Source: Nocardia sp. NBC_01730
GTDB lineage: Bacteria > Actinomycetota > Actinomycetes > Mycobacteriales > Mycobacteriaceae
DNA length: 64,000 nt
Direction: 5' to 3'
Assembly (NCBI RefSeq): GCF_035920445.1
Contig: NZ_CP109162.1
Span: forward strand, 4,650,001-4,714,000
Each line of letters starts with the position of its first letter. Positions within the stretch are counted from its first letter, which is position 1. Position numbers and translations under genes: made by a program. Positions 1 through 64,000 of the stretch are shown here, piece after piece. Under the pieces are notes generated by a model. That model made no database searches, was not told the DNA's origin, and worked only from the letters and a program-made list of their open reading frames with translations.

Positions 1-125
1 GCGTCGACTTCCAGGTACACGAGCCACCGGAGCTGGTTACCCACTTGCGCACCCTTGCGCACCGCATCGAACACGCGGTCACCACGAACCCAGGGCCGAG
101 CACCGGCGCCGGCCGAACTCGATGA
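1..125 (+). CDS. WYL-domain transcriptional regulator, C-terminal end only
   Basis: The left edge cuts into a gene read in frame 3, stopping at TGA 123-125. The visible 40 residues include PPELVTHLRTLAHRI, which resembles the closing helix of WYL-domain (YafY/PafC-like) helix-turn-helix regulators, where a PELV-HLR-LA pattern is typical. The final dozen residues are Gly/Ser/Thr-rich and probably a disordered tail. Only this end is visible, so the DNA-binding part and exact subfamily cannot be judged. The family assignment rests on a short match. Confidence 0.5.
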   Translation, partial: VDFQVHEPPELVTHLRTLAHRIEHAVTTNPGPSTGAGRTR

Positions 126-382
126 CTCCGCGTATGTCCGGATCTGTGGGTAGGAAGTCCTCGACGAGTCACGCGGGCGGGAAGACACGTGTGCTTGTGG
201 CGTCCGGACAGCTCGCGAATCGGCGGTCGCGCACGGCCGCGTTGTGATCTTCGTTCTGGCACAAGTCGTTCCGGTTCGGACGCAGGCGCTCGGACACATC
301 ACGCCGCATGACCACCGAACCCGCGCACGTCTCGGAGTGCCGCGCACCGAGGATCCGGTGCGCGGCAGCTCTGACACGCGGA

Positions 383-3300
383 TCAGCTCGGAAGGTCGTC
401 GATTGATGCGGATTCGGTGCGGGACAGCGTGATTCCGAGATTGGCAGCGGTCCGATCGAGCTCGTCGTCATCGCCGTGGTGCAATTCGACGGCGGAGCCG
501 GCGGAGAGGACCTCGACGTTGAGGCACAGCGATTGGAGTTCCTTGAGCAGAACCTTGAACGATTCCGGAATGCCCGGCTCCGGAATGTTCTCGCCCTTGA
601 CGATCGCCTCGTAGACCTTCACACGGCCGACCACGTCGTCGGACTTGATGGTCAGCAACTCCTGCAGCGTGTACGCCGCACCGTAGGCCTGCATGGCCCA
701 GCACTCCATCTCACCGAACCGCTGGCCACCGAACTGCGCCTTACCACCCAGCGGCTGCTGGGTGATCATCGAGTACGGGCCGGTCGAACGGGCGTGGATC
801 TTGTCGTCGACCAAGTGGTGCAGCTTGAGGATGTACATGTAACCGACGGCGACGGGGTACGGAAAGGGTTCACCGCTGCGGCCGTCGAATAATGTCGACT
901 TACCGTCTGCCCCGACCATGACATCGCCGTCGCGGTTGGGCAGTGTCGACGCCAGCATCCCGGCGAGTTCTTCCTCGCGGGCACCGTCGAAGACCGGTGT
1001 CGCGAGATTCGTATCCGGGCCCGCCGACAACAACTCCTCGGGCAATCGCTTGGCCCAGTCCGGGCGGCTGCCGTCGGCGATGTCGACCTGCCAACCCGCC
1101 TTACCGATCCAGCCCAGATGGGTCTCCAAGATCTGACCGATATTCATACGACGCGGCACACCGTGCGTGTTCAGGATGATGTCGACCGGGGTGCCATCAG
1201 GCATGAACGGCATGTCCTCGGTAGGCAGGATCTTGCCGATCACACCCTTGTTACCGTGCCGACCCGCCAGCTTGTCACCATCCTGGATCTTGCGCTTCTG
1301 CGCCACATACACACGCACCAGCTCATTGACACCCGGAGGCAGATCGTCATCGTCCTCACGCGAGAACACGCGGATACCGATAACCTTGCCGGACTCACCA
1401 TGCGGCACCTTCAACGAAGTGTCCCGCACCTCGCGCGCCTTCTCACCGAAGATCGCCCGCAACAACCGCTCCTCCGGAGTCAGCTCGGTCTCACCCTTCG
1501 GCGTGACCTTGCCGACCAGGATGTCACCATCCCGAACCTCCGCACCGATACGCACGATGCCACGCTCGTCCAGATCGGCCAGCACCTCATCGGACACATT
1601 CGGGATATCCCGCGTGATCTCCTCGGCACCCAGCTTGGTGTCACGAGCATCGATCTCGTGCTCTTCGATGTGGATCGAGGTGAGAACATCCTCTTCCACC
1701 AGGCGCTGCGACAGGATAATCGCGTCCTCGTAGTTGTGGCCCTCCCACGGCATGATCGCCACGAGCAGGTTCTTACCCAGAGCCATCTCACCGTTCTCGG
1801 TGCACGGACCATCAGCCAGAACCTGACCATGCTCGACCCGCTGACCCTCGTCCACGATCGGACGCTGGTTGGAGCAGGTGCCCTGGTTGGAGCGGTTGAA
1901 CTTCCGCATCCGATAGGACTTGCGAGTACCGTCATCGGCCATCACGGTGACATAGTCGGCCGAAACCTCCTCGACCACACCAGCCTTCTCGTTCACCACG
2001 ACATCACCCGCGTCCACCGCCGCACGCAACTCCATACCCGTGCCGACGATCGGCGCCTCGGAACGGATCAGCGGAACGGCCTGACGCTGCATATTCGCAC
2101 CCATCAAGGCACGGTTGGCATCATCGTGCTCGAGGAACGGAATCATCGCCGTCGCGACCGACACCATCTGACGCGGCGACACATCCATGTAGTCGACTTC
2201 GTCGGAATCAACGAGCTCGACCTCGGAATTCTTGCGACGCACCGCGATTCGCGCATCAATGAAGCGTCCCTCGGCATCGAGCGGCTCATTCGCCTGCGCT
2301 ACAACATGAAGGTCTTCCTGGTCGGCGGACAGGTAGTCGACCTCGTCGGTCACCTTGCCGTCGATCACTTTCCGGTACGGCGTCTCGATGAAGCCGAACG
2401 GGTTGACCCGTGCGTACACCGACAGATAACCCATCAGCCCGATATTCGGACCTTCGGGCGTCTCGATCGGACACATCCGGCCGTAATGGCTGTAATGCAC
2501 ATCACGGACCTCGAGACTGGCGCGTTCCCGACTCAGGCCACCCGGCCCGAGCGCCGACAGGCGGCGTTTGTTGGTCAGACTCGCGAGCGGGTTCCGCTCG
2601 TCCATGAACTGCGACAGCTGCGAGGTTCCGAAGAACTCCTTGATCCCCGCGACGACGGGGCGGATATTCATCAGGGTCTGCGGCGTGATCGCCTCGACAT
2701 CCTGAGTCGTCATCCGCTCGCGGACCACGCGCTCCATCCGGGACAGGCCTACCCGCATCTGGTTCTGGATCAACTCACCGACGGTGCGCACCCGGCGATT
2801 ACCGAAATGATCGATATCATCGACCTCGACCCGAACCTCGATGCCACCTGGCGCGGTCATCACCGAATCACCCGCGTGCAGATGCAGCAGGTATTCGATG
2901 ATCGTGACGATATCTTCCTCGGTCAGCACCCGTGGGCCGAGCCCACCGGGGCGAGCCGTCGGCGCAGCGTCCCCGGCGAATGACGGAGCCGGGCGCCGGC
3001 GAGGCGGAGTCGATGAGCCGATGACTTCGTCGGCGTGGATGCCGAGTTTCTTGTCGATTTTGTAGCGACCGACGCGCGCCAGGTCGTAGCGCTTCTCCTT
3101 GAAGAACAGGTTCTCCAGCAGGGCCTGCGCGGACTCCTTCGTCGGCGGCTCGCCCGGGCGCAGCTTGCGATGGATATCGAGCAGCGCCGCATCGGTGCCC
3201 GACGCGTTGTCCTTCTCCAGGGACGTCATCATGATCGCGGAGAAACTGAACCGCTCGGTGATCTGCGCACTGGTCCAGCCGAGCGCCTTGAGCAGGACTG

Positions 3301-4012
3301 TCACGGGTTGACGGCGTTTACGGTCGATACGAACGCCGACGGTGTCGCGTTTGTCGATGTCGAATTCCAGCCACGCCCCGCGCGACGGGATGACGCGCAC
3401 ACTGTGCAGATCCTTATCCGTGGCCTTGTCGACGGCGCGATCGAAGTAGACACCCGGCGAACGCACCAACTGCGAGACAATGACGCGCTCGGTGCCATTG
3501 ACGACAAAAGTGCCCTTGTCGGTCATCATCGGAAAATCACCTATGAAGACCGTTTGGCTCTTGATCTCACCGGTGTTGTTGTTCATGAACTCAGCGGTGA
3601 CGAACAGCGGCGCCGCGTAGGTCATATCCTTGTCTTTACATTCCTCGATCGAGGTCTTGACCTCCTCGAAACGGGGGTCGGAGAGCGTCAACGACATCGT
3701 CGCGGCGAAGTCCTCGATCGGGCTGAGCTCCTCGAGCACCTCCTCCAATCCGCCCACACGTGAGTCGCCGCGCGCCGCTGCCCGTTCGCGCCAGGCAGGC
3801 GCACCGATCAACCATTCGAACGAATCGGTCTGGACATCCAACAACCCCGGAACATCCAGGGGCTCACGGAGTTTGGCGAACGAGACCCGCTTCGGTGCCC
3901 CGGAGCGGTGTCGTCTGGTCGCTCCGCAGGCTCCGCTCCTGCTGGTATCGACGGGTATTTCGGCATTGACCTTGGTCTGACTCGAGACTGCCAAGATGCG
4001 TCCTTCCAGCAC
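383..4012 (-). CDS. rpoB2: Second DNA-directed RNA polymerase beta subunit, rifampicin-resistant type
   Basis: A near-complete RNA polymerase beta subunit (1209 aa from GTG 4012), with the conserved core from [15 protein letters not shown] to the C-terminal switch region. No rpoC follows; the next gene downstream is an unrelated regulator on the other strand, so this is a stand-alone extra copy. GTG 4012 was chosen because [13 protein letters not shown] matches the usual N-terminus of nocardial RpoB; the open frame runs further upstream to 4153 without recognisable sequence. In the rifampicin pocket (E. coli numbering) the changes include Q517E, N518R, S522A and H526N (Asn481 here, codon 2570-2572), plus I572M and S574Y in cluster II. 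H526N is a classical resistance change. A Pro/Arg-rich insertion lies near residues 331-360. Family knowledge: Nocardia farcinica rpoB2 and Nonomuraea rpoB(R) are such duplicates and confer rifampicin resistance. Resistance here is inferred. Confidence 0.95.
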
Positions 4013-4643
4013 CTCGCGCCGCCCACGCGTTCGCGCGGTCGTCACGGTATCTGCTTGTCCTGTGGGCCGTATTTCACATTGCGCACCGTTCCGGACGCCG
4101 CCCGAACATGACTCGACAACAACGGGTAGAAAGCGACACGCAGACAGTGCCACTTTCTACAGTCATTTCGGATTTCGAGAGTTGGACAGCACGCGACCCG
4201 ACGCGAAGCCCCAAATTACACCCGAACTCGACCGATGTCGAGGGAGCAAAAGAAAATAGGCACCCAATTTCCAGTGCCTTTCCCTCTTGATAATGACATC
4301 TCAATATGACATTCGTCAAGTCTATTTTTTCGAGACAGACCACTGACCGCCGCGCCGGTGAGATAAATCGCCAGCCGCAGGTCGCAACCCGACCAGATGC
4401 CATCGGGCGGTGAGACCCGACCACGGCCGTCACCGGGTATGCGTGGGTGCCGGACAAGCCGTTGTCGATGTCGCGAACGATGCCGCGCGAACCCTCGTCG
4501 CCGCACCCGCCCCAGTCGATCGCGACCGCCGTCCGGCTGCTGCGCACAGTTTCCGTAGAGCGCTCTGCACGGCGCGGACAACGGCGCCCTTGTTCCTGAA
4601 GTGCCGGTACGCCAACGTATTCGGCGCGCGGCCAGTGGGTAGG
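4013..4643. other. Intergenic region upstream of rpoB2
   Basis: About 630 bases separate the rpoB2 start from the end of the propeller gene. It should hold the rpoB2 promoter. A stretch near 4270-4330 is clearly A/T-richer than the surroundings (for example runs of t and a around 4321-4332), as expected for a promoter region on the minus strand, but no -35/-10 pair can be chosen with confidence. A short stretch at 4560-4632 resembles part of a TetR gene and is listed separately. No other supported gene was seen. Confidence 0.5.
4560..4632 (-). pseudogene. Possible TetR-family HTH remnant
   Basis: On the minus strand one frame reads GRAPNTLAYRHFRNKGAVV, close to the end of a TetR DNA-binding domain, where a GVSxxTLYRHFxxKxALV pattern is usual. 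The reading frame around it carries no recognisable first helix and no ligand-binding domain. If real, it is a remnant of a regulator lost from the rpoB2 upstream region. The match is short and could be chance in GC-rich DNA. Confidence 0.28.
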
Positions 4644-5552
4644 TCAGTGGGACAGGCGGATGCGCAGGATGGCGCCACTTTCGGTGCCGGCAAGCAATTC
4701 GTCCGGGTGTCCGGGTACCGCGACGACCGCGGTCATCGGCTCGCCGCTGAGGACTGCGCACGCGGCACCGTTCGTCGGATCGACCCGGACCAGTTGGCCC
4801 GCGAGAGTTGTCACGTAGAGGACTCCGGCGGGGTCGACCAAGAGGTCGTCGGCGAAATCCGGCACGCCGGGCAGCGGCGAGGACAGGTCGGCGACGGTGC
4901 CGCGGTCGGCGGGCGCGGCGATCGGGACGCGGACGATCCGGCCGAGCGGGCCGCCGTTGGTGGTCACGTACAGCACCCCGTCGTACACGGCAACGCCGTT
5001 GGCGGCGAGCACGGCCACCGGCTCACCCCAGGCGATGTCGACACTCGCGTCGGGACGGACCCGAACCACGCCGGACATGGTCGCGACGTAGAGGTTGCCG
5101 CTCGGGTCGAACGCGGCGCCGTTCGGCATGGTGAACCCGGAGACGAACACCTCGGGCTTCGGCACGGCGGCCGCGGGGTCGAAGCGGACCACACCGCCGG
5201 GCCGAATAACACTGGTCGGCGTGTCGCCGTAGACGACGTAGAGCAGTCCGTCCGGGCCGAGCCGGACCGCGCCTGGGAATTCGACCGGTACGGTCGCGGT
5301 AAGCGTGCCTGCCGCGTCGTAGCGCTGAACCTCGTTGCGGTAGAGGCGAGAAACCCACAGGTTGCCCTGCGCGTCGTAGCCCACGTTCTCCGACCAGTCG
5401 AGCACGGGCAACCCGGCGGGCACGGCGGTCGCGGACGCGGCGGGAGCGCAGGAGGCGATCGGGGCGGCGGTGGCGCTCGGCACCGACGCGAAGGTCAGCG
5501 CGAGCGCGGCGGCGGGTAGGAGCAAGGCGCCTGGACGGCGGGAGGTTCGCAA
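4644..5552 (-). CDS. Secreted SMP-30/gluconolactonase-like beta-propeller protein
   Basis: A 302-residue exported protein. From TTG 5552 the N-terminus is basic (LRTSRRPG), followed by a hydrophobic Ala/Leu stretch and a signal-peptidase site near SATAAP. The frame is open back to 5666, but the TTG puts the signal peptide at the start and has GAGG a few bases upstream. The mature part repeats propeller-blade motifs such as GYDAQGNLWVSRLYRNEVQRY, LGPDGLLYVVYGD, AFDPSGNLYVATM and VDPAGVLYVTTLAG, typical of SMP-30/NHL-like six-bladed folds (here shown in separate pieces). Such proteins are lactonases, esterases or binding proteins; which one applies cannot be read from sequence. The gene stands alone. 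Confidence 0.8.
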   Translation of the reverse strand: MRTSRRPGALLLPAAALALTFASVPSATAAPIASCAPAASATAVPAGLPVLDWSENVGYDAQGNLWVSRLYRNEVQRYDAAGTLTATVPVEFPGAVRLGPDGLLYVVYGDTPTSVIRPGGVVRFDPAAAVPKPEVFVSGFTMPNGAAFDPSGNLYVATMSGVVRVRPDASVDIAWGEPVAVLAANGVAVYDGVLYVTTNGGPLGRIVRVPIAAPADRGTVADLSSPLPGVPDFADDLLVDPAGVLYVTTLAGQLVRVDPTNGAACAVLSGEPMTAVVAVPGHPDELLAGTESGAILRIRLSH

Positions 5553-5659
5553 CGGGCACCTCAGCTCGGGAAAGGGGGAAGGTCGCCGCGCAGTGTAGCG
5601 ATCTTTTCCGAGTGGATGTGGCGCCCCATGGCCAACAGAATCTTTGGCAAGATCGACGA

Positions 5660-6385
5660 ATGCCATTCTTCGACGGCGCCCGCGGCCGGATGCACTATCG
5701 GTGGTGGCCGACCGAAAACCCGGTGCTCACCGTGGTTCTGCTGCCTGGAATGGGCCAGCACAGCGGCCACTATCACCGTCTCGCCCGCACCCTGCAACCT
5801 GCCCACATGCAGATGTGGGCGTTGGACACCTCAGGACACGGGCTGAGCGAGGGCGACCCGGACCGGCCGGGCACCCTGGCCGAGCTGGTGGCCGACGCGC
5901 TTCGCCTGGTCGAGCTGGCCCGCGCCGCACACCCACACACACCGCTGATCCTGATGGGCCACTCACTCGGCGCGGTCACCGCACTGGGCATGCTCGGCGC
6001 CGCGGTGCCGGATTCGGCGGAGGCGACACCGGATTCGGCCGTCCTGGAGCGGGCCTACCCGCTGCGGCCTGCCCTGCCCGCGAGCACGCTGGCGGGGCTG
6101 GTGCTGTCCGGCGTGCCGAAGCGCGCACTCGGCGGCGGTGCGCCCGGCGCGCCGGGAACGCCGCTGCCACGCAGGCTTCCGGTGCTGACGGTGCACGGCG
6201 TCGAAGATCGGCGCGCGCCGATCGATGCGGTCAGGGTCTGGACTAGCCGCCACGAATCGGTACATTTGCGGGAGTACACCGACGCCGGGCACGACCTGCT
6301 GCACGAGCCGGTGCACGCGCGTGTCGCTGCCGACATCGCGGACTGGATGCAGGGTGTCGTCGTGGGGTCGGCGCGACATCCGTGA
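5660..6385 (+). CDS. Alpha/beta hydrolase, monoacylglycerol-lipase-like
   Basis: A 241-residue serine hydrolase. An LLPGMGQHSGHY oxyanion-hole region precedes the nucleophile elbow GHSLG (Ser102), and the triad is completed by Asp in HGVEDRRAP and His in DAGHDLLHEP. The N-terminal MHYRWWP and the DTSGHGLSEG segment are typical of Hydrolase_4/monoacylglycerol lipases, which release fatty acids from mono-glycerides or similar small esters. No signal peptide, so cytosolic. ATG 5660 was preferred over the in-frame ATG 5612 because family proteins begin directly with the strand reading FFDGARGRMHYR. A single Pro/Ala/Gly-rich segment around residues 118-160 makes the cap region longer than it is conserved. 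Confidence 0.85.
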   Translation: MPFFDGARGRMHYRWWPTENPVLTVVLLPGMGQHSGHYHRLARTLQPAHMQMWALDTSGHGLSEGDPDRPGTLAELVADALRLVELARAAHPHTPLILMGHSLGAVTALGMLGAAVPDSAEATPDSAVLERAYPLRPALPASTLAGLVLSGVPKRALGGGAPGAPGTPLPRRLPVLTVHGVEDRRAPIDAVRVWTSRHESVHLREYTDAGHDLLHEPVHARVAADIADWMQGVVVGSARHP

Positions 6386-6426
6386 ACCGAACACGCTTCG
6401 GATGAGGAAGAAGGGGGACGGCGCAC

Positions 6427-6861
6427 ATGCCATCGAACGAGAACGGGTTCGGCGGAGAGCCACCCGCCGAGGTCACGGCGCCCGGTGTCGACGTCGCCGC
6501 GCTGAATCGGGCGGTCGACGACGGGACACTGTGGATCGACGGCCTCCTCGTCGCGGACGGCGCACACGAACGGTGCGCGCGCCAGTACGAGCAACTCGCC
6601 GACCGGGTCGAAGCGCAGATCCGCGTGCTGAACGCGGCGACCTCGCTGCCCGGGTTCGGCGGGTTCGCCTCCGGCGACTCCCTACGCACCGGCTTCGAGC
6701 GCAAGGCCGACGGCGCGATCGCCCGGCTGCGGGAATACGCCACGGGAGCCAGGGCACTCGCACAGACCTTCCGTGCGGCGGCGGCCGCCTACCAGGGGGC
6801 CGACCATGCTCTCGCCGCGGCGGTCGATCGGATCGACGCGACGGGAGCCACTCATGCGTAA
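6427..6861 (+). CDS. ESX-type helical secreted protein candidate with YxxxD signal
   Basis: A 144-residue, nearly all-helical protein without signal peptide or membrane segment. Residues about 25-70 and 85-135 form two amphipathic helices around a Gly-rich turn (PGFGGF), the layout of WXG100/PE-type hairpins. The second helix ends with Y122-Q-G-A-D126, fitting the YxxxD/E export signal of type VII secretion. The stop overlaps the start of the next gene by 8 bases, implying translational coupling, and the third gene looks like EspG. Family name is uncertain because the WXG turn itself is absent; assignment rests on fold pattern, the YxxxD motif and neighbours. A GGGGGAC-type ribosome binding site precedes ATG 6427. 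Confidence 0.65.
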   Translation: MPSNENGFGGEPPAEVTAPGVDVAALNRAVDDGTLWIDGLLVADGAHERCARQYEQLADRVEAQIRVLNAATSLPGFGGFASGDSLRTGFERKADGAIARLREYATGARALAQTFRAAAAAYQGADHALAAAVDRIDATGATHA

Positions 6862-8146
6862 AATGCCACGCGCCGCCGAGCGGGCCACGCACCGGCGCAC
6901 CGACCCCGCCTACGTGCCGAACGTCGAAATCTTCGACAACCTCACCCACGACGAGATCCACGCCAAAGTCCAGCTGCTGAATCCCGCGGTGCTCGCGGGT
7001 GGCCGGCAGGCGTGGGCCGATTCCGCCGCAGAAATGGCGGACGCGATCTTCCAGGCGCACACCGAGATTCGCGCCGCTATCGCCGACGGCTGGCGCGGCA
7101 GCGCGGCCGAGAGCGCGGTCGCCGTTGTGCGCGTGTTCGAGCAGGGCGGCCAAGACCTCGCCGATGTGCTCGCGGTGGTCTCGCAGCGCCTCGGTCAGGC
7201 GAGCGACGCGGCGGAGGCGCTGCGGGCCGCCGTGTCGGAGCCGTCCGGCGTCGCGCCGGATCTGGCCGCGGCCCTACTGGATCCGGCCCAGGCGACCAGC
7301 AACATCGACGGACAAAAGGAGGGCGAGCACGCACGCCAAGATGTCGTGCGCGCGATGAACGACATCTATGCGGGAGTGTTCGTCCAGACCGGCACCGATG
7401 TCCCCGCGTTCCCCGACCAGGCGGACGACCGGACGCCCGAAGCGCCGACCGGTGCACCGTCGGCCAACGTGACCGGAACCAGTCCGAAAGTATTTGACGC
7501 ACAGACTGTTTCGCTCGACATGACCGTGCAGGGGACCAGATCGGCGGATCCGAGCGCGAACGGGGCGCCTACCGACCGGACGCCCGACGCCGTACCCGCG
7601 ACAACGACCGCCGGGGTCACTCCGGCCGACAGCGTCGTCCCCGCCGACCCGCGGGCGAACGCACCCCGCGTCGCGCCTGCCGCCGCCGAGGCTCCGCTGT
7701 CGGTGGTCCCGGCCGGCACCCGGCTCCGCACCGCTCCCGCCGCGAGCGCACCGGCGTCGACGAACACGACCGCCGCGACGCCCGCGCCGATCGTCGTGCC
7801 GACCACTCCGGGCACGAGCAACCCGGTCCCGGCGGAGCAGGAACGCAAACGCGATGAGCGACGCACGGACAACGCGGGCAACGACGCGGTCACCGGTCTG
7901 GGCGCGGGCGCCGTCGGCGGTCTGATGGGCGGCGCGCTGGCCACCACCGACACCACGAGACCGGGATCGAGCGTCGCCGCGAACGCGGTCGCCGCACGAA
8001 CCGTGCACGTCGACGACGAGGACGACGAGTTCGATCTCGACGACCTCCCGACTTACCTCGAGCCCTCCGACGACGGCGGCGAACTGATCGGGTCGCTCGA
8101 TCCGACGACGCCGCCCGTGCTCGGTGAATGGACCGAGTACGAGTGA
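6854..8146 (+). CDS. WXG/PPE-like ESX protein with long disordered tail
   Basis: A 430-residue protein. Residues 20-190 are helical and contain W80-R-G82 in ADGWRGSAAESA, the turn typical of WXG100 and PPE-like ESX proteins, preceded by the pattern LLNPAVLAGGRQAWADSA. Residues about 200-330 are Pro/Ala/Thr-rich and disordered; a Gly/Ala stretch (GAGAVGGLMGGALA) follows; the C-terminus is strongly acidic (DDEDDEFDLDDLP). ATG 6854 was taken because it overlaps the previous stop and removes an Arg-rich lead with no homology. Likely role: partner of the preceding protein in a secreted heterodimer, by analogy with PE/PPE pairs; not shown by sequence alone. Confidence 0.75.
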   Translation: MRKMPRAAERATHRRTDPAYVPNVEIFDNLTHDEIHAKVQLLNPAVLAGGRQAWADSAAEMADAIFQAHTEIRAAIADGWRGSAAESAVAVVRVFEQGGQDLADVLAVVSQRLGQASDAAEALRAAVSEPSGVAPDLAAALLDPAQATSNIDGQKEGEHARQDVVRAMNDIYAGVFVQTGTDVPAFPDQADDRTPEAPTGAPSANVTGTSPKVFDAQTVSLDMTVQGTRSADPSANGAPTDRTPDAVPATTTAGVTPADSVVPADPRANAPRVAPAAAEAPLSVVPAGTRLRTAPAASAPASTNTTAATPAPIVVPTTPGTSNPVPAEQERKRDERRTDNAGNDAVTGLGAGAVGGLMGGALATTDTTRPGSSVAANAVAARTVHVDDEDDEFDLDDLPTYLEPSDDGGELIGSLDPTTPPVLGEWTEYE

Positions 8147-8991
8147 ACTGGACGCTGACCCCGGACCAGTTCGCGCTGGCCTGGTCGCGCACCGACGGCG
8201 ATCGGATCCCCTACCCGCTGGCCATCCGCCTGTCCGCGCGCGACACCGGCGAACGCGCCGCGCAACTACCCGCACTCAGCGGCTGGTGCGATCGCGTGCT
8301 GGACGCGGATCTGGAAGCGGCACTGCGCATCCTCGCTAAGCCGGACCTGCGCATCGAGGTGTTCGGACAGCGTGAACCGGCGCCGATCCCGCACGAACTG
8401 GGTCCGTGCCGGGACGATGGCCCCCTTGCGCCGCCTCCCACCCCCGCGGCAGAAGGCGGGCACGCACCCGGCCCGGCGGCGCGGCCGGTCCGGATTCTCG
8501 GCGCCGCATGCGGGAACATCGCGGTGGTCGCGGCGCAGCGTCCTGGCGCGACCCCGGACCGCGGCGACGCGGTGCGGTTGTTCGTCGGCAGCCCGAAAAA
8601 CCTTGCCGCGCGGGTGGTCTCGACACTGCCGGAGAACGCCCCCGGCGCACTCCCGCGCCTGACCGCCCCGCGTGCCCAGGTCGGCGAGGACAGCCGCGGC
8701 CTGGTCACCGTCCCGGTCGCCGGACCGTCGCCATCGGCCAGAATCCGCAAGCTGCTGAAGCAGCCGCGCGAGGGCATCGGTCAGATCGTCGTCTCCGCCC
8801 GCCGCGGTGCGGGCGTGCCGCGCCCGTTCGGCGTGCTGTGCTGGATCGACGTGGTCGGAGATGGGCGATACGCGGTGCGCACCGGCACCGACGTCGACAT
8901 CGTCGCCGTGACGGCGGAAGGGTTCGCCGCCCATCTGCGCCCGATGATCACCGCGGCCACGCGCACCATCACGGCATACGCAGAGCGCTGA
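8143..8991 (+). CDS. EspG-family ESX secretion-associated chaperone
   Basis: A 282-residue protein resembling EspG, the cytosolic chaperone that binds PPE-type proteins and keeps them soluble before ESX export. The N-terminal VNWTLTPDQFALAWSRTD and IPYPLAIRLSARDTGER match the opening beta sheet of the family; a mid-protein linker (90-115) is Pro/Gly-rich; later strands carry GRYAVRTGTDVDIVAVT and a final helix AAHLRPMITAATRTI. GTG 8143 overlaps the previous TGA as GTGA; ATG 8128 is the alternative, adding five residues. Together with the two preceding genes it forms a three-gene operon without any ESX core gene nearby, so export would need a distant ESX machine. Confidence 0.75.
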   Translation: MNWTLTPDQFALAWSRTDGDRIPYPLAIRLSARDTGERAAQLPALSGWCDRVLDADLEAALRILAKPDLRIEVFGQREPAPIPHELGPCRDDGPLAPPPTPAAEGGHAPGPAARPVRILGAACGNIAVVAAQRPGATPDRGDAVRLFVGSPKNLAARVVSTLPENAPGALPRLTAPRAQVGEDSRGLVTVPVAGPSPSARIRKLLKQPREGIGQIVVSARRGAGVPRPFGVLCWIDVVGDGRYAVRTGTDVDIVAVTAEGFAAHLRPMITAATRTITAYAER

Positions 8992-9050
8992 TCCATCGCG
9001 GTGCGCGTCCGGGGAGACCACGACGCGCGGCAAGCGCTTACGGTGTACAA

Positions 9051-9575
9051 GTGCCACTCTACGAATTCGAAGGCAAGCGGCCCCAGGTCGATCCGACGGC
9101 GTTCGTCGCACCGACCGCGACCCTGATCGGTGACGTGCGGGTCGAGGCGGGCGCCTCGATCTGGTACGGCGCGGTGCTGCGCGCGGACCTGGCCCCGATC
9201 ATCATCCGGGAACGCGCCAACATCCAGGACAACGCGGTCCTGCACGTGCCGCCGGACGTGCCGATGGAGATCGGCCCCGGCGCGACCATCGCGCATAGTG
9301 TTGTGTTCCACGGCGCCTCGGTCGGTGCGGAGGCCATCGTCGGCAACGGCACCACGGTGCTCGATCTTGCGAGGATCGGCGCAGGCACCATGATCGCGGC
9401 GCACTCGCTGGTCCAGCCCGGCACCGACATTCCCGACGGTGTGCTGGCCGCCGGATCACCCGCGGAGGTGAAGCGGCCGATCGAGGGCACCCCGGCTCAG
9501 ATGTGGGTCCAGCTGAACCCGGCCTTCTATGCGGAGTTGGCGCAGCGCCACCGCAAGGGTATCGCCGAGATCTGA
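9051..9575 (+). CDS. Gamma-class carbonic anhydrase family protein
   Basis: A 174-residue left-handed beta-helix protein of hexapeptide repeats (for example VAPTATLIGDV, VEAGASIWYGAVLRADLAPI, GNGTTVLDLARIGAGTMIA). The three zinc histidines of gamma carbonic anhydrases correspond to the His residues in AVLHVPP, IAHSVV and VVFHGAS. Closely related proteins include YrdA/PaaY, so either CO2 hydration or a thioesterase-like or structural role is possible. The start is GTG 9051; no good ribosome binding site precedes it, but a TACGGT hexamer lies 6 bases upstream, which would make a leaderless message. Convergent with the next gene, 7 bases apart. Confidence 0.85.
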   Translation: MPLYEFEGKRPQVDPTAFVAPTATLIGDVRVEAGASIWYGAVLRADLAPIIIRERANIQDNAVLHVPPDVPMEIGPGATIAHSVVFHGASVGAEAIVGNGTTVLDLARIGAGTMIAAHSLVQPGTDIPDGVLAAGSPAEVKRPIEGTPAQMWVQLNPAFYAELAQRHRKGIAEI

Positions 9576-9576
9576 G

Positions 9577-9599
9577 CCGCGCTCAGCACAGCAGCGCGG
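9577..9599. terminator. Possible hairpin terminator between convergent genes
   Basis: CCGCGCT at 9577-9583 pairs perfectly with AGCGCGG at 9593-9599 around a 9-base loop, in the short space where the carbonic anhydrase and phosphoribosyltransferase genes converge. No U-tract follows on either side, and the right arm lies inside the end of the minus-strand gene. Confidence 0.35.
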
Positions 9600-10206
9600 T
9601 GACCTCGTCGTCCGCGAGCTGGTGGAAGTCACGGTAGGCGGCGCCGACACCGCCGAGCATGCGCGGCACCAACGGGCAGACCACCTCGTCGGCCTCGGCG
9701 GTGACACGCTGCAACGCCTCGTCGGAGGAGACCGGGATCGCGACCACGATCCGCGCGGGCCGGTGCAGACGCGCGACGCGGCAGGCGGCCACGACGGTGG
9801 CGCCGGTCGCCATCCCGTCGTCCACGATGACCACCGTGCGCCCGTCCAGCGCGACCGGTGGAGCGTCGCCACGCAGCGCCAGCCTGCGCCGCTCCAACTC
9901 GGCGCGCTCCGCGTTCTCGATCGAGGCCAGTCGCCGGGGCGAGACTCCGGTGTGCGACAACACATCCGGATTCAGCACGCGCACGCCGTCCTCGCCGACG
10001 GCGCCCATCGCCAGCTCCGGCTGCCACGGCACACCGAGCTTGCGGACCAGGAGGATGTCGAGATCACCGCCGATCACCTCACGCACCGCGGCAGCCACCG
10101 GGACGCCGCCGCGCGGGAGACCGAGCACCAGCGGGTTCGACGCCCGCAGGTGTTCCAGAAGCGCACCCAGCGTGCGACCGGCCGATGCCCGATCGGAGTA
10201 GACCAT
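9583..10206 (-). CDS. Phosphoribosyltransferase-domain protein
   Basis: A 207-residue type I phosphoribosyltransferase fold. The PRPP-binding loop is VVIVDDGMATGAT (two acidic residues followed by GMATGAT), the flexible N-terminal part carries VLGLPRGGVPVA, the strand that binds pyrophosphate, and LLVRKLGVPWQPELAMGAVG follows. This subgroup, often labelled simply phosphoribosyltransferase, is widespread in actinobacteria; some members are fused or adjacent to dienelactone-hydrolase-like or erythromycin-esterase genes. The acceptor base is unknown. ATG 10206 follows directly on sequence without homology. The next gene upstream (nitrilase family) ends 12 bases away on the same strand, so the two are probably cotranscribed. 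Confidence 0.85.
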   Translation of the reverse strand: MVYSDRASAGRTLGALLEHLRASNPLVLGLPRGGVPVAAAVREVIGGDLDILLVRKLGVPWQPELAMGAVGEDGVRVLNPDVLSHTGVSPRRLASIENAERAELERRRLALRGDAPPVALDGRTVVIVDDGMATGATVVAACRVARLHRPARIVVAIPVSSDEALQRVTAEADEVVCPLVPRMLGGVGAAYRDFHQLADDEVTALLC

Positions 10207-10217
10207 CCATTCGGACG

Positions 10218-11072
10218 CTACTCCAGTCGGCGCTCGGTGATCGCGAATCGGCGCAAGGCGAGGCTGGGGTTGACGGTGCGGACCTCGCCCAGATGCGCGA
10301 GGTCGATTCCGGCGGTGAGGATACCCGGCTCGTCGCCGAGTTCCGCGAGCACCGCGCCGGTCGGGTCGACGATCATCGAAGCACCCGCGCCGCGCGGCGC
10401 GGCCTGATCGGCGGCGGCCACGTAGACGGTGTTCTCGATGGCGCGCGCCCGCACCAGGGTGGTCCATTGGTCGACCTTGGCCGGGCCGGGAATCCACTGC
10501 GCCGGCAGCAGCAGCACGTGCGCTCCCGCCGCGGCGACCCGGCGAACGCCTTCGGGGAAGCGCAGATCGAAGCAGGTCTGCATGCCGAATGTCACATCCG
10601 CGACGGTGAAAGTGACCGGCGTCTCGATCGCGCCGGGCTCGACCACGTCGGATTCGAGATGTCCGAAGGCGTCGTAGAGGTGCACTTTCCGATAGCACGC
10701 GACGAGGGTTCCATCGGGTCCGAGCACCACGAGCGTGTTGCGGATCCGACCACTGCCGGGAGCGACCTCCTCCACCGTTCCGGCGACCAAGAACACGCCG
10801 AAATCGCGCGCGATGCCGCCGAGGCCGGTGACGAACGGCCCGGTCAGAGGTTCGGCGACGGCAACGACCCGCTCGTCCAACCGGGTCACGGCAAACATCG
10901 AGTACTCCGGCGCGACGACCACCCGCGCGCCGCGATCGCGGGCCGTACGCACATGCTCGCGCAGTGTGGCGAGGTTGGCCGACGGGGCGGTCGACGGGGC
11001 GAACTGGACGACCGCCACGTCCAGCTGATCCGGCGTCGGGTCCCGATGCCCGCGCGAGTTGTCCAGTTGCAT
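10218..11072 (-). CDS. Carbon-nitrogen hydrolase (nitrilase superfamily)
   Basis: A 284-residue amidase-type enzyme with the full nitrilase triad: Glu56 in VVAPEYSMF, Lys129 in CYRKVHLYD and Cys167 in MQTCFDLRFPE. A conserved ARAIENTVYVAAADQ segment follows, and the length fits single-domain omega-amidase/deaminated-glutathione-amidase members. Substrate probably a small amide; a repair role on deaminated thiols is possible but unproven. Cytosolic. ATG 11072 is preceded by TACGGT 8 bases upstream and by GGTGAG, so either a leaderless or a short-leader start is possible. Divergent from deaD, sharing a promoter region of about 60 bases. Confidence 0.88.
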   Translation of the reverse strand: MQLDNSRGHRDPTPDQLDVAVVQFAPSTAPSANLATLREHVRTARDRGARVVVAPEYSMFAVTRLDERVVAVAEPLTGPFVTGLGGIARDFGVFLVAGTVEEVAPGSGRIRNTLVVLGPDGTLVACYRKVHLYDAFGHLESDVVEPGAIETPVTFTVADVTFGMQTCFDLRFPEGVRRVAAAGAHVLLLPAQWIPGPAKVDQWTTLVRARAIENTVYVAAADQAAPRGAGASMIVDPTGAVLAELGDEPGILTAGIDLAHLGEVRTVNPSLALRRFAITERRLE

Positions 11073-11099
11073 AGGTCTCACCGTATTGGGGCCGTGGCC

Positions 11100-11126
11100 T
11101 TGGCGACCAGTACGAGGCAGTAAACT
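11100..11126 (+). promoter_or_regulatory. Candidate deaD promoter, leaderless start
   Basis: TTGGCG at 11100-11105 and TAAACT at 11121-11126 are spaced by 15 bases. The -10 box ends 8 bases before ATG 11135, which would place transcription start at or next to the start codon. No ribosome binding site is visible before the ATG, consistent with a leaderless mRNA. Spacing is one to two bases short of ideal. Confidence 0.45.
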
Positions 11127-11134
11127 CCTGGTCA

Positions 11135-12925
<1,791 letters not shown>

Positions 12926-13022
12926 AGCGGGGAGGGTACGCCGAGGTCAGACGCGCTAGCTACAGTGTTGCGGTCGGTGCGTAACGAGGCGCACGCCGGC
13001 AGCGGGTGTCCCGCGAAGACAC

Positions 13023-13029
13023 AGGAGGG
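13023..13029 (+). promoter_or_regulatory. Ribosome binding site deciding a TTG start
   Basis: AGGAGGG lies 6 bases before TTG 13036. It rules in the TTG as the start of the following gene, instead of the in-frame GTG at 13006 that precedes this site. Confidence 0.75.
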
Positions 13030-13035
13030 CCGCGG

Positions 13036-16000
13036 TTGTTCCTGTTCGGTGATCGTGTCGTCTGCACCGCCGTCGACCTCGTGCGCGCAGCGCGTTGCGA
13101 ATTCGCGCTGCTGCGCGCCCTCGACGCCGAACTGGGCACCATGCAGGCCGAATTCGATGGCGCCGAACCGGTGCCCGAGCCGCCGAACGTATACGAAGAT
13201 CCCCTGGAACGCTACCTCGCCGACTACCGCGCGCGGTTCGGCGGCGCGCTGGTGGAGATCGACCGTCCACCCGACCAACCCGGCGAATCGGCCGAGCGGA
13301 TCGATGCGCTGACAGCCGCGCACGCGCAGACCGTCGCGGCGCTACGCGCAGGCGCGCCCGTGATCCACGGCGCGACATTCTTCGACGGCCGATTCGACTA
13401 TTCCTGCGACTTCCTCGTCCGCGCGGACCATCGGGTTCGCTACACCGTGCACGGCACCGCGCCCACCGGGACGGACCGGGTCGGCGCCGCGGTCGAACTC
13501 TCCGCGTGCGCCGACGCCATCGACCGCTCCGGCGCGCTGACCGCGCCGCTGATCCGGCTGCACCTTGCCGAGGGGAGCAGCGCCCACACGTTGAGCGAGC
13601 TGCTTCCTGTGTATCGCGCACGCAGGCGCAGGGTAGAACGCATTCTGGACGAGAAGCTCAGCGAGTTGCTACCGGTGCAGTGGGGCGACTCTCGCTATCT
13701 TGCCTGCGGCCACTGCCGGACCTGCACCGCCGCCCTCTCCGCCGCGCGCGACCTGTTGCTCGTGGCCGGCATGCCGTCGGCGACGCGTACCCGTCTGCGC
13801 GAAGCAGGGGTGAGCACCATCGATCGGCTGGCCGCCGCGGAGGTCTCGGTGCCAGGCGTGCCGCCACGCACCTTGTCCGTACTGCGGCGCCAGGCGGAAA
13901 TTCAACTGCGGCGCGATGATTCGGGCCGGCCGATGCACAGCCTGGTGGACGCGATCGCGCTCGGCGCGCTGCCGCCGCCCTCGCCCGGCGACCTCTCGCT
14001 CACCATCGAGGGCGGCGGGCGACTACCGCTCACCCTGGAGGTGGGCGGGCCGGGCACCGTGCACCTGTCGTTCCGCGGCCCGTTCGGCGCGGCGGGTGCG
14101 CCGGACAGCGAGGCGACCGCACAGCGCCGCGCGCTCGAGCAGGTGCTCGACTATCTCGTGCGACGACGGCGGATGTATCCGGACCTGCACGTGTACCACT
14201 ACACCTCGGCGGTGCGCACTGCATTGCTGCACTGCACCGGACGGCACGGCGTCGGTGAGGAGATCGTGGACGAGTTGCTGTGCGACGGCGTCTTCGTCGA
14301 CCTGTACCCGATCATCCGCAACGCCATGATCATCGGCGAGCGGTCCTACCGGCTGAGCAGACTGCGGCGGCTGCTCCCCGGTGCGGCGCATTCGCCCGCC
14401 GCCGAACGCGATTGCCTGACCGTGCTGCGGCTGCGGGACTGGTTACTGGACCGCGCCGCCGAGCAACGCATCGACCCTCAGGCGGTGACGCTGGAGCGGG
14501 CGAGTTCGTGGTGCACGGTGGCGGGCCCCGACGAGCCGGAGTCCGTGCCCCCGTCCCGTCCGTCGTCGCTGGAGGCCGCGCTCGCGGAATATGCCGCGGG
14601 ATATGGCGATCCGCTGCACACCTCCGCCATGATGGCCGCGGCGCTCGGCTACCACCGCCGCGAACGGCAGCCGCTGTGGTGGGCACACGCCGACCGGCTC
14701 AGCCATCCCGTGGACGAATGGGCTGACGCCCCTGGCGTTCTGGTCGCCGACTGGGGCACCGTCGACACCAAGTGGCATCGCCGCCCGGACCGGCCGACAA
14801 TGCGGCGGTATCTGACGCTGACCGGCCGGATCGCAAGGAGCTGGAGCGGCGCGGCAGGGCCGAGCGCGCTGACCCCCGGCACCGCCGTTTACACCTTCTA
14901 CGACCGGCCGGCCGCCGCGGGCATGGTGACCGCCGTCGGTCGGCGCGCCACCGCGACCGCGACGGTGCTCGGCTGCTCGGTGGACGCCGAATTCGACGAC
15001 ACCGTCCGATTGGAGGAGCTGCTGCCCGACGGCTGCGAACCTTACGACGAGCTGCCGACCGCGATCGCGCCCGGTCTGCCTGCGTGGGATGAGAACGCCG
15101 AGATGGCGGTCGAATTCGCGGCGCAGCAGTTGCTCATGACATTGCCGGATGCGCCGAGGGAGGCGATCTTCGATATTCTCGTGCGCCGCCCGCCCCGGCT
15201 GCGCGGGGACGCCGGGCTGCCCGCGGTGCACGGCGACTACGCCGCGGCGATCACCGCCGCGGTGCGCGGGCTCGACCGCTCCTATCTCGCGGTGCATGCA
15301 CCGTCCGGCACCGGCAAGACCTCGACCGCTGCCCGGGTGCTGGAGCATCTGGTCACCCGCCAGAAATGGCGGATCGGCATTGTCGCGCAGGCACATTCGA
15401 CCGTGGAGAATCTACTCGACGCGATCGTGCGTATCGGCGTGCTCCCGGAGCTGGTCGCCAAGAAGGACGTCGCGGCGGTCGCCCCGGAGTGGGCCGTGCT
15501 CGACGCCGATCGCTATCCGCGCTTCCTGGACAACGCCATCAGCGGCTGCGTTATCGGCGGTACCCCGGCCGATTTCGCGAACGAGGACGTGGTGCCGCGC
15601 GCGAGCCTCGACCTGCTCGTAGTCGCCGACGCGGGCCGCCTGTCGTTGGCCGACACCGTGGCCGTCGCGGCCAGCGCGCGAAACCTGCTGCTGCTCGGCG
15701 ATCCCGTGCCATCGGCCGCGCGCAGCGCCCATCCGGCCCCGGTCGGCGAATCGGTGCTCGGCTGGCTGGCCGACGGCCGCCAGACGTTGCCCGCGCAGCG
15801 CGGCTACTTTCTGGACCGGACCTGGCGGATGCATCCCGCGGTGTGCCAACCGCTCTCCCGGCTGTACTACGACGGTCGGCTGCGGTCCAATGAAACCGTC
15901 ACGCTCGCACGGCAGCTCGACGGCGAGGAACCTGGCGTGTGCACCGTCCTGGTGGATCATCACGGCAACTCCGCCGAATCGGTGGCCGAGGCCCGCGAGG

Positions 16001-16401
16001 TGGTGCGCCGGGTCCGTACGCTGCTGGGCATGTCGTGGACGATCGGTGCGACGACCCGCAGAATGCACCCGCACGACATCTTCGTGGTGGCGCCGTACGC
16101 CGCGCAGGTCGGGCGGATCAAGACCATGCTGGCCCGTGCGAAGATCGAGGACGTGCTGGTGGGGACGCCGGACCGGTTCCGAGGCAGGGAAGCGGCCGTG
16201 GTGCTGCTCTCGATGACCACCTCCAGCCCGGCCGACGCCCCTTACGGCATGCCGTTCCTGTTATCACGCAACCTGCTCCACGCCGCGCTGTGCCGCGCCA
16301 TGTGGAAGGCGATCATCATTCGCTCGCCACTGCTCACCGAATACCTGCCCGCCGCACCCGACGACCTTGCCGACCTGGCCGGGTTCTTGCGGCTGGGCTG
16401 A
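13036..16401 (+). CDS. TM0106-like RecB nuclease/helicase fusion with eroded active sites
   Basis: A 1121-residue protein laid out like the TM0106-type RecB-nuclease/superfamily-1 helicase fusions (N-terminal nuclease about 1-330, helicase about 745-1110), probably the counterpart of Rv1251c. Walker A is intact (APSGTGKTS, about 755-763), and FLDRTWRMHPAVCQPLS is typical. Other key residues appear lost. Where the family has VxDTKLAR, this protein has VHGTAPTG (Gly140-Thr-Ala142), and the QLxxYxD helix reads ELSACAD. Walker B, usually IDEAGQFSLA, is VADAGRLSLA (Ala864-Asp865). GDPQQLPQ is replaced by GDPVPSAAR, and FQGQE by FRGRE (1048-1052). Three Cys remain in CGHCRTC. The frame is intact for 3.4 kb, so it is maintained as a protein, perhaps binding nucleotide or DNA without cutting. 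Comparison motifs are from memory of the family. Confidence 0.8.
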   Translation: MFLFGDRVVCTAVDLVRAARCEFALLRALDAELGTMQAEFDGAEPVPEPPNVYEDPLERYLADYRARFGGALVEIDRPPDQPGESAERIDALTAAHAQTVAALRAGAPVIHGATFFDGRFDYSCDFLVRADHRVRYTVHGTAPTGTDRVGAAVELSACADAIDRSGALTAPLIRLHLAEGSSAHTLSELLPVYRARRRRVERILDEKLSELLPVQWGDSRYLACGHCRTCTAALSAARDLLLVAGMPSATRTRLREAGVSTIDRLAAAEVSVPGVPPRTLSVLRRQAEIQLRRDDSGRPMHSLVDAIALGALPPPSPGDLSLTIEGGGRLPLTLEVGGPGTVHLSFRGPFGAAGAPDSEATAQRRALEQVLDYLVRRRRMYPDLHVYHYTSAVRTALLHCTGRHGVGEEIVDELLCDGVFVDLYPIIRNAMIIGERSYRLSRLRRLLPGAAHSPAAERDCLTVLRLRDWLLDRAAEQRIDPQAVTLERASSWCTVAGPDEPESVPPSRPSSLEAALAEYAAGYGDPLHTSAMMAAALGYHRRERQPLWWAHADRLSHPVDEWADAPGVLVADWGTVDTKWHRRPDRPTMRRYLTLTGRIARSWSGAAGPSALTPGTAVYTFYDRPAAAGMVTAVGRRATATATVLGCSVDAEFDDTVRLEELLPDGCEPYDELPTAIAPGLPAWDENAEMAVEFAAQQLLMTLPDAPREAIFDILVRRPPRLRGDAGLPAVHGDYAAAITAAVRGLDRSYLAVHAPSGTGKTSTAARVLEHLVTRQKWRIGIVAQAHSTVENLLDAIVRIGVLPELVAKKDVAAVAPEWAVLDADRYPRFLDNAISGCVIGGTPADFANEDVVPRASLDLLVVADAGRLSLADTVAVAASARNLLLLGDPVPSAARSAHPAPVGESVLGWLADGRQTLPAQRGYFLDRTWRMHPAVCQPLSRLYYDGRLRSNETVTLARQLDGEEPGVCTVLVDHHGNSAESVAEAREVVRRVRTLLGMSWTIGATTRRMHPHDIFVVAPYAAQVGRIKTMLARAKIEDVLVGTPDRFRGREAAVVLLSMTTSSPADAPYGMPFLLSRNLLHAALCRAMWKAIIIRSPLLTEYLPAAPDDLADLAGFLRLG

Positions 16402-16406
16402 GTGGG

Positions 16407-17585
16407 TCAGCCGAAGCAGGCGCCCTCGCCGCGGTAGGTCGGCACGGAGCTGCGGGACCCGTCGGCCTCGACCAGATGCACGGTGTCGAACCGCTCGCAA
16501 AGTTCACCGGCCTTCGCGTGCCGAAACCACACCCGATCGCCGATGCGCAGCTCCGCGGCCCCTGACAGCGGGGTCTGCACCTCTCCCGCGCCCTCGGTGC
16601 CGAGCAGCTTCAGTCTGCTTGGCCACACCGGTTTCGGCATCCGCGACGGCCCGGCCGGGCCGGAGGCTGTGTAGCCGCCCGCGAAGACGGTGGCGATGGT
16701 CGGCGTCGGTCGCCGCAACACAGAGGTGGCGAAGTACAGTGCGGGCCTCGGGGTGAACGATCGGTAGTGGTCGAAGAGTGTCGGCACGTACAAGCCGGAA
16801 CCCGCGGTCACCTCGGTGACGTCCGGGTCGGCGACGCTGACCTCGATCGAACCGGTGCCGCCGCTGTTCACGATCTCCAGCTTGCCGGTCACCGAGCGGA
16901 CCGCGTCGAGCACCTTCGCGCGGCGCTTGGCGATCTCCACCACGGACGCCCGCTTCACCAGGCGCACCGCGGCAGTGGTGTCGGGCAGCCCCGCGATCTG
17001 CGCCTCGTAGGTCATCACGCCCACTACGTCGAACCCGCGGCGCAGCGCCTCACTCGCCAATGCGGCGGCCTGTTCGGGGGTCCGCACCGGGGAGCGGCGT
17101 ACACCGAGATGGATCGGGCCGATCCGCAACGAGGCATCCACGTCCAGGCAGACCCGTGCGCGCACCCGGTCGGTGCCGACGGCGGCGCGGATCAGGTCGA
17201 GTTGGGCGACGTCGTCGATCATCAGTGTGATGGAACGCAGCAGCGTATGGTCGGCGGCCAGTTCGGCCAGCGCCGCCCGGTCCACGCTCGGATAGCCGAG
17301 CAGGATGTCGCGGGCTCCGCGATGTACCAGCCAGATGGCTTCGCGCAGGGAGTAGGACATGATGCCCGCGAAGCCGCCCCTGGCGGTGAGATCGGCGCCG
17401 AGCACCTCTTCGAGCACGGCGCGGCAGCGCACGGATTTGCTGGCCACACGCACCGGTATGTCCGCGGCGCGGCGCACCAGATCGGCGGCATTCGCGCGGA
17501 GGGCGGCCAAGTCCAGGACGGCCAGCGGCGGATCCAGCTCGGCGGTGGCCGCGTGCAGGCCCGCGATCGGCGACGTTTCGGTCAC
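16407..17585 (-). CDS. PLP-dependent amino acid aldolase/deaminase (alanine racemase-like fold)
   Basis: A 392-residue fold-type III PLP enzyme related to D-threonine aldolase, D-serine dehydratase and alanine racemase N-domain. The PLP lysine is in VRVASKSVRC (about residue 50), the barrel strands include ARVCLDVDASLRIG and VVGVMTYEAQIAGLP, the phosphate-binding segment is IVNSGGTGSIEV, and the C-terminal domain ends with DRVWFRHAKAGELCERF, where metal-dependent members use HxxxxxxC-type residues. Predicted to cleave or deaminate a hydroxy amino acid; the exact substrate is unknown. It ends 5 bases from the convergent helicase-like gene. Start GTG 17585 touches an inverted repeat, and a TetR gene lies just upstream on the same strand. 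Confidence 0.85.
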   Translation of the reverse strand: MTETSPIAGLHAATAELDPPLAVLDLAALRANAADLVRRAADIPVRVASKSVRCRAVLEEVLGADLTARGGFAGIMSYSLREAIWLVHRGARDILLGYPSVDRAALAELAADHTLLRSITLMIDDVAQLDLIRAAVGTDRVRARVCLDVDASLRIGPIHLGVRRSPVRTPEQAAALASEALRRGFDVVGVMTYEAQIAGLPDTTAAVRLVKRASVVEIAKRRAKVLDAVRSVTGKLEIVNSGGTGSIEVSVADPDVTEVTAGSGLYVPTLFDHYRSFTPRPALYFATSVLRRPTPTIATVFAGGYTASGPAGPSRMPKPVWPSRLKLLGTEGAGEVQTPLSGAAELRIGDRVWFRHAKAGELCERFDTVHLVEADGSRSSVPTYRGEGACFG

Positions 17586-17630
17586 CAGAAATACTCAACC
17601 ACCGCACTGGTCAAACGTCCAGTATTTCTG
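17586..17630. promoter_or_regulatory. Inverted repeat, likely TetR operator
   Basis: CAGAAATACT at 17586-17595 and AGTATTTCTG at 17621-17630 are perfect inverted copies (10 bases each) separated by 25 bases. They fill the gap between the TetR gene and the start codon of the PLP enzyme, both on the minus strand. The A/T-rich arms stand out in the GC-rich background. Most simply a regulator-binding region, though it could form an RNA hairpin in a TetR-enzyme transcript. Confidence 0.5.
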
Positions 17631-17634
17631 CCTA

Positions 17635-18117
17635 CTAGTTCTCGACAGCCTTCGTCGTCAGGATGGCGACCAGGTCGTCCAGCACGACCAGCATGGTTTC
17701 GTCATTGCCGTCGGCCAGCCAGCGCAAGACAGCGCCCCGGACGAGCGACACGACGTATGCGGCGATCGCCCCCACCGGTTCGAGCCACTGCGTTCCGGAT
17801 CGCTCGGCGCACAGCTCGAGGAACGTGGCGACCTCGGTGTCCATCTCCTGATAGGCCGCCGACGCGATCGGGTCCGCGGCACAGCTTGTCCGCACTCCCC
17901 AGCGAGTGCTCAGCATCTGCACCGTCGCCTCGTATGCCCTGAGATGCTTGGTCGGAGCAGCCGTGATCAACGGCCAGTATGCGCTGATCCCGGAGTGCAG
18001 CAAGACCCGCAGTGCGCGGACCCCAGTGTGATCGAGCGTGGCCGCTGCCTCTTCGACCGCCTCACAGATGCTCGGTCGCAGCCGTACCTCTGCTACTACT
18101 TCTCCACGTGTGCTCAA
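17635..18117 (-). CDS. Short TetR/AcrR-family regulator
   Basis: A 160-residue regulator read from TTG 18117, which has GAGGGAG six bases upstream; GTG 18150 in the same frame is the alternative. The first 65 residues align loosely with a TetR head: SICEAVEEAAATL as helix 1 and LLHSGISAYWPLI then TKHLRAYEATV in place of the usual AGVSxxxxYxHFxxKexLL. The rest is a ligand-binding bundle (EPVGAIAAYVVSLVRGAVLRWLADGN). The head is diverged and short, so DNA binding may be unusual. It lies 49 bases upstream of the PLP enzyme, and probably controls it through the inverted repeat between them. Confidence 0.65.
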   Translation of the reverse strand: MSTRGEVVAEVRLRPSICEAVEEAAATLDHTGVRALRVLLHSGISAYWPLITAAPTKHLRAYEATVQMLSTRWGVRTSCAADPIASAAYQEMDTEVATFLELCAERSGTQWLEPVGAIAAYVVSLVRGAVLRWLADGNDETMLVVLDDLVAILTTKAVEN

Positions 18118-18150
18118 CGACGACTCCCTCGGCGAAAAAATTTCGCGCAC

Positions 18151-18528
18151 CTTCGTCGGCGCGACTCGCTGAACGGGCGGGCTATCTCGGGAAACACCAG
18201 GCTGCCCGGTCCAACGTTCGTCAATGGTAGTGGTTTTTCGGGGTTTGAGAATGGCTTAAGTGGGTATTTCAGACTGAAAGAATGTTTTGTTACCCAAACG
18301 GAATGCCGCCGGGACATACCGAAGCTCTCCGAAAATCGCGCTATGACGGTCGACCTCAGCCCTACCTGCCGTACGCCAGACCGTAAGCCACTTTACGGTA
18401 CCGGACCTCGATGCACCCGCAATTCTGTGATCTATCACACACCAGAACCACTCAAATCAGGCACCCGTGTGTGGCGTTCGATCCGATAACGACTCCTTTT
18501 CGTACCGCGAGGCCGATAGCCTGGACCG
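18151..18528. other. Intergenic region between TetR and phosphatase genes
   Basis: About 380 bases between divergent genes. The stretch 18225-18310 is markedly A/T-rich for this window (for example tggtttttcgggg and gaatgttttgttaccc). It must carry promoters for both flanking genes. TAGCCT at 18518-18523 lies shortly before the GTG of the phosphatase and could be its -10 box. No coding sequence supported. Confidence 0.5.
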
Positions 18529-19275
18529 GTGACTCTCTCGCCGCCCGCCGACCAGTACTTCCTCTCCGGCACGTTCAACTTCCGAGACACCGGCGGCCTG
18601 CGCACCGTCGACGGCGCGAAGGTCCGCCCCGGCGTGCTGCTGCGTTCGGCTCAGCTGAGCGGCCTCGACGACGCGGGCCACGCGGCGCTACGCGACCTGA
18701 GCGTCAGCGACGTGCACGACCTGCGCGGACATCGCGAGATCGAGCATATCGGCGCGGACCGGCTGACCGAGGATGTCCGGCTGACCGTCACACCGTTCGA
18801 CTCCAGAATGGCCGAGGCGCCCCCACACGAGGCCACCGCGCGGACCGCGTTCACGTACATGCTCGAGGTCTACCGGATGTTCCCCGCGCTGCCCGAGGCG
18901 AACGGCGCGATTCTCGCCATCGCCGAATCCATCGTGCGTGGCGAGGGCGCCGTGCTCGTACACTGCGCGGCGGGCAAGGACCGCACCGGCTGGGCGATCG
19001 CCACGCTCCTGCGCGCCGTCGGCGTCACCGAGGCCGACGTGTTCACCGATTTCCTGCTCAGCAACGGAGCCATCCCCGCGCTCCGTTCCCTGATGACGAC
19101 GCAACTACTCGGCGGTGAAGAGGTCTCGGTGGATCTGCTCGGCGTGCGCGAGGAATACCTCGACACCGCAAGCACCGCGATGCGCGACCTGCACGGCGAT
19201 CTCGACGGCTACCTCGCCGCCGTCGGGCTGACGCCCGACCTGCGCGCCCGGCTGCGCATGCGAATGCTGGAGTGA
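18529..19275 (+). CDS. PtpB-like tyrosine/serine phosphatase
   Basis: A 248-residue phosphatase with the CX5R loop HCAAGKDRTG (Cys146, Arg152), the extended form seen in the PtpB/Siw14-like family with Lys and Asp after the Cys. The N-terminal FNFRDTGGLRT and VRPGVLLRSAQLSGLDD are diagnostic for this family (MtPtpB in mycobacteria is a secreted lipid/protein phosphatase). No signal peptide, so any secretion would be nonclassical. Substrates may be phosphotyrosine, phosphoserine or phosphoinositides. Start GTG 18529. Confidence 0.9.
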   Translation: MTLSPPADQYFLSGTFNFRDTGGLRTVDGAKVRPGVLLRSAQLSGLDDAGHAALRDLSVSDVHDLRGHREIEHIGADRLTEDVRLTVTPFDSRMAEAPPHEATARTAFTYMLEVYRMFPALPEANGAILAIAESIVRGEGAVLVHCAAGKDRTGWAIATLLRAVGVTEADVFTDFLLSNGAIPALRSLMTTQLLGGEEVSVDLLGVREEYLDTASTAMRDLHGDLDGYLAAVGLTPDLRARLRMRMLE

Positions 19276-19282
19276 GACCGAG

Positions 19283-20539
19283 TCATTCGGCGAGCGCCGC
19301 TCCCCTGCGGACCAAGCCGTCCGCGTCGATGGTCACCTGATCTCCGGTGTGGAACCAGGTTCCGGTGAACCGCGCCGCGGTGGTGGTCGGATCGTTCCAG
19401 TAGCGCGACGTCACATTCGGCCCACGGCACAGCAGCTCACCGCAGCCCGCCGTCGCACGCGGCCCCCACAGCGCCAATTCCGTACCCCCGAACGGGAACC
19501 CGAGCACCGCGCCGGCGTCGGAGGGGTCCTCCGCCTGTTCGGCGTCGTCCACGGCGAGGCCGATGCCGCTGGTCTCGGTCGCGCCCCACACCGACCACTG
19601 CCGAGCGGTGGGGAACATGCCGCGCAGTTCGGCAGTCAGGTCGGCGGGCGTGGCGGGTGCGGCGGCGCGTTCGCCGCGGTGACCGGCTTTGCTGATCCGG
19701 GCGATGCCCTCGGTACACAACCCCTCGGCGCGCAACTCGGCGAGTTCCGGTAATAGGCCCGCGAAGATCCGCGGCGTCGCCGAGACCATATCGATCCGTT
19801 CGGCCGCAATGGCTTCCGCGAGCGCGCGGGTGTCCCTGGCGAGCACGACGGTGCCGCCGACCGCGAAGGTCGGCAGCAGTTGATCGACACAGCCGCTGGC
19901 GTGCGCCAACGGAAGCAGCACCAGGTTGCGCAGGCCGTCGGTCGGCAGATTCAGTGCGGCGACCATCGACCGCACGGCCGAAAGCAGGTTTTCGTTGGTC
20001 AGTTCCACACCCTTGGGGGTGGTGGTTCCGCTGGTGTAGCACAGCAGCGCCAAATCCCCCAGTGCCGCACCGTCATCGATGTACGCGGCACCGTCGGGCA
20101 GTTCGGTGCCCGAGCAGGCACGCCCGAGCACGAAATCGGCGCGACTGTCGGCGATCACGCGCTCGGCGACCGCCTCGGGCAGACCGTCGTGCACCAGCAC
20201 CGGCACCGCGCCGCTGAGCAATGCGCCGAGAAAGGCCTGCACCCAGCGCGCACCGGAGGGCATGTGAATGGCGACACGGTCGCCGTAGCCGATGCCATGC
20301 TCCTGCAGCCCGCCGGCGATCCGCGAGGCGGAGTGCCACAGCTCACGGTAGGTCAGGCGCGGGCCGCCGACCTCGACCACGGCCTCGCGCGTCGAGAACG
20401 CGTGGACCTGCAGATCCAGCAGTTCGGTCAGCGCGGGCGTGAGGTTTCCGTAGCGCAGAACCCCGTCCGCACCCCGGGCCAGTGGGTTGTCCCAGACATG
20501 CGGGCGGGTCAGGGGGTATTCGATGAGCAACTGCGACAT
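19283..20539 (-). CDS. AMP-dependent acyl-CoA ligase lacking the C-terminal lid domain
   Basis: A 418-residue ANL-superfamily adenylating enzyme. The N-domain is complete: the P-loop YTSGTTTPKGVE, the VWGATETSG motif (adenine binding) and TWFHTGDQVTIDADGL with the ribose Asp. The protein then stops within 10 residues, at RRGAALAE, where family members continue about 90-100 residues with GRxKD and the catalytic Lys. No continuing lid sequence is seen before the convergent phosphatase gene 8 bases away. Loss of the lid normally abolishes the CoA-transfer step. Either a truncated or a specialised adenylase; it probably shares a transcript with the enoyl-CoA hydratase gene 92 bases upstream. Confidence 0.85.
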   Translation of the reverse strand: MSQLLIEYPLTRPHVWDNPLARGADGVLRYGNLTPALTELLDLQVHAFSTREAVVEVGGPRLTYRELWHSASRIAGGLQEHGIGYGDRVAIHMPSGARWVQAFLGALLSGAVPVLVHDGLPEAVAERVIADSRADFVLGRACSGTELPDGAAYIDDGAALGDLALLCYTSGTTTPKGVELTNENLLSAVRSMVAALNLPTDGLRNLVLLPLAHASGCVDQLLPTFAVGGTVVLARDTRALAEAIAAERIDMVSATPRIFAGLLPELAELRAEGLCTEGIARISKAGHRGERAAAPATPADLTAELRGMFPTARQWSVWGATETSGIGLAVDDAEQAEDPSDAGAVLGFPFGGTELALWGPRATAGCGELLCRGPNVTSRYWNDPTTTAARFTGTWFHTGDQVTIDADGLVRRGAALAE

Positions 20540-20631
20540 TCGTCCTCCGCGTGCCTCGAGTCAGCAGGCACTGCGACTATATGATGCATGTCACAATCTC
20601 GCTGGGATAGGAGATGAACGTGTCCTACCCG

Positions 20632-21426
20632 TCACCGGCCGGAGTAATCGGCCTTCCCCGGACCGACCTCGAGGAAGCTGCGCACCGCACCCTTCAGGTC
20701 GTCGGTGGCGAACAGCGCGCCGGACACCTCCGGCGTCACCGAATCCGCATGCGCCACACCACCGGAACGCCACGCCTCGACAATCTTCTTTGTCGCCGCG
20801 TGCGCCTTCGTCGGGCCATCGGCCAGACGGCGGGCCAGCTCCTTCGCCGCCGCGTCGACGTCGTCGTGTACGGCGTTCACCACGCCCCAGTCCGCCATGG
20901 TCGCCGCGTCGTACAGATCGCCGGTCATCACGAATTCGCGGGCCCGGCCCGAACCCGCGCGCTCGGCCAGGCGCTGCGGGCCGCCCATCGACGGGGTCAG
21001 TCCGACCACGGTCTCCACCAGTCCGAACTTCGCCTTCGGCGCGGCGAGCAGGAAGTCGCAGGCGAGCGCGATCTCGAAGGCGGCGGTCAGGGTCAGACCG
21101 TGCGCGGCGAACACCACCGGACACGACAGCGCCTCCAAGGGGTGGATGATCTGCGCGAACAGCGTGCGCCACAACTCGGCGCCCTGCTCAGTGGTCAGTC
21201 CGTCGAACATGTGGACGTCGACGCCGCCTGACACCACCTTGCCCTCGGCGCGCAGCAGCACCGCGCGCGGCGGGCGGCCCGACAGTTCGCCGATATCGGC
21301 GACCAGCGAGTCCAGCATGGCCCGATCGAACAGGTTGAGCGGCGGATGGGCGAGGGTGAGGGTCGCCACCTCCGCACCGCCGTCGGTGATCTCACGCTCC
21401 AGCCGGGTGGCCGTCGTTTCATTCAT
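20632..21426 (-). CDS. Enoyl-CoA hydratase/isomerase family protein
   Basis: A 264-residue crotonase-fold protein. It has the oxyanion-hole segments LRAEGKVVSGGVDVHMF and AAHGLTLTAAFEIALACD, with FGLVETVVGLTPSMGG providing the region of the usual catalytic Glu pair (Glu in LVETVVG retained; the first Glu position is replaced in the AFEIALACD/TLTAA segment). It would hydrate or isomerise unsaturated acyl-CoAs in fatty acid or branched-chain breakdown. It precedes the acyl-CoA ligase on the same strand, suggesting a small acyl-CoA operon. The start lies next to a 69-base tandem repeat. Confidence 0.9.
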   Translation of the reverse strand: MNETTATRLEREITDGGAEVATLTLAHPPLNLFDRAMLDSLVADIGELSGRPPRAVLLRAEGKVVSGGVDVHMFDGLTTEQGAELWRTLFAQIIHPLEALSCPVVFAAHGLTLTAAFEIALACDFLLAAPKAKFGLVETVVGLTPSMGGPQRLAERAGSGRAREFVMTGDLYDAATMADWGVVNAVHDDVDAAAKELARRLADGPTKAHAATKKIVEAWRSGGVAHADSVTPEVSGALFATDDLKGAVRSFLEVGPGKADYSGR

Positions 21427-21439
21427 CCGGTCAGCCTAG

Positions 21440-21571
21440 GCGTACCTCCGCCTTCGCTCCGGCCATGCGCGGGCTGAGGACGGACCGCGTCCGGCAGCGC
21501 CCGCTAGGGCGTACCTCCGCCTTCGCTCCGGCCATGCGCGGGCTGAGGACGGACCACGTCCGGCAGCGCCC
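21440..21571. repeat. 69-base tandem direct repeat in a divergent promoter region
   Basis: Two copies, 21440-21502 and 21509-21571, offset by 69 bases and identical except for G to A at 21487/21556. Each copy contains the inverted repeat GGAC-CGC-GTCC (GGAC-CAC-GTCC in the second). The array fills most of the space between the enoyl-CoA hydratase (minus) and the glutathionyl-hydroquinone-reductase-like gene (plus), so it may be a duplicated promoter or binding region. Confidence 0.85.
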
Positions 21572-21604
21572 ATTACTAGGACGTCGATCTGCGAGACTGT
21601 CCGG

Positions 21605-22630
21605 GTGACCAAGTCGGCCAGTGAAAACGGTTCCTACGTCGAGCCAGGCGAGTTCAAGCGGGACACCAACTACATCACCACCAGGATCACGGCCGACGGC
21701 CGAGACGGCTACCCGGTGGAGCCGGGCCGCTACCGCCTGGTCGCCGCACGGGCCTGCCCGTGGGCCAATCGGACGCTGATCGTGCGCCGCCTGCTCGGAC
21801 TGGAGGACGTGCTCTCGCTCGGCCTGTGTGGGCCCACCCACGACAAGCTCAGCTGGACCTTCGATCTGGATCCCGGCGGTGTCGACGCGGTGCTCGGCAT
21901 CCCCCGGCTGCGTGACGCGTACCTGGCGCGGTTCCCTGACTATCCGCGCGGCATCACAGTGCCCGCGATCGTGGACGTACCGACCGGCCGAGTCGTCACC
22001 AACGACTACGCGCAGATGACCCTCGACTTCTCCACCGAGTGGACGGCATACCACCGGCCCGGGGCGCCGCAGTTGTACCCCGAGGCGTTGCGGGCGGAGA
22101 TCGACGAGGTGAATCGCACAGTATTCCGCGACGTCAACAACGGCGTCTACCGCTGCGGTTTCGCCGGGTCGCAGGACGCCTACGACGACGCCTACGACCG
22201 GCTCTTCGACCGGCTGGATCAGCTCGCGGAACGCCTTGCGGCGCAACGCTATCTGGTCGGCGATACGATCACCGAGGCCGATGTGCGGCTGTTCACCACG
22301 CTGGTGCGGTTCGACCCGGTCTACCACGGGCACTTCAAGTGCAACCGGTCGAAGCTCGCCGAGATGCCGGTGCTGTGGGCGTACGCGCGTGACCTCTACC
22401 AGACCCCTGGTTTCGGCGACACCATCGACTTCGGGCAGATCAAGACGCATTACTACGTGGTGCACCGGGACGTCAACCCGACCGGGATCGTCCCGAAGGG
22501 ACCAGAGCTGGCGAACTGGCTCACCCCGCACGGCAGGGAAGCCCTCGGCGGCAGGCCGTTCGGCGATGGAACCCCGCCGCCTCCTCCTCCGTCTGCCGAC
22601 CGCGTGCCCGCGCTGCACAGTCCGGCGTAG
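21605..22630 (+). CDS. Glutathionyl-hydroquinone-reductase-like (Xi-class GST) protein
   Basis: A 341-residue thioredoxin/GST fold protein of the YqjG/PcpF/ECM4 family. The catalytic motif is A-C-P-W-A (Cys51), followed by family hallmarks: the ITVPAIVDVPTGRVVTNDYAQM segment region around residues 118-140, NGVYRCGFAGSQ, and in the helical domain DVRLFTTLVRFDPVYHGHFKCN. These enzymes reduce S-thiolated hydroquinones. Actinobacteria make mycothiol rather than glutathione, so the natural thiol here is probably mycothiol; this is inference. Pro-rich tail at 325-332. GTG start at 21605. Confidence 0.9.
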   Translation: MTKSASENGSYVEPGEFKRDTNYITTRITADGRDGYPVEPGRYRLVAARACPWANRTLIVRRLLGLEDVLSLGLCGPTHDKLSWTFDLDPGGVDAVLGIPRLRDAYLARFPDYPRGITVPAIVDVPTGRVVTNDYAQMTLDFSTEWTAYHRPGAPQLYPEALRAEIDEVNRTVFRDVNNGVYRCGFAGSQDAYDDAYDRLFDRLDQLAERLAAQRYLVGDTITEADVRLFTTLVRFDPVYHGHFKCNRSKLAEMPVLWAYARDLYQTPGFGDTIDFGQIKTHYYVVHRDVNPTGIVPKGPELANWLTPHGREALGGRPFGDGTPPPPPPSADRVPALHSPA

Positions 22631-22727
22631 TGGAACCGATCCGGCTGGGTAGTTCGTTGTCATGACGAGCTGACGGCCGCGGTGCCATACAGTTCACCAA
22701 GCAGACGGGAAGAGGAGGATGCCGCCG

Positions 22728-23459
22728 ATGGTCAAAGGCGCGTTCGAGAAGACGGTGGTTCAGCTGCTCGATACCGGGTCCCGCCTGCAGGCACCCGCGG
22801 TCGCCAAGTACGTCGACCGAATCCGGCGCTCCCATCCCGACGAAACCCCCGCGCACATCATCGAGCGGTTGGAGAAGCAGTACCTGCTCGCGGTGACCGG
22901 CAGCGGTAGCGCGGTCGGCGCGACGGCCGCGGTGCCCGGTGTCGGCACCGTCGCGGCGATCGCGGCGGTCAGCGCCGAGACCACGTTCTTCATGGAGGCG
23001 TCGGCGGTGTTCACCCTCGCGGTGGCGGCGGTGCACGGCATCTCACCGGAGGACCAGGCACAGCGCAGGGCACTGGTGCTCGCCGTCGTGCTCGGCGAGA
23101 GCGGCATGGAGATCGTGCAGAAGAGTGTCGGCACGTCGGCGAAGAACTGGGGCACTGTGTTCGCCAACCGGATTCCCGGACTGTCGAGCATGAACGATTC
23201 GCTGGTGAAACGGTTCATCGTCCGGTTCATCACCAAGCGCGCGGCGCTCATGGCGGGCAAGGTACTGCCCGCGGGTATCGGTGCGCTGATCGGCGGCGCG
23301 GGTAACCGCGCGCTGGGCAAGTCCACGATCACCAACGCGCGCAAGGCATTCGGTCCCCCGCCCGTGGTGTGGCCCGCCGACCGGCATCTGGTCGTCGACG
23401 CCGATCCACTCACCGCGGTCGACCCGGCGCAGCCGAAACCCCCGAAGACGCCGAAATGA
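22728..23459 (+). CDS. Hypothetical membrane-associated protein preceding an ABC exporter
   Basis: A 243-residue protein without a recognised enzymatic motif. Residues about 55-105 are Ala/Gly/Val-rich and hydrophobic (GATAAVPGVGTVAAIAAVSA, then MEASAVFTLAVAAVHGIS), suggesting membrane contact; a second Gly-rich hydrophobic patch is near 175-200. The tail is Pro/Lys-rich (PAQPKPPKTPK). EcsC- or Rv1249c-like membrane proteins are possible relatives; position between deaD and kgd fits. ATG 22728 is chosen because AGGAGG ends 9 bases before it, while ATG 22719 directly abuts the site. Its stop overlaps the ABC ATPase start (ATGA), so it belongs to the exporter operon. Confidence 0.75.
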   Translation: MVKGAFEKTVVQLLDTGSRLQAPAVAKYVDRIRRSHPDETPAHIIERLEKQYLLAVTGSGSAVGATAAVPGVGTVAAIAAVSAETTFFMEASAVFTLAVAAVHGISPEDQAQRRALVLAVVLGESGMEIVQKSVGTSAKNWGTVFANRIPGLSSMNDSLVKRFIVRFITKRAALMAGKVLPAGIGALIGGAGNRALGKSTITNARKAFGPPPVVWPADRHLVVDADPLTAVDPAQPKPPKTPK

Positions 23460-24457
23460 GCGGGGCGCGTCCGCTCGCGTTCTCGGTCCGGGCGTTGACC
23501 AAGCGGTACGACCTGACGCCCGCCGTGGAGAACGTCAGTTTCACCGTGTCATCCGGCACCACGGCGGCGCTGGTCGGTCCGCGGGGCGCGGGCAAGACCA
23601 CCGTCCTGCGGCTGCTGCTCGGCCTGCTCGTCCCTACCTCCGGGACCGTTCTCGTCGGCGGCCCGGGGTCGGCCCGTCAGGACGCGGCCGGGTCCTCCCG
23701 CATGGTCGGCGGCGTGCTCACGCCGCGCGGTCTTCACCCGGCGAGGACGGCGCGGGACCATCTGTGGAGCTACGCCGCCGCAGGCGGGGTCGCGGACGCG
23801 CGGGTGCCCGAGGTGCTGGAGATCGTCGGGCTGAACGAGGAAGCGAGGACGAAGATCGGCGCCATGTCGGCCGGGCAGCAGACCAGGCTGGCCCTGGCGA
23901 CCGCGTTGCTCACCGATCCCCCGCTGCTGGTGCTCGACGACCCGATGGACGGACTCGACGCCGCGGAACGCGCTTGGCTGCAGGACTTTCTGCGCGGGCA
24001 CGCTCGGCACGGCGGCAGCGCGCTGCTGTCCAGCGAAAGCCTCGCAGCGGTGTTGCCCAGCGCGGACGCCCTGATCGTGCTGAAGGAGGGCACGGTGGTG
24101 TACCAGGGCAGCCCGGCACGACTGCGGCGCGGACATCCGGACCGGCTGGTCGTCGCGGCGTCCACACCGATCGCGCTGGCGACGATGCTCGCCGCGCAAG
24201 GCTTTACCGACGCGGTGATCAGGACGGACGGGCGCCTCGCCGTGGCCGAGGCGACGGAAGCGCAGATCAGGGCGGCGGCCGCGGCGGCGCAGGTGCGGTT
24301 GGACAGCATCGTCCCCGACCCGATCCACCCCGACCGGGTGCTCGCGTCGCTGACCAAACCCACCGCCGCGCCCGCGCCGCAGTACCCGGGCCTCGCCGCG
24401 CCCGCCGGAATCACCAACCAGCAACCATCGCCGATGCCCTACGGAATCCCACGATGA
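23456..24457 (+). CDS. ABC-2-type exporter ATPase with altered catalytic residues
   Basis: A 333-residue ATPase of the CcmA/DrrA type. Walker A is GPRGAGKTT (about 40-48), the signature is MSAGQQTRLALA, and the D-loop GLD is present. Two catalytic positions differ from the norm: Walker B reads VLDDPMDGLD (Asp where Glu normally activates water), and the H-loop reads SSESL (Glu where SSHxL is usual). A C-terminal extension of about 100 residues ends in a Pro-rich tail. Overlaps both neighbours by ATGA (23456, 24454), so it is translated with them. Pairs with the following permease to move an unknown substrate outward. Confidence 0.88.
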   Translation: MSGARPLAFSVRALTKRYDLTPAVENVSFTVSSGTTAALVGPRGAGKTTVLRLLLGLLVPTSGTVLVGGPGSARQDAAGSSRMVGGVLTPRGLHPARTARDHLWSYAAAGGVADARVPEVLEIVGLNEEARTKIGAMSAGQQTRLALATALLTDPPLLVLDDPMDGLDAAERAWLQDFLRGHARHGGSALLSSESLAAVLPSADALIVLKEGTVVYQGSPARLRRGHPDRLVVAASTPIALATMLAAQGFTDAVIRTDGRLAVAEATEAQIRAAAAAAQVRLDSIVPDPIHPDRVLASLTKPTAAPAPQYPGLAAPAGITNQQPSPMPYGIPR

Positions 24458-25236
24458 TCCCCCTCCTGCCCACGGACTTGGTGCCGACCGTCAATTCCGA
24501 GGTCCGCAAGGTCCTCACACTGCCGCAGGGCCGGGTGCTCGTCGGCGCGATCCTCGCGATCGCGCTGATCGCGAGCATCGGGTCCGCGAGCCTCGCCGGA
24601 CCTGCGGCCCCGAAGAGCGAGCCCGCCACCGGGGCCGCGACGATCGGGCTCTACGTTGGCCTCGCGGTGGCCGTGCTAGCGGGCGCGATCTTCGGCGCGG
24701 TGAGCAGCGGCACAGAGTACCGGCACCACACCATGGCGGTGACTGCGCTGTTCGCCGCCGACCGCGACCGGCTCGCCGCCTCCAAGTTCCTGGTCACCGG
24801 GTGCGTCGCGCTGGCGACCGCGTTCGCGGTCGAGCTGGTCGCGCTCGCAGGGCTGCTCGGCTTCGGCCGGGGCAAGTTCGGTTTCACCGCCGAGTTGCTC
24901 GCCGCGCTCGGCGGCGGACTGCTCGCCGCGGTCTGCTGGTCGCTGATCGGGGCGAGCGTCGGGATCCTGCTGCGATCGTCCGCCGCCGCGGCCGGGCTGC
25001 TGCTGGGCTGGATCGCCGTCGCCGAACCACTGTTGTGGCTGATCGCGCGTGGCATCGGCATGGCGGGCGGCGTGACCCTGCTGCCCCTCTCGGCCACCGT
25101 CAGCACCGTGGCCGTCGGCTCCTACCCCGACAGTGATTTCCTCGCACCCGCCCCAGCCGCCGTCGTTGTCCTGCTGCTGTGGACCATTTGCTTCGGCGCC
25201 GCGACCTGGTGGAGCCTGCGCACTCGCGATCTCTGA
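24454..25236 (+). CDS. ABC-2-type transporter permease
   Basis: A 260-residue integral membrane protein with six hydrophobic segments, roughly residues 27-47, 64-90, 107-132, 142-168, 173-200 and 225-250. A cytoplasmic N-terminal helix (NSEVRKVLTLPQGR) precedes the first segment, as in ABC-2 permeases; the STEYRHHTMAVTALFAADR loop after segment two resembles the coupling region. It is the membrane half of the exporter formed with the ATPase immediately upstream, whose stop it overlaps by ATGA. Substrate unknown. Confidence 0.85.
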   Translation: MIPLLPTDLVPTVNSEVRKVLTLPQGRVLVGAILAIALIASIGSASLAGPAAPKSEPATGAATIGLYVGLAVAVLAGAIFGAVSSGTEYRHHTMAVTALFAADRDRLAASKFLVTGCVALATAFAVELVALAGLLGFGRGKFGFTAELLAALGGGLLAAVCWSLIGASVGILLRSSAAAAGLLLGWIAVAEPLLWLIARGIGMAGGVTLLPLSATVSTVAVGSYPDSDFLAPAPAAVVVLLLWTICFGAATWWSLRTRDL

Positions 25237-25343
25237 CTCGAAGCGTCTGAAGGGGCTGAAGAAGCTTCGGGAGCAACGACGTGTCGGCGGGTGTCGGTAC
25301 CGTCAATGGGTAGCGCGGTACAACCGAGGGGCGAGTAGGCGAC

Positions 25344-28300
25344 GTGGACGGGGGCGACAGACCGGGATGGATTCGCAGGCTGTGGGCCGAGTGCAGGCCG
25401 CACGGCACGGTGCTCGCCGGACTCGCGGCGGCGTTGCTCGTCGGCGCGGTGGCCGAGACCGCTGGCCCGCTGCTGATCAAACGGGCGGTCGACGCGGCAG
25501 GCATCGGTGACACGGCAGCGATCGGCGCGGTCGCTGGACTGCTCGTGCTGCTGGGGGTCGGCCGGTCGGCGGCCGGGTTCGGGCGGCGGCTGCTGGCCGG
25601 GCGAATGTCGCTGGATGTGCAGCACGCACTGCGGCTGGACATCCTCGGGTCGTTACAGCGACTGGACGGCATCGGGCAGGACACGATCCGCACCGGGCAG
25701 GTGGTGTCGCGCTCGATCACCGATCTCCAGTTGGTGCAGGGACTGATGGCGATGGCGCCGCTGTCGGGCATGGCTTTGCTGGAGTTCGTGCTCGCCGCCG
25801 CGGTCATGCTCTGGCTCTCCCCGCCGCTGGCGGCCGTTGCGCTGCTGGTGGTTCCCGCGATCGGCCTTGTGGTCTACCGGGTGCGGCCGCAGCTGCATGC
25901 GGCCACGTGGTCGGCGCAGCAGCGTGCCGCCGATCTGGCCCAGCACGTCGAGGAGACGGTCACCGGCGTCCGTGTGGTCAAGGGCTTCGGGCAGGAAGCG
26001 CGGATGGTCGGTCTGCTGGAGCGGCTCGGCCGCACGCTGTTCGCGGAGCGCATGCGCGCCGCGCGGATCGACGCGCGGTTCGCTCCGAGCGTCGCGGCGA
26101 TTCCGCAGGTCGGCATGGTCGCGGTGATCGCGCTCGGCGGAATGCTCGCGCTGCACGGCCTGCTCGGCATCGGCACCTTCGTCGCGTTCGCCGCCTACGT
26201 CGCCACCATGACCGGTACCGCGCGCATCCTCTCGTCGGTAATCGTCATGGCCCAGCTGACCAGGGCCGCGGCCGAGCGGGTCTTCCAGGTGATCGACACC
26301 GCGCCCGTCATCGCGGACCCCGAACGTCCGGTCGCGCTGCCGGACGGGCCGCTCGGGATCGACATCGATACGCTCACTTTCGGTTTCGACCCCCAACAGC
26401 CGGTGCTCCGTGAGATGGACCTGCGCGTGCGGCCCGGCGAGACGGTAGCGATCATCGGCCCTGCGGGTTCCGGCAAGTCCACGCTCGCCCTACTGCTCCC
26501 CAGGTTCTACGCGCCGGACTCCGGCAGCATCCAGTTGTTCTCCGAGCACCCCGACTCGCGGCGGACCAACGGAGCAGGCGCCTCCGCCGCCGCGCCGACC
26601 GATCCGCACGCCGTGACGCGCGCAGCCGACGTCGTCGGGGTCGACATCGCCGACGTTCGCGCCGCCGACCTGCGCACGGCGATCGGCGTCGTCTTCGACG
26701 ATCCGTTCCTGTTCTCCGACACCATCGCCGCCAACATCGCGCTCGGGCGACCGGAGGCGACCGACGAGGAGATCCGGCAGGCGGCGATCCAGGCCGCCGC
26801 CGCCGACTTCATCGCCGAGTTGCCCGACGGATACGACACTGTGATCGGCGAGCGCGGCCTCACGCTCTCCGGCGGACAGCGACAGCGGATCGCGCTGGCC
26901 AGGGCGCTGCTGGCACGCCCGCGCATCCTCGTGCTCGACGACGCCACCTCTGCGGTGGACGCGGTCACCGAGGCCGCGATCTTCGACACGCTGTCCGACC
27001 GCGGCGGACGGACCACGCTGATCCTGGCGCACCGGGAATCGACCCTCGCCTACGCCGATCGCATCATCCGGCTACCCGCGCCCGCAGGGCACATCGCCTC
27101 CGCGCCGGACGCCTCCGCGACCACGGTGCGGGCCGGTCGGACGCCGCCCCCGCGTTCGGGCGGCGGTCTCTCCGCGGGAGCGACGGCGGACCTGAGCGAG
27201 ACGCCCGAGCTGCGCCGCACGATCGAGCGCCTGCCACCCGCCACCGAGCAGCCGGGCCTGGACGCACAGCGATTGCGCGAGCCGGATCCGGAGTTCCGGC
27301 TGACCCGCATGTTTCGCCCGGTCCGCTGGCTGGTGCTGGCCGTGATGGCGCTGCTCACGGCGGACGCGGTGATCGGCATAGCGTTCCCGCCCCTGGTGCG
27401 CTACGCGATCGACAACGGCGTGGTCGGCAACCACGCCGAGGTGCTGGTCCGCGCGGCCCTGCTCGGCGCGGTGCTCGCCGCCGCGGGCTGGGCGGTCGGC
27501 GCGGCGACGACGCTACTGACCGCGCGCACCGGCGAGCGGGTGCTGTTCGCGCTACGAGTGCGCAGTTTCGCGCATCTGCAACGGCTCGGCCTGGACTACT
27601 ACGAGCGCGAGCTCTCCGGCCGGATCATGACCAGGATGACCACCGACGTCGACGCATTGTCGATGTTCCTGCAAACCGGGGTGGCCACCACCCTGGTCGG
27701 CGTGCTGACGCTGGCCGGCATCGCGGTCGCGTTGCTCGTCATCGATGTCTCGCTTGCCCTCGTCGTGCTGGTGATGCTGCCCGCCCTGGTGGTCGCGACG
27801 GCGCTGTTCCGGCGGATGTCGTCCACTGCATACACCGTGTCGCGGGAGCATGTGTCGGCGGTCAACGCAGATTTCCAAGAGAACGTCACCGGGTTGCGCG
27901 CGGTGCAGGCCAACCGGCATGAGCCACGTGCCGCCCGCCGCTTCGCCGAGTACTCCCAGCGCTACCGCGACAGCCGGTTGCGAGCGCAGCGGGCGATCGC
28001 ACTGTATTTCGCGTTCGTCGTCGGGTGGGCGGATCTGGCGTTGGCCGCGGTGGTGTTCGTCGGAGCGCGCGAGGTCGCCGACGGTGTGACCAGCGCGGGA
28101 ACGCTGGTCGCGTTCGTGCTGTATCTGCAGCTGCTGTTCGTGCCGATCCTGCAGTTATCACAGATGTTCGACGGGTATCAGCAGGCCAAGGTGGGCCTGC
28201 GCCGCATAGGGGATCTGCTGCGCACGCCCTCCTCGATCGCCGCCGACCGGGCCGAGCCGGCGCCGATCGAGGAGGGGTTGCGCGGTGATGTCGCCTTCGA

Positions 28301-29216
28301 CGATGTCCGATTCCGGTACCCGGGCAGCCCGGTTCCGGCTCTGGACGGCGTCTCGCTGCGGGTCCCGGCGGGTTCCACGCTGGCGCTGGTCGGACCGACC
28401 GGCGCGGGCAAGTCGACCGTCGTCAAGTTGCTGGCACGTCTGTACGACCTGCCCGCGGGTGTGACGAACGGCACGGGTGGTTCTCCGAAGTCCGGCGCGC
28501 TGAGCAACCCCGAGCAGAACGACGACGGCGCCGATGTGGCCGAGCGGAACGGTCCCGGCACGACCGAGCAGAACGGCGCAGGCTCCAGCAATTCCGGCGC
28601 GATCCGGGTCGACGGCGTCGACATCCGCGACTACCGCCTCGCCGAATACCGCTCCCGCCTCGGCATAGTCCCGCAGGAAGCTCACCTGTTCACCGGCGAC
28701 GTGGCGAGCAACATCGCATTCGGGAAACCGTCCGCCACCGCCGAGGAGGTGGCCGCGGCCGCCGCCGCGGTAGGCGCGACCGACATGATCGCCGCCCTCC
28801 CGCTCGGTATGGGTCAGCCGGTCGGTGAGCGAGGCCGCGGCCTGTCGGCGGGCCAGCGCCAGCTGATCGCGCTCGCCCGCGCCGAACTGGTCGCCCCGGA
28901 CTTGCTGCTGCTGGACGAGGCCACCGCGACCCTCGATCCGGACGCCGAGGCATCGGTGCTGGCGGCGAGCCGATCGGTGAGCCGGGACCGCACCACGGTA
29001 ATCGTCGCGCACCGGCTCGGCACGGCCGCGCGCGCCGACCGGATCGCCGTCGTCGACCACGGCCGAGTCGTGGAATTCGGTCCGCACGCCGCACTGCTCG
29101 CCGCCGCGGGACCCTATGCCCGGCTCTGGGCAGCGGCCCGCGAGACAGAGGGAATATTCTCGGGTATCGACGAGTCGTCACCTATGAGGTCGGGGGTGTC
29201 GGGTGGTGGTCAGTAG
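25344..29216 (+). CDS. Fused heterodimer-type ABC exporter (TMD-NBD-TMD-NBD)
   Basis: A 1290-residue multidrug/lipid exporter in which the two halves usually encoded by paired genes are joined. Half one has six membrane helices (to about 300), Walker A GPAGSGKST (372-380), LSGGQRQRIALA (508) and Walker B ILVLDDATSAVD. Half two starts near 650, with GPTGAGKST (about 1017), LSAGQRQLIALA (about 1167) and LLLLDEATATLD. NBD1 carries Asp at the catalytic Glu position and NBD2 carries the imperfect LSAGQ signature, so one composite ATP site should be degenerate, as in TM287/288- or BmrCD-type exporters. Low-complexity insertions enlarge both NBDs, notably an Asn/Gly/Ser-rich one at about 1040-1090. 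GTG 25344 is the start. Substrate unknown. Confidence 0.92.
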   Translation: MDGGDRPGWIRRLWAECRPHGTVLAGLAAALLVGAVAETAGPLLIKRAVDAAGIGDTAAIGAVAGLLVLLGVGRSAAGFGRRLLAGRMSLDVQHALRLDILGSLQRLDGIGQDTIRTGQVVSRSITDLQLVQGLMAMAPLSGMALLEFVLAAAVMLWLSPPLAAVALLVVPAIGLVVYRVRPQLHAATWSAQQRAADLAQHVEETVTGVRVVKGFGQEARMVGLLERLGRTLFAERMRAARIDARFAPSVAAIPQVGMVAVIALGGMLALHGLLGIGTFVAFAAYVATMTGTARILSSVIVMAQLTRAAAERVFQVIDTAPVIADPERPVALPDGPLGIDIDTLTFGFDPQQPVLREMDLRVRPGETVAIIGPAGSGKSTLALLLPRFYAPDSGSIQLFSEHPDSRRTNGAGASAAAPTDPHAVTRAADVVGVDIADVRAADLRTAIGVVFDDPFLFSDTIAANIALGRPEATDEEIRQAAIQAAAADFIAELPDGYDTVIGERGLTLSGGQRQRIALARALLARPRILVLDDATSAVDAVTEAAIFDTLSDRGGRTTLILAHRESTLAYADRIIRLPAPAGHIASAPDASATTVRAGRTPPPRSGGGLSAGATADLSETPELRRTIERLPPATEQPGLDAQRLREPDPEFRLTRMFRPVRWLVLAVMALLTADAVIGIAFPPLVRYAIDNGVVGNHAEVLVRAALLGAVLAAAGWAVGAATTLLTARTGERVLFALRVRSFAHLQRLGLDYYERELSGRIMTRMTTDVDALSMFLQTGVATTLVGVLTLAGIAVALLVIDVSLALVVLVMLPALVVATALFRRMSSTAYTVSREHVSAVNADFQENVTGLRAVQANRHEPRAARRFAEYSQRYRDSRLRAQRAIALYFAFVVGWADLALAAVVFVGAREVADGVTSAGTLVAFVLYLQLLFVPILQLSQMFDGYQQAKVGLRRIGDLLRTPSSIAADRAEPAPIEEGLRGDVAFDDVRFRYPGSPVPALDGVSLRVPAGSTLALVGPTGAGKSTVVKLLARLYDLPAGVTNGTGGSPKSGALSNPEQNDDGADVAERNGPGTTEQNGAGSSNSGAIRVDGVDIRDYRLAEYRSRLGIVPQEAHLFTGDVASNIAFGKPSATAEEVAAAAAAVGATDMIAALPLGMGQPVGERGRGLSAGQRQLIALARAELVAPDLLLLDEATATLDPDAEASVLAASRSVSRDRTTVIVAHRLGTAARADRIAVVDHGRVVEFGPHAALLAAAGPYARLWAAARETEGIFSGIDESSPMRSGVSGGGQ

Positions 29217-29339
29217 ATCCACCGATTTGCTGCTGGGCCTATCCTCAGACAGGGCGCATCGGCGCGTATCCGCTGATTCCCATGCCGGGCACGTCACAAA
29301 CGTCGCAGCGCGAAGAACGAAATGAGGCGAACACCTGCT

Positions 29340-32300
29340 GTGAGCAGCTCAACTTCCCAGTTCGGACAGAACCAGTGGCTAGTCGACGAGATGTATCAGA
29401 AGTTCAAACAGGATCCATCTTCTGTCGACGCAAGCTGGCACGAGTTTCTGGCCGACTACACACCTGAGGTGAGTGGTGATTCTGGTAACAGCCAGACCGC
29501 CGCCACATCCGCGCAGGCTGCCGCCCCGGCTCCGGCGGCCGCGCCTTCAGCAGCTCCGGCTGCCACGACCCCGAAGACGCCGCCCGCCGTGGCGGCAGCG
29601 AAGCCCGCCGCGCCCACGAAGCCCGCCGCGCCCGCCAAGGTCACCACGCGCACCCCGCAGACCACCCCGGCGCCCACTTCGAACGCGACGCCGACCTCCG
29701 GCCCGAAGCAGGCCGACACCGCCACCGACGAGGCCAAGGTGTTGCGTGGCGCCGCGGCGGCCGTGGCGAAGAACATGGCAGCCTCGCTGGCCATCCCCAC
29801 CGCGACCAGCGTGCGCGCCATCCCGGCAAAGCTGATGATCGACAACCGCCTGGTCATCAACAACCACCTCGCCCGCACCCGGGGCGGCAAGATCTCCTTC
29901 ACCCATCTGCTGGGTTACGCCATCGTGCACGCCGTCAGGTCCTTCCCGAACATGAACCGGCACTACGCCGAGATCGACGGCAAGCCGAACGCGGTCACCC
30001 CCGCGCACACCAACCTCGGGCTCGCCATCGACCTGCCCGGCAAGGACGGCAGCCGCGCACTGGTCGTCGCCGCCATCAAGGGCTGCGAGACCATGACCTT
30101 CGGGCAGTTCCACACCGCCTACGAGGACATCGTGCGTCGTGCCCGCGACGGCAAGCTGACCGCCGAGGACTTCTCCGGCGTCACCATCTCGCTGACCAAC
30201 CCGGGCACCATCGGCACCGTCCACTCGGTGCCCCGCCTGATGAATGGTCAGGGCGCGATCATCGGCGCGGGCGCCATGGAGTACCCGGCCGAGTTCCAGG
30301 GCATGAGCGACGAGCGGATCTCGGAATTGGGCGTCGGCAAGCTGATGACGCTCACCTCCACCTACGACCACCGCATCATCCAGGGTGCGGAGTCCGGTGA
30401 CTTCCTGCGCACCATCCACCAGCTGCTGATCTCCGACGAGTTCTACGACGAGATCTTCCACGGCCTCGGCGTGCCCTACGAGCCGGTTCGCTGGCGCAAG
30501 GACATGCGCGAGCGTGGCGTCGACAAGAGCTCGCGCGTGCTGGAGATGATCGCGGCCTACCGCAACCGCGGCCACCTGATGGCCGACACCGATCCGCTGC
30601 GTCTGGTCAAGGACAAGTTCCGCAGCCACCCGGATCTCGATGTCACCCAGCACGGCTTGACCCTGTGGGACCTGGACCGCACGTTCAACGTCGCGGGCTT
30701 CCACGGCCAGGAGCAGATGAAGCTGCGCGAGGTGCTCTCCATCCTGCGTGACGCGTACTGTCGCCACGTCGGTGTGGAGTACACCCACATCCTCGAGTCC
30801 GAGCAGCTGCAGTGGATCCAGGAGCGGGTCGAGCAGAAGCACGTCAAGCCGACTGTCGCGCAACAGAAGTACATCCTGAACCGGCTGAATGCGGCGGAGG
30901 CCTTCGAAACCTTCCTGCAGACCAAGTACGTCGGGCAGAAGCGGTTCTCGCTGGAGGGCGCCGAGGCGGTCATCCCGATGATGGACGCGGTGATCGACCA
31001 GTGCGCCGAGCATTCGCTCGACGAGGTCATCATCGGCATGCCGCACCGTGGCAGGCTGAACGTGCTCGCCAACATCGTCGGCAAGCCGTACTCGAAGATT
31101 TTCACCGAGTTCGAAGGCAACATGAACCCGGCCGGTGCGCACGGCTCGGGCGACGTGAAGTACCACCTCGGTGCGCACGGCAACTACCTGCAGATGTTCG
31201 GCGACAACGAGATCGCGGTCTCGCTGACCGCCAACCCCTCGCACCTGGAGGCGGTCGACCCGGTCCTGGAGGGCCTGGTCCGCGCCAAGCAGGACTTGTT
31301 GGACAAGGGCGACGGGCCGGAGGGCTACTCGGTCGTGCCGCTGATGCTGCACGGTGACGCCGCGTTCGCGGGTCAGGGCGTGGTCGCCGAAACGCTGAAC
31401 CTGTCGGGTCTACGTGGCTATCGGGTCGGCGGCACCATCCACATCGTGGTGAACAACCAGATCGGCTTCACCACCGCACCGGAGAACAGCCGCTCCACCG
31501 AATACTCCACCGACATCGCGAAGTTCATCGGTGCGCCGATCTTCCACGTGAACGGTGACGACCCGGAGGCCTGTGACTGGGTGGCCCGCTTGGCGGTGGA
31601 CTTCAAGCAGAAGTTCCGCAAGGACGTCGTGATCGACATGATCTGCTACCGGCGCCGCGGCCACAACGAGGGCGACGACCCGTCGATGACGCAGCCATAC
31701 ATGTACGACGTCATCGACACCAAGCGCAGCGTCCGCAAGGCGTACACCGAAAGCCTGATCGGCCGTGGCGACATCTCGCTCAAAGAGGCCGAGGACGCCC
31801 TGCGCGACTACCAGGGCCAGCTGGAGCGGGTGTTCAACGAGGTCCGCGAGCTGGAGAAGTACACACCGGAACCGAGCGAATCGGTCGAGGGCGACCAGCC
31901 GGTGCCCGCGACCGTCGTGACGGCCGTGGACAAGACGGTCCTGCAGCGCATCGGTGACGCGTTCCTCCATGTGCCCGAGGGCTTCAACGTGCACCCGCGC
32001 GTCAAGCCGGTGTTGGAGAAGCGCCGCGAGATGGCCTACGAGGGCAAGGTCGACTGGGCCTTCGCCGAGCTGCTCGCCTTCGGCACGCTGATCGATGAAG
32101 GCCATGCGGTCCGTCTGACCGGCCAGGACTCCCGGCGTGGCACGTTCACCCAGCGGCACTCGGTGATCATCGACCGCAAGACGGCCGAGGAGTACACCCC
32201 GCTGCACAACATCGGCAGCGAGAACCCGGGCTGGTTCGCGGTGCACGACTCGGCGCTGAGCGAATACGCCGCCGTCGGTTTCGAATACGGCTACTCGCTG

Positions 32301-33101
32301 GGCAACCCCAGCGCGCTCGTGTTGTGGGAAGCACAGTTCGGTGACTTCGTCAACGGCGCGCAGTCGATCATCGACGAGTTCATCTCCTCCGGTGAAGCCA
32401 AATGGGGCCAGCTGTCCGATGTCGTGCTGCTGCTGCCGCACGGTCACGAGGGCCAGGGGCCGGACCACACCTCCGGCCGCATCGAGCGCTTCCTCCAGCT
32501 GTGCGCGGAGGGTTCGATGACCGTCGCGGTGCCGTCCACCCCAGCGAACTACTTCCACCTGCTGCGCCGCCACGCGCTGGACGGCATCCGCCGCCCGATG
32601 ATCGTCTTCACCCCGAAGTCGATGCTGCGCAACAAGGCTGTGGTCTCGGATCTCAAGGACTTCACCGAGAGCAAGTTCCGCTCGGTATTCGACGAACCCG
32701 CCTACGAGCAGGGCATCGGCGACCGCGGCAAGGTGAAGCGGGTTCTGCTGACCAGCGGCAAGCTCTACTACGAGCTGGCCGCGGAGAAGGCGAAGCAGAA
32801 GCGCGAGGACGTCGCGATCGTGCGGATCGAGCAGCTCTACCCGCTGCCCACCTTCCGCCTGAACGAGTCGCTCGACCGCTACCCCAACGCGACCGACCTC
32901 GCCTGGGTCCAGGAGGAACCGGCCAACCAGGGCGCTTGGCCCTTCTTCGGCCTCAACCTCCCGGAGGTTCTCCCCGACCGCCTCGGCAAATTGCGCCGCA
33001 TCTCCCGCCGCGCCATGTCGGCCCCGTCCTCGGGTTCGAGCAAGGTGCACGCGGTGGAGCAGGCTGAGATCGTCGCGGAAGCGTTCGAGCCGACGGCATA
33101 G
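29340..33101 (+). CDS. kgd: Multifunctional 2-oxoglutarate decarboxylase/dehydrogenase
   Basis: A 1253-residue actinobacterial SucA/Kgd fusion. Residues 1-40 ([19 protein letters not shown]) are the E1 N-terminus; 45-115 is an Ala/Pro/Lys/Thr linker; about 116-340 is an E2-like succinyltransferase domain, ending with the catalytic His344 in [10 protein letters not shown]; the remainder is the thiamine-diphosphate E1 domain ([36 protein letters not shown] region, [11 protein letters not shown]). It decarboxylates 2-oxoglutarate and feeds succinyl-CoA (with Lpd and DlaT) or succinic semialdehyde; regulated by GarA in relatives. GTG 29340 gives the family start [16 protein letters not shown] within an open frame from 29322 leaves six unconserved residues. 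Confidence 0.96.
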
Positions 33102-33114
33102 TTTCCTGATCTGA

Positions 33115-33159
33115 CGCCGGGCCGAATCGCTCTGTCCCCCAGAGCAATTCGGCCCGGCG
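33115..33159 (+). terminator. Strong hairpin terminator after kgd
   Basis: A 19-base inverted repeat with one mismatch: CGCCGGGCCGAATCGCTCT (33115-33133) against AGAGCAATTCGGCCCGGCG (33141-33159), with a 7-base loop. It starts 13 bases after the kgd stop. No U-tract follows, as usual for actinobacterial terminators. Confidence 0.85.
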
Positions 33160-33260
33160 CCTTACTATCCGGAGAACGCCGACCAGGCAGCCACCGCCCA
33201 GCAGGATTCGCCGAACTAGCTGTCGGCGTGCATTTCCTTACACGACAACACAAGTCACTT

Positions 33261-33455
33261 CTATGACCCGTAGCAGGCGGGCACGTCCCGCCAGGGTGAG
33301 CCGACGCGGACCCGCCATCGGATCCCGTCGATGAGCTGTCGTTTCGTCCATTTCGGCGGGCGTCCCGCCTTCTTCCCGTGAGGCAGCAGTGGTGCCAGCC
33401 GCGCCCATTCGGCGTCGGTCAAGTCCGCGCGCCGCGTCACCGCTACGCTGGGCAC
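33261..33455 (-). pseudogene. IS5-family transposase, N-terminal fragment
   Basis: A 64-residue ORF matching only the N-terminal DUF4096-type head of IS5-family transposases: DLTDAEWARLAPLLP, GRPPKWTKRQLIDGIRWR and VGSPWRDVPACYG. Full-length proteins continue with a YGxWxTVYxRFxRW segment and the DDE catalytic core; here a TAG follows directly after CYGS and nothing of the catalytic region is visible downstream on the strand. A relic of an insertion event at the end of the conserved kgd block. Confidence 0.8.
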
Positions 33456-33586
33456 GAGGGCTCCGGTGTTCAGTTGGAATCTTGGTCGATCAACCAGTTA
33501 CCGGAGACCTCGCCATATCACCAACTTCTCCACCCGGACAACGGGGTTCCACCTCCGACCATCGGGCTGATGAAACAGGAGTGGCA

Positions 33587-33877
33587 GTGGACGGTCCAGA
33601 GATCGAATATCTTGCGCAGGCCTACTTCCACCAAGACTTCGACCTCGAAGCGGACTCACCGATGGGCGTCATCCGAAACTTCAGGATCGGCGAACCTCCC
33701 GAACAGGTCGAGGCTGTTCGCGAAGCCATTCAGGTTCTGCTCGACTCCGGTGCGAGCGACCAGCAGATGGCCGAGGTGTGGCTGGCGAGAGCCCGCGCCA
33801 GCTACGATCCACGGTGTGAGGGGCTTACGATCTCGAAATGGCTGAGGCAAGTAGTCGATGAACTTTCCAGCGGTTGA
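33587..33877 (+). CDS. CdiI-like contact-dependent inhibition immunity protein
   Basis: A 96-residue protein resembling the CdiI_2-type immunity family: EYLAQAYFHQDFDLE near the start is the characteristic YFHQDxDL motif, and the end, DPRCEGLTISKWLRQVVDEL, fits the family's closing YDPxxxGxxxxxWL pattern. Start GTG 33587 has AGGAG five bases upstream; the frame is open to 33389 but the extra sequence has no homology. No CdiA-like toxin, Rhs or polymorphic toxin gene is visible next to it, so it is an orphan antitoxin, possibly kept for protection or left over from a lost toxin locus. It lies between IS debris and truncated genes. Confidence 0.7.
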   Translation: MDGPEIEYLAQAYFHQDFDLEADSPMGVIRNFRIGEPPEQVEAVREAIQVLLDSGASDQQMAEVWLARARASYDPRCEGLTISKWLRQVVDELSSG

Positions 33878-33994
33878 CCGAAACCTTGGCCACTGCACGA
33901 GGGTCGAGTACACATTGCGGCCTGCCTCCGCCTCATCCCCGCTGCGCTGAGACGCTCGGGCGGGTAAGACAGCCGCAGGGCGCCAGAAAAGCGG

Positions 33995-34219
33995 TCAGAA
34001 AACCGTACCGCACACCGGACTTATGAGACACGGCCTAGCGATGTCACGCGAGTCGTCGATGAGACGATAACTTCTCAACGCCTCCAACGCGCTTCCGACC
34101 TCGCCCTCTGGGTGACCGAGCGCAGCCGCAATGGCAGTAGCTGGGATGTGTCGCTCACGGCGAACATATCGGTACACCGAACCGGTCCTCGTATCATGAG
34201 GCGGCGTCCCGACTTCCAC
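33995..34219 (-). CDS. Small winged-helix ORF, probably truncated regulator
   Basis: A 74-residue ORF whose middle, VYRYVRRERHIPATAIAAAL followed by a helix and RSYRLIDDS, looks like a MarR/TrmB/LuxR-associated winged helix (helix, turn, recognition helix, wing). Nothing of an effector domain follows; the last 16 residues (PCLISPVCGTVF) have no recognised fold. It may be the head of a LuxR-type regulator cut by rearrangement or a free-standing small regulator. Coding status is uncertain. Confidence 0.42.
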   Translation of the reverse strand: MEVGTPPHDTRTGSVYRYVRRERHIPATAIAAALGHPEGEVGSALEALRSYRLIDDSRDIARPCLISPVCGTVF

Positions 34220-34321
34220 AGCCCAGAACCTTAGTCGAACTAACAGTGTTCTTCTGATCTTGAAGATCTTTCGGTAATCGAGTCGTCACCCCCAACTCCA
34301 CCACAACATCGTGCGACCTCC

Positions 34322-34660
34322 GGCGGCGCACTGGATACGATCACCGCCCTGCCGCTCGGTATGCGGCAACCAGTGGGCGAACGCGGCCGCGGACTGTCCG
34401 CGGGTCAGCGCCAGTTGATCACGCTGGCCCGGGCCGAATTGGTTGGCCCTGACCTGCTGCTGCTCGACGAGGCAACGGCGACCCTCGACCAGGACACCGA
34501 GACCGCGCTACTGGTAGCGAGCCGATCACTGACCCGCAACCGCACCTCGGTGATCGTCGCGCACCGGCTCGCGACCGCCGCGCAGGCCGATCGGATCGCC
34601 GTCGTCGTGCGCGGGCGGATCGTGGAAACCGGTACGCATGCCGAGCTACTCGCGGCGGTT
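34322..34660 (+). pseudogene. ABC exporter NBD fragment, related to the exporter at 25 kb
   Basis: A fragment reading LDTITALPLGMRQPVGERGR, then LSAGQRQLITLARAELVGPD, LLLLDEATATLD and VIVAHRLATAAQADRI, closely resembling the last part of NBD2 of the fused exporter at 25344-29216 (about three quarters identical by eye, including the unusual LSAGQ signature). It has no Walker A or membrane domain and begins abruptly. The ORF runs on to 34825 but homology ends near 34660 and it overlaps the next gene. A remnant of a second exporter copy or a paralogue, probably untranslated. Confidence 0.75.
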
Positions 34661-34720
34661 GTCACGGCGGTTGCCGCCGAACGATGCCGTCTGCTCTGGA
34701 CAGTTGTCCTCGCTGTCTGC

Positions 34721-35338
34721 CTAGCAATCGATCTCGTATCGATACCACTGTCGGGGGTTGCCATCTTCATGCAGCCACAGAGTTGCGTCCCGCCCGATCT
34801 TCCCCCGAGCACAGCCCGTCGGTGACCGGCCGTCGGGCAGTGCCAGGGTCTCTCGTCCGGTCTCGGTGATCACCCGATCCTCCCGATGGGCTCTACGGAT
34901 CTCCCAAACGATCGCGTCACCGTGCCGGTGCTGGTCCAGGAAAGCAAGCGTGGAACCCGACACTGCCAGGCCGTGACATCGAGTGACCGGATTCGGTGTG
35001 ATCGACCGGCCCCCGCTCGCATCCAACTCGACCAACGGGAAGTCGGTGTAGGGGCAGGCATGGACCAGGGTCCGACCGACCTTCAGCGCGTAGCAGTCGC
35101 ACCAGACGACCCGGCTGCCGGTGTGGGCGGGCGCGAGCCAGGGGATACCGCCGGTGTCGTCCCAGCGGGCCAGGCCGACCAGGAAGCGATGCGACCGCGT
35201 GCCGTCCGGATCGGCCGACCAGTAGCTGGCTTCGTCGAAGTAACTGGTCCAGATCCTCCCCTCAGGATCGGTCAGCAACTGCTCCTCGATCATCGCATGG
35301 CCGACCGAACTATGCCTACTGCCAGGAAGGGTGGGCAA
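34721..35338 (-). CDS. Hypothetical propeller-like protein, apparently N-terminally truncated
   Basis: A 205-residue ORF with blade-like motifs GRIWTSYFDEASYW, GLARWDDTGGIPW, DCYALKVGRTLVHAC and YTDFPLVEL, as in actinobacterial uncharacterised proteins of about 300 residues that carry an additional N-terminal half. The start used is TTG 35338; ATG 35293 is another option. Upstream the frame runs straight into the stop of the NERD-domain gene (TGA 35372-35374, same frame), so the missing part has been lost. Function unknown; possibly a pseudogene. Confidence 0.5.
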   Translation of the reverse strand: MPTLPGSRHSSVGHAMIEEQLLTDPEGRIWTSYFDEASYWSADPDGTRSHRFLVGLARWDDTGGIPWLAPAHTGSRVVWCDCYALKVGRTLVHACPYTDFPLVELDASGGRSITPNPVTRCHGLAVSGSTLAFLDQHRHGDAIVWEIRRAHREDRVITETGRETLALPDGRSPTGCARGKIGRDATLWLHEDGNPRQWYRYEIDC

Positions 35339-35371
35339 TACGGTCGCCGAGGCCCGTTCGGACTGCCGGGG

Positions 35372-36808
35372 TCAACAATCGGATCGGAACGGAAGGCACA
35401 GCGGCAGCAAATTCAGTTGGGCCGGTGTTTCCGCGACGGTCGGAGGTGGCCCAACGACCTCGGTGGGCGACGTCGGCAATGGTCTCTGCTCTACGGCGTC
35501 ACCGTGCGGGGTCGAGCAGGCGACGGCCAGCAGCCAGATGGCGCCGATGATGACCGCGATCGATGCCGCGGCCGCGATCTGCTGCGGCCGATGGCCGCCC
35601 CCCGCTTGTGGCTGTGCGGTTGTTCGGCCAGCCGTACTCGGGAGCGCCGCGGTGATTCGCCGGAGATCCGCAATGCGTGGTCGACGCTCGACGATGACCG
35701 GTGTTGTGGGCCATCGCAGTGGCCGGGCTCCGGTGTTCGACGTGGATCGCAGTGACAGCCGATGCTGCGGTGGCGGCGTGGGGTGCGAGCGCGATGATGC
35801 AGGGGCGGGGCGTACTGGCCGGTCGGCGTCGGATTCGATCCACGACGACCACCGGTCCGTGAAGGGCGACGACAACACGGGCACTGATTGTGCAGCGGAA
35901 TCGAGTGCCGGGCCCGACGACAAGGGCTCCGATGCTGAGTGTTCCGGTGCGGCGTGTTCCGGTGCAGCAGGCTTCGGCGCAAAAGATTCCGACGCCACTG
36001 GGGCAATCGGCGCCACGCCTGACACCCCGACTGTGGAATGCGCTGGCGGGACACCCGAATTCGCAGGCGTACCGGCGGCGGTCGAGATTCCGGTGGCAGG
36101 CGTGTCGTCGACCGGACGAGGCTCGCGCGCCGCGTTTTCGAGCGCCGCAAGTGCAGTCCCGGCACGCAGCTTCCGCTCCAGCGGAAAGCCGTCCGCAACC
36201 AGATCTTCGAGAGTCACCTGATCGGCCAGGTCCAAGTCGCCGAGCAGGGCGTGCACGCGCTCTGCGGTCCAGATGAGCTTTCGGCTCACGGTGCGGTGGA
36301 ACCAGGCGCGCAGCTCGCGAGGGCTGGATCCGAGCAGCACCCCGCAACCGCGCCTGCGCGTTTCGATGTTCAGTGTGATGTTCGAGTCTCGGGGCGGCAC
36401 CACGACGATCAAGCCGTCGACGAAAGCGTCGGCGTGGTGCTTGCGCACCAGTTCCTCCAGGTTCAAGACGTTGCTCGACACCTGGTCGAACGGGCTGCTG
36501 TCGTGGTCGCGCACGTGGATCGGGTCACCCTCGAAGCCGGACAGCCGCCAGCGTCCGTTGGCCTGCACCGAGAGAACGCCTGTCATGGCTTCCGGCGCGG
36601 TCCCCTTCACCCCGACCACGACCGCAGCCCTGGGCGTGATCACGACCAGATCGGCTTCCCGCGCCTCTCCCTCGCCATTGTGGTCCGGTAGGTAGCACCC
36701 TGAGATCGCCAGTCCCACAATGACGTACTGCCCGGTCCAGGTCCGCATCCAGTCGAGCACACGCTGCTCGGATCGCGGCGCCGCCGTTCGTTCGTTGATG
36801 ACCAACAT
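35372..36808 (-). CDS. NERD-domain (nuclease-related) membrane-anchored protein
   Basis: A 478-residue protein. Residues 10-200 form a NERD-like domain (EQRVLDWMRTWTGQYVIVG, EADLVVITPRAAVVVGVKG). The usual catalytic pair is D then ExK; here Asp is kept in ADLVV, but the second motif is GVK, so the Glu of EVK is replaced by Gly. A long Pro/Ala/Ser-rich linker (about 240-420) leads to one membrane helix (IAVIIGAIWLLAVACS, about 432-447) and a short exterior tail. ATG 36808 is preceded by GGAGG eight bases upstream, so this start is preferred over the long frame to 37183. Nuclease activity is doubtful; a nucleic-acid or protein sensing role is possible. Confidence 0.75.
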   Translation of the reverse strand: MLVINERTAAPRSEQRVLDWMRTWTGQYVIVGLAISGCYLPDHNGEGEAREADLVVITPRAAVVVGVKGTAPEAMTGVLSVQANGRWRLSGFEGDPIHVRDHDSSPFDQVSSNVLNLEELVRKHHADAFVDGLIVVVPPRDSNITLNIETRRRGCGVLLGSSPRELRAWFHRTVSRKLIWTAERVHALLGDLDLADQVTLEDLVADGFPLERKLRAGTALAALENAAREPRPVDDTPATGISTAAGTPANSGVPPAHSTVGVSGVAPIAPVASESFAPKPAAPEHAAPEHSASEPLSSGPALDSAAQSVPVLSSPFTDRWSSWIESDADRPVRPAPASSRSHPTPPPQHRLSLRSTSNTGARPLRWPTTPVIVERRPRIADLRRITAALPSTAGRTTAQPQAGGGHRPQQIAAAASIAVIIGAIWLLAVACSTPHGDAVEQRPLPTSPTEVVGPPPTVAETPAQLNLLPLCLPFRSDC

Positions 36809-37042
36809 CAGCGGCCACCTCCATCGCGTTCCACACAATCGACCGCTCAACGATATTCGCCGCGGAGCCCGGAAATGATTCGAAAGGCACTGTAAGAGCA
36901 CGGCATTGGCAGCACTAGGGCAGTCCACGTCCAGCATGGCGACAGGAGCGCCGTACCGGTGTGCGCGGTCATCGGACACGGGTCGATGTTGGCCGGCAGG
37001 CGGTTCGCCGACATGTATCGCCTGGTTGGACGAGCTCCTGCC
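36809..37042. other. Short region upstream of the NERD gene
   Basis: About 230 bases that should contain the NERD-gene promoter. No gene, repeat or hairpin could be supported. Confidence 0.4.
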
Positions 37043-37179
37043 GTGGCGGAGAAGTTCATCCCGCTCACGGTCAGGAATGCGCTGCGCGACCGGAAGATTC
37101 CGATCTACGGCGACGGCCCGCAGCGGTAGCGCCGGTTGTACGTGGCCGATCACCGCACTGTGGTGCAGAGGGCCGCCGG
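37043..37179 (+). pseudogene. dTDP-glucose 4,6-dehydratase (RmlB-like) fragment with internal stop
   Basis: On the plus strand the frame reads VAEKFIPLTVRNALRDRKIP then IYGDGPQR, TAG at 37127-37129, and continues RRLYVADHRTVVQRAA. This matches the part of RmlB-like sugar-nucleotide dehydratases where the normal reading is EKxIPxxxxNALxxxxxPxYGDGxQxRDWLYVxDH. An in-frame stop occupies the middle of the match, and neither the NAD-binding head nor the rest is present. A relic, not a gene. Confidence 0.65.
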
Positions 37180-37824
37180 TCACCCACGCAGCGCGGCCGC
37201 CAGCGCCGGGTCGACGGAAGAGGCTATGGCGATGAGGGATTCGGCGAGAAGGTCGATGAGGTCGGCGCGCGGGATGGGTTCGGTGCGCAACCAGGTGAGG
37301 GTGGCTTCCTCGACGAAGGCGATCCAGCCACGCATGGCGAGCGTGAGGCGGGGGCGGTCGGCGGCGTCGACGGAGACAGGGGCCTCGGTGAGGATGATGC
37401 CGATGATGGCGTCCCGGGTCTGGTCGGCCAGCGGCGCCAGGTCGGGACTGACGCTGGTGGGGCCGCGCAGCAGCGCCAGGTAGGAGGTGCGGTTATCGCT
37501 GACGTATTCGACGTAGCGCTCGATCGAGTCGCGCAACATCTCGAACACCGCGAGGTTGCGGTCGGGGGTGACGCGCTGGAGCAACTCGGCGTTGGCATGC
37601 CGCACGATCGCAAGCTGAAAGTCCTGCTTGGTCGGGAAGTAGTGGAAGAGCAGACCGCGGGAGATGCTCGCCTGTTCGGCGATCTCGCTGATGGAGATGT
37701 CTTCGATGGCTCGATCGCCAAGCATCTCGGCGCCCAAGGTGATCAGCTGCTCGCGGCGTTCATCCGGACTCATGCGGACCCGCTTGGCGGTTTCCCCGGA
37801 ACTCCTCCTGCTCACCGAACCCAT
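37180..37824 (-). CDS. TetR-family regulator of the divergent oxidoreductase operon
   Basis: A 214-residue TetR regulator with a normal DNA-binding head: RREQLITLGAEMLGDRAIED, ISISEIAEQASISRGLLFHYF and PTKQDFQLAIV. The ligand domain (RYVEYVSDNRTSYLALLRG...) is of the type that often senses acyl or aromatic compounds. ATG 37824 leaves an Arg-rich N-terminal extension of 16 residues; ATG at MSPDERR is an alternative. It is divergent from the Baeyer-Villiger operon, and a perfect inverted repeat lies in the 70-base gap, so it probably represses both itself and that operon. Confidence 0.9.
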   Translation of the reverse strand: MGSVSRRSSGETAKRVRMSPDERREQLITLGAEMLGDRAIEDISISEIAEQASISRGLLFHYFPTKQDFQLAIVRHANAELLQRVTPDRNLAVFEMLRDSIERYVEYVSDNRTSYLALLRGPTSVSPDLAPLADQTRDAIIGIILTEAPVSVDAADRPRLTLAMRGWIAFVEEATLTWLRTEPIPRADLIDLLAESLIAIASSVDPALAAALRG

Positions 37825-37847
37825 GCTACCGACTCTTACTGAACACT

Positions 37848-37864
37848 AGTCAATACTGTTGACT
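37848..37864. promoter_or_regulatory. Candidate TetR operator
   Basis: AGTCAA (37848-37853), a 5-base spacer and TTGACT (37859-37864) form a perfect inverted repeat between the divergent TetR and monooxygenase genes. The right arm is also the -35 hexamer of the monooxygenase promoter, so binding would block RNA polymerase. Confidence 0.6.
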
Positions 37865-37888
37865 GCCACTGGGTGAACACCGTATTCT
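37859..37888 (+). promoter_or_regulatory. Promoter of the monooxygenase operon, leaderless
   Basis: TTGACT at 37859-37864 and TATTCT at 37883-37888, separated by 18 bases. The -10 box ends 7 bases before ATG 37896, so transcription should begin at or beside the start codon; there is no ribosome binding site before the ATG. Confidence 0.65.
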
Positions 37889-37895
37889 CAGATAT

Positions 37896-39425
37896 ATGAG
37901 TCGCAAGGTTACAGACAAAGCTGTCGTCAACCGGCCCACCCGCCACGCCAAGACGATCATCATCGGCAGTGGGTTCGCGGGTCTGGGTCTGGCCATCCGA
38001 CTGACCCAGCAGGGTCGCAACGATTACCTTGTGCTGGAGCGCGGCAGCGATGTCGGCGGCACCTGGCGCGACAACACCTACCCCGGCGCGGCCTGCGACG
38101 TCCCCTCGCACCTGTACTCGTACTCCTTCGAGCTCAACCCGAACTGGTCTCGGTCGTTCTCCCGTCAGGGCGAAATCCAGCAGTACATCGAGAAAGTGTC
38201 CGCGCGCTACGGCGTGCGCGATAAGCACCTCTTCGACTGCGACGTGACCAGTGCTCGCTGGAACAACGACTCCGCGGTGTGGGAGATCGAATCCAGCCAG
38301 GGCAGCTTCACCGCTGACACCGTGGTGTCCGCGGTCGGTGCGCTGTGCGAGCCCGCGCTGCCGGACATCAAAGGCATCAACGGGTTCGAGGGCGAAGTCT
38401 TCCACTCCGCGCGGTGGAACCACGACGCCGACCTGACCGGCAAGCGGGTCGCCATCATCGGCACCGGCGCCTCGGCCATCCAGATCGTGCCCGCCATCGC
38501 CCCGAAGGTCGGCCGGCTGGATGTCTACCAGCGCACCGCGCCCTGGCTGCTGCCGCGCCTGGACCGCCCTTACACCAAGGCCGAGCGGCTGGCCTTCAGG
38601 CATGTACCCGGTCTACAGCGCCTATCCCGCGCGGCGATCTACGCCGCGCGCGAGACCCAGGTGGTCGGCCTCGCCAAGGTTCCCGCGTTGATGCAGGTGC
38701 TCGAGCTGGTCGCGAAGGCGAAGCTGCGGGGGGAGATCCGCGATCCCGAGTTACGCGCCAAGGTCACCCCGAACTTCCGGATCGGCTGCAAGCGCATGCT
38801 GATCTCCAACGACTACTACCCGACGCTGGCCCGGCCCAATGTCGACGTCGTCACCGACGGCATCGCCGAGGTCCGCAAGAACTCGATCGTCACCAAGGAC
38901 GGTACCGAGCGGGAGATCGACGCCCTGATCGTCGCGACCGGCTTCCACGTCACCGACTCCCCGACCTACGACACGATCACGGGCCGCGACGGTCGCACCC
39001 TGTCGGAGGTGTTCGACGAGATCGGCCAGCAGGGCTACAAGGGCAGCACGATCGCCAACTTCCCCAATATGTTCTTCCTACTCGGCCCGAACGTCGGCCT
39101 AGGGCACACGTCGATGGTGTACATGATCGAATCGCAGATCAACTACGTCGCCGACGCGCTGGCCACCGTCGACCGAATGGGACTTCGGACCGTTGAGGTC
39201 CGCCGCGATATGCAGGATGCTTACAACAAGGACCTGCAGCAGAAGCTGTCCGGCAGCGTCTGGGTGACCGGCGGCTGCTCCAGCTGGTACCTGGACAAGC
39301 ACGGCAACAACACCACACTGTGGCCTGACTTCACCTTCGAATTCCGTAGGCGGACCAAGAGATTCGACGTGGCCGCTTACGACGTATCCCTCTCCCGAGC
39401 CGACCTGAAAGCGGTGGCACAGTGA
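37896..39425 (+). CDS. FAD-dependent Baeyer-Villiger-type monooxygenase
   Basis: A 509-residue flavoprotein of the group B monooxygenases. FAD binding is at GSGFAGLGLAIRL (about 24-36) with VLERGSDVGGTWRDNTYPGA; NADPH binding at IIGTGASAIQIV; the Baeyer-Villiger fingerprint FxGxxxHxxxW lies at residues 164-174 (FEGEVFHSARW), with Asn instead of Pro/Asp after Trp. CDVPSHLYSYSFE and LGPNVGLGHTSMVYMIESQ are typical for the family. It would oxidise a ketone to an ester or lactone; the SDR and esterase that follow in the operon could convert alcohol to ketone and cleave the ester. GTGA overlap with the next gene. Confidence 0.92.
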   Translation: MSRKVTDKAVVNRPTRHAKTIIIGSGFAGLGLAIRLTQQGRNDYLVLERGSDVGGTWRDNTYPGAACDVPSHLYSYSFELNPNWSRSFSRQGEIQQYIEKVSARYGVRDKHLFDCDVTSARWNNDSAVWEIESSQGSFTADTVVSAVGALCEPALPDIKGINGFEGEVFHSARWNHDADLTGKRVAIIGTGASAIQIVPAIAPKVGRLDVYQRTAPWLLPRLDRPYTKAERLAFRHVPGLQRLSRAAIYAARETQVVGLAKVPALMQVLELVAKAKLRGEIRDPELRAKVTPNFRIGCKRMLISNDYYPTLARPNVDVVTDGIAEVRKNSIVTKDGTEREIDALIVATGFHVTDSPTYDTITGRDGRTLSEVFDEIGQQGYKGSTIANFPNMFFLLGPNVGLGHTSMVYMIESQINYVADALATVDRMGLRTVEVRRDMQDAYNKDLQQKLSGSVWVTGGCSSWYLDKHGNNTTLWPDFTFEFRRRTKRFDVAAYDVSLSRADLKAVAQ

Positions 39426-40252
39426 GCAATGACGCTTACTTCAAGAACAAAGTGTGTGTGATCACCGGAGCGGGCTCCGGTATCGGTCGCGCGCTGGCCG
39501 AGAATCTCGCCGAGCGCGGCGCCAAACTGGCACTGTCCGATATCGACACCGCGGGGCTGGCCGAGACCGCGCGCCGTTGCGAACAGCTCGGCGCCGAGGT
39601 TACATCCGACCGGCTGAACGTGGTCGAGCGGGAAGCGGTGCTGCACTACGCCGATACCGTGAAGGCGCATTTCGGCACGGTGCACCAGGTCTACAACAAC
39701 GCAGGCATCGCCCACCACGGCGAGGTGATCCGCTCGGAATTCAAGGACTTCGAGCGCGTCATGGACGTCGACTTCTGGGGTGTCGTCAACGGCACCAAGG
39801 CGTTCCTGCCGATGGTCATCGAATCCGGCGACGGCCACATCGTCAACGTGTCCAGCCTGTTCGGCCTGATCGCGATCCCCGGCCAGAGCGCGTACAACGC
39901 GGCCAAGTTCGCGGTGCGCGGCTTCACCGAGTCGCTGCGCCAGGAAATGCTGGTTGCCGAGCACCCGGTCAAAGTGACCTGTGTGCACCCCGGCGGCATC
40001 AAGACCGCGGTAGCACGCAACGCCACCTACGCCGAAGGCATCGACGGCACGTCGGCTGCCTCGATGTTCGACAAGAAGCTGGCCATCCACACCGCGGAGA
40101 TGGCCGCGAAGACCATCACCGAAGGCGTGCGCAAGGGACACGGCCGCGTACTGATCGGCTGGGAGGCCAAGCTGCTCGACATGTTGGTGCGGGTCACCGC
40201 GTCGGGCTACCAGCGCATCGCGACCACCGTCGAACGCCGTTTCCTGCCCTGA
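39422..40252 (+). CDS. Short-chain dehydrogenase/reductase
   Basis: A 276-residue SDR. Cofactor motif TGAGSGIGRALAENLAERGA near the N-terminus, NNAGIAHHGEV, catalytic Ser in NVSSLFG and Tyr158/Lys162 in SAYNAAKFA; after the core, PGGIKTAVARN. The acidic residue in LSDID after the second strand favours NAD over NADP. GTG 39422 overlaps the monooxygenase stop (GTGA). In context it probably interconverts an alcohol and the ketone used or made by the adjacent monooxygenase. Confidence 0.9.
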   Translation: MSNDAYFKNKVCVITGAGSGIGRALAENLAERGAKLALSDIDTAGLAETARRCEQLGAEVTSDRLNVVEREAVLHYADTVKAHFGTVHQVYNNAGIAHHGEVIRSEFKDFERVMDVDFWGVVNGTKAFLPMVIESGDGHIVNVSSLFGLIAIPGQSAYNAAKFAVRGFTESLRQEMLVAEHPVKVTCVHPGGIKTAVARNATYAEGIDGTSAASMFDKKLAIHTAEMAAKTITEGVRKGHGRVLIGWEAKLLDMLVRVTASGYQRIATTVERRFLP

Positions 40253-40272
40253 TCCGGATTCGAGGAACAACC

Positions 40273-41190
40273 ATGCGGGACATCAACCTTCCGCTGCCCG
40301 TGGCGCGGGCAGTGCTGAATCCGATCTTCCGGGCCACGCTCAACCAGCGGTTGTCGTTTCCGACGCAGCGCCTACTGCTCGACGTGAGCTCGCGGGCGCA
40401 GCTGCTGCCTGAGGGCAGCGTCGTGCGAACGCTGCGTTTCGGCGGCAGGCCCGCGGAGCGGATCACCGGCGGCGCCCTTTCCTCCCAGGGCGCTGTGCTC
40501 TACCTGCACGGCGGCGGATACGCGGTCGGTTCCCTCGCGACACACCGTTCGCTGGCAGCCCGGCTCGCGCGCGACACCGGCTGCCCGGTCTACGTCCTCG
40601 ACTACCGGCTGGCGCCGGAGCACCCGTTCCCCGCCGCGCTGGACGACGCCGAGGCGGCATTCCTGGAGCTGATGTCGGACGCGGGCTACCGCCCGGATCA
40701 GATCACCATCTCCGGTGACTCCGCGGGCGGCGGACTCTCGCTGGCGCTGGCGCAGCGTCTGATCGCGCGGCACGGGCACACTCCCGCCGCCCTCGGCCTG
40801 ATCGCGCCGTGGGGGGACCCCAACCGGATCCCGGACCGCGAGCGCGATCTGGTGATCAACAAGCCGTGGTCGCGCGCCTGCGCGGCCGCCTATCTGGGCG
40901 CAGGGGACCCGACCGATCCCGGCTACGCTCCGCTGACCGGTGAGCTGCGCGGCCTGCCGCCGACCTATGTGCAGGTCGACGTCAGCGAGCTGCTGCACGG
41001 GCAGTGCGTCGATCTGGTCGCCGCGCTGCGGGCGGCGGGCGTGCACGTCCGCTTCACCGAGAGCGAGGGCCTCTGGCACGTCGCGCAGTTGCAGGCCGCA
41101 TTGGTGGCGCCCGCGGCCGCCGCGTTGCGCGAACTCGCCGAGTTCCTGCGCGAAGCGATCCAACCGCTGGACCTGCGCGACCTAGGATGA
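40273..41190 (+). CDS. HSL-family alpha/beta hydrolase (esterase)
   Basis: A 305-residue esterase of the hormone-sensitive-lipase family. The oxyanion motif is HGGGYAVG, the nucleophile elbow GDSAGGGL, and the C-terminal acid/His are in VDVSELLHGQ and GLWHVAQLQ; the acid is Glu here, as in part of the family. Third gene of the operon, 20 bases after the SDR. A lipR-type role in hydrolysing the ester made by the Baeyer-Villiger enzyme is the natural suggestion. ATG 40273 follows CGAGGAAC, a workable ribosome binding site. Confidence 0.88.
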   Translation: MRDINLPLPVARAVLNPIFRATLNQRLSFPTQRLLLDVSSRAQLLPEGSVVRTLRFGGRPAERITGGALSSQGAVLYLHGGGYAVGSLATHRSLAARLARDTGCPVYVLDYRLAPEHPFPAALDDAEAAFLELMSDAGYRPDQITISGDSAGGGLSLALAQRLIARHGHTPAALGLIAPWGDPNRIPDRERDLVINKPWSRACAAAYLGAGDPTDPGYAPLTGELRGLPPTYVQVDVSELLHGQCVDLVAALRAAGVHVRFTESEGLWHVAQLQAALVAPAAAALRELAEFLREAIQPLDLRDLG

Positions 41191-41273
41191 ATACGGAGCG
41201 GATCCGTAGTCCGCGATGGCGTGCGGATCCATTTCGGTGGTCCACCTCACGGCCCCGGCACAGGTGTCGTAGA

Positions 41274-41287
41274 TTACTGGCGAGTAA
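41274..41287. promoter_or_regulatory. Inverted repeat upstream of fadD15-like gene
   Basis: TTACT-GGCG-AGTAA, a perfect 5-base inverted repeat around 4 bases, ending 20 bases before ATG 41308. Motifs of this shape are common binding sites for TetR-type regulators of lipid genes. It suggests that the ligase has its own control in addition to read-through from the operon upstream. Confidence 0.45.
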
Positions 41288-41307
41288 ACACACGTGGAAG
41301 GGCACTG

Positions 41308-43101
41308 ATGCGAGAGTTCGAAGTCCCGGCTTCCTACACCATTCCGGATGACGCGAACAATTCCGACAACGTCTTCCGCCATGCTGAGCAGTCGCCGAAC
41401 GCGGTGCTGTTCAACGTGCCGAACGGCAGCGGTGGCTGGCAGGACGTGACGGCCGCGGAATTCGCGAAGACCGTCACCGGCGTGGCCAAGGGCCTGATCG
41501 CCTCGGGCATCGAACTCGGCGAGCGGGTCGCCATCATGGCCCCGACCCGATACGAGTGGGCCGTACTCGACTTCGCCATCTGGGCCGCGGGCGGATGCAC
41601 CGTCGCCATCTACGACAGCTCCGCTGCCGAGCAGGCCAAGTGGATCCTGCAGGACTCCGCCACCAAGGTGCTCATCCTCGACAGCGACAAGCACCGCAAG
41701 GTCATCGACCAGATCGAAACCGGGTCGCTTCCGGATCTGAAGGAGACCCTGCAGATCGACAAGGGCGCGCTCGACGAGCTGACCGCGCGGGGCGCCGAGC
41801 TGGACGACCAGGCCGTGCACGACCGCCGCGCTCAGGTCAACGCCGCGTCGCCGGCCACCCTGATCTACACCTCCGGCACCACCGGCAGGCCCAAGGGCGT
41901 CATGCTCTCGCATGCCAACCTCTACGCCGAGTCCGCGTCCTGCCGGATCGCGCTGAGCAAGTACATCACCGAGGGCAAGAAGACCCTCGCATTCCTGCCG
42001 CTGGCGCACGTTTTCGCGCGCGGCCTGGCGTTGACCACGTTCGACGCCAAGGTGACCGTCGCGCACACTGCCGACTGGTCCACCCTGGTCGAGCAGTTCG
42101 GCAGTTTCCAGCCGCACTTCATCGTCTCGGTGCCGCGCGTCTTCGAGAAGGTGTTCAACAGCGCCAAGCAGAAGGCGCACGACAGCGGTAAAGGCAAGAT
42201 TTTCGATGCCGCGGCCGACACCGCCATCGCGTGGAGCGAGTCGATCGACACCGGCGGGCCCGGGATCGCACTCAAGCTGAAGCACGCGCTGTTCGACAAG
42301 CTGGTCTACAGCAAGCTGCGCGCCGTACTCGGCGGCCAGTGCGAGGCGACCATGTCCGGCGGCGGCCCGCTCGGCGCGCGTCTCGGCCATTTCTTCCGCG
42401 GCGTCGGGCTGACCATCTACGAAGGCTACGGCCTCACCGAGACCACGGCGGCCGTCACCGCGAACACTGTGGAGCACATCCGGGTCGGCTCGGTCGGCAG
42501 GCCGATCGAGGGCCACGCCGTCAAGATCGCCGAGGACGGCGAACTGCTGGTGCGTGGCCCGGTCGTGTTCAACGGCTACTGGGGCAATGCCGAGGCTACC
42601 GAGGATGCCTTCGAGGACGGCTGGTTCAAGACCGGTGACCTCGGCGCCATCGACGCGGACGGCTTCGTCACGATCACCGGCCGCAAGAAGGAGATCATCG
42701 TCACCGCCGGTGGCAAGAACGTCTCCCCCGCGCTGCTCGAAGACTCGCTGCGGGCGCACCCGCTGATCAGCCAGGTGATGGTGGTCGGCGACGGCCAGCC
42801 CTTCGTCGGCGCGCTGATCACCCTCGACCCGGAGTCGCTGCCCGGCTGGAAGGAGCGCAACAGCCTGCCCGCCGACACCCCGATCGAGAAGCTCATCGAG
42901 AACCAAGGCCTGATCGCCGAGATCAACGCCGCGGTGGCCGAGACGAACCAGAAGGTCTCGCACGCCGAGCAGATCAAGAAGATCCGCATCCTGTCGACCG
43001 ACTGGACGCAGGAGACCGGCGAGCTCACCCCGAAGATGTCGCTCAAGCGCGCGGTCGTGATGAAGCAGCACGCCGACGACGTGGCGCAGATCTACGGCTG
43101 A
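41308..43101 (+). CDS. fadD15: Long-chain fatty-acid-CoA ligase, FadD15-like
   Basis: A 597-residue acyl-CoA ligase with all ANL motifs: YTSGTTGRPKG (187-197), EGYGLTETTAA, DGWFKTGDLGAIDADGF and GRKKEIIVTAGGKNV, with the C-terminal Lys region LTPKMSLKR. Large, eukaryote-type (LC-FACS) member, as M. tuberculosis FadD15, and complete in contrast with the short ligase at 19283-20539. It activates fatty acids for degradation or lipid synthesis at the membrane. ATG 41308 is preceded by GGAAGGG. Starts 117 bases after the esterase, with an inverted repeat in the gap; a hairpin follows its stop. Confidence 0.92.
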   Translation: MREFEVPASYTIPDDANNSDNVFRHAEQSPNAVLFNVPNGSGGWQDVTAAEFAKTVTGVAKGLIASGIELGERVAIMAPTRYEWAVLDFAIWAAGGCTVAIYDSSAAEQAKWILQDSATKVLILDSDKHRKVIDQIETGSLPDLKETLQIDKGALDELTARGAELDDQAVHDRRAQVNAASPATLIYTSGTTGRPKGVMLSHANLYAESASCRIALSKYITEGKKTLAFLPLAHVFARGLALTTFDAKVTVAHTADWSTLVEQFGSFQPHFIVSVPRVFEKVFNSAKQKAHDSGKGKIFDAAADTAIAWSESIDTGGPGIALKLKHALFDKLVYSKLRAVLGGQCEATMSGGGPLGARLGHFFRGVGLTIYEGYGLTETTAAVTANTVEHIRVGSVGRPIEGHAVKIAEDGELLVRGPVVFNGYWGNAEATEDAFEDGWFKTGDLGAIDADGFVTITGRKKEIIVTAGGKNVSPALLEDSLRAHPLISQVMVVGDGQPFVGALITLDPESLPGWKERNSLPADTPIEKLIENQGLIAEINAAVAETNQKVSHAEQIKKIRILSTDWTQETGELTPKMSLKRAVVMKQHADDVAQIYG

Positions 43102-43114
43102 CCCAGCCACCGAG

Positions 43115-43150
43115 AGGCGCTGTCCGCAGAGCTGTTCGCGGGCAGCGCCT
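43115..43150 (+). terminator. Hairpin terminator after fadD15
   Basis: AGGCGCTG (43115-43122) pairs with CAGCGCCT (43143-43150), and CCGC/GCGG (43124-43127 and 43138-43141) continue the stem inside with one bulge per side, leaving a 10-base loop. The sequence ttctc follows. It lies 14 bases after the ligase stop. Confidence 0.6.
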
Positions 43151-43258
43151 TTCTCGGATCCGAACCTCGGCGGCCGCGCTGGGATGGAGCCAGCACGTCG
43201 AGAACAAAGACGGTTCGCATGTTCTGGAATGGTCGCACTGTGCGCCCGCAACCGGCAG

Positions 43259-43264
43259 TAGGCT
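43259..43264 (+). promoter_or_regulatory. Candidate -10 box, leaderless start
   Basis: TAGGCT ends 7 bases before ATG 43272 with no ribosome binding site between, as expected for a leaderless transcript. No convincing -35 hexamer was found. Confidence 0.4.
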
Positions 43265-43271
43265 CGGTTCC

Positions 43272-44930
43272 ATGGCCGAGCTGCGACTGCGGGTGGTGGC
43301 CGGGATCGTGTCGGCGGGGCTGACGCTCGGCGTCGCCGAATTGGTCGCGGCTTTCGCCGACGCCCGCAGCGCACCGCTCAACGCCCTCGGCTCGGTCGTG
43401 GTCGATCACACGTCCGACAGCCTGCGCGAGTGGGCCATCGATACCTTCGGCACCGACGACAAGTCCGCGCTGTATCTGATCATGGGCGTGGTCGCCCTCG
43501 TCGTCGCCGGGCTGGCGGGAGTGATCGAACGCCCGTCCCGTGCCACGGGCTCGTGGTTGCTCGCCGCCTTCGGAGTGATCGCCGCCGCCGCGGCGGTGGC
43601 CCGCACCAGCGTCTCCGGTGCGCTACCGACGGTCATCGGTGTCTCGGTCGGGATCTATGCGCTGCGCGTGCTGACCCGCCGGATCGAGCGCACGGCCGAG
43701 GCCGAAGAGTCCTCTGCGTTCGAGCGGCGAGACCACCGAACACCGGACACCGGAAGCGAATCCGGCAGGCCGAGCGACGAAGCCGCGCCTCCCGCCAGCG
43801 CTGCGCGGGTACCGGCCGCGTCGTCCACGACGGCGGTCGACGCGGCGCAGCGGGCCGCCGCACCGGAGCGGCGGCAGGTTTTGCAGGGTCTGCTGGTGAC
43901 GGGCGGTGCGGCCGTGGTGACCGGGTTCGGCGGGCGGCTCCTCAGTGCCCGGCGGCGGGACGTGTCCGGTGAGCGAGCCGCGGTGCGGCTGCCGGAGCCG
44001 AGCGCTCCCGTGCAGCCTCTCGCGCCCGGCGTGGACCTGCGTGTTCCCGGGTCGACGCCGTACCTGACCGCGAACGACGACTTCTACCGGATCGACACCG
44101 CGCTGATCGTGCCCCAGGTGTCCAAGGACTCCTGGTCACTGCGCATCCACGGCATGGTGGACCACGAAATCGAGCTCACCTGGGCGGATCTGGCCAATCG
44201 GCCGGTGGAGGAACGCCTGGTCACGCTGGCGTGCGTGTCGAACCCGGTCGGCGGCGACCTGATCGGCAACGCGCGCTGGCTCGGCTACCGCCTTGACCAG
44301 CTACTCGCCGAGGCGGGACCGCACGCGGACGCCGACATGGCGCTCTCGCACAGCACCGACGGCTGGACCGCGGGCAGTCCGCTGTCGGTGCTCACCGACG
44401 GACGCGACGCCCTGCTTGCCATCGGCATGAACGGCGAACCCCTCCCCGTGCAACACGGGTACCCCGCCCGCCTGGTCGTCCCAGGTCTCTACGGCTACGT
44501 CTCGGCCACCAAATGGGTGACCGAACTGGAAGTCACTCGCTTCGACCGCGCCACCGCCTACTGGACCCGCCGCGGCTGGTCGGCCCTCGGCCCGATCAAG
44601 ACCGGCACCCGCATCGACACCCCGCGCGCCCGCGGCCGCATCGAGCCGGGCCGCATCCCCATCGCCGGTGTCGCCTGGGCGCAGCATCGCGGCATCCGCG
44701 GCGTGGAGGTGCAGATCGACAATGGCGCATGGCAGCAGGCCCGCCTCGCCGACGAACAGTCCGTCGACACCTGGAGACAGTGGGTCTTCGACTGGGATGC
44801 CACCACGGGCCCGCACACCATCCGCGCCCGCGCCACCGATGGCACCGGCGAAACCCAGACCGCCGAGCGCAGCGACGTGGTCCCCGACGGCGCCACCGGC
44901 TACCCCACCGTCACGATCCAGGTCGGCTGA
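43272..44930 (+). CDS. Membrane-anchored molybdopterin oxidoreductase (sulfite-oxidase-like)
   Basis: A 552-residue protein with an N-terminal membrane region (helices about 8-28, 65-85, 95-112, 118-138) and a further hydrophobic stretch around 205-220 (LLVTGGAAVVTGFGG), then an Oxidored_molyb domain. The molybdenum-binding Cys is Cys321 in VTLACVSNPVGG. YLTANDDFYRIDTAL and PARLVVPGLYGYVSATKWVTELEV are typical, and the Ig-like Mo-co dimerisation domain follows (GVEVQIDNGAWQQARL). The catalytic domain should face the outside. Resembles the M. tuberculosis Rv0218 type; the reduced or oxidised compound is unknown. No heme partner is next to it. Confidence 0.88.
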   Translation: MAELRLRVVAGIVSAGLTLGVAELVAAFADARSAPLNALGSVVVDHTSDSLREWAIDTFGTDDKSALYLIMGVVALVVAGLAGVIERPSRATGSWLLAAFGVIAAAAAVARTSVSGALPTVIGVSVGIYALRVLTRRIERTAEAEESSAFERRDHRTPDTGSESGRPSDEAAPPASAARVPAASSTTAVDAAQRAAAPERRQVLQGLLVTGGAAVVTGFGGRLLSARRRDVSGERAAVRLPEPSAPVQPLAPGVDLRVPGSTPYLTANDDFYRIDTALIVPQVSKDSWSLRIHGMVDHEIELTWADLANRPVEERLVTLACVSNPVGGDLIGNARWLGYRLDQLLAEAGPHADADMALSHSTDGWTAGSPLSVLTDGRDALLAIGMNGEPLPVQHGYPARLVVPGLYGYVSATKWVTELEVTRFDRATAYWTRRGWSALGPIKTGTRIDTPRARGRIEPGRIPIAGVAWAQHRGIRGVEVQIDNGAWQQARLADEQSVDTWRQWVFDWDATTGPHTIRARATDGTGETQTAERSDVVPDGATGYPTVTIQVG

Positions 44931-44957
44931 GCTCGATATCGGATCAATTCGGCGATC

Positions 44958-44980
44958 GGTTCGGGACCGCCATCCCGACC
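44958..44980. terminator. Possible bidirectional terminator
   Basis: GGT-t-CGGGA (44958-44966) pairs with TCCCGACC (44973-44980), with one bulged base and a 6-base loop, in the space between the convergent molybdopterin oxidoreductase and ubiX genes. Confidence 0.4.
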
Positions 44981-44990
44981 ATGACCATTC

Positions 44991-45632
44991 TCAGCGATAA
45001 CCGTTGTCCGCTGGTTCCTCGACCCCGGACACCACGAGGCGAGCACCCCCATTGGACTCAGCGCTCGGTGTGCCCCAGCGCGAAGTGAGCTCGTTCTCGA
45101 TGCCGAACTGGTCGAGAACCCGCGCGACGATGTGCATGACAAGGTCGTCTACCGACTGCGGGAGGTTGTAGAAGGCCGGAACGGGTGGCACCACCGACGC
45201 TCCCGCGTCACTGAGGGAGAGCATGTTTCGCAAATGGATAGAGCTGAGCGGGGTTTCCCGTGGCACAATCACGAGCCTGCGCCGCTCCTTGAGCGTCACG
45301 TCGGCTGCGCGCGCGATCAAGTTCTCCGACAGGCCATGAGCGATCGCGGCCAGCGTGTTCATGCTGCAGGGAACAATGATCATCCCATCGGTTCGGAACG
45401 AACCGCTCGATATCGGTGCTGCTTGGTTCGAATGCTGGTAGTGCCGGTGGGCGAGAGCCAGCACATCCGGTACGGAGTAGTCGGTCTCGATCCGGATCGT
45501 GCGCTTCGCCCACTCGCTGAGTACCAGATGCACCTCGACCTCGAGGTCCCGCAGCGCCTCGAGCAGGCGGATCCCGATGATGGCTCCCGTTGCCCCGGTC
45601 ATCGCGACGATCAGTCGCTGCTCGCGCATCAC
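44991..45632 (-). CDS. ubiX: UbiX-like flavin prenyltransferase
   Basis: A 213-residue HFCD-family flavoprotein, GTG 45632 overlapping the ubiD stop (GTGA); ATG 45629 is the next codon. FMN and prenyl-phosphate motifs are VAMTGATGAIIGIRLLEAL at the start, SGSFRTDGMIIVPCSMNTLA and LVIVPRETPLSSIHLRNML. It joins dimethylallyl phosphate to FMN, making the prenylated FMN that UbiD enzymes need. Paired with ubiD directly upstream in one operon; it should activate that partner. C-terminal 30 residues are not conserved. Confidence 0.93.
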   Translation of the reverse strand: MMREQRLIVAMTGATGAIIGIRLLEALRDLEVEVHLVLSEWAKRTIRIETDYSVPDVLALAHRHYQHSNQAAPISSGSFRTDGMIIVPCSMNTLAAIAHGLSENLIARAADVTLKERRRLVIVPRETPLSSIHLRNMLSLSDAGASVVPPVPAFYNLPQSVDDLVMHIVARVLDQFGIENELTSRWGTPSAESNGGARLVVSGVEEPADNGYR

Positions 45633-47074
45633 CGCTGCCCGTAACCGTACTCAGCCCAGCGACCGAGAACGAGCCGCTGAATGTCTTCGGTCCAGCCATC
45701 CGCGAAGTCGACTACCCGGGTGTGTTTGTGCCGGTACTCCGAAGACCAGCTCGTGGGGAAGGTCGCATCCATGATCCACGCACTGTTCTCCCACGTGCTT
45801 CGCTCTTCCGGAGTCAGGTGCGGCAAGAGCGGGTTCGTCACGGGAAGCCTCCGGACCACTTCGAAACGGTCCGGGTGCAACCGGGTCGCGATCGCCCACC
45901 ACACTTGGTCCATGTCGGTGATGTCGACGTCATCGTCCACCAGAACCAAACCCGAGGAGAACATCCGATAACCGGAGAACACCGAGGCGAAGACACGCTT
46001 TGCGAGACCAGGACGTGCCTTGGCCGAAACTACGGTGACAATCGGTGGAGACGGCAGGAAGACGGATACACCCGGCACACCGGCGGCTTCAAGCCGGCTC
46101 TTGATCAAGGCGCTGACCATCAGAGACATCGGCGTTCCGTTGTCGTCGTACGGCTTGCTCGGATTAGCCATCGTGAAGATCGGGTTCGCTCGGTGGGTGA
46201 TGCACGAGACCCTGGCGACCGGACTCAGACCGCTGTGCGCGGCGTGACCGGTGTACTCGCCGAATGGTCCTTCCATGGCTAGATCGCCGGGGTGCACCTC
46301 CGCCTCGATGACGAACTCCGCTGTCGCCGGGACGAGAAGATCGCTTGTCTCACACTCGACGAGGGAAACCGGGGATCCTTTCAGCGCGCCCGCCATGGCG
46401 GACTCACTCACCCCTTTCTCGAAGGGCGTCATCGCTGCCAGGCTGGAGTGTGGATCGGCGCCGATCACGACAGCGATGGGCATGGGCTTGCCTGCGGACT
46501 TGTACCTTTCCAGAATTCCGCCGCCGTGCTGCTCGCTCGGCAGCAGCAGGATGCCGAAGCTGCGCTCGTCGTGCACCATGCACCGATATGTGCCCCAGTT
46601 CGTCCAACCGGTGTCCGGATCCTTGGTCACAACGATGCAGGACGTCCCAACGTAGCGTCCGCCGTCGATCGACTTGATCCACGGCACCGGCAGATCCAGC
46701 AGGTTGGCGTCATCTCCCTGGTGGATGATCTCCTTGCAGGGGGCGGAATCGCGATCGACGACAACTGGCTCGACCGGCTTGCTCAGCTTCGTCCGAATCG
46801 ACTCGATCAGGTCCAGCGGGTGAGTATCTATGGGACGTTCGAGTGCAGTCGCCACCCGACCGAACAACGACCGCGAGTCCGGCCCCATCGCCACCCCTAG
46901 GACGCGGTGCCCCGGATATCCCTTGATGTTCTCGAAAAGCGGTGCAGGGGCGCGTCGTTCACAAGCCAGCCGCGTGATGGCACCGAGCTCCTGGTTCCAG
47001 TCGACCTCGGCGGTGATCCGGAGCAGTTGCTCTCGCCGTTCGAGCTGCTCGATGTAGTCACGTAGATCCTGCAT
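45629..47074 (-). CDS. ubiD: UbiD-family prFMN-dependent decarboxylase
   Basis: A 481-residue decarboxylase with the family N-terminus MQDLRDYIEQLERREQLL and the catalytic segment AMEGPFGEYTGHAAHSG, containing the Glu that acts as acid in the E-R-E set; other conserved elements are GTYRCMVHDERSFGIL and NWGTYR. UbiD enzymes reversibly decarboxylate aromatic, heteroaromatic or unsaturated acids using prenylated FMN. The N-terminal section resembles hydroxyarylic acid decarboxylases. The ribosome site GGAAGGACG precedes ATG 47074. Lies 105 bases after the P450 gene and overlaps ubiX, so the three form one operon. Confidence 0.93.
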   Translation of the reverse strand: MQDLRDYIEQLERREQLLRITAEVDWNQELGAITRLACERRAPAPLFENIKGYPGHRVLGVAMGPDSRSLFGRVATALERPIDTHPLDLIESIRTKLSKPVEPVVVDRDSAPCKEIIHQGDDANLLDLPVPWIKSIDGGRYVGTSCIVVTKDPDTGWTNWGTYRCMVHDERSFGILLLPSEQHGGGILERYKSAGKPMPIAVVIGADPHSSLAAMTPFEKGVSESAMAGALKGSPVSLVECETSDLLVPATAEFVIEAEVHPGDLAMEGPFGEYTGHAAHSGLSPVARVSCITHRANPIFTMANPSKPYDDNGTPMSLMVSALIKSRLEAAGVPGVSVFLPSPPIVTVVSAKARPGLAKRVFASVFSGYRMFSSGLVLVDDDVDITDMDQVWWAIATRLHPDRFEVVRRLPVTNPLLPHLTPEERSTWENSAWIMDATFPTSWSSEYRHKHTRVVDFADGWTEDIQRLVLGRWAEYGYGQR

Positions 47075-47179
47075 GTCGTCCTTCCGTCCGAGGCGGACCG
47101 ATGATGATGCCGCGATGGCAGCGAAGAGCGAGTGGAGGAATCAACGCCCCGCCGATAACGGGCATGTGGATAGCGAGCC

Positions 47180-48481
47180 TTAATTGTTGGTCGGTAACTG
47201 GCTGGCATCCAGGGACAGCCCGACGGGTTGCAGGTGCGAGGTGAACTGCTCGATGACCTCAGCGCCCTGAGTCGGAGCCAGTCGGTAGCGGCGCAGGATA
47301 GCCGCGGTGGACAAGGCGGCGACGGCGTATACCCAATGGGTCCCCTTGCAGTAACTGGTGCCCAGCGAGAACGGCAGGAATGCATTAGCCGGTCCAGCCA
47401 GGTCTGAATCGGCCCAGCGCTGCGGCAGAAAAGCATGGGGATCGAAGTAGTTGGCAGGATCCCGTTGGATGGGGTACACGGCGATGCGCACCTGCATCCC
47501 CGGCTCCAAGTGCTGGTCACCGATGTCGACCGCCTGGCAAGCGACCCACCCCTGGATCCATGCGGTCGGGTAGAGCCGCAGAGTCTCATGCATGGCGTGG
47601 CCGGTGGAAATCAAGTCGGCCGGGTTGAGCGCCTCGGGGGTCCCACTACTACCGAGAACAGCGAGAGCTTCCTGGCGGAGCCGAGTCTGGTGATCAGGGT
47701 GCTTTGCCAGTTCGTGCAGCATCCACGCGGTGACAAGGCCGGGACCGGTCTCCACTCGCCACAGGGCATGTGCCACCGCGAAAACCACGCTGCGTAGATC
47801 GGTTTGGCCACGTTTGTGGGCGGCGGCCATCAGTGTCGACAGCAGATCGGGACTGTCGACTTCGACACCGCCGCGTCGCCGGTCGACGGCACGCTGGACC
47901 CGGGACCCGATCTCGGCCGCGGCCTGGGCAAAGCGGGCCTTCGCATCGGGGTCATCGGGTCGGCCGACGCCACGCACGACACCGGGAGCGGCCGCGCGCA
48001 TGGTGGCGTGCAGACCAGTCATCAGATCGGCGTCGGGTCCCAGGCAGAGCAATGCCGCCAACCGGGAGCTGAGTTCCAGCGCACCATCCAACGCGGGCCA
48101 ACCGGTCGCCGCCGGTGGATGAGCGTCCAGGCCCGCATCGGCCGCGGCCAGCATCGCCGGGGCGAGCTTGCGCACCGAGGCAGCTGTCCAGGCCGGCGTC
48201 ATCCAGGATTGCACCGTAGCTCGGCCGGGCGGCAGCTCGGTCGATGTTCGCCCGCCGCCAGAGCCCTCAGCCGAATCGACGTAAAACCTGCTCGGCAAAA
48301 TGTAGGTTCCCCGAGGAGCACGCAATACCTCCTCGGCGAGCGCGGCATCGACGATCACCAATGTGGAGTCGTCGTACCACCAACAGCGTGGCAGCGGACG
48401 GGTGTCGGGAGCGCGCAGCAGAGACATCCACCCGCGCTCCTGACGACCCGTCTGCGCACTCGAGGTGTTCACTAACAACAC
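47180..48481 (-). CDS. Cytochrome P450
   Basis: A 433-residue soluble P450. The ExxR motif is in HETLRLYP, the heme-Cys loop in FLPFSLGTSYCKG (Cys378; the conserved Arg two before the Cys is replaced by Ser-Tyr), and the I-helix acid/alcohol pair is Glu-Thr in WRVETGPG, without the usual AGG context. GTG 48481 starts an open frame; TTG 48478 and GTG 48472 are alternatives, the last with AGG upstream. There is no ferredoxin gene beside it, so electrons must come from elsewhere. It lies 32 bases after a 39-codon micro-ORF and 105 bases before ubiD, all on the minus strand. Substrate unknown; could be the micropeptide or the aromatic acid of UbiD. Confidence 0.9.
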   Translation of the reverse strand: MLLVNTSSAQTGRQERGWMSLLRAPDTRPLPRCWWYDDSTLVIVDAALAEEVLRAPRGTYILPSRFYVDSAEGSGGGRTSTELPPGRATVQSWMTPAWTAASVRKLAPAMLAAADAGLDAHPPAATGWPALDGALELSSRLAALLCLGPDADLMTGLHATMRAAAPGVVRGVGRPDDPDAKARFAQAAAEIGSRVQRAVDRRRGGVEVDSPDLLSTLMAAAHKRGQTDLRSVVFAVAHALWRVETGPGLVTAWMLHELAKHPDHQTRLRQEALAVLGSSGTPEALNPADLISTGHAMHETLRLYPTAWIQGWVACQAVDIGDQHLEPGMQVRIAVYPIQRDPANYFDPHAFLPQRWADSDLAGPANAFLPFSLGTSYCKGTHWVYAVAALSTAAILRRYRLAPTQGAEVIEQFTSHLQPVGLSLDASQLPTNN

Positions 48482-48510
48482 CTAATTGACATGATATCTA
48501 TCGATCCGAC

Positions 48511-48530
48511 CGATCAGTCGTGGCTGATCG
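48511..48530 (-). promoter_or_regulatory. Stem-loop at the end of the micro-ORF
   Basis: CGATCAG (48511-48517) and CTGATCG (48524-48530) form a perfect 7-base inverted repeat around 6 bases. It overlaps the last codons and stop of the 39-codon ORF and lies about 30 bases before the P450 start. It could reduce read-through from the small ORF into the P450, or be an operator. Confidence 0.5.
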
Positions 48531-48633
48531 AGTCCTCGACGAACAGGCCTTCCGGCACCCCGGGACCGTCGGTCACTCCCCACCCGTATTCCCACGTGGG
48601 CAGCTCCGTGCGCTCAACTTCCACAGCATCCAT
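48514..48633 (-). CDS. 39-residue micro-ORF upstream of the P450 (possible peptide precursor)
   Basis: ATG 48631-48633 to TGA 48514-48516. A strong ribosome binding site, GGAGG, ends 8 bases before the ATG. The 39-residue peptide begins MDAVEVERTELP, an acidic leader-like stretch, followed by an aromatic cluster with Trp14, Tyr16 and Trp18 alternating (TWEYGWG), then a Gly/Pro-rich part and the acidic end VEDSISHD. It has no Cys and no membrane or signal segment. It is followed after 32 bases by the P450 and then ubiD and ubiX on the same strand. P450-linked peptides with Trp/Tyr cores are known (atropopeptides, biarylitides), so a modified peptide is one reading; an accessory protein or a leader peptide are others. 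I recognise no family. Confidence 0.6.
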   Translation of the reverse strand: MDAVEVERTELPTWEYGWGVTDGPGVPEGLFVEDSISHD

Positions 48634-49007
48634 GATATTGTCCTCCGTCTTACCAACAACCCCAAAGTGAGTGTTGCTAGGTGGCAGCCTCGCTCACGTA
48701 TCACACGTTCTCGTGATGGGGGCCTACAGGGTATCGCGACTATCGTCCCCCTACAACACGTACGAGCTCGGTCTTTCCCGAACCACTGCGCCAGGACCTA
48801 GGACTCGACCTTCAGCCGTCCCCGAGAACACCCAAGAGTTACTCGACTGCACTGGATCGACCCAGGGGCCGGGTGACCCATGGCGGCGGCAAAATTGTGA
48901 AATAAGGATTTTACCTGCGACTTCGGCGTTCCTTCTCAGGCGGGCGCTGCCGCATGCGGTAACGATCTCGGTTACCGTGCCGGTCCGTTCCGAAAGTCGT
49001 TGCCGTG
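48634..49007. other. Region upstream of the micro-ORF, before the IS remnant
   Basis: About 370 bases with no supported gene. It should carry the promoter of the minus-strand micro-ORF/P450/ubiD/ubiX operon. The best -35/-10 look-alikes near 48740-48770 (TTGTAG and GATACC on the minus strand) are weak and short-spaced, so none is called. Confidence 0.45.
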
Positions 49008-50160
49008 CCCGCGTTGTCATCACCTCCCGTCCTTCTCGCCGATACCCTGCCAGGCCGCGCCCCGGGGCGAGGCGGACGACAATCCTCCATTGGATCGCTG
49101 ATTCCTGTGGGATTGCTGGAAGTGTTGAAGACGGTCGGTGATCCGCGCAAGCGAGGCGGAGTGCGCCAGCGAGTCGGCACCGTGCCGACCGTGGCGCCGA
49201 CCGTGGCGCCGACCGGCGCGCGGTCGTTCGCCGCGATCACCCAATGGGCTGATGGGGCGCCGGTCGGCATCATGGTGCAGCTGAGTGTGAGTGGCCGGGT
49301 GCCGTCGGAAGCGACGATCCGCAGGCTGCCGCACCAGGTGCCCCCGACACCATCGACGAGGTGGATGTGGCTGCGCACCAGCGTTTTCCGCGGCAGTCGG
49401 GTGATCGTGGTCGACGGCAAGACCCTGCGTGACACCCGAGACACCGCGGAACCTGGTGCATCCGCGCGCCGGGCTGGGCGAGCGTGCCGGTCGCCCCCCA
49501 GATCGACGTCGGCGCGAAACCAACGAAATACTCTGTCCGCAGGCGCTTTTGACATGTTCGGGCATCACCGGTGCGGTGATCGCCGCCGATGCCATGCACT
49601 GCCGGGGCGACACCGCCACGATGATCACCGACGGCGGCGGCCATTACATCCGCACCGTCGAGTCCGATCGACGCGACTTCCATGAACGCGTCAAAGCCCC
49701 TGCCTGGAAAGACATTCCGCTGCGCGGCGATCTCGACCGGACGCGATCACGGCAGGCGGACACCCCGCACGCTGAAGACGACAGAGATCTCCGATAGCAT
49801 CGGGCTCCCGGTGCCGCACAGGCGCTAGGGCTGACCCGCACCCGTAGGTGGGGCGCAAGCCCGGCAAACGCGCCCGCACAACTGCCTATGCCGTCACCAG
49901 CCTCATTGTCGCCGACACAACCCCCGAACAGGTCGCCGAATGATTGCAGGTAATGGGAAGATCGAGGACTACCCGCACTGGGTCCGCGATGGTTCCTTCG
50001 ACGAGGACCGCTGCCGGATCCACACCCGCAGGTCATGACTACCCTCCGCAACACCGCCATCGGCCCGCTACGGCCGGTTGGGCATACCAACATCGCCGCC
50101 GCGCCGCGACACCATGGCCTACGACTTCAACCGGCCCGCCTGACTACTGCTCGCCCGCTG
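49008..50160 (+). mobile_element. ISAs1-family transposase remnant, multiply frameshifted
   Basis: Consecutive pieces of an ISAs1-type transposase appear in different frames. LLEVLKTVGDPRKRGGVRQR and ARSFAAITQWADGAP (about 49115-49260), EATIRRL and VIVVDGKTLRDTRD (49310-49440), then SGITGAVIAADAMHCRGDTA and GGGHYIRTVESDRRDFHERV (49550-49700), TTAYAVTSLIVADTTPEQVA (about 49880-49940), EDYPHWVRDGSFDEDRCRIH (49965-50030) and TTLRNTAIGPLRPVGHTNIA (50038-50095). Segments needed between are missing or shifted, and stops interrupt the order. The element cannot encode an active transposase. It marks the accessory island with the P450 operon on one side and the M20 gene on the other. Confidence 0.8.
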
Positions 50161-50322
50161 AAACACGACTTGGCCGCGCCCTGCAGGTGGCCCGAGTGCG
50201 CCATCCCCTCGAGCCACCCGACCCTGCGATCGGCCCCTGGACTGCACCACCCTCGGGTGTAAAGATCCCTGGTAACGCGGAACGCTCACAAGATAGCGCA
50301 GATGGACACGAGGAGACACGTT

Positions 50323-51528
50323 ATGGACCTCTTGGATGACGCTCGTGAAATGAGTACATATCTCAGGCATCTACGCCGAGAAATACACCGCGAGCCAGAG
50401 GTCGGCCTTTCTCTGCCGAAAACTCAGGAGAGAGTTCTCAACGCACTGGATGGGGTTCCTCTGGAAATATCCACTGGGATCGAAAGTACCTCGATCACGG
50501 CGGTACTCCGCGGAACAGCCGAGTCGCCGTCGAATGGCAGACGACGCACAGTCCTCTTGCGCGGTGACATGGATGCGCTACCGATCCACGAGCAGTCCGG
50601 TGAAGACTTCGCCGCGACGAACGGCGCGATGCACGCCTGTGGCCACGATCTGCATACAACGGCACTGGTAGGGGCCGCTCGACTACTGGCCGCACAGAGA
50701 AACCGGCTCTCCGGCGACGTGGTATTCATGTTTCAACCCGGCGAAGAAGGGTGGAACGGCGCCGAAGCAATGATCCGAGAAGGAGTGCTCGATGCTGCGG
50801 GACGACGGGCCGACCATGCCTATGCTATTCATGTTTCGTCCAGTCAGTCTCCTACCGGCCTAGTGGCCAGCCGTCCCGGAGTAGTGCTGGCCGCTGCTTA
50901 CACGCTCGAGGTTACGGTCTCCGGCCCGGGTGGACACGGCGCGATGCCGGACAAGACGAGGGATCCGATCACTGCGATTGCCGAGATGATCGGCGCACTA
51001 CAGACTGCGGTTACCCGGAATTTCAACGTGTTCGATCCAGTCATACTTACAGTCGGCACGTTACATGCGGGCACTCGTCACAACATCATCCCCGAGGTCG
51101 CATCATTCGAAGCGACCGTCCGTACGTTTTCCTCTGATTCCGAGCCCAGATTACGAGAGATATTCACCCGCTGTCTCAAAGGTTTGGCCATGGCGCATGG
51201 TGTCGATGTCGACATTCGGTTCAAACCAGAGTTTTCAGCAACAGTCAACGACTCCAGTGAGGTCGAATTCACCGCTGATGTGGTTCGAGAACTGCTGGGA
51301 GAGCGACGTTATGCCACAGCGCCACACCCGATCAACGCATCGGAGGACTTCTCCTTGGTACTGGATGCCGTGCCTGGTGCAATGCTACTGTTCGGCGCTT
51401 GTCCACCGGACGCGGATCCCGGTCGGGCACCGGGGAACCACTCTCCACTAGCCCGATTCGGTGACGCAATATTGCCAGACGTTGCCGCGTTGCTATCAGG
51501 GTTTGCCATGGCTCGGTTGACCGAGTAA
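50323..51528 (+). CDS. M20-family amidohydrolase (peptidase/aminoacylase)
   Basis: A 401-residue metallo-amidohydrolase of the AmhX/HipO group. Metal ligands appear in LLRGDMDALPI, MHACGHDLHTTALVG, QPGEEGWNGAE and HAYAIHV, with the final His in GNHSPLARFGD; the dimerisation domain starts at VSGPGGHGAMPD. It would cleave N-acyl amino acids, amidated auxin-like compounds or short peptides. ATG 50323 is chosen for AGGAG seven bases before it; ATG 50302 has none. Codon use is visibly less GC-rich than in neighbouring genes, and an IS remnant sits upstream, pointing to acquisition by transfer. A link with the P450 operon is possible but unproven. Confidence 0.85.
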   Translation: MDLLDDAREMSTYLRHLRREIHREPEVGLSLPKTQERVLNALDGVPLEISTGIESTSITAVLRGTAESPSNGRRRTVLLRGDMDALPIHEQSGEDFAATNGAMHACGHDLHTTALVGAARLLAAQRNRLSGDVVFMFQPGEEGWNGAEAMIREGVLDAAGRRADHAYAIHVSSSQSPTGLVASRPGVVLAAAYTLEVTVSGPGGHGAMPDKTRDPITAIAEMIGALQTAVTRNFNVFDPVILTVGTLHAGTRHNIIPEVASFEATVRTFSSDSEPRLREIFTRCLKGLAMAHGVDVDIRFKPEFSATVNDSSEVEFTADVVRELLGERRYATAPHPINASEDFSLVLDAVPGAMLLFGACPPDADPGRAPGNHSPLARFGDAILPDVAALLSGFAMARLTE

Positions 51529-51543
51529 TGAGTTCGAACTCAT
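51528..51543. repeat. 16-base perfect palindrome at the end of the M20 gene
   Basis: ATGAGTTCGAACTCAT overlaps the last base of the M20 stop codon. It is a perfect palindrome with no loop and could be a binding site or part of a terminator. Confidence 0.5.
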
Positions 51544-51618
51544 GGGTTTATCGGGTCGAGGGTGAAGCCGGTTTCGGCTAGTAATCCGTCGAGGGAGGCA
51601 GCACTGATTCGCCGACAC

Positions 51619-51655
51619 CCCGTGCCCCGCGCGCGGATGGCTTGCGGGGCACGGG
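51619..51655. terminator. Hairpin terminator between M20 and MFS genes
   Basis: CCCGTGCCCCGC (51619-51630) pairs perfectly with GCGGGGCACGGG (51644-51655) around 13 bases. It lies between convergent genes and ends 10 bases before the end of the MFS gene, so it can stop transcription from both sides. Confidence 0.75.
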
Positions 51656-51664
51656 TTCGCGGAT

Positions 51665-53146
51665 TCAGCTCACCATCGAATCTGCCTTGTCGCGATCTTC
51701 CCGCAGTCCTGCCGGGGCCGACTTTCCATGCCGGACGAACAGCGCCGAAGCCACGACGCCGATGAGCAGGATGCCTGCGGGCAGCAGGGTGGACTGGCCG
51801 AGCGCGGTGCTGAAGGAGTCCTTCACGAACTCCGGGATCGGGCCCTGGCCCGCGCCGCCCTCGGCGACCTTGCCTCCGCCGAGTCCATTCGCTGACATCC
51901 TTGCGGCGATCAAGGCGCTGATCGCCGCGCTGCCGAGCACCGAACCCACCTGGCGGGTGGTGTTGTAGACACCTGCGCCCGCACCGGCCTGCTGCACCGG
52001 GAGGTTGTGCGTGGCGGTGGCCGCCAGCGGCGCCCAAATGCAGGCGTTGCCGAGGCCCCCCAGACCCGCGGACACCAGGAACAATGCCAGCGAGGAGTCC
52101 GGCTCCATCAACGCGGAGAAGCAGAACACTGACAGCGCGAACAGAGCGAATCCGACGGTGGGCACGATCCTCGGGTGCAGTTTGTCGGCGAGTTTGCCGA
52201 TCAGCGGGGAGCCCACGCCGGTCACGAGCGCCATCGGTGCGAACACGAGCGCGGACTCGGTCGGCGACATTTCCCGCACGGCCTGCAAGTAGAAGAACGA
52301 CGGCACCATCAGCGAGGTCACCGCCCCGCCCATCGCGGCGATGGCGGCGGTGGACAGCCCGTAGTTGCGATCGCGGAACAAGCTCAGCGGCAGCAGCGGC
52401 TCACCGGTGTTGCGCCCCTGGTTGACCAAGAATGCGGCGAGCACGAGCGCGCCCGCGCCGATCATCAGCCAGATGCGCGGCGACCAGTCGTAGTTGTTGC
52501 CCTCCTGGATGCCGAATACCAGCAGGAACATGCCGACGCCGCTGAGCACGACACCGGGAATGTCGAACTTGTGCTCATGGGTCGGCAATGCGGGCACCAG
52601 CCAGACCGCCAGCGCGAAGGCGATGATGCCGACCGGGACGTTCACTATGAAGATCCACTCCCAGCCGAGGCTTTCGACCAGAACGCCGCCGAGAATCGGA
52701 CCGACCAGGGTGGCCAGACCCGCGACGCCGCCCCACAGACCCATGGCCGCGCCGCGCCGATCCGGCGGGAAGGTCCTGGTGATCACCGCCATGGTCTGCG
52801 GCGTCATCAGTGCGGCGCCGATCCCCTGCACGGCGCGCGCGGCGATCAGCATGCCGATGGTGCCGGACAGACCGCACCACAGCGACGCGGCGGTGAACAC
52901 TGCGAGACCGATCAGGTAGATGTTCTTGGGGCCGAAGCGGTCACCGAGTCTGCCGGTGACCAGCAGCGGCACGGCGTAGGCGAGCAGGTAGGCGCTGGTC
53001 ACCCAGATCACCTGGGAGATATCGGCGTGCAGGTTCGTCATGATCGCGGGATTGGCGACCGCGACGATCGTCATGTCCAGCAGGATCATGAAGAAGCCGA
53101 CGACAAGCGCGACTAGCGCGAGCCACGGATTGCGTTGTGTGGACAT
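51665..53146 (-). CDS. DHA2-family drug efflux transporter (MFS)
   Basis: A 493-residue EmrB/QacA-type transporter with about 14 membrane segments. Motif A is in TGRLGDRFGPKN, motif C in VGPILGGVLVESLGWEW, and the start FFMILLDMTIVAVANPAIMT includes the DxT(I/V)VNVALP-type motif 1. It should export drugs or lipophilic ions using proton motive force. ATG 53146 has AGGAA eight bases upstream. It lies 11 bases after the PadR gene on the same strand, so it is expressed with and controlled by PadR. Confidence 0.92.
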   Translation of the reverse strand: MSTQRNPWLALVALVVGFFMILLDMTIVAVANPAIMTNLHADISQVIWVTSAYLLAYAVPLLVTGRLGDRFGPKNIYLIGLAVFTAASLWCGLSGTIGMLIAARAVQGIGAALMTPQTMAVITRTFPPDRRGAAMGLWGGVAGLATLVGPILGGVLVESLGWEWIFIVNVPVGIIAFALAVWLVPALPTHEHKFDIPGVVLSGVGMFLLVFGIQEGNNYDWSPRIWLMIGAGALVLAAFLVNQGRNTGEPLLPLSLFRDRNYGLSTAAIAAMGGAVTSLMVPSFFYLQAVREMSPTESALVFAPMALVTGVGSPLIGKLADKLHPRIVPTVGFALFALSVFCFSALMEPDSSLALFLVSAGLGGLGNACIWAPLAATATHNLPVQQAGAGAGVYNTTRQVGSVLGSAAISALIAARMSANGLGGGKVAEGGAGQGPIPEFVKDSFSTALGQSTLLPAGILLIGVVASALFVRHGKSAPAGLREDRDKADSMVS

Positions 53147-53157
53147 GGATTTCGTTC

Positions 53158-53844
53158 CTAACTCAGATTCTCCGATGACCGAATGTTTGTGGCGGAGTTC
53201 GCCGCGGCCTTGCGCGGCACGGGCAGTTCGGCGGAGTCGGCGTCCGACCACGTGTCGTCGTGGTCGGACGTCCGCACGCCGGTCTCGGGGTCGAAGTCCT
53301 CCCATTCGAGTGCGCCGCCGTCCAACTCGGCGATGAACTCGTTGACCCACGTGGCTTCGGCGGCGAGCATCGCACGCAGAAACGGGAGCGAGATCCAGTA
53401 ACGACGCGGGACGACGTGCTCGTCGGCCCAGGCGACCATCATGTCGGTGTCGGCGAGTTCGGCCTCCAGCCGGCCGACCCGTTCACGCAGCAGCGCGAGC
53501 ACATCCTGTTTGGGGAGATTGTGCAGTTCCCCCAGCGCCACCGGAAACCTCGGATACTCCGGGATGGGCCGCCGCACGATCTCCGCGATCCGGTCGCGCA
53601 ACGCGTCCCTGCCGCGCGCGGTGATCCGGTAAGTGGTGCGTTCGGGCCGGTTGCCCGCTCGGTCGACACCTTCGGAGCGGACCAGCTCTTGGTCGGCCAG
53701 CCGCGTGACAGTGTGGTACAGCGAGCCGGGCCGCACCTTGACCAGCTTGTCTTCCCGGCGTGCGATCAGTAGCTGATACATCTCGTAGGGATGCATGGGC
53801 CGCTCCTCGAGCAGCGCGAGCACAGCGATCGCCAATGGCGTCAC
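53158..53844 (-). CDS. PadR-family regulator of the MFS pump
   Basis: A 228-residue PadR regulator. The winged-helix head is TPLAIAVLALLEERPMHPYE followed by LVKVRPGSLYHTVTRL and ERTTYRITARGRDAL, and a C-terminal Vir_C/helical dimer domain follows (LRERVGRLEAELADTDM). GTG 53844 gives the standard start; the open frame goes back to 54195 without homology. The tail is acidic and Ala-rich. It precedes the MFS gene in one operon, and a 44-base palindrome about 120 bases upstream is the probable operator. Confidence 0.92.
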   Translation of the reverse strand: MTPLAIAVLALLEERPMHPYEMYQLLIARREDKLVKVRPGSLYHTVTRLADQELVRSEGVDRAGNRPERTTYRITARGRDALRDRIAEIVRRPIPEYPRFPVALGELHNLPKQDVLALLRERVGRLEAELADTDMMVAWADEHVVPRRYWISLPFLRAMLAAEATWVNEFIAELDGGALEWEDFDPETGVRTSDHDDTWSDADSAELPVPRKAAANSATNIRSSENLS

Positions 53845-54291
53845 GGATGGATACGCCTGCTGCCCCAATGTCTGGTCACCTCCCGCAGTTCGCCCCGGCT
53901 TTCGGTCATCGAGGAGCCGGGCGTCACTCGCGACCCGCGACAGCAGTCCGGGTCTCCGACATACTCCATACTTAATATTCCATGCGGAATATACGGTGTG
54001 GAGTAAAGGGGATGCAAGTCTCATGAGCTTGCGGAAAGGCAGTCGGGACACGGAATTTCGCCCGCGCGGCCGCGACGGAACACGGTCAGCCCAGTTCAGG
54101 CGGGCACATGCGACGGCGGTACCAGCAGCAGGCTCGACAACAGCTCTGGACGGAGTCATATGCGTAGAACAGACGCGGCGCACTTGTCGCCACAACGGTC
54201 GGCGACCGTCGTGACCTCCAGCGACCCGATCGGCGGCCCCGTCGAAAACCCCGGAGACCAGCGGATCATGCGCCCGGGGACACCCTGGACG
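53845..54291. other. Intergenic region holding the PadR operator
   Basis: About 450 bases between the PadR gene and the end of the minus-strand ProX gene. It contains the large palindrome at 53962-54005 and otherwise only a GC-rich stretch without convincing coding potential. The A/T-rich centre around 53970-53995 (cttaatattcc, ggaatatacgg) is probably also promoter. Confidence 0.5.
53962..54005. promoter_or_regulatory. Large palindromic operator upstream of PadR
   Basis: TACTCCATACTTAATATTCC (53962-53981), centre ATGC, then GGAATATACGGTGTGGAGTA (53986-54005). The right arm matches the inverse of the left at 16 of 20 positions, including both ends and the inner ATATTCC/GGAATAT. It lies 118 bases before the PadR start. 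Its size and symmetry suggest a site bound by a PadR dimer or pair of dimers. Confidence 0.7.
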
Positions 54292-55185
54292 CTACAACGC
54301 GTGCTCGTCCAACCAGGCGCGCGCGACCTCGCCCGGCGCGGCACCGTCGTCCCGGACCCGCCGGATCATGACAGCAAGGTCCTTCGTCGTCAGCTCGCCC
54401 GCGACATAGTTCAGCTTCTTGATCTGCCGCTGGTCGAGCAGCCCCTTGCGGAACAGCGGCAGCACGTTCTCGGCGCGCAGCGCATAGTCGTCGTCGGACA
54501 GCGCGGTGAGCCCGTCGGTCGCGCCGGGAGCGAGCTCGGGTGGACCGGTCAGCACACCGACTTGGATCTGCCCGTCCAGCAATGCCCTTCGCAGCGCGGC
54601 CGGATCCGGAAACGCCGCGATCGCCGCGAAGTCGCATCCGGTGACCCGATCGAGCCCGGCCGGAAGCGGCAGCAGTCCGGGCGCGGACGCCACGCCGACG
54701 GTCAGCCCACCGCAGCGCGAGGCGAGATCGCCGACGGATCGCACGTTGTCGCGCGCCGCGGCCTGCTCGGTCACCAACACCCGCGGCCGCAGATCGGCGC
54801 CGTCCGCGATGTCGGACACCAGCAGTCCCTCGGGCAGCGCGGCGCTCAGCGCGCTCGCCACCTTCGCGGGCAGGCGATCGGCCGCATGCTCGTCGAGATG
54901 GGCAAGCAACGCGCCGGTGTGCTCCCCCACCACCTCGACCCGGCCCGCGTCGAGCGCGGCCAGGTAATCCGAGCGACCGCCCAGATGCGATTCGACCGCG
55001 GTCCGCGCGCCCGTGCGCGCCAGCGCGCCCGCATAGATTTCGGCGAGCACCGCGGACTCCGCCGAGTCGCCCGCGCCGACCGTGATGCGCGGCCCCGAAT
55101 CGTCGTTCCCGCAGGATACGACCAGCGCGACGGCCCCGACCACCAGAAATCGAGCAACCATCCGCACCGACGTGGCCAACATCAT
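54292..55185 (-). CDS. ProX/OpuAC-type substrate-binding lipoprotein
   Basis: A 297-residue glycine-betaine/choline-type binding protein with a lipoprotein signal peptide ending at Cys25 (ALVVSCGN). The mature part has the OpuAC fold pattern (ITVGAGDSAESAVLAEIYAG near the start, VEVVGEHTGALLAHLDEHAA, and ENVLPLFRKGLLDQRQIKKL towards the end). It is the only gene in this direction and is divergent from the complete transport operon 136 bases away, which has its own binding protein. It may extend the substrates of that importer, or have lost its partners. Confidence 0.88.
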   Translation of the reverse strand: MMLATSVRMVARFLVVGAVALVVSCGNDDSGPRITVGAGDSAESAVLAEIYAGALARTGARTAVESHLGGRSDYLAALDAGRVEVVGEHTGALLAHLDEHAADRLPAKVASALSAALPEGLLVSDIADGADLRPRVLVTEQAAARDNVRSVGDLASRCGGLTVGVASAPGLLPLPAGLDRVTGCDFAAIAAFPDPAALRRALLDGQIQVGVLTGPPELAPGATDGLTALSDDDYALRAENVLPLFRKGLLDQRQIKKLNYVAGELTTKDLAVMIRRVRDDGAAPGEVARAWLDEHAL

Positions 55186-55321
55186 ACGGCGACACCAACT
55201 CTCCGACGGACCGACTCAACCAACGGGAACACCCGGAAGCGGGCAGTATGGACACCCAGAATGTACCGGTGGACGCTCGGCCCCCAGACCGCGCACCGCC
55301 CGCCACGCCGGAAGGACTCCC

Positions 55322-56314
55322 GTGAAATCCACCCGCACCACCGATGCCGCCAGGCACCGGCGCTCCGCGCTGCGCATCGTGTTGCGCGCCTCGCGCGTCC
55401 TTGCCGCCGCCGCGGCCCTCGCCGTCGCGATGATCCTGTCGTCCTGTGGCAATTCCGATCCGCTCGGGGCCAAGGGCAGCTGCGAAAGCGACGGGCTGAT
55501 CGTCGGCTCAGCGAACTTCCCGGAGTCCGAGACCATCGCCAACGTGTACGCGGAGGTGTTGCGGGTGAACGGATTCACCGTCGACACCAAGCTCAACATC
55601 GGCAGTCGGGAAGCTTATATCCCGGCGCTGCGGCAGTGCGCCATTTCGGTAATCCCGGAGTACACCGGCAACCTGCTGCAGTACCTGGACAAGAACGCGA
55701 CCGCGACCACCGCCGCCGACGTGGACAGCGCGCTCGGCAAGGCGATCGGCTCCGACCTGGCCATCGGCACCCCGGCGCCTGGCGAGGACTCCGACGCCGT
55801 CGTCGTCACCCGCGCCACCGCCCAACGCTGGAACTTGCGCACCATCGCGGACCTGGCCGCGCATTCGGCCGAGGTGAAGTTCGGCGCACCGGCCGAATTC
55901 CAGGAGCGCCCGGTCGGTCTGCCCGGTCTGAAGAAGAACTACGGCCTCGACATCGCCGCGAACAACTTCGTGCCGATCGCCGACGGTGGCGGGCCCGCCA
56001 CCGTGCGCGCACTGGTGGACGGCCAGGTGACCGCCGCCAATATCTTCACCACCTCGCCCGCCATCGTGCAGAACGACCTCGTGGTCTTGGCGGATCCGAA
56101 GCACAACTTCCCGGCGCAGAACATCGTCCCGCTGGTCAACGCGGCCAAGAAGTCGGACAAGGCGCTCGCCGCACTGAATGCGGCGTCGGCCGAGCTGACC
56201 ACCGCCGAGCTGATCAAGCTGAATGAGGCCGTCTCGGGCACCAGCAAGACCGAGCCCAAGGCCGCGGCCGTGGCTTGGGTGGCTGCCAAAGGGCTGAGCA
56301 GGCCGAACGGATAG
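55322..56314 (+). CDS. proX: Quaternary-amine ABC importer, substrate-binding lipoprotein
   Basis: A 330-residue lipoprotein, signal ending at Cys42 (MILSSCGN), binding a quaternary amine such as glycine betaine, choline or carnitine. LIVGSANFPESETIANVYAE and ISVIPEYTGNLLQYL are typical of the OpuCC/ProX group, as are GSREAYIPAL and VVLADPKHNFPAQNIVPL. GTG 55322 follows GGAAGGA. First gene of the importer operon; it hands the solute to the two permeases, powered by the ATPase encoded next. The role in osmoprotection is inferred. Confidence 0.92.
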   Translation: MKSTRTTDAARHRRSALRIVLRASRVLAAAAALAVAMILSSCGNSDPLGAKGSCESDGLIVGSANFPESETIANVYAEVLRVNGFTVDTKLNIGSREAYIPALRQCAISVIPEYTGNLLQYLDKNATATTAADVDSALGKAIGSDLAIGTPAPGEDSDAVVVTRATAQRWNLRTIADLAAHSAEVKFGAPAEFQERPVGLPGLKKNYGLDIAANNFVPIADGGGPATVRALVDGQVTAANIFTTSPAIVQNDLVVLADPKHNFPAQNIVPLVNAAKKSDKALAALNAASAELTTAELIKLNEAVSGTSKTEPKAAAVAWVAAKGLSRPNG

Positions 56315-56325
56315 GAGAAACAGCG

Positions 56326-57474
56326 TTGTCCGATATCGAGTTCTCCGGTATCAGCAAGACCTATCCGGACGGCACACATGCCGTCACCGACCTCGATCTG
56401 CGCATCGAATCCGGTTCGTTCACCGTGTTCGTCGGCCCGTCCGGCTGCGGCAAGACCACCTCGATGCGGATGATCAACCGGATGATCACCCCCAGCTCAG
56501 GAACGATCACCGTTGCCGGACAAGATATTTCGACGATCGACCCGGTGCGGCTCCGCCTCGGTATCGGGTACGTGATCCAAAGCGGCGGGCTGCTGCCGCA
56601 CCGCACGGTCGTCGACAACGTGGCCACCGTCCCGGTGTTGCGCGGCGACTCGCGCCGCGCGGCGCGGGCCGCGGCGCTCGAGGTACTGGACCGGGTGGGC
56701 CTGGACCGGTCGCTGGCCGGGCGGTATCCGGCGCAGTTGTCCGGCGGTCAGCAGCAGCGCGTCGGTGTGGCGCGCGCGCTGGCCGCCGACCCGCCGGTTC
56801 TGCTGATGGACGAGCCGTTCAGCGCGGTCGACCCGGTGGTGCGTGCCGAATTGCAGGTCGAAATGCAAAGACTGCAAGCCGAATTGCACAAGACCATCGT
56901 GTTCGTCACACACGACATCGACGAGGCGATCACCCTCGGTGACCGGGTAGCGGTGTTCGGCCGCGGTGGAGTGTTGCAGCAACACGACCCGCCGCGGCAT
57001 CTGCTCGCCCAGCCTGCCACTGATTTCGTCGCCGATTTCGTCGGTCGCGACCGCGGGTATCGGGGGCTGTCCTTCCGAATCGCCGACGACGTTCCGCTCC
57101 AGGAGATCCGGATGGCAGTGGCCGAGGAGGTGAGCACGCTACGGCTGGACCGCGGGGAATGGGTACTGGTGGTCGACGCGACCAGCAAGCCGATCGGCTG
57201 GGTTGACGTGACCGGCGTCGAGGCGCTGCGCTCCGGACGTGCGCTCGCCGACAGCATGTCCGCGGGTGGCTCGCTGTTCAGCCCGACCGGGGACCTGCGC
57301 CAGGCGCTGGACGCCGCGATCTCTTCGCCATCCGGAGTCGGTGTCGCCGTGGACGATTCGGGTGCCGTCCGCGGCGGTGTACTGGCCACCGAGGTGGTGC
57401 GGCAGTTGGCGAACCAGCGCGCGGACGAGGACGCCGAACGCAATCGGCACTTCTTCGAACAGGAAGCGCGGTGA
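56326..57474 (+). CDS. opuCA: Quaternary-amine ABC importer ATPase with CBS region
   Basis: A 382-residue ATPase. Walker A GPSGCGKTT, signature LSGGQQQRVGVARAL and LLMDEPFSAVDPV are complete. After about residue 255 a CBS-like regulatory region follows (GEWVLVVDATSKPIGWVDVTG and later SGVGVAVDDSGAVRGGVL), which in OpuA/OpuC systems senses ionic strength. TTG 56326 is the start because AGGAG lies eight bases before it. The open frame to 56275 overlaps the upstream gene and has no homology. Energises the importer formed by the two permeases that follow. Confidence 0.93.
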   Translation: MSDIEFSGISKTYPDGTHAVTDLDLRIESGSFTVFVGPSGCGKTTSMRMINRMITPSSGTITVAGQDISTIDPVRLRLGIGYVIQSGGLLPHRTVVDNVATVPVLRGDSRRAARAAALEVLDRVGLDRSLAGRYPAQLSGGQQQRVGVARALAADPPVLLMDEPFSAVDPVVRAELQVEMQRLQAELHKTIVFVTHDIDEAITLGDRVAVFGRGGVLQQHDPPRHLLAQPATDFVADFVGRDRGYRGLSFRIADDVPLQEIRMAVAEEVSTLRLDRGEWVLVVDATSKPIGWVDVTGVEALRSGRALADSMSAGGSLFSPTGDLRQALDAAISSPSGVGVAVDDSGAVRGGVLATEVVRQLANQRADEDAERNRHFFEQEAR

Positions 57475-57508
57475 GCGGCGGCCGGATGCCCGAGATCCGG
57501 AGGACGGC

Positions 57509-58177
57509 ATGAAGTATCTCGTCGACAACTTCTCGGAGATCATGGGTTTCACCGGAACCCATCTGTACCTCGCGCTGGTGCCGCTACTGCTGGCGTTGGT
57601 GATCGCGATTCCGGTCGGCGCGCTGATGCGTCGGGTGGCGTTGCTGCGGCGGGTCACGGTGACCGTGGCGAGCCTGGCCTACACCATCCCCTCGCTGGCG
57701 CTGTTCGTGATCATCCCTCCGGTGGTGGGGATTTCGGCCATCGATCCGCTGAACGTCATCATCGCGCTCACCATCTACTCGACAGCGCTGCTGGTGATCG
57801 CGGTCCCCGCCGCCCTGGATTCGGTGCCCGCCACCGTGCTCGACGCGGCCGACGCGGTCGGCTTCGGCTCGCTGCGGCGCACACTCACCGTCGACATGCC
57901 ACTGGCCGTCCCGGTGTTCGTGTCCAGCCTGCGGGTGGTGGTGGTCACCAACATCGCTATGGTGTCGGTCGGCGCGCTGATCGGCGTCGGTGGGCTCGGC
58001 AAGCTGTTCACCCAGGGGTATCAGCGCGACTATCCGGACGAGATCATCGCAGGCATCATCGTGACACTCGCGCTCGCATTGATCGCCGACCGGGTGGTGT
58101 ACGTGCTCGGACGCTGGTCGACACCGTGGGTGCGCGCCGATGCCAGGACCTCGAAAGCGAAAGCCGCTGCCGCATGA
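57509..58177 (+). CDS. opuCB: Quaternary-amine ABC importer permease, first subunit
   Basis: A 222-residue membrane protein with five or six helices, carrying the binding-protein-dependent transport motif DAADAVGFGSLRRTLTVDMP (EAA-like loop contacting the ATPase). The N-terminal segment LVPLLLALVIAIPVGALM and the ALIGVGGLGKLFTQG end are typical for OpuCB/OpuCD or ProW. ATG 57509 follows GGAGG. It overlaps the next permease by ATGA, so a two-subunit membrane domain is made. Confidence 0.92.
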   Translation: MKYLVDNFSEIMGFTGTHLYLALVPLLLALVIAIPVGALMRRVALLRRVTVTVASLAYTIPSLALFVIIPPVVGISAIDPLNVIIALTIYSTALLVIAVPAALDSVPATVLDAADAVGFGSLRRTLTVDMPLAVPVFVSSLRVVVVTNIAMVSVGALIGVGGLGKLFTQGYQRDYPDEIIAGIIVTLALALIADRVVYVLGRWSTPWVRADARTSKAKAAAA

Positions 58178-58890
58178 ACCTTTTCCTCGACGCCTGGCAC
58201 TACCTCACCGACGGTGCGAACTGGAACGGCCCAGCGGGCATCGGCACCCGGATCGCTCAGCACCTCTGGTACAGCTTCCTGACGATCGCGATCTCCGCGG
58301 TGATCGCGGTACCGCTCGGCTTGGTCATCGGCCATACCAGGCGTGGAGCGGCGGTGCTGGTCGGCTTCGCCAACGCCATGCGCGCCCTGCCGACACTCGG
58401 TCTGCTGACCTTCCTGGTGCTGCTGCTCGGTCTCGGCCTGATCCCGCCCCTGCTTGCCCTCGTCACGGTCGGCGTCCCACCGCTGCTGGCCGGCGCCTAC
58501 GCGGGGATCGCCAATGTCCCGGCTGATGTCGTGGACGCCTCGCGCGCCATGGGCATGACCGAACGCCAGATCCTGTTCCGCGTGGAAGTGCCCAACGCCA
58601 TGCCCATCCTGCTCACCGGCCTGCGTGGCGCCACCCTCCAGGTGGTCGCCACCGCGACCATCGCGGCCTACGTCAACCTCGGCGGGCTCGGCCGCTACAT
58701 CTTCGACGGCATCAGCCTCTACCGCTACGACCGCGTTCTGGTCGGCGCCCTCCTGGTGGCGGTGCTCGCGATGCTGCTCGACGGCTTGCTCGCATTCACG
58801 GTGTGGGCTGGCGCACCGGGGACCGGCCGCTTGCGCCGATCACCGCGACTGGCCGTAGCTCCCGCGGTCGATTTGCGAACCGCGGACTGA
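58174..58890 (+). CDS. opuCD: Quaternary-amine ABC importer permease, second subunit
   Basis: A 238-residue permease, paralogous to the preceding one. The coupling loop is DASRAMGMTERQILFRVEVP, with YVNLGGLGRYIFDGISL near the C-terminal helices. The N-terminal 30 residues are cytoplasmic or amphipathic. ATG 58174 overlaps the previous stop (ATGA). Last gene of the operon; a perfect inverted repeat follows. Confidence 0.92.
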   Translation: MNLFLDAWHYLTDGANWNGPAGIGTRIAQHLWYSFLTIAISAVIAVPLGLVIGHTRRGAAVLVGFANAMRALPTLGLLTFLVLLLGLGLIPPLLALVTVGVPPLLAGAYAGIANVPADVVDASRAMGMTERQILFRVEVPNAMPILLTGLRGATLQVVATATIAAYVNLGGLGRYIFDGISLYRYDRVLVGALLVAVLAMLLDGLLAFTVWAGAPGTGRLRRSPRLAVAPAVDLRTAD

Positions 58891-58926
58891 CTCCGTCGGC
58901 CACGCATCGATTCGATACGAACGACT

Positions 58927-58959
58927 AAGGCGCCCCGCTCGAATCGAGCGGGGCGCCTT
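58927..58959. terminator. Bidirectional terminator between opuCD and malic enzyme
   Basis: AAGGCGCCCCGCTC (58927-58940) pairs perfectly with GAGCGGGGCGCCTT (58946-58959) around five bases. It is placed between convergent genes, 36 bases after opuCD and 24 before the end of the malic enzyme gene, and has short T/A ends in both directions. Confidence 0.85.
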
Positions 58960-58982
58960 GGTCGATTACGCTGAAAATCCGG

Positions 58983-60179
58983 TCAGGCGACGCCCTCGGC
59001 GCGGGCAGCGGCGGCGACGGCCTCGGCGACAGCCGGGGCGACGCGAGGGTCCAGCGGGCTCGGGACGATCTTCTCGGGGCCGAGTTCGTCGGCGACGACG
59101 CCGAGGATGGCGTTGGCGGCGGCGATCTTCATGCCCTCGGTAATCCGACGAGCGCCCGCGTCCAGCGCGCCCTTGAAGACACCGGGGAACGCCAGCACGT
59201 TGTTGATCTGGTTCGGGAAGTCGCTGCGGCCGGTGGCCACGATCGAGGCGTACTTGCGCGCCACCTCGGGGTGGATCTCCGGGTCCGGGTTGGACATGGC
59301 GAACACGATCGACTCCGGCGCCATCGAAGCGATGAGCTCCTCCGCGATCAGGCCGGCGGACAGGCCGAGGAACACATCGGCGTCTGCCAGCGCTTCGGCG
59401 GCACCTCCGTTGAGGTGCCGCGGGTTGGTGCGGGTGGCCAGCTCGGCCTTCACCTCGTTGAGGTCACCGCGGTCCTTGCTGACGATGCCCCTCGAGTCCA
59501 GCACGGTGACGTCCAAGACGCCCGCGGCAAGCAGGATGTTCGTGCACGCGACACCGGCCGCGCCCGCGCCGGACACTACGACCTTCAGGCCTTCGATATC
59601 GCGGCCCTGTACCTTGGCCGCGCCGTTGAGGGCGGCGAGCACCACGATCGCGGTGCCGTGCTGGTCGTCGTGCATGACCGGGCAGTCCAGCGCTTCGATG
59701 ACTCGCTTCTCGATCTCGAAGCAGCGCGGCGCGGAAATGTCCTCCAGGTTCACCGCGCCGAAACTCGGACGCAGGCGGATCAGCGTCTCGACGATCTCGT
59801 CGACGTCCTTGGTGTCCAGCACGATCGGGATCGAGTTCAGGCCGGCGAACTTCTTGAACAGCGCGGCCTTGCCCTCCATCACCGGCAGCGAGGCGCGCGG
59901 GCCGATGTCACCGAGGCCGAGCACGGCGGTGCCGTCGCTGACCACGACCACCAGCCGATCGGTCCAGGTGTAGCGCTTGGCCAGCGCCTCATCCTGTGCG
60001 ATCGCGCGGCTGACCTGGGCGACACCTGGCGTGTAGGCGATCGAGAGGTCGCGCTGGGTCTCCAGGGGCGCGCTGAGTTCGACCGAAAGTTTGCCGCCGA
60101 GATGACCCGCGAAAATTTCGTCGTGTGTGATTTCGGAAAGGTTTGCGGTGGCATTCGGTGCGTCAGTCACAGGTGACAC
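58983..60179 (-). CDS. NAD(P)-dependent malic enzyme
   Basis: A 398-residue short bacterial malic enzyme, converting malate to pyruvate and CO2. The N-terminal domain has SIAYTPGVAQVSRAI and the catalytic Tyr/Lys area, followed by VLGLGDIGPRASLPVMEGKA, then IVLDTKDVDEIVETL and FGAVNLEDISAPRCFEIE; VMHDDQHGTAIVVLAAL is the metal-binding segment. The NAD site is VVSGAGAAGVACTNIL, and FAMSNPDPEI follows. GTG 60179 is preceded by AGGAG about eight bases away; GTG 60170 is possible. Supplies pyruvate and reducing equivalents at the TCA-glycolysis junction. Confidence 0.93.
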   Translation of the reverse strand: MSPVTDAPNATANLSEITHDEIFAGHLGGKLSVELSAPLETQRDLSIAYTPGVAQVSRAIAQDEALAKRYTWTDRLVVVVSDGTAVLGLGDIGPRASLPVMEGKAALFKKFAGLNSIPIVLDTKDVDEIVETLIRLRPSFGAVNLEDISAPRCFEIEKRVIEALDCPVMHDDQHGTAIVVLAALNGAAKVQGRDIEGLKVVVSGAGAAGVACTNILLAAGVLDVTVLDSRGIVSKDRGDLNEVKAELATRTNPRHLNGGAAEALADADVFLGLSAGLIAEELIASMAPESIVFAMSNPDPEIHPEVARKYASIVATGRSDFPNQINNVLAFPGVFKGALDAGARRITEGMKIAAANAILGVVADELGPEKIVPSPLDPRVAPAVAEAVAAAARAEGVA

Positions 60180-60671
60180 GATTTCACTCCTGCTCGGGTC
60201 GGGCTAAACCGGGGGACGGTTACCACCGGGTAATAGGTATAAGTCGATTCACTGCGCTCATCGAATGCGCTGACCGGGACGTTTCGAGATGGCTGCGAGC
60301 AAAACGACTGCGGCTGGCAGATATCTTGATGACGTGTCACGGCATTGATGCGCGGAGCAAGAACCAGACGGGTGGTCCGGTCGGAACATGCGGCGTGATC
60401 CTCGGGCCGCGACGGTGCGTCGCGAGTCGGAGATCTCCGTAGCTCTCCAGCTCTCCCCTACCCGGCGGTGGCGTAAGTAAGGAATCCGCACATTCTGCCA
60501 GCCCCACAGGGAAGTTGCCAAACCTGGTATGCCCAGGGCCGTGTCGCGCGCCATCACCCCACCGTAAGGCCTCGGAATTACCCTGAAGTGAGCGGAAACT
60601 CGCACCTCACGGCCGCTGCCCCGTGAGCTGTCGCACCATCCGGCGCCGAGCCGGTGTGAGACCCGGGCAGC
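60180..60671. other. Intergenic region downstream of the FAD gene and upstream of malic enzyme
   Basis: About 490 bases. It should contain the malic enzyme promoter (minus strand, near 60200-60260) and the end of the transcript from the FAD oxidoreductase. One small hairpin is listed. Open frames here lack any recognisable sequence, so no gene is called. Confidence 0.5.
60606..60627 (-). terminator. Possible terminator after the FAD oxidoreductase gene
   Basis: CTCACGG (60606-60612) pairs with CCGTGAG (60621-60627) around eight bases, about 45 bases past the stop of the minus-strand gene. The stem is short and has no U-tract. Confidence 0.35.
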
Positions 60672-62225
60672 TTATGCGACGATGTCTCGCGGCTCTCCCG
60701 ACGCTCTCCCCACGACATCCGGACGCACCCACACGCTGCGAATCCCACCGGACGTCAGGCGCACCCGCCAGTTCTCGGCCGCACCGGGATGATCGGTGCG
60801 GCGGTGCATGCCGCGGCTTTCGGTCCGCATCAGCGCGCTGTATTTCGTGTACCGCGCCACCGCGAGCAGCGCAGCGGCCTGCCTGGCGCGCAGCCGGTCC
60901 ACACCGCTGCCGCCGAGATCGAATTCCGCGCCGGGCCACATCTCGTCCAGTTCGCCGATGCTGTCATGCAGGCTGCCTGCGCTGCGCCAGTAGCTGCGGC
61001 GCAGCGGCAGGGTGTGCTCCTGCACCAACCCGACCACGGCCCTCGGATCGATCCGCGCCACGGCGTTGAGCCCGGCGCCCGGGACCTCCCTGGCAGGCAC
61101 GCGCCGGTCCGCGGCACGCGCGAACTTCGCAGCTGCCGCGCCCGCCCACACGCCGGAGGCGACGGCCCACGCGCCACCCTGGCCGCCGAACCCGCTGCTG
61201 GCGCCGGTGATCGGTTCCCGGCTGGTGACGTCACCGGCGGCGTAGAGCCCGGCGACGGTGGTGGCGCAATCCAATCCGGTCATCCGCAGTCCCCCGGTGC
61301 CGCGCACGGTGCCCTCCAGCACGGCTTGCAGCGGCACCCGCCCCGTGCGGTCGACCACCCGTTGCCGTATCAACCAGCTGCGCAGGGCATCCGGGATGTC
61401 GTCGAGCGAGGTGTACACCTGGCGACCGTTGGCGATGGCCGCGAAGGCCGCCGACCGATGCCCGTCGAGCACGGCGCCGGATTCGTCGTAGAAGGTGGCG
61501 AAATGCAGCGCGAGATCCGATGAGGAACTCGAGCGCACCGCGGGCGTTCTACTGTGCGGCAGCGGGGTCAGGCCGTAGGCGTTGGAGAACTCCATGCCGG
61601 ACAGTTCGGCGCCCGCCTCGACGGCGAACAGCAGCCCGTCACCGGTGTCCACTTCGGTGCCGGCGCCGCCGGACAGGAACGCGCAACCACCGGTGGCGAC
61701 CACGACCGCACCCGCGCGAACGGTCCAGCGCCGAAAGCCGCTGTGCTGCAATCCGCTCGCCCCGGACACCACGCCGTCGCGATCGACGAGCAGTTGTAAC
61801 GCCGGATGATGGTCGAGAATCCGGACTCCGGCCGCGAGCACGCCGCGACGCATACGACGCAGGTAGCCCGCGCCGTCCAGATACACCCGCCGCGCCGCGC
61901 CGCCCGATGCCTCGCCGGGAAACCGATGGCCCCACCGCGCCAGCTGTTCCACCCGCTGGTGGGTCTCCTCCAGCACCCGATGCATCCACTCCGGATCCCC
62001 GAGCCCGCCGCCGTGCGCGTACCCACGTTGCACCGCCGCATCCCGCGCAGGCCCCGGCGGAATGTTCCACAGCGACGTCGTGCCGAACGCCGTCGGCCCG
62101 CTGGAGCCGCATCGCGCTTTGTCGGCGAGGACGACGCTGGCCCCGGTGGCGGCGGCCGAGACGGCCGCCCAAGTCCCGGCGGGGCCACCGCCGAGAACCA
62201 GTACGTCCGTCTCGAGTGCACTCAC
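60672..62225 (-). CDS. FAD-dependent oxidoreductase, fumarate reductase/SDH flavoprotein-like
   Basis: A 517-residue flavoprotein. The dinucleotide site is DVLVLGGGPAGTWAAVSAA with SVVLADKARCGSSG; the second FAD segment is DCATTVAGLYAAGDVTSREP and GASSGFGGQGGAW. It ends with TESRGMHRRTDHP, the helical C-terminal motif of the SdhA/NadB/AprA superfamily. The covalent-flavin His and the fumarate-binding Arg/His set cannot be placed surely, so it may be an AprA-like or fumarate-reductase-like enzyme of unknown substrate. GTG 62225 gives the N-terminus SALETDVLVL; GTG 62252 is alternative. No iron-sulfur partner gene lies next to it. Confidence 0.85.
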   Translation of the reverse strand: MSALETDVLVLGGGPAGTWAAVSAAATGASVVLADKARCGSSGPTAFGTTSLWNIPPGPARDAAVQRGYAHGGGLGDPEWMHRVLEETHQRVEQLARWGHRFPGEASGGAARRVYLDGAGYLRRMRRGVLAAGVRILDHHPALQLLVDRDGVVSGASGLQHSGFRRWTVRAGAVVVATGGCAFLSGGAGTEVDTGDGLLFAVEAGAELSGMEFSNAYGLTPLPHSRTPAVRSSSSSDLALHFATFYDESGAVLDGHRSAAFAAIANGRQVYTSLDDIPDALRSWLIRQRVVDRTGRVPLQAVLEGTVRGTGGLRMTGLDCATTVAGLYAAGDVTSREPITGASSGFGGQGGAWAVASGVWAGAAAAKFARAADRRVPAREVPGAGLNAVARIDPRAVVGLVQEHTLPLRRSYWRSAGSLHDSIGELDEMWPGAEFDLGGSGVDRLRARQAAALLAVARYTKYSALMRTESRGMHRRTDHPGAAENWRVRLTSGGIRSVWVRPDVVGRASGEPRDIVA

Positions 62226-62276
62226 AATGAGAAATGTTCGGCCACAATTCACCCGGCCGCAACCAATACCGGAATA

Positions 62277-62543
62277 TCAACTCCACCATTGTGTCCAAAG
62301 CAATATGCCGGCCGCGACGAAAACAACCACGGATCCGGAAAGGGCTGCGAAACCCCGATGCCTATCCGAATAAATCTGCGCCGTGACGGCGATCGCGGCG
62401 ATCACCGCATGCCAGGTCACCGACTCTCCGCCGGGCCCTGGGAACCCGCGCCGGTCGGCGATCACCGAGGCGCCGACTACAACGAGCATGAGTGCGAAGG
62501 TGCCTGCGGCAACAATTCCGCTGAGCCCACGCACCACTCTCAC
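62277..62543 (-). CDS. Small membrane protein, three helices
   Basis: An 88-residue protein with helices at about 8-28, 43-60 and 66-86. The middle loop ADRRGFPGPGG and the pattern HAVIAAIAVTAQIYSDRHRG are like a family of small actinobacterial membrane proteins of unknown role. GTG 62543 overlaps the stop of the PHP gene (GTGA), so it is cotranslated with it. Function unknown. Confidence 0.75.
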   Translation of the reverse strand: MRVVRGLSGIVAAGTFALMLVVVGASVIADRRGFPGPGGESVTWHAVIAAIAVTAQIYSDRHRGFAALSGSVVVFVAAGILLWTQWWS

Positions 62544-63394
62544 GAGGCGATCACCGGCACCCCGGTCGCCTTGCCGACCAACTTCTCGAATTGGGCGGCT
62601 TCGGTGGTGAATTCACCGAGCCGGATGGTCTTGTTCGCGCCGTGGTAGTCCGACGAACCAGTGGTGAGCAGACCGAGTTCGGCGGCCAAGTCCGTCAGCA
62701 GCGCACGATCAGCCGCCGAGTGGTCGGGGTGATCGATCTCCAGACCGCCCAGCCCCAGGGTGGCCAGCTCGCGGATGTCCGAAAGCGCGAGCAACCTGCC
62801 CCGCTTGCGCGCCCTGGTGTGCGCGAGCACACTCACGCCACCGGCGGTGGCGATCATCTCGACCGCGTGACGCAGCGGCGTGTCGGCCTTCTCCGCGTAA
62901 TAGCGGCCGTGCGGGGCGAGCAGCTCGGTGAATGCGGCGTCCACACTCGGCACCACGCCCGCCGCCACGAGTGCGCGCGCCAGATGCGGACGACCCGCGG
63001 ACGGCCCGGCCGAGGCGAGCACGGCATCGGGGTCGATCGGCAGTCCGTCGGCCGCCATCCGCTCCGCCATGGCACGCAGGCGCTCCACCCGCTCGGCGCG
63101 CAGCCGCTCGCGTTCGTCGGCGAAACAACGATCGGTCGGATCGAACAGGTAGGCGAGCAAATGCACGGGAACCGGCCAGCCGTCCGCGCCGAGCCCGACG
63201 CAGGACATCTCCATGCCGCGGACCAGCGTCATCCCTTTCGGTAGCGCGTCGACTGCCTCCGCCCATCCGGCCGTCGTGTCGTGGTCGGTGATCGCGACGA
63301 CATCCAAGTCCGCGGCCGCCGCGTTCCGTACCAATTCGGCCGGAGTGTCGGTACCGTCGGACGCCGTCGAATGGGTATGCAGGTCGATGCGCAC
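62540..63394 (-). CDS. PHP-domain phosphoesterase (RNase AM/YciV-like)
   Basis: A 284-residue PHP metal phosphoesterase. All metal-binding motifs are seen: DLHTHSTASDGT near the N-terminus, ITDHDTTAGW, the His in SVLAHTRAR and the closing SSDYHG. A long insertion at about 90-150 is the family's inserted helical domain. Members of the YciV/TrpH subfamily remove 5-prime nucleotides from short RNAs or hydrolyse 3-prime,5-prime-bisphosphates. It overlaps the small membrane protein and is divergent from corA. Confidence 0.92.
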   Translation of the reverse strand: MRIDLHTHSTASDGTDTPAELVRNAAAADLDVVAITDHDTTAGWAEAVDALPKGMTLVRGMEMSCVGLGADGWPVPVHLLAYLFDPTDRCFADERERLRAERVERLRAMAERMAADGLPIDPDAVLASAGPSAGRPHLARALVAAGVVPSVDAAFTELLAPHGRYYAEKADTPLRHAVEMIATAGGVSVLAHTRARKRGRLLALSDIRELATLGLGGLEIDHPDHSAADRALLTDLAAELGLLTTGSSDYHGANKTIRLGEFTTEAAQFEKLVGKATGVPVIAS

Positions 63395-63442
63395 GCCCCA
63401 GTCTTACAGTTCGCGGATCCGTTCCCGCACGCGCAGGCGACG

Positions 63443-63448
63443 TAGCAT
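63443..63448 (+). promoter_or_regulatory. Candidate -10 box of corA, leaderless
   Basis: TAGCAT ends 7 bases before GTG 63456, with no ribosome site between. No clear -35 hexamer is seen. Confidence 0.4.
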
Positions 63449-63455
63449 CGTCACC

Positions 63456-64000
63456 GTGCCCTCCTTTTCCCCGCTGTCATTTCGCGGATACGGCCGGACG
63501 CCGACGCCGCCGCGAGTGCCTACGGTGCCGACGGCGCGTGCGATCGTGGACTGCGCGGTGTACGTGGACGGCAAACGGCTGCCCGGCCGGTTCAGCCATG
63601 AGGAGGCGTTGGCAGAAGTCCGCGACAAGGGAACCGGATACGTCTGGGTCGGTGTGCACGATCCGAACCGGACACAGATGGCCGACATCGCCACCACCTT
63701 CGGACTGCACCATCTGGCCGTGGAGAACGCGGTGAAGACCCACCAGCGGCCGAAACTGGAGCGCTACGACGACATGCTTCTGCTGGTCTTGCGCACTGTG
63801 AGCTACGTCGAGCACGAAATGGACAGCGTCAGCGAGATCGTGGAGACCGGCGAGATCGTCGTGTTCACCGGCGCCGACTTCGTGGTCGCGGTGCGGCACG
63901 GGGAACACTCGGGGCTCGCCGAGGTGCGCAGGGCCTTGGAGGAGGACCCGGCCCAGCTGTCGCTGGGTCCCGGCGCCGTATTGCACGCTATCGCCGATCG
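63456..64000 (+). CDS. corA: CorA-family magnesium/cobalt transporter, N-terminal part
   Basis: The right edge cuts the gene after 181 residues. After a Pro/Arg-rich start the cytoplasmic domain begins (VDCAVYVDGKRLPG, then YVWVGVHDPNRTQMADIATT), with HLAVENAVKTHQRPKLERYD, a segment found in nearly all CorA proteins, and ETGEIVVFTGADFVVAVRHG. The GMN-containing membrane part lies outside the window. It would import Mg2+ or related divalent ions as a pentamer. The start GTG 63456 gives a 20-residue disordered lead. Confidence 0.9.
   Translation, partial: MPSFSPLSFRGYGRTPTPPRVPTVPTARAIVDCAVYVDGKRLPGRFSHEEALAEVRDKGTGYVWVGVHDPNRTQMADIATTFGLHHLAVENAVKTHQRPKLERYDDMLLLVLRTVSYVEHEMDSVSEIVETGEIVVFTGADFVVAVRHGEHSGLAEVRRALEEDPAQLSLGPGAVLHAIAD

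Follow-up and report, generated by a model that had tools for sequence, protein, structure and literature searches.

A cytochrome P450 gene preceded by a 39-codon micro-ORF and followed by ubiD and ubiX lies on an island inserted in the stretch of Nocardia sp. NBC_01730 DNA analysed here (64,000 nucleotides; the window). We read the island as a composite of two acquired modules, a RiPP-like peptide-P450 pair and a UbiX/UbiD pair, and give this reading a probability of about 0.45, slightly short of an even chance. The first module (48633-47180) would be a minimal RiPP-like pair, in which synthesis of the 39-residue peptide comes first. The P450 encoded beside it would then oxidise the Trp14-x-Tyr16-x-Trp18 segment, most likely by cross-linking Trp and Tyr residues two positions apart, and peptidases of the cell would release the product from the modified peptide. 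In the second module (47074-44991), UbiX would make prenylated FMN, the cofactor with which UbiD would remove the carboxylate of a small acid, aromatic or heteroaromatic. The second module was probably placed downstream of the first, which would not require it. The sequences show the genes, the conservation of the peptide in one homologue, the insertion and the presence of the expected catalytic residues; that the peptide is a P450 substrate, how it would be cross-linked and trimmed, what UbiD would decarboxylate and whether the modules are independent is our inference. The P450-peptide pair is plausibly new, and its link to UbiD/UbiX is unproven.

The four genes lie on the minus strand in the order micro-ORF, P450, ubiD, ubiX (Table 1). 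The original prediction, a 39-codon ORF with GGAGG 8 nt before ATG 48633, ahead of genes for a P450, UbiD and UbiX, is confirmed in the sequence. Also borne out are the spacing of 32 nt between this ORF and the P450 frame, which opens at GTG 48481, and the overlap of ubiD and ubiX at GTGA; nonetheless, GTG 48472 is likelier than 48481 as the P450 start, since the relative P0005 begins there. The P450 gene and ubiD are separated by 105 nt, and neither of the two terminator-like sites predicted in 44900-51700 falls within this gap. No sigma-70-like promoter was predicted in the same interval.

Table 1. Features of the island, with positions in the window
Feature	Position	Strand	Description
Insertion	44931..51600		Between sulfite-oxidase-like gene 43272-44930 and MFS gene 51665-53350; right end approximate
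UbiX-type flavin prenyltransferase	44991..45632	minus	TIGR00421 272.4 bits vs cutoff 108.9; Pfam Flavoprotein 163.2 bits
UbiD-type prFMN-dependent decarboxylase	45629..47074	minus	Pfam UbiD 221.6 bits; PF01977, PF20695, PF20696
Cytochrome P450	47180..48481	minus	PF00067 100 bits; likelier start GTG 48472, 430 aa
7-bp hairpin AGGUGUU/AACACCU	48463..48483	minus	Perfect; likely P450 GUG start in loop (RNA fold)
Micro-ORF	48514..48633	minus	39-aa acidic small protein, W-E-Y-G-W motif; RBS GGAGG, 8-nt spacing, ATG
Transposase-like remnant (DDE_Tnp_1_assoc)	49005..50050	plus	PF13808 28.1 bits, below cutoff 32.3, in frame 49005-49685; ends approximate
M20 amidohydrolase/carboxypeptidase	50302..51528	plus	PF01546; TIGR01891 278.2 bits; GC3 0.59

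As first proposed, the micro-ORF is very likely a genuine small gene, judged from the protein-coding pattern in one homologue pair. A search covering 5.8 billion proteins gave three candidates and one homologue, P0009 of Nocardia sp. NBC_00881, a 42-residue hypothetical protein in which 36/39 residues are identical (E 3.9e-16). P0009 differs by an in-frame 3-residue insertion near the N-terminus and by three substitutions near the ends, and an unbroken core of 28 residues (residues 6-33) is unchanged, including Trp14, Tyr16 and Trp18, so that the Trp14-x-Tyr16-x-Trp18 motif is identical in the sole homologue found. Of 20,000 upstream regions simulated with a first-order Markov model, 2.5% contained by chance an ORF that was 35 codons or longer, had an SD-like site and ended at most 60 nt from the P450. 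Given this rate, the sequence of the ORF and its ribosome binding site is by itself mild evidence, and the P0009 match is the stronger. The micro-ORF matched nothing in Pfam or NCBIfam at E values up to 10. In the PDB, likewise searched to E 10, the lone entry returned was a diterpene synthase (E 2.3), which was taken as chance.

A small toxin, a regulator or some other protein unrelated to the P450 is the most improbable of the readings weighed for the micro-ORF: it would fit the lack of a family match and an adjacency known in one genome only, yet the short spacing and the strand shared with the P450 argue against it, and the W-x-Y-x-W motif would suit an oxidised precursor. Decidedly improbable, too, is a regulatory reading without any chemical role for the peptide, in which translating the micro-ORF as a leader would control the P450 by way of a hairpin on its start. 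One arm of a 7-bp hairpin does contain an SD-like AGGUG, and the loop contains the GUG start; translational control of the P450 by this hairpin at 48463-48483 is possible. However, the stop codon of the ORF lies 30 nt before the hairpin, the fold of the 101-nt stretch is not unusual (z -1.44), and the 28-residue core is identical in the homologue while the ends vary. An attenuator or riboswitch was considered separately and set aside, as no Rfam family matched and the hairpin fold is not unusual.

We favour a peptide that is the substrate of the adjacent P450. Short peptides beside P450s are often their substrates, and in support of two modules the small ORF opens the unit, lies immediately ahead of the P450 and has a strong ribosome binding site of its own. 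Published P450s of short peptides join Tyr to Trp and Trp to Trp at residues i and i+2 (PMC11002830), and ApyO joins Trp to Tyr once its YLY motif becomes WLY, an engineered WxY variant (PMC13192836). The W14-E15-Y16-G17-W18 segment offers two aromatic pairs two residues apart, and in view of the published cross-links we take the P450 to be peptide-oxidising and probably cross-linking. Against such a pair, the peptide carries its aromatic motif internally, 21 residues before the C-terminal end, and the P450 fits none of the curated RiPP P450 models. A Pfam scan of 16 neighbouring ORFs turned up no RRE and no peptidase clearly dedicated to the pair.

In the P450 itself, E244-T245, E299-R302 (ExxR) and Cys378 are invariant across all five P450s aligned, which favours the two-module reading, and we take these to be the proton-relay pair, the ExxR motif and the heme ligand, respectively. 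It falls outside every curated NCBIfam family, as do its four relatives, with scores of 100.6 bits for albaflavenone monooxygenase, 83.5 bits for pentalenene oxygenase and 66.9 bits for ApyO, all far below the cutoffs. The nearest solved P450 by sequence is chain 3dbg (87.6 bits), presumably CYP170A1 (albaflavenone synthase), with a match that covers residues 180-408 only. This likeness to terpene oxygenases helps the main rival, a single small-molecule pathway in which the P450 would oxidise an aromatic or terpenoid compound (converting an aryl methyl group into a carboxylate, for instance), the carboxylate would be removed by UbiD with its prFMN, and the micropeptide would be an accessory or stabilising protein. 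We regard this rival as somewhat unlikely. The best NCBIfam models of the P450 are indeed small-molecule oxygenases, and the genes form one apparent operon with no terminator predicted inside it; however, the pathway leaves unaccounted for a Trp/Tyr-rich core that is more conserved than the ends of the peptide, and neither a terpene synthase nor any other pathway gene was recognised among the island ORFs scanned.

The pair resembles published pairs of P450s and short peptides in having an ORF of 20-100 residues next to a P450 and aromatic residues two apart; it differs in its internal motif, in its P450, for which the genomes searched gave no close relative, and in having UbiD/UbiX next door. 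Atropopeptides share the two-gene layout of precursor and P450 and an aromatic-rich precursor of up to 40 residues (PMC11450843). The peptide here has none of the KSLK-like leader motifs of that class (KSLK, RSLK, ESLK, KSRK, KPLK, PSLK) and no xWxxxx core directly before the stop, with Trp14 and Trp18 lying 25 and 21 residues before the C-terminus. Biarylitide precursors were searched for as peptides of 5-8 residues with aromatics at 3 and 5 (PMC13417212), as against 39 residues here with aromatics clustered at 14, 16 and 18. In the aminopyruvatides (ApyA/ApyO), a P450 modifies YxY/WxY of a ribosomal peptide that has a C-terminal aromatic-x-aromatic-Asp (YxYD; PMC13192836); the present peptide ends in SISHD, similarity to the ApyO model NF050147 is weak (66.9 bits vs a cutoff of 525), and the Pfam scan of the 16 neighbouring ORFs found no MNIO, RRE or B12-rSAM. 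By these definitions the peptide falls outside the atropopeptides, biarylitides and aminopyruvatides, and it may still act in a similar way. If the pair works as proposed, it would add a P450 that oxidises peptides and had no close relative among the genomes searched, and a precursor unlike those of the three classes tested, found through adjacency and not homology. A literature search, by titles and the starts of abstracts, found no unit of P450, peptide and UbiD.

UbiD and UbiX form an intact prFMN decarboxylase pair, which would act on a small acid, either aromatic or heteroaromatic, and probably has a function separate from that of the peptide. The UbiD domains and R-E-E residues are present, and the UbiX score is well above the family cutoff (Table 1). 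When the UbiD entry P0003 is aligned with 18 relatives out of the 103 listed, all 19 sequences share R164, E273 and N159, while E268 occurs in 18/19 and H183 in 16/19; R164, E268 and E273 are presumably the catalytic residues. The best solved relatives are the PA0254/HudA chains (254 bits), which share the UbiD family, the R-E-E residues and an Asn at a ligand-contact position: N312 aligns with N318, which lies within hydrogen-bonding distance of bound imidazole there (PMC7976604). The PA0254/HudA pocket differs at W322, which aligns with Met316 here. Among the 18 relatives, the position of N312 holds one Asn and one Asp, the others having Ser, Ala, Tyr or Trp. A polar heteroaromatic acid as the UbiD substrate is a guess from these residues. 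The catalytic residues and the alignment of N312 with a heterocycle-contacting Asn would also suit the small-molecule pathway.

UbiD could instead act on the peptide, in a single RiPP pathway in which, for example, an unsaturated or aromatic acid made by the P450 is decarboxylated; we hold this to be improbable. The shared strand, the tight order and the third-position GC of the four genes (0.74-0.79) favour it, and strand and composition count against two modules. The island also carries the only UbiD and the only UbiX found in the genome, a fact that equally suggests a self-sufficient pair. Against a single RiPP pathway, UbiD sites take small acids, to our knowledge, and the full-text literature searched, with most subscription journals outside its scope, shows neither a RiPP with prFMN nor a RiPP together with UbiD and a cytochrome P450. 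It is a long shot that the island represents a new class of RiPPs, with one Trp-x-Tyr-x-Trp micropeptide worked on first by a P450 and then by a prenylated-flavin decarboxylase to yield an oxidised, decarboxylated product. Were the peptide a UbiD substrate, the biosynthesis of ribosomal peptides would gain prenylated-flavin chemistry, a step for which the same literature, again with most subscription journals outside its scope, holds no precedent.

The distributions of the P450 and UbiD differ, which further disfavours a single RiPP pathway. The P450 has four database relatives at 72-92% identity among 8000 candidates scored (from Nocardia sp. 2YAB30, one from lgn, one from jgi and a Mycolicibacterium MAG), three of them at 72-75%. 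UbiD, among 8000 candidates scored, has its own entry P0003 and then relatives at 60% identity or less, which include metagenome proteins and, among the named ones, Acidobacteria, Binataceae, Acetobacteraceae, Dehalococcoidia and Desulfobacterales. The contigs of the P450 relatives P0006, P0007 and P0008 (sizes 6155, 18434 and 151397) are matched by none of 104 UbiD entries, one of which, P0054, gives no size for comparison. Had the two genes travelled jointly, a UbiD of about 70% identity would be expected on at least the two longer contigs; none was seen, which points, indirectly, to separate histories of P450 and UbiD. The P0006 contig is perhaps too short to show ubiD, so that module independence rests on about two contigs; if Nocardia sp. 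2YAB30 or NBC_00881 had a UbiD at least 90% identical, cluster P0003 would conceal it. The original idea of one pathway of peptide, P450 and UbiD/UbiX loses ground here, given P450 relatives at 72-75% identity with no matching UbiD entry, and the same observation tells against the small-molecule pathway.

Within the genus, besides this genome, the micro-ORF was found in 0/147 genomes (E limit 0.01), the P450 in 0/149 (E <= 1e-60) and UbiD in 0/147 (1e-100). Only this genome passed the limits among 401 genomes of the family and 296 of the phylum searched with the P450, 301 of the family searched with UbiD, and 96 of the order searched with the micro-ORF, each set including it. The relative P0008 had no match in 386 genomes of the genus of G199, a search that had no known positive. 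For the P450 searches in family and phylum, the UbiD search in the family and the P0008 search, the best 4 or 5 candidates were scored per listed genome. Genome contigs searched with the P450, and viral contigs, gave no relative beyond this genome within the limits, and plasmid matches are distant (31-33% identity for the P450, 35-41% for UbiD). The limits for the enzymes were strict (1e-35 to 1e-100), and distant relatives could escape them. The adjacency of peptide and P450 is seen in this genome alone.

Synteny identifies the island as an insertion in this genome. The sulfite-oxidase-like flank is matched in 26 relatives besides this genome (27/31 including it), and nine stretches from nine of those 26 were compared. 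In all nine, the MFS and PadR genes known from the window come next after the sulfite-oxidase-like gene, and tblastn (E <= 1e-8) found no match at the site to UbiX, UbiD, the P450, the small ORF, the transposase piece or M20; given this absence, 44931 to about 51600 is an insertion. In L035, the alignments to the two flanking genes end 67 nt from each other. Composition lends weak support: third-position GC is 0.74-0.79 in the four operon genes, 0.59 in M20 and 0.82-0.91 in the five flanking genes measured, yet other genes of the window are equally low (35372-37183, 0.74; 53158-54195, 0.76).

The gap between the flanking genes varies among the relatives (L035-L043), being nearly empty in some and holding a Uma2 endonuclease gene in L036, L038 and L039, and two ORFs without a Pfam match in L040. 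These varied contents suggest that the spot between the sulfite-oxidase-like and MFS genes takes up genes.

The transposase remnant beside the small ORF, presumably ISAs1-like, has no full-length frame among the listed ORFs, and the one other frame translated contains many stops. No listed repeat stood out at the island ends as a transposon end. Flanking IS debris had been taken to mark a transferred unit; the insertion stands, with 9/9 relatives lacking the island, and the debris lies on one side only (49005-50050). The M20 gene was considered as a pathway member and is treated as a separate arrival on account of its third-position GC (0.59 vs 0.74-0.79). Its membership in the P450-peptide-UbiD system is doubtful, and relatives of M20 at 53-55% identity occur in other genomes.
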